A DNA stretch of 32,063 bases from positions 1-32,063 of the forward strand of contig NZ_JAENIO010000046.1 of NCBI RefSeq assembly GCF_016595415.1, read 5' to 3'. The notes beneath the pieces are model-generated. The model was not told the origin of the DNA and made no database searches. It saw nothing but the letters and a program-made list of their open reading frames with translations. Both the position numbers and the translations under genes were made by a program. Shown piece after piece: positions 1 through 32,063 of this stretch; within the stretch, counting starts at the first letter, position 1, and each line of letters opens with the position of its first letter. Source of the stretch: Roseibacillus ishigakijimensis (GTDB lineage: Bacteria > Verrucomicrobiota > Verrucomicrobiia > Verrucomicrobiales > Akkermansiaceae).

Positions 1-92
1 TTGAAGTAAATAGCTTATGGTGAGTTTTTCTGTAATTCTGTGTATTATAGGCTAATAAGAAAAGAGGGGTTCGATCCCCCTCGCCTCCACCA
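1..92 (+). ncRNA. ssrA: tmRNA 3' end (partial, cut by window edge)
   Basis: The last 29 bases form a tRNA-like T arm and acceptor end. A 5-bp stem (agggg/cccct) encloses the loop TTCGATC, followed by an acceptor strand cgcctcc, discriminator A and an encoded CCA ending at 92. The AT-rich sequence before it does not fold as an anticodon arm with a variable loop. This fits the pseudoknot and P2 region of tmRNA, and a CGCCTCCACCA-type end is common in tmRNAs. A strong terminator follows 10 bases later. A tRNA (for example Ser type) is the alternative, because the 5' half lies outside the window. Confidence 0.62.
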
Positions 93-101
93 TTTCCTTT
101 A

Positions 102-131
102 AAAAAGAGCGACCTGCGGGTCGCTCTTTTT
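102..131 (+). terminator. Rho-independent terminator of the tmRNA-like gene
   Basis: An 8-bp perfect stem (107-114 with 119-126, gagcgacc/ggtcgctc) has a 4-base loop. It is extended by A-T pairs from the flanking A run (102-106) and followed by a T run. The A tract before it and T tract after it make it potentially bidirectional. Confidence 0.85.
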
Positions 132-197
132 CGTTGGGACCGGGCGGGGGAGTGCGGGATTGGGAATGCGGAACCAACAAAATTGGGAGGAGACTCC

Positions 198-231
198 AAA
201 AAAACCTCCCGGCCGGAGGGCTCGGGAGGTT
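198..231 (-). terminator. Rho-independent terminator of the aldolase gene
   Basis: The 8-bp stem 203-210/224-231 (aacctccc/gggaggtt) has a GC-rich 13-base loop. On the minus strand it is followed by a T run (complement of 198-202). It lies 26 bases past the aldolase stop codon. Confidence 0.75.
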
Positions 232-256
232 GGGAAAAAGGAGAAACGGGGAGGGC

Positions 257-1285
257 TCACTTGGCGAAGATGCTCTGTCCGGCGGACTTGAGCTCTTCGC
301 AGGCTTGCACGAGGCGGGCCGCGACGCTGGCCTCCGCTTTTTTGAGGTAGCCCCGGGGATCGTAGGTCTTTTTGTTGCCCACTTCGCCGTCGATCTTGAG
401 CACACCTTCGATGTTTTCGCACATGTGGGTCACGATGGGACGGGTGAAGGCGTATTGGGTGTCGGTGTCGATGTTCATCTTCACCACGCCGTAGTCGAGG
501 GTCTCCTGGAGGTCTTCGGCGGAGGTGCCGGAGCCGCCGTGGAAGACGAGGTCCATTTCGGCTTCAGCGCCGTATTTGTCCATGACCACTTTCTGGCCGT
601 CCTTGAGGATGGCGGGCTTCAGTTTGACCGCACCGGGCTTGTAGGCGCCGTGGACGTTGCCAAAGGTGGCGGCGAACATGAAGCGGCCGATGGGATTGAG
701 GGTTTCGTAGACCTGCAGCATGTCCTCGGGGGAGGTGTAGAGCTTTTCGGCAGGCAGGCCGGAGGTGTCGTGGCCGTCTTCCTCACCACCGACGCAACCG
801 GCTTCGACTTCCAGGATGATGTCGAGTTCGGCGCATTCCTTGAGGAGCTCGGCCGAGATTTTCAGGTTTTCATCGAGGTCCACCACAGAGCCGTCGAACA
901 TGTGGGAGTTGAAGAGCGGTCCGAGGCCCTTCTCCTTGCGGGCGCGGGACTCGTCGAGGAGAGGGCGCAGGAAGGAGTCCACCTTTTCCGGGTGGCAGTG
1001 GTCGGTGTGCAGGGCGATGAGGACATCGTATTTCTCGGCGAGGCGGTGAACGGCTTCGGCAAGGACGATGGCTCCGAAGGCGGCATCGGCGACATTGAGG
1101 CCGGAAGCAAACTGGCCGCCACCGGTGGAAACTTGGATGATGCCGTCTGACTTGGCGTCGGCAAAGGCCTTGAGGGCGGCATTGGCCGTGACGATGGAGG
1201 TGATGTTGATCGCAGGATAAGCGTAACCACCCTTCTGAGCGGCATCCAACATATCCCGGTATTGAGCAGGTGTTGCAACAGGCAT
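257..1285 (-). CDS. fbaA: Class II (zinc) fructose-bisphosphate aldolase
   Basis: This enzyme reversibly splits fructose-1,6-bisphosphate into dihydroxyacetone phosphate and glyceraldehyde-3-phosphate, in cytoplasmic glycolysis and gluconeogenesis. The 342-residue product has the class II hallmarks: HTDHCHP at 93-99 with catalytic Asp95 and zinc ligand His96, GNVHGAY with zinc ligand His212, and FHGGSG with zinc ligand His249. The length and the long loop at 163-180 match the E. coli/yeast-type (class IIa) enzymes. The frame is open for 12 more codons upstream, but the ATG at 1285 is preferred: AAGGG lies just upstream of it, and homology begins there. The gene is a single unit with its own terminator, divergent from the lipoprotein gene at 1510. 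Confidence 0.96.
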   Translation of the reverse strand: MPVATPAQYRDMLDAAQKGGYAYPAINITSIVTANAALKAFADAKSDGIIQVSTGGGQFASGLNVADAAFGAIVLAEAVHRLAEKYDVLIALHTDHCHPEKVDSFLRPLLDESRARKEKGLGPLFNSHMFDGSVVDLDENLKISAELLKECAELDIILEVEAGCVGGEEDGHDTSGLPAEKLYTSPEDMLQVYETLNPIGRFMFAATFGNVHGAYKPGAVKLKPAILKDGQKVVMDKYGAEAEMDLVFHGGSGTSAEDLQETLDYGVVKMNIDTDTQYAFTRPIVTHMCENIEGVLKIDGEVGNKKTYDPRGYLKKAEASVAARLVQACEELKSAGQSIFAK

Positions 1286-1445
1286 GGCGAGGCCCTTAGC
1301 GGAAAAAAGGGCTGCGCGCAAGGGCTATGCCACGACTGGGGAGAGCAGGGGGGCGCGGACGGAAGGGAAATCGCATCCGGTTTGTCCTTTGATCTCTTCG
1401 GCTCGCCTGTTGCCATAGGCAAAGGGGAGAAAGGTGCCGAAATCG

Positions 1446-1458
1446 TCACCTGAGGTGA
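1446..1458. promoter_or_regulatory. Short inverted repeat between two divergent genes
   Basis: TCACCT-G-AGGTGA is a perfect 6-bp inverted repeat with a single-base centre. It sits in the 224-base space between the aldolase start (1285) and the lipoprotein start (1510), 51 bases before the latter. It could be an operator or chance; no convincing promoter boxes frame it. Confidence 0.25.
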
Positions 1459-1509
1459 GTGTTTTTCCCTATTGTTCTTTGCGGGCAAGGTCGTCATAGT
1501 GCGAGGGCT

Positions 1510-2265
1510 ATGTTGAAAAAACTAATTGCCCTCGCGGGGGCCTTGTTGGCGCTGGTCGGTCTTAGCGGATGTTTGGAGATGGATATCTCGGTCAATCTCA
1601 AGAAGGACGGTTCCGGAACCTTGGTCGAGACCATGACCTTCAATGCCCAGACGGCGGCGATGATGAAGATGGGGGCGGCGGAAGGGGCCGAGGATCCTTT
1701 CGCTGAGTTTAATGAAGAAGAGCTGAAGAAAAAAGCGGCGGAGTATGGCGAAGGAGTCGAGTTTGTCGGAGTGGAGAAGAGCGAGAATGCTGATGGGAGC
1801 CTCTCTTTCAAAAGCACTTACAAGTTTGCTGATGTTGATGATTTGAACTATGATCCTGGTAAAGCGATGGGTGATGAGTCCGAGGGCAATCCCATGGCTG
1901 ATTTTTCTTTTGAGGATGGGGTGCTCACGATCGTGACTCCGGATCCTTCCAAGGAGGAGATGGCGATGGCTGGTGATATGAGTGACGAAGAGATGGCCAT
2001 GATGGCTCCGATGATGGCGGGCTTGAAGATGAGCTTCAAAATCGTTGCGGAAGGTGGCATCGCCAAGACCAATGCTCTTCATCACGAGGGAGACACGGTC
2101 ACGGTGATGGCTTTCGACTTTGATGAGATTCAGAAAAACGAAGGCGGAATGAAGGCTCTGAATTCTTTGGAGGCTGAAAACCGGGCCAAATTCACCAAGA
2201 AGGCGGCCGAAATCAAGGGCTTCAAGGTGGAGAGCCAAGAGAAGGTCACCATCAAACTGAAGTGA
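1510..2265 (+). CDS. Exported lipoprotein, LppM-like, with a Met-rich segment
   Basis: The 251-residue product starts with a lipoprotein signal peptide: KK, a hydrophobic stretch, then lipobox Leu-Ser-Gly-Cys with Cys21 as the lipidated residue. The mature part begins with the pattern CLEMDISVNLKKDGSGTL, which resembles LppM-type lipoproteins of unknown role. Residues 151-174 are unusually methionine-rich (nine Met mixed with acidic residues). The ATG at 1510 is chosen because the signal peptide starts there; the frame is open upstream, and GAGGG lies 2 bases before the start. The gene is monocistronic with a strong terminator. The precise function is unknown. Anchoring in the outer or inner membrane is expected. 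Confidence 0.85.
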   Translation: MLKKLIALAGALLALVGLSGCLEMDISVNLKKDGSGTLVETMTFNAQTAAMMKMGAAEGAEDPFAEFNEEELKKKAAEYGEGVEFVGVEKSENADGSLSFKSTYKFADVDDLNYDPGKAMGDESEGNPMADFSFEDGVLTIVTPDPSKEEMAMAGDMSDEEMAMMAPMMAGLKMSFKIVAEGGIAKTNALHHEGDTVTVMAFDFDEIQKNEGGMKALNSLEAENRAKFTKKAAEIKGFKVESQEKVTIKLK

Positions 2266-2313
2266 AAGAACCGGACCCTTTTTGAGACGAGAGAAGGGAA
2301 ATTTTTTAGGAAG

Positions 2314-2350
2314 AGCGACTCTCCGGATTTTGGGAGAGTCGCTTTTTTTT
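2314..2350 (+). terminator. Rho-independent terminator of the lipoprotein gene
   Basis: A perfect 11-bp stem (2314-2324 with 2333-2343, agcgactctcc/ggagagtcgct) has an 8-base loop and is followed by eight Ts. It separates two convergent genes. On the minus strand the downstream T run is interrupted, so the main direction is plus. Confidence 0.9.
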
Positions 2351-2362
2351 GAACTCGTCGCG

Positions 2363-2830
2363 TTAATCGTCGCTCAAAGGGACGATGCGGATGGTGCCCT
2401 TGGGTTGGTTTTGGGCGATATTGCTGGCGAGGGTTTGCCCACCGGAGGGGCTTTCGCTGCTCGTGCCTTCGAGGGCGTTTTTGAGAGCGTTTTCGACCAG
2501 CTGTCCGCAATGAATTTTCATGGGCGGAAGGGGGCCGAGGTCGCCGGTGAGGTCTTCGCTTTTGAGGGCAGCGGCTTCTTCGGTCGATTTGCCTTTAAGG
2601 AGTTGGGTGGCCATGGAGGCTACCGCGATGGCAGTTTGGCAGCCAAAGGCTTGGAAGGAGGCGCGGTCGATGACTTTTTTGCCGTCTTTTTCGGTGAATT
2701 TGAGCCACATGCGAACCATGTCGCCACAGTCGGGAGAGCCGACGGTGCCCACGCTGTCGGCGTCGTCCATCTCGCCGACGTTTTGAGGGTTGGCGAGGGC
2801 TTCACGGGTTTTTTCTTCGAAGTCGTTCAT
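2363..2830 (-). CDS. Fe-S cluster assembly scaffold, IscU/NifU N-terminal family
   Basis: The 155-residue protein carries all cluster ligands of the IscU fold: Cys35 and Asp37 in SPDCGD, Cys64 in FGCQTAIA, and His107-Cys108 in KIHCGQ. These scaffolds build [2Fe-2S] or [4Fe-4S] clusters with a cysteine desulfurase and pass them to target proteins. A C-terminal tail of about 30 residues past the usual end is low-complexity and variable. The ATG at 2830 lies two bases after the stop of the upstream Deg-like gene, so the two are probably co-transcribed and translationally linked. No cysteine desulfurase or other isc/suf gene is in the window. The family call is firm; whether it is a general or a specialised scaffold is open. 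Confidence 0.88.
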   Translation of the reverse strand: MNDFEEKTREALANPQNVGEMDDADSVGTVGSPDCGDMVRMWLKFTEKDGKKVIDRASFQAFGCQTAIAVASMATQLLKGKSTEEAAALKSEDLTGDLGPLPPMKIHCGQLVENALKNALEGTSSESPSGGQTLASNIAQNQPKGTIRIVPLSDD

Positions 2831-2832
2831 TG

Positions 2833-4413
2833 TTATTCGTTGGGGGTTTGAGGGACTGGGGGGACGCTTTTTTCCGGCAGGCGGCTGAGGCTGGGGAGTC
2901 CCTGGCGGAGGAATTGTTGGTCCACTTGATCGGAGAGAGCGGCGTCGAGGTAGAGGGTGCCGGGGGCTTCGTCCAGCCCGATGCGATGGATGCCATCGGT
3001 GGGTATTGCGGTGAGAGCGTCGGCGAGGTCGCGCAAATTCCGCACGGCCTGGCCATTGGCTTGATTCACGATGAGGCCGTGGAGGCGGTCGTAGCCGATG
3101 GTGGCGGGATTGGGGAGCACGCGGGAGAGAAAGACGATGCTTTCGCGTTCCTCTTCGTAGTCTTCGGGGTTTTCCATTGCGTGCATGAGGTCCAGAGGCG
3201 CGCGGGTGGTCCAGTTGTCCCCATGGGCTTCCAGATATTCGCGGGAAAGCTCCTGAAAGACGAGTCCTCCCTTGATGAGGAAAGTGGGCGGGGAATCGTT
3301 GAGATGGCGGGGAACGAGGGGCTCGGGGGCGGCTTCCAGAGTGGCGGTGATGACTTCTTCCTTGCCATCGCGAAGGATGGTCAGGCTTAGTTGATCACCC
3401 ACCGTCTTGGTGGAGCGGATGAGGACGGACCAGGGAAGGGGGCCGTAGGAGGGGTGCTCGAAGTAGCCCCGGCGATCCAGCTGATGCTCGTCGATGGCGA
3501 GGAGGACATCGCCAAGCTGGAGCCCGGCTCGCCCGGCGGGACTGTCGGCCTTGACTTTGGAGAGGTAGAGTCCGCCCCCGTCGCTGGGGAGGCCCAGATA
3601 GTCGCGAAAGGACTTGTCTTCGGTGCGGGTGATGGCCACGCCGAGGACGGGGAAGCCCTCGTAACTGCCATCGCGGGCATCACGGAGGAAGGTGGCGATG
3701 ATTTCGGGAGGGATGACCTCGGAAATCTGGTCCTCGGAATCGTAGCTGGTGAGAACGCCCAGGAGGCGGTGGCCTTTGGTCACCGGGAGGGTGAAGGACG
3801 AGGAGGCGGACTGCATGGATCCCTTCACGACATAGGTCAGGAAGGAGTAGCCGGAGAGGAAAGAAGCGGCGGTATCGACGGCCCGGATAGTGGCCCGGGT
3901 GCGCAGGGTGGTGCCGTTGCTTTCCACCTGCCAGACGCTCACGGAGTCGCCAATGTGGGCGGGGGATCCCAGCTGCAGGGGGGTCTTTTTTTGCAAGAAG
4001 CCTGCGTCGCCGATGGGGGCGAGGAGGGCCAGATTGGCTTTGTAATCAATGGCGATGACTTCGGCCTGCACCGATTGCGAGGAGTCGGCGGACTCGAGCT
4101 CCAGGTAGGTCTGATTGGCGACGAGCTCGGCGGCGGTGAGGATTTCGCGGGGGGAGATGAGGGTGCCGAGACCACTGCGGCGCTGGGGGTTGTTGCGTTG
4201 CCAAGGTTGGCCCGCATTGAAGGTCTGGATGGTGGAATTCACCCGCACAAAGCTGTCGAGGATGTCCTCGCTGGCTTCGCCCACCAGCTCGGTGGCCCCG
4301 GAGGCAGAAGCCGGGGTGGGGAGTTGGTCGGCCGGGGAGGCGGCAGGGGTTTCGGCCGATAGCTGGGGCAGCAGTAGACTGCTGGCGAGGAGGCTGGAGA
4401 AAAGAGGTTTCAT
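2833..4413 (-). CDS. Exported Deg/HtrA-like pseudoprotease with PDZ domains
   Basis: The 526-residue protein has a signal peptide (MKPLFSSLLASSLLLPQLSA), a trypsin-like Deg domain at about 50-245, a PDZ domain at about 255-370 (LGLPSDGGG, AGRAGLQLGDVLLAID) and a second PDZ-like module near the C-terminus. It is a paralogue of the neighbouring protease but has lost the catalytic triad: the His position reads TAAELV (Glu96), the Asp position reads KANLAL (Asn127), and the GNSGGP loop is replaced by SASSSFTLP. It is therefore probably a non-proteolytic binding or regulatory partner. The start at 4413 is set by the signal peptide, though the frame is open 75 codons further upstream into the neighbour's 3' end. 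It lies 31 bases behind the active paralogue. Confidence 0.87.
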   Translation of the reverse strand: MKPLFSSLLASSLLLPQLSAETPAASPADQLPTPASASGATELVGEASEDILDSFVRVNSTIQTFNAGQPWQRNNPQRRSGLGTLISPREILTAAELVANQTYLELESADSSQSVQAEVIAIDYKANLALLAPIGDAGFLQKKTPLQLGSPAHIGDSVSVWQVESNGTTLRTRATIRAVDTAASFLSGYSFLTYVVKGSMQSASSSFTLPVTKGHRLLGVLTSYDSEDQISEVIPPEIIATFLRDARDGSYEGFPVLGVAITRTEDKSFRDYLGLPSDGGGLYLSKVKADSPAGRAGLQLGDVLLAIDEHQLDRRGYFEHPSYGPLPWSVLIRSTKTVGDQLSLTILRDGKEEVITATLEAAPEPLVPRHLNDSPPTFLIKGGLVFQELSREYLEAHGDNWTTRAPLDLMHAMENPEDYEEERESIVFLSRVLPNPATIGYDRLHGLIVNQANGQAVRNLRDLADALTAIPTDGIHRIGLDEAPGTLYLDAALSDQVDQQFLRQGLPSLSRLPEKSVPPVPQTPNE

Positions 4414-4444
4414 TATGATGGATAAGTTTGCTGGAAGGGGGGCT

Positions 4445-5947
4445 TCAGTCTTCGCCGAGGTAATGGGTGGCGGGAATGTTGTTGGTGCCCATGAGCCGCT
4501 GATTGACGGCGGGGACGCGGGCGCTGGGCAGGACCAGGGGGCGGCCGCGATCTTCGAATTCGAAGACGGTGAACTCCGGTTGTTCATTTTCATACAAAAG
4601 CTCGTGGGCGTGGCGAAGGTCGCGCACTTTTTCGCCATTGATGCTATCGATGATGGAACCGGCGAAGGAGGTCATGTGGACGGTGAGTTCGTCACTCTCA
4701 ACCCGTGTCAAAACGAGGATTTCGGGTTTCTCCTTGAAGAGGCCTTCCCGGAGATAGCGCTCGGTGAGGTGGCGGGTGGTGACGTCGGTCAGGCGGTGGG
4801 CAGACATCACATTGAGGCTGAGGGGCTGAATGACGAGTCCGCCGTAAAAAATGTATTCGGGGCGCTCGTCATAAATGATGCTGAAAAGCGGTGAGCCCGG
4901 GAGGGGCGCCAAGGTGATGGTGGCTTGCCGCTCCTCTCCCTCGCGGAGAAAGTCGAGGGTGACTTCGTCTTTTGCGAACTTCCGCTCCACGATTTCGTGC
5001 AGCACGAGTTGCTCGCCTGCCACATTGATGTTGCCGGCCGAGTCGATGGCATTGCCGTCGATGGCGAGAAGGATGTCGTTTTCCTGCAGCTGGCCATCAC
5101 AAGGCCCTTCCGGAATTACGCTGGTGACGAGCACGCCCCGATCGTTGTCGGGAAGGCCCAGGGCCTGGCGCATGGCGGGATTGAAGAGTGGGAAGGTGCT
5201 CACGCCGAGGTCGACGTATTTGTCGTATTGACCGTCCTCGATGTCTTTCAAAAAGCGGCGGATGACGGGGGTCGGGATGATGTAGCCGGTGTTGTCGGCT
5301 TGGGTGAGACCTTGGAAGGCTACGCCGATCACTTTGTCATCTTGCACCGCCGGGCCGCCCGAGTTGCCGGGGTTGATGGCGGCATCGACCTGGATGATGA
5401 GGTGGGAATCGGCTCGGGAGTGGGAATAGGGGCGGAAGTCGATGCGGGAGACGATGCCCCGGGTGACGGAGAGGCGATCTCCTCCCACGGGGTAGCCGAT
5501 GGCGCGCACTTCGGAGTCCAGCGCGGGCATGCCGCCGATGGGGAGGGGGGCGAGGCCGGCCAGCGGGGTGGGGTCTTCCAAGCTGATGAGAGCAAGGTCG
5601 CAATCGTGTGCAATGTGCTGGATGACTGCCGGGAGCTTGCGGGCGGAGTTGCGCTGGGTGACGAGGATGCGGCGGGCGTTGGAAACGACGTGGGCATTGG
5701 TGAGTATCTGGTTGGGCCCGATGAGGAAGCCCGTGCCATTGCCGCCGGAGAATCCGCCTGTATTCCATGGGGTGCGGTAGTCGGGATTCTGGGTGGCGAC
5801 CTCGATGCGAAGGACGGAATCGAAGAGGTGGCTCTGGGTGGCCTTGGGCGAGGGGGCGGGCTTCTCCACCACTTCGGGCGGGGGAGCAAGTTGGGCGGAG
5901 AGAGGAAGGCAGGCCAAAAGGCCGGAGAGGAACAATCGCGTGAGCAT
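4445..5947 (-). CDS. Exported Deg/HtrA-family serine protease, DEG9-like
   Basis: This 500-residue periplasmic or envelope protease has a signal peptide ending near Ala18. The complete triad is present: His86 in TNAHVV, Asp117 in HDCDLAL, and Ser196 in NPGNSGGP. A PDZ domain follows at about 245-350 (GVLVTSV, NDILLAIDG), then a second PDZ-like domain to the C-terminus (DSINGEKVRDLRHAHELL). The long C-terminal half, with its FEFEDRGRPLVL-type ending, resembles plant DEG9-type proteases more than E. coli DegP. Deg proteases degrade or refold damaged envelope proteins. It is the first gene of a run with the inactive paralogue and the Fe-S scaffold. The ATG at 5947 marks the signal peptide; upstream in-frame codons are not protein-like. 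No Shine-Dalgarno sequence is seen. Confidence 0.93.
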   Translation of the reverse strand: MLTRLFLSGLLACLPLSAQLAPPPEVVEKPAPSPKATQSHLFDSVLRIEVATQNPDYRTPWNTGGFSGGNGTGFLIGPNQILTNAHVVSNARRILVTQRNSARKLPAVIQHIAHDCDLALISLEDPTPLAGLAPLPIGGMPALDSEVRAIGYPVGGDRLSVTRGIVSRIDFRPYSHSRADSHLIIQVDAAINPGNSGGPAVQDDKVIGVAFQGLTQADNTGYIIPTPVIRRFLKDIEDGQYDKYVDLGVSTFPLFNPAMRQALGLPDNDRGVLVTSVIPEGPCDGQLQENDILLAIDGNAIDSAGNINVAGEQLVLHEIVERKFAKDEVTLDFLREGEERQATITLAPLPGSPLFSIIYDERPEYIFYGGLVIQPLSLNVMSAHRLTDVTTRHLTERYLREGLFKEKPEILVLTRVESDELTVHMTSFAGSIIDSINGEKVRDLRHAHELLYENEQPEFTVFEFEDRGRPLVLPSARVPAVNQRLMGTNNIPATHYLGED

Positions 5948-6010
5948 GGAAAGAAGCCTAGTGCCAAATTGCAGGCTGGCAAGCGCCCGGAATGCCGGTA
6001 AAGAAGCGCC

Positions 6011-7003
6011 ATGATGCAACGCAATGAAGATCGATTCGTGATGCCAGCCGAGTGGTCGCCGGTGGAGGCGATCTGGCTAAGCTGGCCAGTGGCTCCGCAG
6101 CTGTGGGGCGGCATCGCCCGTGCGGAGGTGGAAGCGGAGTTTGCCCGCTTGGTGGCGGTGATTGCGCGCTTCGCGCAAGTGCGGCTCTGTGTGCAGCTCG
6201 ACCAGCGCGAGCGGGTGGTGGAGCTGGTTCCGCAGGCGGAGGTTTTTGCCATTGCCACCGACGATGTCTGGTGTCGCGACCACGGGCCGACTTTCTTGCG
6301 CCATCCCCGAACCGGAGCGGTGGCGATGGTCGATTGGCGCTACAATGCCTGGGGCGGGAAGTTTCCTTTTGAGAAAGACAACCGGGTTCCCGCCGCGATT
6401 GCCGCTTTACAGCAAATTCCCCGCTCGGTGAGCTCTCTTGTCTGCGAAGGAGGGGCTTTGGAAAGCAATGGTGCGGGTCGGATTCTCACTACTGAGTCGG
6501 TCTTGCTGAATGGCAATCGCAATCCGGATTGGGATCGGGAGGCTGTTGCCACTGAGTTGAAAGCCCAGCTGGGGGCTGTGGAGATTCTCTGGCTGCGGGC
6601 TGGGCTGGAGCACGATGATACCGATGGGCATATCGATATGGTGGCTCGCTTTGTGAGTGAAGATGCGGTGCTGGCGGTGGAGCCCGCAAGCGAGACGCTG
6701 CGCGACAACTGGAAGCGGCTGGAAGCGGCAGGACTGCAAGTGCGGGCGCTGCCCTACGTGGGGGAAATCGCGGAAGGCATCGAGGGGAGTTATGCCAATT
6801 TTCTCATTGTCAACGAGGGAGTCGTCGTGCCGCAATATGGCTTGGCGGGTGATGCCGAGGCCTTGGCGGTGGTGGCGGAGGCTTTTCCCGGAAAGGAAGT
6901 GGTGGGCTTTGACTGCCGATTGCTCGGGCGGGAAGGGGGCGCGGTCCATTGCCTCACCCAGGGGCAGTGGCGGCGGGGTGATGTCCCGTCTTCTTGCGAT
7001 TAA
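6011..7003 (+). CDS. aguA: Agmatine deiminase / peptidyl-arginine deiminase family
   Basis: Agmatine deiminase converts agmatine to N-carbamoylputrescine plus ammonia in polyamine synthesis. The 330-residue product has the guanidine-modifying active site: DDVWCRDHGP with Asp90, NAWGGK, EGGALE at 146-151, DTDGHID with His207, and the nucleophile Cys314 in GGAVHCLTQ. The length is slightly short but normal for the family. ATG codons at 6011 and 6014 are both possible. The gene is divergent from the Deg protease (63-base gap) and 37 bases before purD. No agmatinase, arginine decarboxylase or N-carbamoylputrescine amidase is nearby, so the substrate is inferred from family. Confidence 0.9.
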   Translation: MMQRNEDRFVMPAEWSPVEAIWLSWPVAPQLWGGIARAEVEAEFARLVAVIARFAQVRLCVQLDQRERVVELVPQAEVFAIATDDVWCRDHGPTFLRHPRTGAVAMVDWRYNAWGGKFPFEKDNRVPAAIAALQQIPRSVSSLVCEGGALESNGAGRILTTESVLLNGNRNPDWDREAVATELKAQLGAVEILWLRAGLEHDDTDGHIDMVARFVSEDAVLAVEPASETLRDNWKRLEAAGLQVRALPYVGEIAEGIEGSYANFLIVNEGVVVPQYGLAGDAEALAVVAEAFPGKEVVGFDCRLLGREGGAVHCLTQGQWRRGDVPSSCD

Positions 7004-7040
7004 GGGTTGAGCCTTTCCTGCCGCTGGGGCAGAAAGTGGC

Positions 7041-8288
7041 ATGAAGATTCTCGTCGTGGGAAAAGGAGGCCGGGAGCACGCTCTGTTGCGTGCTCTGCAA
7101 GAGTCGGGTCGGGAGGTTGAGCTCTATTGCCATCCCGGCAGCGATGCCATTGCCGAAATTGCGCAACCAGTGGCGGCCGGCGGAGTGGCCGAGCTAGTGG
7201 GCTGGATGCTGGGCTCCAAGATCGACCTCTGTGTGGCGGGGGAGGAGAGCTATCTCGTGAAGGATGAAGGCTTGGCCAATCTCTGTGCCCAGGCTGGCAT
7301 TCCCTGCTGGGGCCCCCGCAAGGAAGCGGCGATGCTGGAAGCCAGCAAAGGCTTCGCCAAACACTTCATGCAACGTCATGAAATCCCGACCGGAAAGGCC
7401 TGGGTCTGCGAAGATATCGAGGAAGCCCGTGATGCCATCGGAGGCAAGTATCCCACCGTGCTGAAGTTTGATGGTCTCGCCGCCGGCAAAGGGGTGGCTG
7501 TATGCAACGACGAGAGTGCGGCGGACGAGTTTTTGGGTGAAGTCTTTTCGCGCAAACGTTTTGGTGAGGGCAAGCTACTTGTCGAGGAGTATTTGGAAGG
7601 CCCCGAGGTCTCCATCTTCGCGGCGGTGAGTGGCGAGGATTATCAAATCTTCACTCCGGCCCGCGATTACAAGCGCATTGGGGAGGGTGACCAAGGGCCC
7701 AATACAGGTGGAATGGGCGCGGTGGCCAGTCGCCAACTGGTGACCCCGGAAGAGTTGGTTCGCATCGAGGAGGAAATCGTCAAGCCTACCGTTGCCGGAC
7801 TGGTGGCTGATGAACTCGACTATCGCGGTTTTCTTTACTTCGGTTTGATGATGACGGCTGCGGGTCCGAAAATTATCGAGTATAACTGTCGCTTCGGGGA
7901 TCCGGAGTGCCAGGCGGTGATGCCACTCGTGCAGGGCGATTTGGTGCAGTTCTGTCTCTCGGGCGCGCAAGGCAAGCTTCAGCAGGATCTTCTGACTTTT
8001 GACCCCGGTTGGAGTGTTTGCGTGGTCTTGGCCAGTGCGGGTTACCCGGAGAGCTCCCGCAGCGGAGATGTCATCGCCGGGCTCGATGAGGTCGACGAGG
8101 CCCGGATCTATCATGCAGGCACTCGCAGAGAGGGGGAGCGCTGGGTCACGAATGGAGGCCGGGTGCTCGCGGTCGTCGCGGGTGGCGAAACCCGCGCAGA
8201 AGCGGTGGAGCGGGCCCATGCCGAAGCGGCCAAGGTCACCTTCGACGGCAGCCAACGCCGGGCGGACATTGGCCGGTTGCATTTTTAA
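7041..8288 (+). CDS. purD: Phosphoribosylamine-glycine ligase (GAR synthetase)
   Basis: PurD joins glycine to 5-phosphoribosylamine using ATP, the second step of purine synthesis. The 415-residue product is full length: N-terminal MKILVVGKGGREHAL, an ATP-grasp core with KFDGLAAGKGV, EEYLEGPEVS, the family signature GPNTGGMGA, and the metal-binding ENCRFGDPE-type motif (here YNCRFGDPECQ). It follows the agmatine deiminase on the same strand by 37 bases and may share its transcript. Its stop codon is only 5 bases from that of the convergent sulfatase, leaving no room for an intergenic terminator. Confidence 0.97.
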   Translation: MKILVVGKGGREHALLRALQESGREVELYCHPGSDAIAEIAQPVAAGGVAELVGWMLGSKIDLCVAGEESYLVKDEGLANLCAQAGIPCWGPRKEAAMLEASKGFAKHFMQRHEIPTGKAWVCEDIEEARDAIGGKYPTVLKFDGLAAGKGVAVCNDESAADEFLGEVFSRKRFGEGKLLVEEYLEGPEVSIFAAVSGEDYQIFTPARDYKRIGEGDQGPNTGGMGAVASRQLVTPEELVRIEEEIVKPTVAGLVADELDYRGFLYFGLMMTAAGPKIIEYNCRFGDPECQAVMPLVQGDLVQFCLSGAQGKLQQDLLTFDPGWSVCVVLASAGYPESSRSGDVIAGLDEVDEARIYHAGTRREGERWVTNGGRVLAVVAGGETRAEAVERAHAEAAKVTFDGSQRRADIGRLHF

Positions 8289-8293
8289 CCCGC

Positions 8294-9895
8294 TTAGGAA
8301 CGGGGGCGGGGGTAGACCTTGGCCTCGTGTGCCCATCGCACCCACTTGTCGGCAAGTTCTTTGAGCTTCTCGGGTTGAGTGGGGGCGAGGTTTTGCAATT
8401 CGGTGCGGTCCTCGGCCAGGTTGTAGAGTTCCCATTTGGAGAAATCCGGCTGCGTGGTTCCGACGAGGTGGTTGCCCACCAGCTTGTATTCCCCTTCTAG
8501 GAGAAAGGCATTGCTCTCGTGCTCCATGGCGAGAAAACCTTCCCGCGCGAGAGGCTCTTGTCCGAAGGAGGGGCGGAGGGAAATGCCTGAGAGAGGGGGC
8601 AAGGGATTGCCGTGCATCTGCCCGGGATAGTCCGCGCCCGTGACATTGAGCAAGGTGGGCACGACATCGAGGATGTGCCCGGGGGAGCGATACCACTCGC
8701 TCTGGGCCTCGATTTGTGCGGGCCAGTGCAGGAAGAAGGGGGTCGCGGTCCCGCCTTCGTGGGCATGGTGCTTGTAAAGGCGGAAGGGAGTGGAGCCCAG
8801 ATTGGCCCAAGCCTCTCCGTAGGAATTGGCGGGCTGTTGGTTGCGGCGGGCGATGTCGTAATATTCGCCGCGACCCAGAGGACCGCCTTCCTGACAGGCT
8901 CCATTGTCGGAGAGGAAGAGAATGAGGGTATTATCCAGCAATTTTTGCTCATTCAAGAAGGCCGTGAGTTTGCCGATATTTTGATCCACGCGGTCCACCA
9001 TGGCGGCATAGATGGCCATCTTGAGGTCCATCTCGTCCTGCTTTTCTTTGCTGAGGGAATCCCAGGCAGGGACGCTCGCGGGGCGGGGGGAGAGCTTCCA
9101 CCGGGGATCGATGAGGCCGAGTTCGAGCTGCCTTTGGTAACGCTTCTTGCGGAGTTGGTCCCAGCCGAGTTTGTATTTTCCCCGGTATTTGGCGATGTCA
9201 TCTTCGAAGGCTTGGAGGGGCCAATGGGGGGCGGTGTAAGCGAGGTAGAGAAAGAAGGGGTCATCCGTTTTTGCTTCGTTCTCAGCGATGAAGTCGATGG
9301 CATAGTCGGTGAAGGCATCGGTGGTGTAGAACGGCTCGTCAGTGGTGGAGAGGGGTTTTTCGAGGGGAGTATTGTCCCGGGTCATTCCCCGGGGGTGTTC
9401 GGGGTAGAAGAAGCGGGTGGCCCCGGGGATGCAGCCATAGAAGCGATCGAATCCGCGTTGGAGTGGCCAGCGATCCTTGTCGTGGAAGCCCAGATGCCAC
9501 TTGCCGGTCATCAGGGTCGAGTAGCCAGCGGGCTTGAGCAGCTCGGCCAGGGTGGCGCAGTGGCGATTGAGGTAGCCTTGATAGGCGGGAGGCTCGGGCT
9601 CATTGATATGTGTGGGCGAGCTGGTCATGTGCCCGATGCCCGTCTGGTGGGGATGCAGCCCGGTCAGCAAGGTCGCTCGCGTGGGGCAACAGCGGCCGCC
9701 ATTGTAGAAGTGGGAGAAACGAACTCCGCCGTGGGCCAATTTGTCGAGATTCGGGGTCTCGATTTCTCCTCCCATGTAGCCGAGGTCCGAGAATCCCAGG
9801 TCATCGACCATGATGAGCAGGATATTGGGTCGCTCGGCGGGCAAGAGCGAGGCGGCGAGGAGAAGAGTGCTGGTGGCCAGAAGGAGTAATTTCAT
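8294..9895 (-). CDS. Exported arylsulfatase-type sulfatase (FGly family)
   Basis: This 533-residue sulfatase has a Sec signal peptide (about 1-20, ending LLPA). It carries metal-binding Asp31-Asp32 in MVDDLGFSDLG and a Cys-type sulfatase signature, Cys69-Cys-Pro-Thr-Arg73, followed by ATLLTG. Cys69 would be oxidised to formylglycine. GKWHLG and LSDNGA supply further active-site residues. The family hydrolyses sulfate esters, here probably on carbohydrate outside the cytoplasm. It is the last gene of a three-sulfatase minus-strand operon, 25 bases behind the second. It is closest in pattern to PF00884 arylsulfatase A-like enzymes. The substrate cannot be read from the sequence. Confidence 0.92.
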   Translation of the reverse strand: MKLLLLATSTLLLAASLLPAERPNILLIMVDDLGFSDLGYMGGEIETPNLDKLAHGGVRFSHFYNGGRCCPTRATLLTGLHPHQTGIGHMTSSPTHINEPEPPAYQGYLNRHCATLAELLKPAGYSTLMTGKWHLGFHDKDRWPLQRGFDRFYGCIPGATRFFYPEHPRGMTRDNTPLEKPLSTTDEPFYTTDAFTDYAIDFIAENEAKTDDPFFLYLAYTAPHWPLQAFEDDIAKYRGKYKLGWDQLRKKRYQRQLELGLIDPRWKLSPRPASVPAWDSLSKEKQDEMDLKMAIYAAMVDRVDQNIGKLTAFLNEQKLLDNTLILFLSDNGACQEGGPLGRGEYYDIARRNQQPANSYGEAWANLGSTPFRLYKHHAHEGGTATPFFLHWPAQIEAQSEWYRSPGHILDVVPTLLNVTGADYPGQMHGNPLPPLSGISLRPSFGQEPLAREGFLAMEHESNAFLLEGEYKLVGNHLVGTTQPDFSKWELYNLAEDRTELQNLAPTQPEKLKELADKWVRWAHEAKVYPRPRS

Positions 9896-9920
9896 AAGGC
9901 GGGACTGGGGAAAAGGGGGG

Positions 9921-11402
9921 CTAGCGGGGGCTGGGATAGAGAGAGAACTTTTTCTTCATCTCCGCCACAATAGCGGGGTGCTCTGAGGCGATGTTCCTGG
10001 TCTCGAGGGGACTCTCCTGAAAATCATAAAGTTCATAGACCAGGTCCTCGCTGCCCGGGCGTCCCCATTGCACGAGGCGGTAGCGTTCGTTGCGGATGGC
10101 CCAGCCGAAGCGTTTTTGCGGATAGCAGTGGGTGATGTGGTCCCGGATGCGCGCTTTCGGATCTTGCAAGACAGGCTTCAGGCTCAGTCCGTCAATGGGC
10201 TGGGGACCGGCCGGTGGCGGGAGGTCGGCCAAGTCGCAAAGGGTGGGGAAGAGGTCCACCGTCGAGGCGAGTTGCCCGGTGGCGGAGCCGGGCGCGATAC
10301 CGGGGCCCGCGATGATGAGCGGGATGCGCGTGGGCTGCTCGAAGTTGTCGTGTTTGCTGAAGCGATTGTGGGTGCCGAGGTGCCAGCCGTGGTCGCCCCA
10401 GAGGACGACATAGGTGTTTTCCGAGAGTCCGCTCTCCTCGAGAGCAGTTAGGACTTTGCCGATCTGAGCAGACACATAACTGGTGCAGGCGTAATAAGCG
10501 CGAATCATCTCTTGTTGGAATTCCTCATCATCGAAGCGCTCGCGACAGGGGAAGTAGTTGAAGAGCTCAATGCCTTTGTTTCGTAGGGCGTAAGGGGGAC
10601 TTCCTTCAGGAGCGGTGCGCACGGAGGGGAGTTCGAATTTGTCGAGAGGATGAAGGTCGTAGTATTTCCTGGGAGCGGAGAAAGGAAGGTGTGGACGAGC
10701 GAAGCCCGCGCAGAGGAAGAAGGGCTCGCCGCTTTCCTGGAATTCGTTTAGGTAGTCTATGGCGCGCTGGGCGGTGCGTCCGTCGGCATAGGCCTCGTCG
10801 GGCGCGCCCGCGATTTCTATCGCCGCCCCCCGGCCCACTTTCTTGTCTGCGAGGAAGCTCTCGCGCTCGCCTGGGGAGAGGTGATGAAGCTCGAAAAAGA
10901 CCTCTTCTTGGCTGATCGAGGTCTCGCGGCTCTCGGGCAGGAGGTATTCCACCACCTTGTCTTTGTGGACGAGATCGAAGGACTGGTCGTCGCCGCTGTT
11001 GCCGTGTCCGACATGAAAGACTTTGCCCAGGGAGAGGGTGCGGTAGCCTCCGTGGTTCTTGAAATGCTGAGGCATGGTCACCGCCCCGGAGTAGCGCTCG
11101 CGCAGATTGGTGCCGAGCCCGTAGAGGCCGGTGGAGGTGGAGAGACTGCCCAACATGAGGTTGAAGCGGGAGGGTGCGCAGACCGCTTGGTTGCAATAGG
11201 CGGACTCGAAGCGCAGCCCTTTTTTGGCGAGGGCGTCGATGCCCGGCGTGATGGCTTTCTCGTCCCCGTAGCAACCAAGGGCGGGTTTCAAGTCGTCGAC
11301 GAGAATGAGTAGGATATTGGGCCTCTCATTCCCTCGCAGCATGCCAGTGAGGGTGAGCAGGAGTGTGGCGGCAAAAAGGGGGATTCGGGAGTGGATGGTC
11401 AT
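9921..11402 (-). CDS. Exported iduronate-2-sulfatase-like sulfatase
   Basis: The 493-residue product has a signal peptide (about 1-25), metal-binding Asp36-Asp37 in LVDDLKPALGCYG, and the sulfatase signature Cys75-Ala-Pro-Ser-Arg79 with Cys75 as formylglycine precursor. WGDHGWHLG near residue 340 supplies the Asp/His pair. The DDLKPALGCYGD and GDHGWHLGTHNRFSKH patterns are typical of the iduronate-2-sulfatase-like group (choline-sulfatase relatives), which act on 2-O-sulfated sugars. It sits in the middle of the operon, 21 bases behind the fusion sulfatase and 25 before the next. Actual substrate unknown; in marine bacteria such enzymes often act on algal polysaccharides. Confidence 0.92.
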   Translation of the reverse strand: MTIHSRIPLFAATLLLTLTGMLRGNERPNILLILVDDLKPALGCYGDEKAITPGIDALAKKGLRFESAYCNQAVCAPSRFNLMLGSLSTSTGLYGLGTNLRERYSGAVTMPQHFKNHGGYRTLSLGKVFHVGHGNSGDDQSFDLVHKDKVVEYLLPESRETSISQEEVFFELHHLSPGERESFLADKKVGRGAAIEIAGAPDEAYADGRTAQRAIDYLNEFQESGEPFFLCAGFARPHLPFSAPRKYYDLHPLDKFELPSVRTAPEGSPPYALRNKGIELFNYFPCRERFDDEEFQQEMIRAYYACTSYVSAQIGKVLTALEESGLSENTYVVLWGDHGWHLGTHNRFSKHDNFEQPTRIPLIIAGPGIAPGSATGQLASTVDLFPTLCDLADLPPPAGPQPIDGLSLKPVLQDPKARIRDHITHCYPQKRFGWAIRNERYRLVQWGRPGSEDLVYELYDFQESPLETRNIASEHPAIVAEMKKKFSLYPSPR

Positions 11403-11423
11403 CAGGAAAGGCGGTGTTCGTGC

Positions 11424-14387
11424 TTATCGGGAGAGTTCTGAGAGAGAGAAATCGCGAAAAGTGGCGGCGGTATCGACCACGCGCAGCCCGACCCTGCCCG
11501 TGGGATAAGTCTCATCGCGAAAGGTCAGCACCTCTTCGTCATTGAGAGAGATAGTGAATCGGGGACCTCGGCCTTGCACGCGAAGGTGATGGGGCTGGCT
11601 GTGGTCCAGAGACAGGGCGACCCGGTGCAGCTCCTGCCAACGATGGCCATCCATCTTGCCCGCAACCAGCAACCGGGTGCGGGGAATGAGCCCCGCGAAG
11701 TAGCCACGGTGGGCATCGTAGCCCACGCTGGGGGCGGTGGTGCGAAAGAGGAGCCCGGCATCGCGGGACTCGGCCCCGCCCTGGAAGTCGATGGTGACGG
11801 AGGCGCTGAAATCTGCTGGGGTGGGAGCGGAAAGGACCATTTTTTCCCCGCCGCGATAGACATTGACCGGATGGGCGACCTCTTGGCCGAGGGTGAGGCC
11901 CGACTCCCCGATTTGATAAAGTTGATGATGGCCGTAGTAGTCCCACCCTTCGAGGGTGGCAGGCTGCTGCAAGGTATTTTCGTAAGGCAGGGAGAATTTG
12001 CCCAGGGGCTCGCCGGAGGGGCGGGGGAGAGGCACGTTGGCCGGGACCGGAAGGCCGAACTCAGGGTAGCCTTGGTCATTGAAGAACATCGGCTGAGCGA
12101 AAATGGCACGCCGCCAACCCGGTTCGCGGTCCCGCTTGGCATGGAAGAGGTGCCACCATTCCGTGCCATCGGGGGAGGGTGCGAAGCAGCTGTGGCCCAC
12201 TCCGTAGGTCTCCTTCGTAGAGCGAAAGACTGGCTCGGGGTGTTTTTTCCAAGCCGCTGGGTCGAGCGGATCGTCGCCGATCAGCTCGAGGAGACCGAGC
12301 TTGTAGGTGGGCAGCCAGGAGGCCCCGCAGGAGTAGGTCACGAGAGTGCGCCTCGGGCTGGGCACCACTTGGGGGCCCTCATTGAGGCCGCGCCCCCGGC
12401 CCTCGGGCTCGGTCATTTCCCAAGGATAGTCGGCATTCCCACAGAGTCGCACGCGGGGACCGGAGAGCTCGGTGGGGGACTTCATGGGCGCGATGTAGAG
12501 GAATTGGCGGTCGGTATCGGGGCCGTCCCAGCCGGACCAGATGGCGTAAAGGCGGTCGCCGATGGGCAGTGGAGTCATGTCAATGGCCCAGAGATTGGGC
12601 GAGCGGCCATCCGCGCCTTCGCCAGTCGCCAGGGGACCGTGCAAGTCGTATTCGCCCAGAGGATCCGCTGTGCGGGAACGGAGGACATAGGCGAGGTGGT
12701 TGCGGTTCTGGCCATCAGAGGCGGCCATGTAGATGTGCCAATGCCCTTCGAGGAAATGGAGCTCCGGGGCCCAAACCTCGCGGGAAAAGGGGCCTTCTGC
12801 GGGAGCCCGCCAGACGAGATGTTTTTCGCCCAGGGAGGTGAGGCTGTCGCTGGTGTGAATGGCGATGCCACGATTGCCATCGGAGAAGCACCACAGGTAG
12901 CGATTGGCCTTGGCATCGCGCACCACCCAAGGGTCGGCTCCTTCCCCAATGGCATTGACAAAATGGTCGTCGGCAAGGGGAGCGGTGGCCGCGTAGGCGG
13001 GGTCTCCCTCATCGCGGGGCAGGCCTTCGTTCCACGCCTTGAGCTGGGCGGACATGGCTTGCACCAAGTCTTCCTTCTCGGGCGCGAGATTGTTTTTCTC
13101 CCCGGGGTCGTCTCCAAGATGATAGAGCTCGGCTTCGGTCCCTTCGTAGTTCACCAGCAGCTTCCAATCGCCCTGTCGCATTGCCAGGTCGGGATTGGCT
13201 TGCCCGCCTTCCCCAGGGCGGTCGGGGGGACGACGCCAGAAGAGGGGAGCTTGGCGGCTCCCGGCTCGTTCACCCTGCAGGACCGCGCTCAGGTCCTCTC
13301 CATCGAGCGAATGCCCGGCGGGAAGATCGGTGTGGGTGAGGGAATAAAGCGAGCGGTTGAGATCGAGCGCGGAAAACACCGAGGTGGTGTTGGTGCTTCC
13401 CGGCGCGTTCCCGGCTTGCAAACCGGGCCCCCAGACGATGAGGGGCGAGCGGATGCCTCCCTCGTAAAGCCAAGTCTTGGCCCCCCGAAGCGGTTTGGAA
13501 GAGCCGGCTCCCTCCTCGTGGCCATTGTCGGAGCAGAGAATGATGAGGGTGTTTTCCCGCAAGACCTTATCATGGCGAATGTGGTCGAAGAGTGGGGCGA
13601 GCTGCTCATCCATCGCCTCCAACACGGCGTAATAGAGCGCGCGCTTGGATCCATCGCTCTCATCGCGAAGAACTTCGGGCGGAAAGAAAGGGGAGTGAAC
13701 GTCGTCCGGCCAGAGATTGAGAAAAAAGGGCTGCTCCTTTTCCGTGGCCTCTTTGATGAAGGTGAGGGCCTCGGTGACGAAGGCCGCGGTGATTTGGGAA
13801 CGGTCTTTCCAGATGATGGGGCCCCGCCCCAGACGTGCGGACCCCAAGTCGTGGCGCTGTTTCCGGCTGCCATCGTAGGGGTCGCAAAGGGGGAGGAAGC
13901 GCTTGCCAAGTCCTTCAAAGTTGGTGGTGCTTCGGTCGAATCCGTAGTCTTCGATGAGAGGCGCGTCGTAGACATCCCGTTGCCCGCCCATGTGCCACTT
14001 GCCGAAGTGTCCAGTGGCATAGCCCGCCTGCTGCAACTCGCGGGCCAGGATGGGGGCCTCGGGATCCAGCCATTGGGCCATCCCTCTTTCGTGATTGGCG
14101 CGCCGGTGATTGAGGTAGGAAGTGATTTGCCAGCGCTGTGGATACTGGCCCGTGGTGAGGGCCACCCGCGAGGGCGAACAGATGGGAGAATTGACGTAGA
14201 ATTGCGTGAAGCGGATGCCTTCCTGAGCCAGGCGGTCGATATTTTCGGTCTGGGCGTGCTGACCGCCAAAGCAAGAGAGATCGCTGTAGCCCAAGTCGTC
14301 AATGAAGACGGTGATGATATTGGGCCGTTGCGGAGAAGCGGTGAGCGCCGCCCAAAAAAAGGGGAAAAGTAGGAAAAAATGCTTCAT
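11424..14387 (-). CDS. Trimodular exported sulfatase - GH43 - LamG-like fusion
   Basis: This 987-residue protein has a signal peptide (1-18) and three modules. Residues 20-465 are a formylglycine sulfatase: Asp30-Asp31, Cys70-Ser-Pro-Ser-Arg74, GKWHMG at 129-134, Asp287-Asn288, and Lys304. Residues 470-795 are a five-bladed-propeller glycosidase of GH43 type: Asp485 in GADPW (base), Asp603 in AIDMTP, Glu670 in NEGP (acid), plus VWAPELHF and GVGHSCFAPSPDGTEWW. Residues 805-987 are a beta-rich concanavalin-like domain (DAGLLFRT, HHLRVQGRGPRFTISLNDEEV), perhaps carbohydrate-binding. All catalytic residues of both enzymes are present, so the protein could desulfate and cleave the same glycan. It is the first gene of the operon. 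The open frame runs unbroken across both junctions. Confidence 0.93.
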   Translation of the reverse strand: MKHFFLLFPFFWAALTASPQRPNIITVFIDDLGYSDLSCFGGQHAQTENIDRLAQEGIRFTQFYVNSPICSPSRVALTTGQYPQRWQITSYLNHRRANHERGMAQWLDPEAPILARELQQAGYATGHFGKWHMGGQRDVYDAPLIEDYGFDRSTTNFEGLGKRFLPLCDPYDGSRKQRHDLGSARLGRGPIIWKDRSQITAAFVTEALTFIKEATEKEQPFFLNLWPDDVHSPFFPPEVLRDESDGSKRALYYAVLEAMDEQLAPLFDHIRHDKVLRENTLIILCSDNGHEEGAGSSKPLRGAKTWLYEGGIRSPLIVWGPGLQAGNAPGSTNTTSVFSALDLNRSLYSLTHTDLPAGHSLDGEDLSAVLQGERAGSRQAPLFWRRPPDRPGEGGQANPDLAMRQGDWKLLVNYEGTEAELYHLGDDPGEKNNLAPEKEDLVQAMSAQLKAWNEGLPRDEGDPAYAATAPLADDHFVNAIGEGADPWVVRDAKANRYLWCFSDGNRGIAIHTSDSLTSLGEKHLVWRAPAEGPFSREVWAPELHFLEGHWHIYMAASDGQNRNHLAYVLRSRTADPLGEYDLHGPLATGEGADGRSPNLWAIDMTPLPIGDRLYAIWSGWDGPDTDRQFLYIAPMKSPTELSGPRVRLCGNADYPWEMTEPEGRGRGLNEGPQVVPSPRRTLVTYSCGASWLPTYKLGLLELIGDDPLDPAAWKKHPEPVFRSTKETYGVGHSCFAPSPDGTEWWHLFHAKRDREPGWRRAIFAQPMFFNDQGYPEFGLPVPANVPLPRPSGEPLGKFSLPYENTLQQPATLEGWDYYGHHQLYQIGESGLTLGQEVAHPVNVYRGGEKMVLSAPTPADFSASVTIDFQGGAESRDAGLLFRTTAPSVGYDAHRGYFAGLIPRTRLLVAGKMDGHRWQELHRVALSLDHSQPHHLRVQGRGPRFTISLNDEEVLTFRDETYPTGRVGLRVVDTAATFRDFSLSELSR

Positions 14388-14505
14388 GCAGAGGAGAGCC
14401 GAGACTGCCGCAGCCGGACCCTATTCCGCTATGATGAATGCGTAGAGCTTTTGTCAGATTTCTGGTTGGGAACTCTGGGGGAGAGAGGAAGGTTGCTGGA
14501 ACCCG

Positions 14506-15129
14506 CTAGCTCTCAGCTTGGTCAAAGAGGGCCCTCACGCAATGGGCGGACCAAGTTTCCAACTGCGGAAACAATTCGCCTAGTAAGTTTTCCTGGGACT
14601 GAAAAGATAGGTTGGCGAGTGCGTCCTCGTTGGAGGCGACCTCCGCGCTCTCCAGCTCGAAGAGATGAACAATCCCGAGATGGACCCGGCCCACCTCGTT
14701 GGAATCGTCGTTGATGAGACCGACAATGCGGTTGCTGTAATCCCCGCCCAGATTGAGCTCTTCCCCAATCTCACGTTCGACAGCCGCGTAGTAAGTGGCT
14801 TGGCCGAGGTGCTCCTCACCCGCGTCCACGGGATTGATGTGCCCGCCGATGCCAACCGAGCCTTGGGCGTGGAGGCGGGATTCGCCCGAGCTTTTTCCTC
14901 GCGTGTAGTGGAGCACGCGCCCCTCGTGATGAAAGACGCAGTAGGGGATGAGCTGCTTGAAGCCCGGGTCCTGTTCCGCCAGGTCGCGGTCCATGAAAAA
15001 ATTGTGACGCGGATCGAGGAGGGTATCCACATAAGGGCTCCAGTCCGCGTGAAAACCCTCGAAGGCCCCCAATTCGTCGAACAGGGCGCGGGGGACAACG
15101 AGGACTTGTTCTCCTTGGTATTTTGACAT
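14506..15129 (-). CDS. NUDIX-fold protein, predicted phosphohydrolase
   Basis: The 207-residue product contains the core of a NUDIX box: GIGGHINP at 93-100 and REIGEEL at 119-125, where the Glu residues normally bind metal. The first half of the box is spaced slightly differently from the textbook consensus. NUDIX enzymes hydrolyse nucleoside diphosphates linked to another group. The N-terminal segment (EQVLVVPRALFDELGAF) is typical of a bacterial MutT-like subfamily often annotated only as phosphoesterase. It follows the DUF5069 gene by 14 bases and is probably co-transcribed with it. A 118-base gap separates it from the sulfatase operon downstream, so the substrate and any link to the sulfatases are unknown. 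Confidence 0.82.
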   Translation of the reverse strand: MSKYQGEQVLVVPRALFDELGAFEGFHADWSPYVDTLLDPRHNFFMDRDLAEQDPGFKQLIPYCVFHHEGRVLHYTRGKSSGESRLHAQGSVGIGGHINPVDAGEEHLGQATYYAAVEREIGEELNLGGDYSNRIVGLINDDSNEVGRVHLGIVHLFELESAEVASNEDALANLSFQSQENLLGELFPQLETWSAHCVRALFDQAES

Positions 15130-15143
15130 CGCGGCGAGCTTGC

Positions 15144-15656
15144 TCAGGAATGGTCCCGAACGTAAGCCGCGATTTTGGCATCATCGTCACCCGCCGCCCA
15201 GACATGGCGCAGGAAGTCCGCCGGGTGGATGTCCCCGTGCTTACGCAGGAAGTTGCGGTCGCCGCCGCAGCCAAACATGATGTCGGGGTCCAGTTCGCCC
15301 TTCAATTTGGCCCGCGCCTTGGTAATGATGCGGGGGAGGTAAGCGATGCCCTCCAGCTCGTCGCCAAAGGAGGGGAGGTCGCGCATCGTGATTTCGTGGC
15401 TGGAGAGGCTCCCTCCCTGTGCCACCAGGAGATAGTCCCGGCGCACCGAGGCAACCAAGAGTGCGGTGGAGCGGGCGGGCGATCCTTCGTCGACGAGGTC
15501 CTCCACAAAGTCGAACAATTCGCGGGGTTTGTAGCCGATTGACTTCAGAAAGGCCAAATCGGCTTCCGAGTAGTAGCCGGTGAAATCGCGGTCTCCAGCC
15601 TGATAACGGCTCACACATCGGTCGAAAAGCTCGAGAAATTGTTCGTTCCAATCCAT
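15144..15656 (-). CDS. DUF5069 family protein
   Basis: The 170-residue cytoplasmic protein matches the DUF5069 pattern I know from Verrucomicrobiota and Planctomycetota. The characteristic part is LPRIITKARAKLKGEL, then GCGGDRNFL, then IHPADFLRHV and a C-terminal DDDAKIAAYV. It has no signal peptide, membrane segment or recognisable catalytic motif. It is first in a two-gene minus-strand unit with the NUDIX gene. Family function is unknown. The family name is from memory of the motif and not from a profile search. Confidence 0.78.
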   Translation of the reverse strand: MDWNEQFLELFDRCVSRYQAGDRDFTGYYSEADLAFLKSIGYKPRELFDFVEDLVDEGSPARSTALLVASVRRDYLLVAQGGSLSSHEITMRDLPSFGDELEGIAYLPRIITKARAKLKGELDPDIMFGCGGDRNFLRKHGDIHPADFLRHVWAAGDDDAKIAAYVRDHS

Positions 15657-15782
15657 AGGGCCCTAAGCTGGCTTCCCTGCCGGGCATTGCCAGCGGAAAA
15701 TTTGGCCCCAATTTATAAATATTTCGGAATTGTCACTGAATTTTCTTGGTTCGCGGATGAGGAACCCCTTACGTCGGGAATA

Positions 15783-16112
15783 ATGAAGTTGCCCCCTTGG
15801 TCCCTACTCCTCGCTCTATCATCCTGTTGGTCTCTCAGCAGTTGCCAAGATGAAGAAATGGTCGCCCTCAACCGGGAACAACAGCTCAGGATCGATGAGC
15901 TGCGTGGGGAACTGAAAATCGTCAAGAGCCGCTTGGATGAAAATTGGTCGCGGAATCTGACCTCCCAACTGGAACAGACTCAACTTTTGGTGAAGGAAGC
16001 CGAGGGGGTGGTGGCTGATTTGGAGCAAGAAAAAGCTCAGCTGGAAGAGGAGCGAAAAGCGGAAGAAGAGCGCTATGCGAACTATCGGCGCGACTATCCG
16101 GTGGGACAATAA
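15783..16112 (+). CDS. Small coiled-coil lipoprotein
   Basis: The 109-residue product starts with a lipoprotein signal peptide, with lipobox Leu-Ser-Ser-Cys and Cys21 as the probable lipid site. The remainder is almost all charged heptad sequence (REQQLRIDELRGEL, then LEQTQLLVKEAEG, then EQEKAQLEEERKAEEER), predicted as a continuous coiled coil. The start at 15783 is chosen because the upstream part of the open frame (from 15639) is not protein-like and would bury the signal peptide. It is followed after 23 bases by a larger coiled-coil membrane protein and probably forms an operon with it. No function can be assigned. Confidence 0.75.
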   Translation: MKLPPWSLLLALSSCWSLSSCQDEEMVALNREQQLRIDELRGELKIVKSRLDENWSRNLTSQLEQTQLLVKEAEGVVADLEQEKAQLEEERKAEEERYANYRRDYPVGQ

Positions 16113-16135
16113 TCGATCAATAGAAAGAAGAAAAA

Positions 16136-17101
16136 ATGTCGGATTTTATGGATGGAATGCGCTCTCCGGGAGCAATCGGAGTGATTCTCGGAATTGTGGT
16201 TTTGGCTGGCTTTGGGGGGCTCTCGACGATGGTTTTTGACGATCGCTTCAATGGGGATGCGGCCGCTCGCTTGAAGGCGGAGATCCAGGAGCAGAAGATT
16301 GAAATACTCACTCTCGAAAATGACATCGAGGTGGCGGAGCGGCGCATCGCCCAGCAGCAGGAAAATGAAGGGGTGGCTCGTGAGCTGGCTGTGGTGGAAA
16401 AGTCTTTGCAGCCTCTCGAAGAGCGTCAGAAAGAGCTCGCGAAGGCGATTGAAGAGGAAAAGGTCCGGATCGAGGAAATCGGCGAGGAGTTGTTGTCCTA
16501 TCGGGACGAGTATCGGATCTACGAACGGAAACGGGCTATCGGTGAGATCTTTGATGAGATCGTCCTGACCACCGGGAAGAAATTGCAGCAAGCTGAGATC
16601 AAGGAGATTTTTGCTGACAAGATTCGCTTCACCACCCAGTTCGGCAGTTCTTCCGCCACTTGGAAGGAGTTACCGGAGAGTTGGCGGGATCGGTTCCAAA
16701 TTGGTGAAGGAGAGCTGGAAGCCCATCGGGAAATGATGACCCAATCCCGCGAACAACGGGCGGAGAAAATGGTGGCTTTGCGCAAGGAGCGGAACGCGAG
16801 TCTGCGCAAGATGGAGTTGAAAAAGTCCTTGGAGCGGATCAACCGGGACCTTGAAGCGAGCCGCGTCGAGATGGAAAAGGCCCGGGCTAATGTGGCGATT
16901 CTCAAGTCCAAGGCGGGAAGTCTTCGCAATCGGGCCCAGGACGCCCGTATCAGGGGCAGTGTTTCCACTCATTCCAATGAGGCTGACAAGGCAGAGGCTT
17001 CCGCCGAGCGTTTGTCGGCCGGGGTGCGTCTTGCGCAAAACAAGATCAAAGAGCTGGAGAAGGAAAAGGCCCGCTTGGAGAGGGTCTTGCGGGACCTCTA
17101 G
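16136..17101 (+). CDS. Membrane-anchored coiled-coil protein with a small beta module
   Basis: The 321-residue product has one transmembrane helix (13-33), a long coiled coil (about 41-130), a compact non-coiled module (about 136-190, with TTGKKLQQAEIKEIFADKI and ELPESWRDRF) and a second coiled coil (195-320). The module resembles a short beta-barrel motif found in many verrucomicrobial and planctomycete proteins, of the kind dG-x-x-[YL]-x-x-a-x-I ... LP-x-x-x-x-x-RF. Neither the topology nor a partner is known. It pairs with the preceding coiled-coil lipoprotein. Its stop codon overlaps that of the convergent lipB gene by 4 bases. Function unknown. Confidence 0.78.
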   Translation: MSDFMDGMRSPGAIGVILGIVVLAGFGGLSTMVFDDRFNGDAAARLKAEIQEQKIEILTLENDIEVAERRIAQQQENEGVARELAVVEKSLQPLEERQKELAKAIEEEKVRIEEIGEELLSYRDEYRIYERKRAIGEIFDEIVLTTGKKLQQAEIKEIFADKIRFTTQFGSSSATWKELPESWRDRFQIGEGELEAHREMMTQSREQRAEKMVALRKERNASLRKMELKKSLERINRDLEASRVEMEKARANVAILKSKAGSLRNRAQDARIRGSVSTHSNEADKAEASAERLSAGVRLAQNKIKELEKEKARLERVLRDL

Positions 17102-17733
17102 GAGGGCAGCTTGGCCAGTTCTTGAGAGAGGAAGTCGGGGTAGCTTCGGGCGGCGGTGGCCAGGTCGAGGGGGGGAGCACCCTCATTGGCGAGGCAAGTC
17201 ATGCGCACGCCCGAGAGTCCGCAGGGAGTGATGGCCTCGAAGGGGCCGAGAGATTCCGGCCGGAGATTGAGGGCAAAGCCGTGGTAGGTGATCCACTTGC
17301 TAACGCCGACGCCGATGGAAGCCAGTTTGCGCTCTTCCCGCCAGATTCCCGTGAGGCCTTCCCGTTGGTGGGCGGCCACTCCGTGGTGTTGGCAAAAAGC
17401 AACGAGGGAGAGCTCGAGCGCGCGGAGATACTGATGAAGGTCTTTGCCAAAGGCGCGCAAGTCGATGATGGGATAGCCGACCAATTGGCCGGGCCCGTGG
17501 TAGGTGGCTTGCCCTCCCCGGGAAATCTCATGCACCGGGTAGGGCAGGTGCGAAGGCTCGCGAAGGGAGGATTGATCGCGGGTGCGCCCGATGGTGTAGA
17601 CGGGAGCATGCTCAAGAAGGAGGAGGGTGTCGGGCCGCGAGCCCGCCAGGCGTTCGGCCAGCAGTTCTTGCTGCAGGGCGAGACCGCTTTCGTAGGGAAG
17701 GTCGGTTCCCAGGTTCCTTATCTCCAGGGTCAT
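17098..17733 (-). CDS. lipB: Lipoyl(octanoyl) transferase
   Basis: LipB moves octanoate from acyl-carrier protein to the lipoyl domains of 2-oxoacid dehydrogenases and the glycine cleavage H protein. The 211-residue product shows the family signatures: GGQATYHGPGQLVGYPI with His79, Lys136 in WREERKLASIGV, and the acyl-thioester nucleophile Cys171 in ITPCGLSGV. The start at 17733 is set by homology; an upstream extension to 17835 overlaps ruvC and is proline/serine-rich shadow sequence. It is 13 bases downstream of ruvC. LipA is not in the window. Confidence 0.95.
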   Translation of the reverse strand: MTLEIRNLGTDLPYESGLALQQELLAERLAGSRPDTLLLLEHAPVYTIGRTRDQSSLREPSHLPYPVHEISRGGQATYHGPGQLVGYPIIDLRAFGKDLHQYLRALELSLVAFCQHHGVAAHQREGLTGIWREERKLASIGVGVSKWITYHGFALNLRPESLGPFEAITPCGLSGVRMTCLANEGAPPLDLATAARSYPDFLSQELAKLPS

Positions 17734-17746
17734 GGGGCGGTGTCGG

Positions 17747-18250
17747 TTAGATTTCTTTGCGGTCCAGGGTTTGTGCTTTGAGGGGATCGGAGGCGGTGAG
17801 GTGGGCCAGGGCGATGGCGAGGGCGTCGGCGGCATCGGCAGGAGGGGTTTCCGCGAGGCCGAGAAGGGCTCGCACCATGAAGGCGACCTGAGCCTTGTCC
17901 GCCGAACCCTTGCCGACGACCGCTTGTTTCACCTTGCGGGGTGCGTATTCGTAGATGGGCAGCCCCCGGTCGGCGGCGGCAATGAGCGTGGCGGCCCGGG
18001 CGGCTCCCATGGAGATGGCGGTGCGGTGGGATTGCACGAAGATGATGCCTTCTACAGCCACTTCATCCGGTTGCCATTTCTCAATCTGATTGGCGATGCC
18101 GGTGCGGACGGCGGCCAGGGCGCGCGATTGGGGGAGGCGGCGGGGGATGGTAATGACGTCGTAGGCGAGGGCCCGGGGGCGCCGGCCATCGCCTTCCAAC
18201 ACCGCGAAGCCGGTGTTTCGGATGGCGGGATCAATGGCCAGGACACGCAT
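17747..18250 (-). CDS. ruvC: Holliday junction resolvase RuvC
   Basis: RuvC cuts four-way DNA junctions during recombination, working with RuvAB. The 167-residue protein has the RNase H-like acidic tetrad: Asp7 in AIDPAIRNTG, Glu67 in VAVEGI, and Asp139 and Asp142 in DAADALAIAL. Length is normal for the family. It lies between the OmpA-like gene (25 bases upstream) and lipB (13 bases downstream). ruvA and ruvB are not in the window. Confidence 0.95.
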   Translation of the reverse strand: MRVLAIDPAIRNTGFAVLEGDGRRPRALAYDVITIPRRLPQSRALAAVRTGIANQIEKWQPDEVAVEGIIFVQSHRTAISMGAARAATLIAAADRGLPIYEYAPRKVKQAVVGKGSADKAQVAFMVRALLGLAETPPADAADALAIALAHLTASDPLKAQTLDRKEI

Positions 18251-18275
18251 GTTCAGGAAAATGCAGCCGCCGACT

Positions 18276-19418
18276 TCAGGGCCGGATTTCCCAGATTTCG
18301 CAGATCTGGTTCAAGAGGGGCTGTTCGCGGGAAAAGCGGCTGGTTTCATTCAAGAAGACAGCGCGCACAATCTGGTTTTCCCGTTTGTCCTGATTCACCT
18401 GGCTGGCCACCGAGGTCGCCCGGTCCGAGGACAATTGGCGGTTGGTTTCGAATTCACCCGTCTTGGAGGCGTAGCCGACCACAAGGAAGAAGGCTTCGGG
18501 GTGGGTGGCGGCGAGATCATTGCGGATGATGCTGATTTTTTCGGCAGTCAGGTCCGCGGAGCCGGTGTCGAAAGTGATGGCGCGCAGGCGGCGGGCGTTC
18601 AGCTGCTCCTCGATGCGCTGGTATTGGTTGTCGAGCTGGGCGGGTTCGTAGCTTTCCAAGCGTTCCAGCTCCCGGAAGAGATGCTGGGCCACTTCGGGCA
18701 GTGCGGTGGAATCCTCCACGAAGAGGATGTAGCGGTTGAGGGCGGCTTGCAGCCGGGCAATCTCGGCCTGCAGCTCACGGTTTTGGGTGCGCAGTCCCTC
18801 TAGATTTTCCACTTGGGCTACCAACTCGTCATTTTTGCGACGCAGTTCCGCCAAGGTTGCTTCATCCGGACGTTGGCGCAACCGCTCAATTTCCTGTTGA
18901 GCATTCTGGTAAAGGGTTTTCAGCGAGCTGAGTTCCTCGGTGAGTTTGTTGGTGCTGCTCACGCTTTCGCTCATCTCGGTCAGGCGTCGGCGCAAGTCCT
19001 GGATGGTCCGGTTCAAGGATTGTTCGTTGCTCCGGGCATTCTGGAGGAGTTCTTCCTTTTGTTGCACGGCACTCCCGATTTCGCCAATGAGACCAGCGAG
19101 AGTATTGGCCTCGGTGGCGATTTCGTCGGCCAGGAGAACGGGATCCACTCCGAAGTTGTTCTGACTGGTTCCGTAATTTCCTTGGGCCGTGTTTTGATTG
19201 GCGTTTCGGAGAGCCTGGATGCGGGCTTCCAGCGCAGCCACTTCGGCGGAGTCGTCCTTGGTGGAAGGTTGGCTTTTGCTATCGAAGACGAGGAAGAGGA
19301 GGAGCAGGATTGCCGCTCCGAGGACCAGCCCGATGATGAGGTTCTGGTTGCTGGCCGGGGTCGCGGTCTGGGAAGGCGGGGTGGACTGGGGAGGAGAAGA
19401 TTGGGTTTCGTCGGACAT
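18276..19418 (-). CDS. Membrane protein with coiled coil and OmpA-like C-terminal domain
   Basis: The 380-residue product has a Pro/Ser/Thr-rich cytoplasmic N-terminus, one transmembrane helix (27-45), a long periplasmic coiled coil (about 55-250) and a C-terminal OmpA-like domain (about 290-375). That domain contains FDTGSADLT, VVGYASKTGEFETN and LSSDRATSVASQV, the N-x-x-LS-x-x-RA pattern that normally binds peptidoglycan. It resembles MotB/TolR-like or OmpA-family wall anchors, but no motA/exbB partner is adjacent. The ATG at 19418 is chosen because upstream in-frame sequence is not protein-like. It probably shares a transcript with ruvC and lipB downstream. Confidence 0.83.
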   Translation of the reverse strand: MSDETQSSPPQSTPPSQTATPASNQNLIIGLVLGAAILLLLFLVFDSKSQPSTKDDSAEVAALEARIQALRNANQNTAQGNYGTSQNNFGVDPVLLADEIATEANTLAGLIGEIGSAVQQKEELLQNARSNEQSLNRTIQDLRRRLTEMSESVSSTNKLTEELSSLKTLYQNAQQEIERLRQRPDEATLAELRRKNDELVAQVENLEGLRTQNRELQAEIARLQAALNRYILFVEDSTALPEVAQHLFRELERLESYEPAQLDNQYQRIEEQLNARRLRAITFDTGSADLTAEKISIIRNDLAATHPEAFFLVVGYASKTGEFETNRQLSSDRATSVASQVNQDKRENQIVRAVFLNETSRFSREQPLLNQICEIWEIRP

Positions 19419-19539
19419 GGTTGCGAAGGCAGGTGGGTGCGAGGACCAAGGAGTTAGCAGATGGCCGGGGAGGCGGCAAGAAAGACTCCTGTGTGCCGAG
19501 GGAGATTTGCAAAAACCCACGCGCGCGCAATCGCTCTGC

Positions 19540-19980
19540 TCAGAACAACATGGCCACCAACTCTTCGTTGGAGAACAAATCGGGGTCGTCGGCGGCGGTC
19601 AGCAGCAATTCTGTCTTGAGGGAACTCTCCAGGGAGTCAGCCACTTCAGCCGGGAAGGCCTCCCCGGTGGCAGAGGCCGGAGAGGTGGTGAGGGAGGGGG
19701 CTTCCGTCGGCTTCAATTGGGGGGCGAGAAGGGCTGCGGCGAGAAGAGCTAGAGCGCCTGGCACCAGCACCCGGGGCTGTCGGAAGAAAGTCCAGAAGGA
19801 AGAACGGCGGGCGGGCTCGCTTTCCTGCAGGCGAATCTCGCGCAGCACATTGCGGCTGAAAAACGGACTGGCCTGAGGCTCGCTGGCTTCCCCGAGAAGG
19901 TCCCATAATTCTCGGTCGGAAGACTCGTTGAAGTCTTCACCGGCAGGCGATTGGTGGGCTTGGGAAGGCGTGTTCTTCAT
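19540..19980 (-). CDS. Small single-pass membrane protein, anti-sigma-like layout
   Basis: The 146-residue product has a short cytoplasmic N-terminus with ELWDLLGEAS and SPFFSRNVLREIR (about 24-50), one transmembrane helix (about 71-88) and an acidic exported tail. This N-in single-TM layout and the PFFSRNVLREIR patch recall small verrucomicrobial proteins often found next to ECF sigma factors, and anti-sigma factors in general. No zinc-finger HxxxCxxC is present and no sigma factor is adjacent, so the role is only suggested. It is the first gene before the OmpA-like gene (121-base gap) and divergent from trkH. Confidence 0.7.
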   Translation of the reverse strand: MKNTPSQAHQSPAGEDFNESSDRELWDLLGEASEPQASPFFSRNVLREIRLQESEPARRSSFWTFFRQPRVLVPGALALLAAALLAPQLKPTEAPSLTTSPASATGEAFPAEVADSLESSLKTELLLTAADDPDLFSNEELVAMLF

Positions 19981-20109
19981 CTTGGTCGGTCTTTTCAACC
20001 CCTCCGCAGCGCGAAGGTTGCGCCAGACTGCCATTTTTTCTGAGCCAAGAAAAGGGGAGGACGAAGAAATTGGTTTAGCTACCGGTCGCATTCCGCTTGG
20101 ATAACGCAA

Positions 20110-21591
20110 GTGAATTTCAAGCTATTGGCACGTGTTCTCGGTCTCCTTCTGATGATGGAGAGTCTGGCTCTGCTGGCCTGCACCCTATTTTCCTTTTTCG
20201 AAGCTGGTTGGGAATCGTCCGCAAGCCGGGCCCTCGCCACGGCCACTCTGACGGCGCTTTGTCTGGGGCTTCTCCTCGTGCTTGTCGGGAGGGGCAAATA
20301 CGAGCGCATCCCCCGGCGGGAAGGGGTGCTCATCGTGGGAGCGGGGTGGATGACTTCCACTTTGATTGGTTCCATCCCGTTTGTTCTGTCGGAACCGGGG
20401 CTGAGTCCGGCCGCCGCATTCTTCGAGTCGGCCTCGGGGTTGACCACAACGGGCTCGACCGTGATTTCCGATCTTTATGCCTGGCCCAAGGGGGTTCTCC
20501 TGTGGCGGGCGGTTTCCCAATGGTTGGGTGGCCTCGGTATTCTGGTTCTTTTTGTGGCCCTGCTGGCTAGTCTCGGGGCGGGCACAAAGTCGCTCTTCCG
20601 CAATGAGTCCTCATTTGAAGCATCCGAGACTTCCCATGCCAAGATTCGCGACACGGCTCTTTTGCTCTGGAAGTTGTATCTGGTGATGACGGTGGTGTGT
20701 CTGCTAGGGCTGCGCGCGCTGGGGATGACTTGGTTCGACGCGGTGTCCCACGCCTTCACCTGCATGTCCACTGGCGGTTTTTCCAATCACAATGCCAGCA
20801 TCGGCTATTTTTCCACTTGGGAAACGGGTCTGGCCATTGAGCTGTGGCTGATGTTTTTCATGCTGTTGGGGAGTATCAGCTTCCTCGTTTATGTGGTGAT
20901 TCTGCGCCGCAACTGGAAGAGGCTTCGCAATGAGGAAGAAGCCAAGTGGTATCTGATTTTCATCCTGGTCGCCATCGTGAGCATTGTGGCCATCAAGTTC
21001 GTTCTGGGTGGGCGCGAGCTGTGGGCCAGCTTGCGGGGGGCATCATTTACCGTGGTCTCCATCGTCTCATCGACCGGCTATGGCACGGAGGACTTTGAGC
21101 AGTGGCCGGTGGGGGCGCATTTCATCGTGCTGGGCTTGATGTTGATGGGAGGCTGTGCGGGGTCGACGGCGGGCGGAGCCAAGGTCAGCCGTATCCTGCT
21201 TCTCGTGCGGGCGGTCCATCAGGAAATTGTGCAAGCCTTCCGGCCCAATCAGGTCTTCCGATTGCAAGTGAACGGAAACTCCATCAACAGCCAGAGTCGT
21301 TCGCAGACGGTCCTTTTTGTGGCTCTCTTCTGGTTCATCGCCATCGTGTCGATGATGGTGGTCTCGGTTTTGGAGACCACCAACGGGGTGGATTTTGAGA
21401 CAACGGTGGCGGCGGTTCTGACCACGCTGTCCAACATCGGGCCCGGCTTTGGCGCGGTGGGGCCGACCGATAATTTCAGCCACTTCGGGGATGCCACCTT
21501 GGTTTATCTCGCCCTTCTCATGGTGATGGGGCGATTGGAAATCTTTGCCTTTCTTGTCCTCTTTGTCCCGGCGGCCTGGCGTCGCTTCTAG
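20110..21591 (+). CDS. trkH: TrkH/KtrB-type potassium (cation) transporter subunit
   Basis: The 493-residue integral membrane protein has the four selectivity-filter loops of the superfamily: LTTTGST near 111-117, CMSTGGFS, SSTGYGT, and SNIGPGFG. Each follows a P-loop helix and lies between hydrophobic segments. The family imports K+ (or Na+ and K+) and needs a cytosolic TrkA/KtrA regulator, which is not in the window. The start is GTG at 20110; no ATG fits better and the protein begins directly with a membrane helix (NFKLLARVLGLLLMM). It is divergent from the small membrane protein and convergent with the FHA gene, with 24 bases between stops. Confidence 0.93.
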   Translation: MNFKLLARVLGLLLMMESLALLACTLFSFFEAGWESSASRALATATLTALCLGLLLVLVGRGKYERIPRREGVLIVGAGWMTSTLIGSIPFVLSEPGLSPAAAFFESASGLTTTGSTVISDLYAWPKGVLLWRAVSQWLGGLGILVLFVALLASLGAGTKSLFRNESSFEASETSHAKIRDTALLLWKLYLVMTVVCLLGLRALGMTWFDAVSHAFTCMSTGGFSNHNASIGYFSTWETGLAIELWLMFFMLLGSISFLVYVVILRRNWKRLRNEEEAKWYLIFILVAIVSIVAIKFVLGGRELWASLRGASFTVVSIVSSTGYGTEDFEQWPVGAHFIVLGLMLMGGCAGSTAGGAKVSRILLLVRAVHQEIVQAFRPNQVFRLQVNGNSINSQSRSQTVLFVALFWFIAIVSMMVVSVLETTNGVDFETTVAAVLTTLSNIGPGFGAVGPTDNFSHFGDATLVYLALLMVMGRLEIFAFLVLFVPAAWRRF

Positions 21592-21615
21592 CCCGCCTGG
21601 CGGGGGCCGGGTTGG

Positions 21616-22233
21616 TCAGGACTCCGGGGTTGATTCCGGAAGGGGTTCGGCACGCATGTCTTTGAGCAGAGAGCGCCCGACCCGCTCGTCAAAGGGGATG
21701 GTGGCCCGGTGGGCAGAGTTGAGACCGAGATAAAAGGCGAAAATGGCGAGGGCGGCAAAGGCTAGGAAAATGGCGAAATCGCGTCCTCCGGTGTCGCGTC
21801 GACGGGGAAGCGAGGTGACGGGACGGTAGGGGGCGGGGGCTCCCGGAGCCGGGGCGGGTGCGGGGCTGGCGGCCGGGGCCGGATTCTTGGCCCGCTGCTG
21901 GGGACGAAAGGACTCCTGGGCCAAGGCAGCCTTCTCCTCCTCGGTGAGCTCGTAGCGGAAGTGGACATCGCCGATTTCCAGCTCCAGGCCATCCTTCAGA
22001 TCGATAACGGCCATTTCCTGCCCGTTGAGCAGGGTGCCATTGGTGGATTGATGATCTTCGAGCACGAATCCACCCGGGACACGCTTCATGTCGCAGTGGT
22101 GCGAAGAGACGGAGGGGTGGGTGAGCACCACATCCAGCTCGGCCCGTCGTCCAATGGTCACCAGGCTGGTGTCCAAGGGGAAGCGGAAAGGCTGGGGGGC
22201 TTGGTCGGGGGAGGTGAGGCAGATACGCGGCAT
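21616..22233 (-). CDS. FHA-domain protein with a C-terminal membrane anchor
   Basis: The 205-residue product has an N-terminal FHA domain (about 18-95) with the phosphothreonine-binding pattern: Gly28-Arg29, Ser43-Ser44-His45-His46, Asn65-Gly66 and Asn70-Gly71. A Pro/Ala-rich linker (about 115-140) leads to a transmembrane helix (152-171) and a short tail. FHA domains bind phosphothreonine peptides, so the protein probably reads Ser/Thr kinase signals at the membrane. It lies 105 bases downstream of gltB on the same strand. In Actinobacteria the FHA protein GarA controls glutamate synthase, so a link is conceivable but unproven here. Confidence 0.88.
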   Translation of the reverse strand: MPRICLTSPDQAPQPFRFPLDTSLVTIGRRAELDVVLTHPSVSSHHCDMKRVPGGFVLEDHQSTNGTLLNGQEMAVIDLKDGLELEIGDVHFRYELTEEEKAALAQESFRPQQRAKNPAPAASPAPAPAPGAPAPYRPVTSLPRRRDTGGRDFAIFLAFAALAIFAFYLGLNSAHRATIPFDERVGRSLLKDMRAEPLPESTPES

Positions 22234-22281
22234 GATGGTTTGCTAAACGGTTCGCAGCCGTGAGATCTTAGCGCCAAGTTG

Positions 22282-22318
22282 CCGGAGGGAAAGTCACTTC
22301 TAGCGACCGTCCCTCCGG
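22282..22318 (-). terminator. Hairpin downstream of gltB, possible terminator
   Basis: A 9-bp perfect stem (22282-22290 with 22310-22318, ccggaggga/tccctccgg) has a 19-base loop. It starts 20 bases past the gltB stop. No T run follows on either strand, so it may be a weak or Rho-assisted terminator, or an mRNA-stabilising structure. Confidence 0.4.
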
Positions 22319-22338
22319 AGCGGATGAATCTCTGGTCC

Positions 22339-25300
22339 TCAGGAGACAGGCTCTACCGCCGACTCATGCTTGGCTTCCTCCAGCTCCAGGGTGTGGCGGT
22401 CCTTGGGAATGACGCGCAGGAGACGCAGGAGGGAACTTTCCCAGTTGGCGAGCAGTTCCTTCGCACGCACGGAGCCGGTTTTCTGCAAGTGGCTTTCGAT
22501 GAGGGATTTGACTTCGGCAATGTCTTGCTCGCGGGCAACGGGCAAGGCCACCACCATCTCCGAGTTGAGGCGGGACTGGAATTGCCCGTCTTCGTCGAGG
22601 ACGTAAGCCACGCCTCCGGACATCCCGGCACCGAAGTTCTTTCCGGTGAGCCCGAGAATGACGACGAGGCCGTTGGTCATGTATTCGCAGCCGTGGTCGC
22701 CCACGCCTTCGCAGACTGCGGTGGCCCCGGAGTTCCGCACGCAGAAGCGCTCGCCGGCCCGGCCATTGGCGTAGAGTTCGCCGCCAGTCGCTCCGTAGAG
22801 CACCGTGTTGCCGACGATGGAGTTTTCCGCCGCCACGAAGCCCGGGTTGATGTCTTCCGGGGGATGGACCACGATGGTGCCGCCCGCCATGCCTTTGCCG
22901 ACGTAGTCATTGCCTTCCCCGGCGAGGGTCAGGGTGATGCCTCCCGCGAGGAAGGTGCCGAAGGATTGACCGGCTGAACCTGTGAAGGTGAGCTTGATGC
23001 TGTCTGCGGGGAGGCCCTTGTTACCGAAAACCTCGGCGATGCGCCCGGAGAGGCGGGTGCCGATGTTGCGGTCGGTATTGACCACCGGATAGGTTTGGGC
23101 AAAGGGCGCGCTGTCCATGAGGAGTTCGGCCGGATTGTCGCCCTCGGCACCGCCGACGTGGGCGCGCAGGTCTTCGAGGATCTGCAAGTCCAGAGCAGGC
23201 TTGTGGATGCCCATGTTGCGCTCGTGGGTGCGGAAGCGGGCGAAACCTTCGTTCGGAGTCGCTTCTCGCAGCACTTTGGACAAATCCAAGGTGGCGGCCT
23301 TGGGATGATTGGGAACCTCGCGCTGACGCAGGTAGCGGGTGTGGCCAATCATTTCCTCGATGGTGCGGATGCCGAGGCTCGCCATGTGCTGACGGGCTTC
23401 CCCCGCTACTCCCATCATGAAGTTGACCACGTGCTCGGGGGTGCCCTTGAACTTGGCGCGCCACTTGGGATCAGTGGTTGCGACCCCTACCGGGCAGTTG
23501 TTGAGGTGGCACTTGCGCACGTAGACGCAACCCATCGCAATCATGGCAATGGTGCCGAAGTTGAATTCTTCTGCTCCCAGCATCGCTCCGATGACCACGT
23601 CGCGGCCATTGCGGAAGCCTCCGTCGGTGCGGAGGACCACCCGGTCGCGCAGGTTGTTCAGCACCAGAGTCTGTTGGGCTTCGGCCACGCCCAGCTCCCA
23701 CGGCAAGCCACAGTGCTTGGTCGAGGAGAGGGGAGAGGCTGCGGTGCCGCCGTCGTGACCGGAGACGAGGATGTTGTCGGCGCAGGCCTTGGCGACCCCG
23801 GCGGCGACTGTGCCCACCCCGGCTTCGGCTACCAGCTTCACGGTGACCCGGGCCTTGGGATTCACTTCCTTCAGGTCGTGGATGAGCTGGGCCAAGTCCT
23901 CAATGCTGTAGATATCGTGGTGAGGAGGAGGGGAAATGAGCTGCACCCCGGGCTGGGTATTGCGCAGTCGGGCGATGAGGCCATTGACCTTGTGACCGGG
24001 CAGCTGGCCCCCTTCGCCGGGCTTGGCTCCCTGCGCCATCTTGATCTCGATTTCGTCACAATTGACGAGGTAGTGGGCGCTGACTCCGAAGCGACCGGAG
24101 GCCACTTGTTTGATGGCGGAGCGGGCGTTTTCGCCATTGGGGTAAGGCTTGAAGCGGCGCACGTCTTCGCCCCCTTCGCCCGAGTCAGACTTGCCGCCGA
24201 GACGGTTCATGGCGATGGCCAGGGTTTCGTGTGCTTCCGGGGAAAGAGCCCCCAGCGACATCGCGGCGGTGGTGAAGCGCTTGACGATATTTTCCGCCGG
24301 CTCCACTTCCTCCAAGGGAACGGGGGTGGCGTCTTCGGTCCGGAACTCAAGCAAATCCTTGATGGTAATAGGATTGTTTGCCAGGGAGGCTTTGACGTAA
24401 TCCTCGTAATCCTCCATCTTGTTGTGCTTCACGAAGGTGTGCAGATTGCTGATCACCTCGGTGGAGATGGCATGCGATTCACCTGCCTTGCGGTAGCGGT
24501 TGTAACCCGGATCGCCCAAGTCGAGCGGTGCGGTCGCTTCCTCCGCATAAGCGGTGCGGTGGCGGGTGAGGGTTTCCTGGGCAATCTCGTTGAAACCCAC
24601 CCCCCCGATACGGGTGACAGTGCCGGTGAAGCAGAAGTCCACGACCTCGGCCCCCACCCCGAGAGCTTCGAAAATCTGGGCCCCCTGATAAGAGTTGAGC
24701 ACCGAAATGCCCATTTTGGACATGATCTTCAGGAGTCCTTTCTCCAGCGCCTTGCGGTAGTTGGCCATCGCGATCTCGGGAGTGAGATCCTCGGTGAACT
24801 TATGCTTCTTGATGAGCTGGGGGTCCTTGAGGACGGCGCGTGCGGTGGCGTAGCCGAGGTAGGGACAAACGGCGGTCGCGCCATAGCCGAAGAGGCAAGC
24901 CAGCTGGTGGGTGTCGCGGGCCTCCCCGGTCTCGATGACAAGGGAAGTGCGCAGACGCTTGCGGGTCTTGGTGAGGTGGTGATGGACGGCTCCGGTCACC
25001 ATCAGGGACGGGATGGGAGCGCGCTCTTTGCAGACTTTCTTATCGGAGAGGATGATGATCTCGGCACCGTCATCGACGGCCTTTTCGGCCGCACGGCAAA
25101 GGGCTTCCACTGCGGTGCGGAGGCCGAAGGGACCATTTTCCACCGGGAAGGTGGTGTCCAGCACCGCGGATTTGAAGCCGTGGGCGGAGCGCTCGGCAAT
25201 GTATTCCACTTCTTGCTCGAAGAGGATGGCGGACTCGAGGTGCAGGATGCGGCCGTGTTCGGGAGTTTCCTCCAGCATGTTGCGCTCGCGGCCGAGACCG

Positions 25301-26952
25301 GCGGCTAGAGTCATCACCGCCCATTCCCGGATGGGGTCGATGGGCGGGTTGGTGACTTGGGCAAAGAGTTGCTTGAAGTAGGTGAAGAGGAGACGGGGAT
25401 AGCGGGAGAGGGGGGCGAGGGGAATATCGTCACCCATTGAGAAGACCGCTTCCTGCGCGCCCTTGACCATGGGTGGAAAGACCATGTCGAGATCCTCGGC
25501 GGTGACGCCGTGGGTCACTTGCAGCTGGGAAAGCTCGATGGCGTCGAACTCGCAGGTCGGGGAGTGAGGTTCGTGGGAGACGTATTTGCGCAGCTCCACG
25601 CGATTCTCATCCACCCACTTGCCGTAGTTTTGCTGGGCGGCGAGCTTGTTCTTGATTTCGCGGTCGAAGAGCAGTTCGCCCGTTTCGGTGTTGGCAGAAA
25701 TCATCTGACCCGGTCCCAGGCGACCGCGACGGGCCACTTTGCTTTCTTCGATGGGGCTGGTGCCGGATTCGGAGCCAATGATGAGCAAACCTTCGTTGCT
25801 GAGAGTGAAGCGGGAAGGGCGCAATCCGTTCCGGTCGAGGGAGGCACACACTTTTTCGCCATCGGTGAAGACCAGGCCAGCGGGGCCGTCCCACGGCTCG
25901 GCAAAGGAGCGGTGGTAGTGGAAAAAGTCGCGCACCTCTTCGGAAATCTCCTGATCGTGGCGGAAGGCCGGTGGCACCAGCATGCACATGGCGTGCTCCA
26001 GGGAGCGGCCCGAGAGCACGAGAATCTCGAGTGCGTGGTCGAGGGAGGCGGAGTCGGACTCCTTGCCGGACATCACGCCTTTGAGCAGCTCGATTTCATC
26101 ACCCCAAACGTCATTCTCAAAGAACTCTTCCCGGGAGGCCCACCAGTTGCGGTTGCCGCGCACGGTGTTGATTTCGCCATTGTGGCACATCATGCGGAAG
26201 GGCTGGCCGAGGGGCCAGGCCGGGAAGGTGTTGGTGGAGAAACGCTGGTGATAGAGCGCGAGTGCCACTTGGAAATCGGAATCCTGCAAGTCGCTGTAAA
26301 AGGCCCGCAGGGTGGCCGGCATGGCGAGGCCTTTGTAGGAAATCAGGCGGGAGGAAAGAGTGGGAATGTAGAAGTTCGGCACTTCCGCGAACTCGCGCTC
26401 CAGCAGGCGACGCACGAGATAGAGTTGGCGCTCGAAGTGGTCGCAAGCCCATTCACGAGGGCGTTCCAAGAGGAGGTGCTGGATGTTGGGCTGGCTCTTG
26501 GCGGCCAGATTGCCCAACTCGTCGGGGTTGACCGGCACCTCGCGCCAGCCGAGGACCTTGATGCCGCGAGCTCCGGCGAGGGAGACCGCTTTTTCCTGAA
26601 TCGATTGGGCTGCCGCAGCGTCATCAGCGGGAAGGAAGAAGACGCCCACCGCGAGGTCATTGATGTCGCGGATGCTTTGGCTCATTTTGCTGAGCTCGCG
26701 GGAGAAAAGGGTGCGCGGAATCTGGGTCAGCACGCCCGAGCCGTCCCCGGTTTTGCCATCGGCATCAATCGCGCCCCGGTGGGTCATGCAGCAGACCGAA
26801 TCGATGGCGCGTTCGATGATTTCGTATGACTTCAGTCCGTCCAAATGGGCAATGGCTCCCATGCCACAATTGTCCTTTTCGTTCGCAAAGGAGTGGAGGG
26901 TTCCAGAGGTGTCGGGAGTGAAGGCGGGATGGTAAGGAGACAGGCTGGTCAT
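22339..26952 (-). CDS. gltB: Glutamate synthase, large (alpha) subunit
   Basis: GltB makes two glutamates from glutamine and 2-oxoglutarate, the second step of ammonium assimilation. The 1537-residue protein is full length. A short propeptide precedes catalytic Cys29 (KDNCGMGAIAH) of the N-terminal glutaminase domain (about 29-430). A central domain follows, then the FMN-binding synthase domain (about 800-1220), with the [3Fe-4S] ligands Cys1142, Cys1148 and Cys1153 in CVYVRKCHLNNCPVG. The Gly-rich beta-helix domain ends the protein (GGTIVV, GGVAYVLDEDGQF). The small subunit gltD is absent from the window. It is divergent from an MFS gene and is followed by the FHA gene. Confidence 0.97.
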   Translation of the reverse strand: MTSLSPYHPAFTPDTSGTLHSFANEKDNCGMGAIAHLDGLKSYEIIERAIDSVCCMTHRGAIDADGKTGDGSGVLTQIPRTLFSRELSKMSQSIRDINDLAVGVFFLPADDAAAAQSIQEKAVSLAGARGIKVLGWREVPVNPDELGNLAAKSQPNIQHLLLERPREWACDHFERQLYLVRRLLEREFAEVPNFYIPTLSSRLISYKGLAMPATLRAFYSDLQDSDFQVALALYHQRFSTNTFPAWPLGQPFRMMCHNGEINTVRGNRNWWASREEFFENDVWGDEIELLKGVMSGKESDSASLDHALEILVLSGRSLEHAMCMLVPPAFRHDQEISEEVRDFFHYHRSFAEPWDGPAGLVFTDGEKVCASLDRNGLRPSRFTLSNEGLLIIGSESGTSPIEESKVARRGRLGPGQMISANTETGELLFDREIKNKLAAQQNYGKWVDENRVELRKYVSHEPHSPTCEFDAIELSQLQVTHGVTAEDLDMVFPPMVKGAQEAVFSMGDDIPLAPLSRYPRLLFTYFKQLFAQVTNPPIDPIREWAVMTLAAGLGRERNMLEETPEHGRILHLESAILFEQEVEYIAERSAHGFKSAVLDTTFPVENGPFGLRTAVEALCRAAEKAVDDGAEIIILSDKKVCKERAPIPSLMVTGAVHHHLTKTRKRLRTSLVIETGEARDTHQLACLFGYGATAVCPYLGYATARAVLKDPQLIKKHKFTEDLTPEIAMANYRKALEKGLLKIMSKMGISVLNSYQGAQIFEALGVGAEVVDFCFTGTVTRIGGVGFNEIAQETLTRHRTAYAEEATAPLDLGDPGYNRYRKAGESHAISTEVISNLHTFVKHNKMEDYEDYVKASLANNPITIKDLLEFRTEDATPVPLEEVEPAENIVKRFTTAAMSLGALSPEAHETLAIAMNRLGGKSDSGEGGEDVRRFKPYPNGENARSAIKQVASGRFGVSAHYLVNCDEIEIKMAQGAKPGEGGQLPGHKVNGLIARLRNTQPGVQLISPPPHHDIYSIEDLAQLIHDLKEVNPKARVTVKLVAEAGVGTVAAGVAKACADNILVSGHDGGTAASPLSSTKHCGLPWELGVAEAQQTLVLNNLRDRVVLRTDGGFRNGRDVVIGAMLGAEEFNFGTIAMIAMGCVYVRKCHLNNCPVGVATTDPKWRAKFKGTPEHVVNFMMGVAGEARQHMASLGIRTIEEMIGHTRYLRQREVPNHPKAATLDLSKVLREATPNEGFARFRTHERNMGIHKPALDLQILEDLRAHVGGAEGDNPAELLMDSAPFAQTYPVVNTDRNIGTRLSGRIAEVFGNKGLPADSIKLTFTGSAGQSFGTFLAGGITLTLAGEGNDYVGKGMAGGTIVVHPPEDINPGFVAAENSIVGNTVLYGATGGELYANGRAGERFCVRNSGATAVCEGVGDHGCEYMTNGLVVILGLTGKNFGAGMSGGVAYVLDEDGQFQSRLNSEMVVALPVAREQDIAEVKSLIESHLQKTGSVRAKELLANWESSLLRLLRVIPKDRHTLELEEAKHESAVEPVS

Positions 26953-27259
26953 GTATTCAGTAGGCTGAAGGAGTTGTCAGAACGTTCAGGGCTCGAAAAA
27001 TTGCTGTTGCCGTGCAATCGCTTTGGAGAAGGAAAAAGACAAGACATTTTCCGGTTTCCCCCCTCGCCACCTTGCCCGGGCCGCGCACGATAAAAGACAG
27101 CAGCCCGTCTGCCAAGAAAATCGTGCCGAGCTTATTTTTCGTTGTTTCCCGGTCAAAGAAGGAGAATTTCCGCAGGGTGGGGTGAGAAAGTCCGTCGCCT
27201 TTTCCCGGAAGAGTGCCATTCTCTTGCCCGGTTGCTCGCCGAGTGACCGCTTTTTATCC
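26953..27259. other. Intergenic region between gltB and the MFS gene
   Basis: This 307-base divergent spacer has no convincing gene. An open frame continues upstream of the MFS start to 27023, but its residues are low-hydrophobicity, atypical and unlike the family. Both genes must start transcription here. I could not find clear -35/-10 pairs, a riboswitch or a strong inverted repeat. The part around 27120-27170 is locally AT-richer than its surroundings. Confidence 0.5.
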
Positions 27260-28471
27260 ATGACTTCGGCATCCGACTCCCGTTCCCGCTGGCAAACAGC
27301 CCTTCTCATCAGTGGGATAGCCTTCATTGGGCTCAATCTCAGGCCCTCGCTCACCAGTCTCTCGGCGTTGGCCGAGCGCATGGCCTCCGATGGGCTGAGC
27401 CGAGAGTTTATTGGCTCCTTGACCACCGTGCCACTCATTCTCTTTGGCTTGGTGGGGCTGTGGGCGGGCTGGATAGGGCAACGGCTTGGGTTTGCGCGCG
27501 CCCTCGGGCTGGGTCTCTTGGTGCTGGCAGTGGGCTGCTTTCTCCGCTCGGCCAGTGGGGTCAGTGGCGGTGGGGAATTGCTCTGGCGGATGGTGGGCAC
27601 GGTCCTCATTGGCGCGGGCATTGCGCTGGGAAATGTCCTTCTTCCAGGCTTGGCGAAGAGCCGGTTTCCTCATCGTCTGGGGCCGATCACGAGTCTCTAT
27701 GCCACCGCGATGAACCTTGGAGCTGCGGCGGGGATTGCTTTCGCGGTTCCCCTGGCTCTGCGATTGGAAGGGGGGTGGAATGCCGCTCTCGCCAGCTGGG
27801 GGGTGGTCGCGCTGGTGGTTCTTCTTTTTTGGTCGCCCCAGATGTGGCCCCGCCCTCTCGCTCGCCAGCCGGTCCATCCCCTCGCGGGGGTGCGTCGCCT
27901 GCTGCGCCAGCCCCGGGCTTGGCAGGTCACCGCCTACATGGGCCTGCAGTCGACCTTTTTTTACTCCATTGTCGCTTGGCTCCCCAGCGTCTTGCAGCAT
28001 CGCGGCATGGAGGAAGGAGAGGCCGCTTTCTGGGTCACCGGTCTCCAGCTCATCGGTTGTGTGGCCAGTATTTTCGCGCCTGTCATCGCCGGGCGGCAGG
28101 CTTCCCAAAGCGGCTGGATCGTGGGGTGCATGATTTTCAACTTTCTGGGTCTCTTGGGCGCGCTGGTGTTGCCCCTATCGCTGGCGGGCTACGCGGTTTT
28201 GCTCCTCGGCATCGGCCTCAATGGTGGCTTTGGCTTGGCTTTGCTAGTGATAGCGATGCGGAGCCGGACCCCCGAGACCGCCGCGCATCTCTCGTCCATG
28301 GCCCAAGCCTGCGGTTACCTTTTTGCCGCCCCCGGCCCTTTTTTCGTGGGTTGGCTGAGCACTCACGGGGGCTGGTCATTGGCCATGGGCTTTGTCCTGG
28401 CCCTCATTCTGGTGGCCCTCATCCCGTCCTACCTCGCTGGTCGAGAGGGGGTGGTGGATCCGGCAGAATGA
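27260..28471 (+). CDS. CynX/NimT-type MFS transporter
   Basis: The 404-residue protein has about 12 hydrophobic segments. It carries the subgroup motif GLNLRPSLTSLSALAERM after the first helix, typical of the cyanate/2-nitroimidazole transporter (CynX/NimT) group of the major facilitator superfamily. Other segments fit the two six-helix halves: GAGIALGNVLLPGL, SLYATAMNLGAA, and AHLSSMAQACGYLFAAPGPFFVGWL. Substrate is unknown; no cyanase gene is present. The ATG at 27260 is preferred because homology starts there, although the open frame extends to 27023 and no Shine-Dalgarno is seen. It is convergent with the DUF6428 gene. Confidence 0.88.
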   Translation: MTSASDSRSRWQTALLISGIAFIGLNLRPSLTSLSALAERMASDGLSREFIGSLTTVPLILFGLVGLWAGWIGQRLGFARALGLGLLVLAVGCFLRSASGVSGGGELLWRMVGTVLIGAGIALGNVLLPGLAKSRFPHRLGPITSLYATAMNLGAAAGIAFAVPLALRLEGGWNAALASWGVVALVVLLFWSPQMWPRPLARQPVHPLAGVRRLLRQPRAWQVTAYMGLQSTFFYSIVAWLPSVLQHRGMEEGEAAFWVTGLQLIGCVASIFAPVIAGRQASQSGWIVGCMIFNFLGLLGALVLPLSLAGYAVLLLGIGLNGGFGLALLVIAMRSRTPETAAHLSSMAQACGYLFAAPGPFFVGWLSTHGGWSLAMGFVLALILVALIPSYLAGREGVVDPAE

Positions 28472-28473
28472 GA

Positions 28474-28499
28474 GAGCCTCCCTTTTGACGAGGAGGCTC
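28474..28499. terminator. Hairpin between convergent genes, terminator-like
   Basis: An 8-bp stem (28474-28481 with 28492-28499, gagcctcc/ggaggctc) with a 10-base loop starts 3 bases after the MFS stop codon. It lacks a T run on either strand, so it is only a candidate bidirectional terminator. Confidence 0.4.
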
Positions 28500-28530
28500 A
28501 GGGGGGGAAGGAGAAAGTTCGGAGAGAGAT

Positions 28531-28983
28531 TTAGCAGCATCCCGAACCGGGAGCGCAACTGTTGGCAGGGGTCAATCCGCAGACATCCTTGGCCAGACAA
28601 TCGGTGTGGCGATTCTCGACCAGCAGAGTGACCGCCTCCTCGCCCACCGCTACTCCGGTGAGGGGATACTGGGAGATGACGGCTTCTTCATATTCGATCT
28701 CCACGGGGAGAGCTTCCGTCGGCAAAATGGGGGCTCCGTGTGCGAGGATTTCCAGAAAGCGGCCGATGGGAATGCGATGGTCGACATCGTCGGCCACCCA
28801 GGCCTGCAACTGGCAGCGGCCTTCGTGGCGCACGGTGCCTCCGCAGTCGACGAAGTCCTTCTTCAAAAAGGCTACTTCGGTGACGTGGAAGTGGGCGGGG
28901 ACGAGGGATTTGTCCGGCAGTTGAATCTGCAGGGTCTTGTCTTCGTGGCCGTGCAAGGCGGCCTTCAGTTCAGCAATAGTCAT
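28531..28983 (-). CDS. DUF6428 family protein, cysteine-rich C-terminus
   Basis: The 150-residue product matches the DUF6428 pattern: HVTEVAFLKKDFVDCGGTVRHE in the first third, then QLQAWVADDVDHRIPIGRFLEIL, then VEIEYEEAVISQYPLTG. These proteins are commonly encoded next to ArsR regulators. The last quarter is Cys-rich (DCLAKDVC, SCAPGSGCC) and ends in a vicinal Cys-Cys. It follows arsR by 24 bases and is probably its co-regulated partner. Metal or metalloid binding through the cysteines is an inference. No arsenic transporter or arsenate reductase is adjacent. Confidence 0.8.
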   Translation of the reverse strand: MTIAELKAALHGHEDKTLQIQLPDKSLVPAHFHVTEVAFLKKDFVDCGGTVRHEGRCQLQAWVADDVDHRIPIGRFLEILAHGAPILPTEALPVEIEYEEAVISQYPLTGVAVGEEAVTLLVENRHTDCLAKDVCGLTPANSCAPGSGCC

Positions 28984-29007
28984 GATTTGAGAGGGATAAT
29001 GGAAATT

Positions 29008-29442
29008 TTAGCAGCAGGGTTTGGTGTTCTTGGGGTCGCAAAGCTCCGCCCGGCCTTGGCAACAATGGCCAACGAAGAAATCGACCAAGGCACTCACCGT
29101 GCCGGGTGAAACGGTGTAGAGAATCGAGCGACCCGCTCGCTGCGAGGTCACTAGTCCGGTGTGACTCAGTTCCTTGAGGTGAAAGGAAAGAGTGTTGGCG
29201 GGGATGGCCAGTTGCTCGGCCAATTGACCGGCCGCAATGGGTTCGGGAGAGCTCCAGGCCAAGGCCCGGAAAACCTCCAGCCGCGCTGGGTGAGCGAGAG
29301 CGGCAAAGGCTTGGCTGGCAGTTTTCGTTTCGATAATTCGACGATAGTGGAAATATTGAGGCTTGCAATGAATTTCTGGGAAAAGGGCGGGTATTGAGTT
29401 TCTAACCCGCTTGGAGGACTTGTCGGGAAGCTCCTTTTGCAA
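29008..29442 (-). CDS. arsR: ArsR-family metalloregulator, start uncertain
   Basis: The winged-helix ArsR core is clear (about residues 41-125 of the longest reading): SQAFAALAHPARLEVFRAL, then the recognition helix AIPANTLSFHLKELSHTGLV, then the wing SQRAGRSILYTVS. After the core come Cys127-Cys128, Cys135 and the terminal Cys143-Cys144, a likely arsenite-binding set. Such repressors leave DNA on binding metalloid. The start is unclear: the frame contains no ATG or GTG, and the longest version uses TTG at 29442, only 11 bases from the divergent GH2 gene. Homology begins near codon 40, and a possible promoter (TTGCAA at 29368-29363, TATCGT at 29346-29341) lies inside the extended reading. Confidence 0.82.
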   Translation of the reverse strand: MQKELPDKSSKRVRNSIPALFPEIHCKPQYFHYRRIIETKTASQAFAALAHPARLEVFRALAWSSPEPIAAGQLAEQLAIPANTLSFHLKELSHTGLVTSQRAGRSILYTVSPGTVSALVDFFVGHCCQGRAELCDPKNTKPCC

Positions 29443-29453
29443 AAGATGGGGGG

Positions 29454-31563
29454 ATGAAATTGTTTCTGGCGTGGGTGGGGTTTTGCGGTCTTCTTTCGGC
29501 TCGGGAGGTGATTCCCCTGGGGGAAGGTTGGCGGTTCTTTCAGGGTGAGGTGGAAGGGGTTATCGAAGAGTCTTTTGATGATTCGGCATGGCGGGAGGTG
29601 AGAGTCCCACACGATTGGAGTATTGCGGGAGAATTCAGCGAGAGTGCTCCCACTGGTGGCGCGGGTGGGTGGTTGCCAAGCGGGGTGGCCTGGTATCGGC
29701 GGACGATTGCCTTGGAGCCAGCGGGGGCGACTTGGTTGGAATTTGATGGCGTGATGGCTCATGCCGAGGTGTGGTGGAATGGAGAAAAAGTGGGCGACCG
29801 ACCCTATGGCTATTCCGGTTTCCGATGCGACTTGACGGGTAAGGTTCGCGCGGGAGGAAATACTCTGGTGGTGAAGGCGGATACCTCTGCGCAACCGGCT
29901 TCGCGTTGGTATACCGGGGCGGGGATTTACCGCAAAGTGAGGCTGGTCTCTGTTGATGAGTTGCACATCGTGCCCGAGAGCCTGTTTGTCACGACCCCAG
30001 AAGTTTCGGCTCAAGAGGTCGAAGTGACTGTGGCACTGGCTTTTTCGCGTGACCTGAAAGCGGAAGAAAGAGCCCTTGCGATTGTGCAGGATTCGTCGGG
30101 TCAGGAGGTCGCCCGGGGGGAGTGTTTGAAGGGAGCCGCTTCGTTGACCTGGTCTCATCCTCACCTTTGGAGTGTGGAGCATCCCCAGCTTTATCACCTG
30201 TTGGTGCGCATTGAACGCGAGGGCGAAGTGGTCGACCAAGTGAGCGAGCGGTTCGGGGTGCGGACAGCGGAGTTTCGGTCCGAGACGGGCTTTTGGCTGA
30301 ATGGCCACAACCTCAAGCTGAAGGGAGTTTGCCTGCATCATGATGGCGGGGCGGTAGGGGCGGCCGTGCCTCAAGCGGTTTGGAGAATGCGCCTCGGCCG
30401 GCTGCGTGAGTTAGGGGTTAAAGCCATTCGAACTGCTCACAATCCGGTCGATCCCGGGTTTCTTGACCTGTGTGACGAAATGGGCTTTCTCGTGATGAAC
30501 GAAGCCTTTGATTGCTGGACCCGGGGGAAAAACCCCCATGACTATCATCGGCATTTTTCCGAATGGTGGGAGCGCGATTTGCGGGCGATGGTGCGCCGCG
30601 ATCAGAACCATCCGTCGGTGATCCTTTACAGTGTGGGCAATGAAATCCGTGACACGCATGATGCGGAGAAGGCCAAGGACATCCTCGCCGGGTTGGTGGA
30701 GGTGTGCCACGAGGAAGACCCGACCCGCCCGGTGACGCAGGCCCTTTTCCGTCCCAATACGACCCACGATTACGACAATGGTCTGGCTGATTTGCTGGAT
30801 GTGATCGGGACCAATTATCGTGACGCGGAATTGCTGCAGGCGTGGGAAGATCGGAAAGATCGAAAAATTGTGGGAACGGAGCAGGGACACAATCGCAGCA
30901 CTTGGTTTGCGTGTCGGGACAATCCCCAGCACGCGGGGCAATTTCTCTGGGTTGGAATTGATTATCTGGGGGAAGCTCGTAGTTGGCCAGTGACAACTTT
31001 CAATGCGGGCCTGCTCGATCGGACAGGAGAAGTGAATCCGCGGGGCTGGGAGCGGCAGAGCTGGTGGGGTGACGCTCCTATGGTGAAGATTTTCCGCAGA
31101 CTCGCGCCTACTGAGGCCACTCCTGAAGATCCGGGCTACGAGGTGGTGGAATGGAAGCGGCGACAAGTTCTCTTTCCTGATTGGAATGGGGAAGGAAGTG
31201 GCGCGCGAGGAGTTGCGCACTGCTGGTCCTGCGGTGGGCTTGAAATTGACGGCGGACCGAACCCGGGTGGGCCGGAGCTTTGACGATTTGGCACACATTC
31301 GGGTGGAAGTAGTCGATGCTCATGGGGTTCTTGTTCCCAAGGCTGCTCATGAAGTGACCTTCGAGATCAATGGCGCGGGTGAGCGGGTGGCAGTTGATAG
31401 TGGATCGATCACCAGCCACGAGCCTTTCCAAGCCGATCGGCGGCGGGCTTTTCAGGGCAAGGCCCTTCTTCTGGTGCGAGGCCGGGGAGAGGGACGAAAC
31501 ATGGAAATCACGGCCCGGGCAGCAGGTTTGCGTCCGGCAGTCATCGAATTGGTTGTCGAGTAG
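29454..31563 (+). pseudogene. GH2 beta-galactosidase-like gene with deletion and frameshift
   Basis: The first frame (29454-31283) starts with a signal peptide and the GH2 sugar-binding domain, immunoglobulin-like domain and barrel. It carries the acid/base Glu397 in SVGNEI and the candidate nucleophile Glu476 in IVGTEQG. After RRQVLFPDW (around 31182) homology jumps to the +1 frame (31186-31563), which reads ELRTAGPAVGLKLTADRTRV and TSHEPFQADRRRAFQGKALLLV to a normal end. In family members these stretches are separated by roughly 45-55 residues including a FLNGKSLG-type segment, which is absent here. So a deletion not divisible by three removed that piece. The catalytic barrel is intact, and the first frame would still make a truncated protein of 609 residues. 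Sequencing error cannot explain the missing segment by itself. Confidence 0.8.
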
Positions 31564-31564
31564 A

Positions 31565-31980
31565 TGATGTTGATTGGTGATCCGGTGCAAGGCTTGTCTC
31601 ATCGGAATCGAGTTCTTCCAGGCTCGAAATTCAATTTCTGTCCTTCACCTTTGTCGATAGAGGTCCATCAAGAGCTTGGGTGGGAACTCTCCCTTCAGGA
31701 GATTGGCAACGTGCATGCGAATCTGGGTCGCATCTTCAATGAGGATTCGTCCAAACGGGGAGCTCGACTGGTTAGGTCATTCGGATTGTTTTGAGATAGT
31801 TCCGAGAGAACCTTTCTCAAAAAATCAATGGCCCGACTATTGAGGTGCTGTTGAAAAGTCTGCCGGGACATGGCTTTTTGCTCAAGAGTCCCCAGAAGAA
31901 CTGCCATTTCATTGAAGGAAGCTTCGGACTTCGCAGTAGTCTTTAGAAGTGTGAGAAGAAAGCCACTAGCCCATTCGCGT
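31565..31980 (-). mobile_element. IS4-family transposase remnant (degenerate)
   Basis: Three fragments of one transposase are readable on the minus strand. 31980-31790 reads ASFNEMAVLLGTLEQKAMS and RQTFQQHLNSRAIDFLRKVL, an N-terminal transposase pattern. In another frame, about 31760-31710 reads FGRILIEDATQIRMH, the first DDE aspartate region. About 31668-31620 gives YRQR-stop-RTEIEFRAWK. With Trp restored for the TGA, this is exactly the IS4 signature Y(2)R(3)E(6)K. Only about 20 residues separate the first Asp from this signature instead of some 200, so the core is deleted. It begins right after the GH2 stop codon. No terminal inverted repeats or target duplication are visible. Confidence 0.78.
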
Positions 31981-32043
31981 CAGGTTAAGAGCCTAACCGA
32001 TTCGTAGCCAGCAAATTAGATTGGCAAAAACCACCTTTTTCCC

Positions 32044-32049
32044 TTGACA
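32044..32049 (+). promoter_or_regulatory. Perfect -35 box at the window edge
   Basis: TTGACA matches the sigma-70 -35 consensus exactly and lies in an AT-rich stretch (about 32005-32045) unlike the surrounding DNA. The matching -10 would fall beyond the window end, so it is only a candidate. Confidence 0.3.
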
Positions 32050-32063
32050 AGTCGAGCAGCGCG

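Follow-up and report, generated by a model that had tools for sequence, protein, structure and literature searches.

A sulfatase-GH43-CBM66-like protein recurring in Verrucomicrobiota and Planctomycetota, and its possible role in the breakdown of sulfated glycans

Does a protein that joins a sulfatase to a glycosidase process one sulfated glycan in a fixed order, or are the two enzymes simply exported together? The question is raised by a gene of Roseibacillus ishigakijimensis located at 11424..14387 on the minus strand of the window, that is, of the whole stretch of 32,063 nucleotides analysed here; all features described below lie on the same strand. The initial annotation, from which the strand was absent, reported an unbroken frame of 987 residues, and this is borne out: the ORF runs from an ATG at 14387 to a TAA ending at 11424, an in-frame TAG lies 12 codons 5' of the start, and there is no ATG, GTG or TTG in between.

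The fusion gene and its modules

Residues 1–19 (14331..14387) resemble a signal peptide, as seen by eye and from hydropathy (mean 1.97 over residues 4–17), and contain no lipobox cysteine. Judging by eye from this N-terminus, the protein is probably exported. Conservation was assessed in an alignment of 31 rows (Alignment A2), the window protein and 30 proteins hand-picked from the 47 fused loci described below, with the tandem forms trimmed to the second sulfatase and one row having no C-terminal module. The same rows were used to build the model of the full protein (mean pLDDT 82.2, pTM 0.58). The catalytic sites of both the sulfatase and GH43 are intact in one chain in all 31 rows.

The S1-type sulfatase module, defined by Pfam and by solved relatives, occupies residues 20–460 (13008..14330). 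The Sulfatase domain PF00884 matches residues 22–350 (E 6.9e-42, 144.2 bits against the cut-off of 25), and SGSH_C matches residues 304–451. The formylglycine site Cys70-x-Pro-x-Arg74 had been placed correctly: it reads C70-S-P-S-R74 (14166..14180) and is invariant in the alignment, with C70, P72 and R74 present in 31 of 31 rows. The same holds for D30, D31, K130, H132, H231, D287, N288 and K304, which we take to be functional sulfatase residues. The model at about residues 16–469 matches sulfatases with Z 28.9–32.8 among the best 50 matches listed. Among solved chains, 7stt and an S1_16 enzyme come nearest, followed by S1_19, and the substrates of these nearest relatives are other sulfated sugars. 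The structural matches include 6hr5, titled as the S1_25 module of rhamnosidase FA22250, presumably the P36 protein of Formosa agariphila. The maturation enzyme FGE (PF03781) has three matches above the cut-off in the same genome.

The GH43 family also includes xylosidases and galactanases, and the module at residues 469–790 (12018..12983), recognised by Pfam, is closest to GH43_26 arabinofuranosidases. The Glyco_hydro_43 match covers residues 481–775 (E 8.7e-30, 104.5 bits against the cut-off of 32.2). In the structure comparison, the model at about residues 473–794 matches five-bladed GH43 propellers with Z up to 37.7, in agreement with the earlier assignment of the middle region to GH43. 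The best fold match is AtAbf43C (Z 37.7, 32% identity), and SaAraf43A, the Lactobacillus brevis and Weissella arabinofuranosidases and 3k1u, a beta-xylosidase by title only, fall with it in the interval of 37.4–37.7. The scores then drop stepwise to 4qqs (33.9) and to 3kst (28.9), the sole other GH43-like structure among the matches listed. Sequence comparison yields the same group as nearest, then 4qqs. All closest solved relatives with tested activity are arabinofuranosidases, and these structural neighbours narrow the initially listed substrates (arabinans, galactans, xylans) towards arabinofuranosides.

The predicted triad Asp485/Asp603/Glu670 proved to be positioned correctly. In the sequence alignment D485 (12933..12935), D603 (12579..12581) and E670 (12378..12380) correspond to the catalytic D168, D283 and E344 of AtAbf43C, respectively, and none of the three varies across the 31 rows. 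According to the accessible part of PMC12493170, mutagenesis has proven this triad in AtAbf43C, a GH43_26 exo-1,5-alpha-L-arabinofuranosidase; the paper adds that each of the ten previously characterised GH43_26 enzymes is an alpha-1,5-arabinofuranosidase and that the characterised members are 49–63% identical to AtAbf43C. Two GH43_26 enzymes, AtAbf43C and SaAraf43A, are among the closest solved structures, yet the window module is only about 30% identical to the characterised GH43 enzymes found, and hence it is no more than a candidate for GH43_26 and for the activity of that subfamily. It shares with these two enzymes the propeller fold and the aligned triad, whereas they carry CBM42 and no sulfatase in place of the CBM66-like module and the sulfatase of the window protein.

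The C-terminal beta-sandwich, residues 791–987 (11427..12017), was also modelled alone (pLDDT 90.3, pTM 0.88). Its best fold match is the CBM66 of the Bacillus subtilis levanase, a fructofuranosidase (Z 22.9, rmsd 2.1, 163 residues aligned), while the next unrelated matches have Z 19.9; a CBM66, 4azz, is also the best match by sequence (E 1.1e-9). Thus the initial term, LamG-like, holds for the fold class but not for the closest identity, the nearest solved structures being CBM66, and we replaced the generic LamG label by CBM66-like on the grounds of both fold and sequence. The identity to the levanase module is just 21–23%, and furanose binding is only predicted. A catalytic 3-keto-disaccharide hydrolase at this end was set aside, as the Pfam match of 3keto-disac_hyd at residues 811–981 (25.4 bits) is below its cut-off of 26.8.

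Distribution and history of the fusion

The search covered 142 genomes, the window's own included, and scored up to five candidates in each. Of the 141 other genomes, 13 encode full-length relatives with about 61% identity, and one more encodes a relative that is broken by a contig end. No full-length relative was found by this search in the three genomes belonging to the same genus as the window. Related sulfatases were also found in chains without GH43.

The scan of GTDB species genomes with the GH43-CBM part gave 90 stretches, of which 80 were kept, representing 79 distinct loci; several Akkermansiaceae and Roseibacillus genomes are common to this set and to the search above, and the two counts overlap accordingly. 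Sorted by their ORF content, 47 of the 79 loci encode this sulfatase and GH43 in one chain. One sulfatase is seen in 33 of these, and a different second sulfatase stands in front in 14, the latter number being a minimum, because some one-sulfatase loci end at contig edges where a second front sulfatase is possible. In 26 loci GH43 has no such sulfatase in its chain, and a further six are cut 5' by a contig end. Just two of these 26 unfused loci have a close sulfatase relative in the surrounding sequence covered, and thus GH43 can do without it.

The kept loci lie in the Akkermansiaceae, including Roseibacillus, in other Verrucomicrobiota, in one Kiritimatiellae genome and in the Planctomycetota, where the Pirellulaceae carriers include Roseiconus nitratireducens, Rhodopirellula baltica, Stieleria tagensis and Neorhodopirellula pilleata. 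As it recurs across the Verrucomicrobiota and Planctomycetota, the sulfatase-GH43-CBM66-like protein is conserved and not a one-off, and the candidate view of a unique architecture was rejected. The initial annotation had considered that the architecture might already be common and have a known substrate: common it is, but no substrate was found in the open-licence literature.

The linker between the sulfatase and GH43, residues 461–468 (12984..13007) in the window protein, is confined to 7–15 residues in all 47 fused loci, being mostly 8 or 11 residues long. Pairwise distances between the sulfatases correlate with those between the GH43 modules (Mantel r 0.776, with 0 of 2000 permutations as high); for pairs with identity below 75%, r = 0.50. 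The test covered 45 of the 48 fused proteins, the three left out having a cut sulfatase.

The GH43 tree, constructed by a quick method from the window and 76 loci after exclusion of three loci with fewer than 200 GH43 residues, requires 11 changes between the fused and unfused forms, rows cut by contig ends not being counted. Judging from these sequences, the fusion was probably gained, lost or moved repeatedly, on a tree with many weak branches (31 of 74 inner branches have support below 80). Among fusion-free genomes, a close sulfatase is present in 7 of the 10 carriers of GH43 with the CBM66-like module, compared to 32 of the 117 others (Fisher P 0.009), a weak comparison, given that the lists were compiled by hand and that scoring stopped at five candidates per genome.

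Neighbouring genes, GH127 and arabinose

The fusion gene is followed, at 21 bp, by a sulfatase gene of 493 aa (9921..11402) and, 25 bp further, by a sulfatase gene of 533 aa (8294..9895). The common strand and the short gaps suggest that the three form a likely operon headed by the fusion gene. The nearest solved relatives of the 493-aa sulfatase are 6hhm and iduronate-2-sulfatases, and those of the 533-aa sulfatase are the arylsulfatases 7all and 1hdh. Among hand-chosen neighbours, relatives of the operon sulfatases were seen beside or near the fusion at other loci, with 51% identity in L087 and 42–44% in L082, L140 and L116. In the tandem form L082, the closest solved relative of the front sulfatase is an S1_8 enzyme. 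At E 1e-60, in a search run without a positive control, the window's genome yielded no counterpart of this front type. It does contain 49 sulfatase matches, including two that share a frame, and other sulfatases in it are joined to many different partner domains.

GH127 is a family of the beta-L-arabinofuranosidase type. It is found in the same protein or in an adjacent gene at 4 of the 79 loci. In L085 a single protein has the structure GH127-F5/8C-GH43-CBM66-like, whereas in L116, L118 and L128 GH127 is encoded by an adjacent gene, itself fused to a sulfatase in L116 and L128. The matches of L118 and L128 (65 and 49 bits) are much weaker than those of L085 and L116. Given the gene density, 0.30 links are expected over the 79 loci (P 2.6e-4); over 27 carrier genomes, hand-picked from the 79 loci and with all four GH127 loci among them, the expectation is 0.11 (P 5e-6). 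The enrichment is post hoc, noticed while viewing the neighbours and given without a correction for this, and the gene numbers were merged by hand, with pieces of one gene counted once and two below-cut-off matches dropped; hence the association of GH127 with the GH43 loci is suggestive only. When four GH127 queries were run in tblastn at E 1e-8, a search that distant copies may escape, 75 of the 79 loci gave no match, and none matched in the window's genome. GH127 as a constant partner was therefore rejected.

The window's genome likewise yielded no match to L-arabinose isomerase or to the GH51 C-terminal domain, and the isomerase is present in just 3 of the 27 carrier genomes. These absences, that of GH127 included, speak against the arabinose reading. 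The carriers could use another route for L-arabinose, or the sugar could be a different pentose.

The modules seen at these loci may be viewed as a small kit of two sulfatase types (S0 in front, and S), a GH43_26-like enzyme, GH127 and the CBM66-like module (K). They occur in chains such as S-GH43-K, S0-S-GH43-K, GH127-GH43-K and sulfatase-GH127, reaching 2991 residues with GH2.

Proposed function and alternatives

Sulfatase-glycosidase fusions have already been published for these bacteria, and the sulfatase-GH43-CBM66 unit is a conserved, uncharacterised variant. The accessible text of PMC6388578 describes the fusions S1_7-GH10, S1_7-GH32 and S1_15-GH29 in the Kiritimatiellales, and that of PMC4807772 describes two-sulfatase genes in algal Planctomycetes, as well as GH43 and GH117 hits inside sulfatases, interpreted there as distant relationship. 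These are kin in kind, but the available portions describe no sulfatase-GH43-CBM66 unit. The xylosidases GH43_11 and GH43_12 of Verrucomicrobiota are named, with no fusion, in the part of PMC8857213 at hand, and the corresponding parts of PMC5066984, PMC9096561 and PMC10880615 contain nothing on GH43 or fusions. Overall, no description of the unit or of its substrate was found in the open-licence literature.

Two characterised fusions serve as precedents, both through partial texts. In the S1_25-GH78 fusion P36 of Formosa agariphila (PMC8511951), rhamnose at the non-reducing end is desulfated and then removed. Like the window protein, P36 combines a sulfatase and a glycosidase in one chain, and its exo-action, sulfate-first at the non-reducing end, is what is proposed for the window protein; it differs in having S1_25, GH78 and the rhamnose of ulvan as its target, while the window protein has GH43 and a sulfatase probably of another subfamily. 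In PbSulf1-GH195 of Polaribacter, desulfation is required before the glycosidase acts, both act inside the chain, and Sulf1 and GH195 are separate genes in another bacterium (PMC13063451). This chain resembles the window protein in pairing a sulfatase with a glycosidase, both pairs existing as separate genes as well, but it is endo-acting, consists of S1_51 and GH195, and targets sulfated mannan. Finally, a GH43_24 galactanase seems to act on sulfated arabinogalactan protein only after a separate sulfatase (PMC8406133, in part).

The coupled desulfation and cleavage proposed in the initial annotation is the likeliest use of the protein, since the two catalytic sites are conserved, the linker is short and limited in length, the distances correlate, and the two fusions above work sulfate-first; the order of sulfate first, then sugar, is assigned to the window enzyme by analogy with these fusions and the GH43_24 case. 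We put at about an even chance the specific proposal of a secreted two-step enzyme that desulfates the end of a sulfated glycan and then clips off the terminal sugar, probably L-arabinofuranosyl. The formylglycine sulfatase would remove the sulfate from the terminal sugar at the non-reducing end, and the GH43 pocket, blocked beforehand by the sulfate, would then release the freed residue with inversion. Within this two-step explanation the likeliest leaving sugar, itself about evenly balanced, would be alpha-L-arabinofuranose or a close furanoside. The CBM66-like module may keep the chain on furanose ends, and the two operon sulfatases may deal with other sulfate positions.

The same two-step logic may apply to another sugar, such as beta-D-xylose or a different pentose or furanose, the likeness to arabinofuranosidases reflecting ancestry only. 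The identity of about 30% to characterised relatives, the missing isomerase (in the window's own genome and in 24 of the 27 carrier genomes) and the breadth of GH43, with its xylosidases and galactanases (GH43_24: PMC8406133, in part), all fit this version. However, the tested activities of the closest solved relatives, 3k1u being a xylosidase by title only, and the GH127 links at four loci point to arabinofuranose, and we consider another sugar somewhat unlikely.

It is unlikely that the modules work independently on different parts of a glycan, the fusion serving only to export or tether them together, in no fixed order of action. That would be consistent with the 26 loci having GH43 without this sulfatase in the chain, with the GH43-free chains of related sulfatases and with the many partner domains of other sulfatases in the same genome, but it agrees poorly with the confined linker and with the sequential action of the characterised fusions (PMC8511951 and PMC13063451, as far as their accessible parts go). 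That the frame results from faulty metagenome assembly or from two genes joined by chance, conceivable in that the window makes up a complete contig in a genome of 192 contigs, has a negligible probability and was rejected, given the full-length relatives in 13 of 141 genomes and in the strains Roseiconus nitratireducens, Rhodopirellula baltica and Stieleria tagensis.

More broadly, and only tentatively, the desulfate-and-clip enzyme of the window may be part of an undescribed system for degradation of sulfated L-arabinofuranose glycans, its modules shuffled across the Verrucomicrobiota and Planctomycetota. Bacteria of this group have very many sulfatases, the substrates of which are mostly unknown, and a fixed sulfatase-glycosidase pair shows which sulfatase belongs to which glycosidic bond. 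Therefore, a single GH43 assay could assign a substrate class to the sulfatase type paired with it, a type carried by dozens of genomes, including those of cultured strains. Should the sugar prove to be arabinofuranose, this would point to a sulfated arabinose-containing glycan as food of the carriers.

Long chains combining GH43 and other catalytic domains

The largest chain is a single gene covered by two of the loci with relatives of the fused protein (L116:570-9545, the same gene as L061:1565-10540). Besides two sulfatases, GH43 and the C-terminal module (the CBM66-like beta-sandwich that also ends the fused protein), its ORF of 2991 residues contains GH2 domains and a TraB/PrgY/GumN domain; a GH5-like match in it is weak. 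It is followed by a gene encoding a GH127-F5/8C-sulfatase protein of 1275 aa and then by an ORF of 1202 aa with two sulfatases.

In Planctomycetes bacterium CA13, a single protein of 1346 residues (L085:5487-9527) consists of GH127, F5/8C, GH43 and the C-terminal module, the sulfatase being absent from this protein.

Multi-sulfatase chains and the window's other frames

Close kin of the window's sulfatase also occur in chains without GH43, as tandem pairs at three loci (L065, L067, L069) and as a triple at L066:6470-10648. By BLAST, L068 resembles these chains.

Opposite the fused gene, the plus strand is open for 932 codons from a TTG start (11574-14372); this frame is taken as a shadow ORF. 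Elsewhere in the window (2833-6019, minus strand), two adjacent trypsin-like proteases with PDZ domains are HtrA/Deg-like.

Sulfatases and GH43 in the same genome

Five further sulfatase loci of the window's own genome (L153, L154, L155, L160, L161) bear additional domains: Laminin_G_3 and PKD; PA14 and Big_9; a porphyranase beta-sandwich; 3keto-disac_hyd; GDSL lipase. The genome has two more GH43 matches, both directly adjoining sulfatases: one (C108:41552-44993) follows two same-strand sulfatases, the other (C159:97117-99555) is divergent from one.
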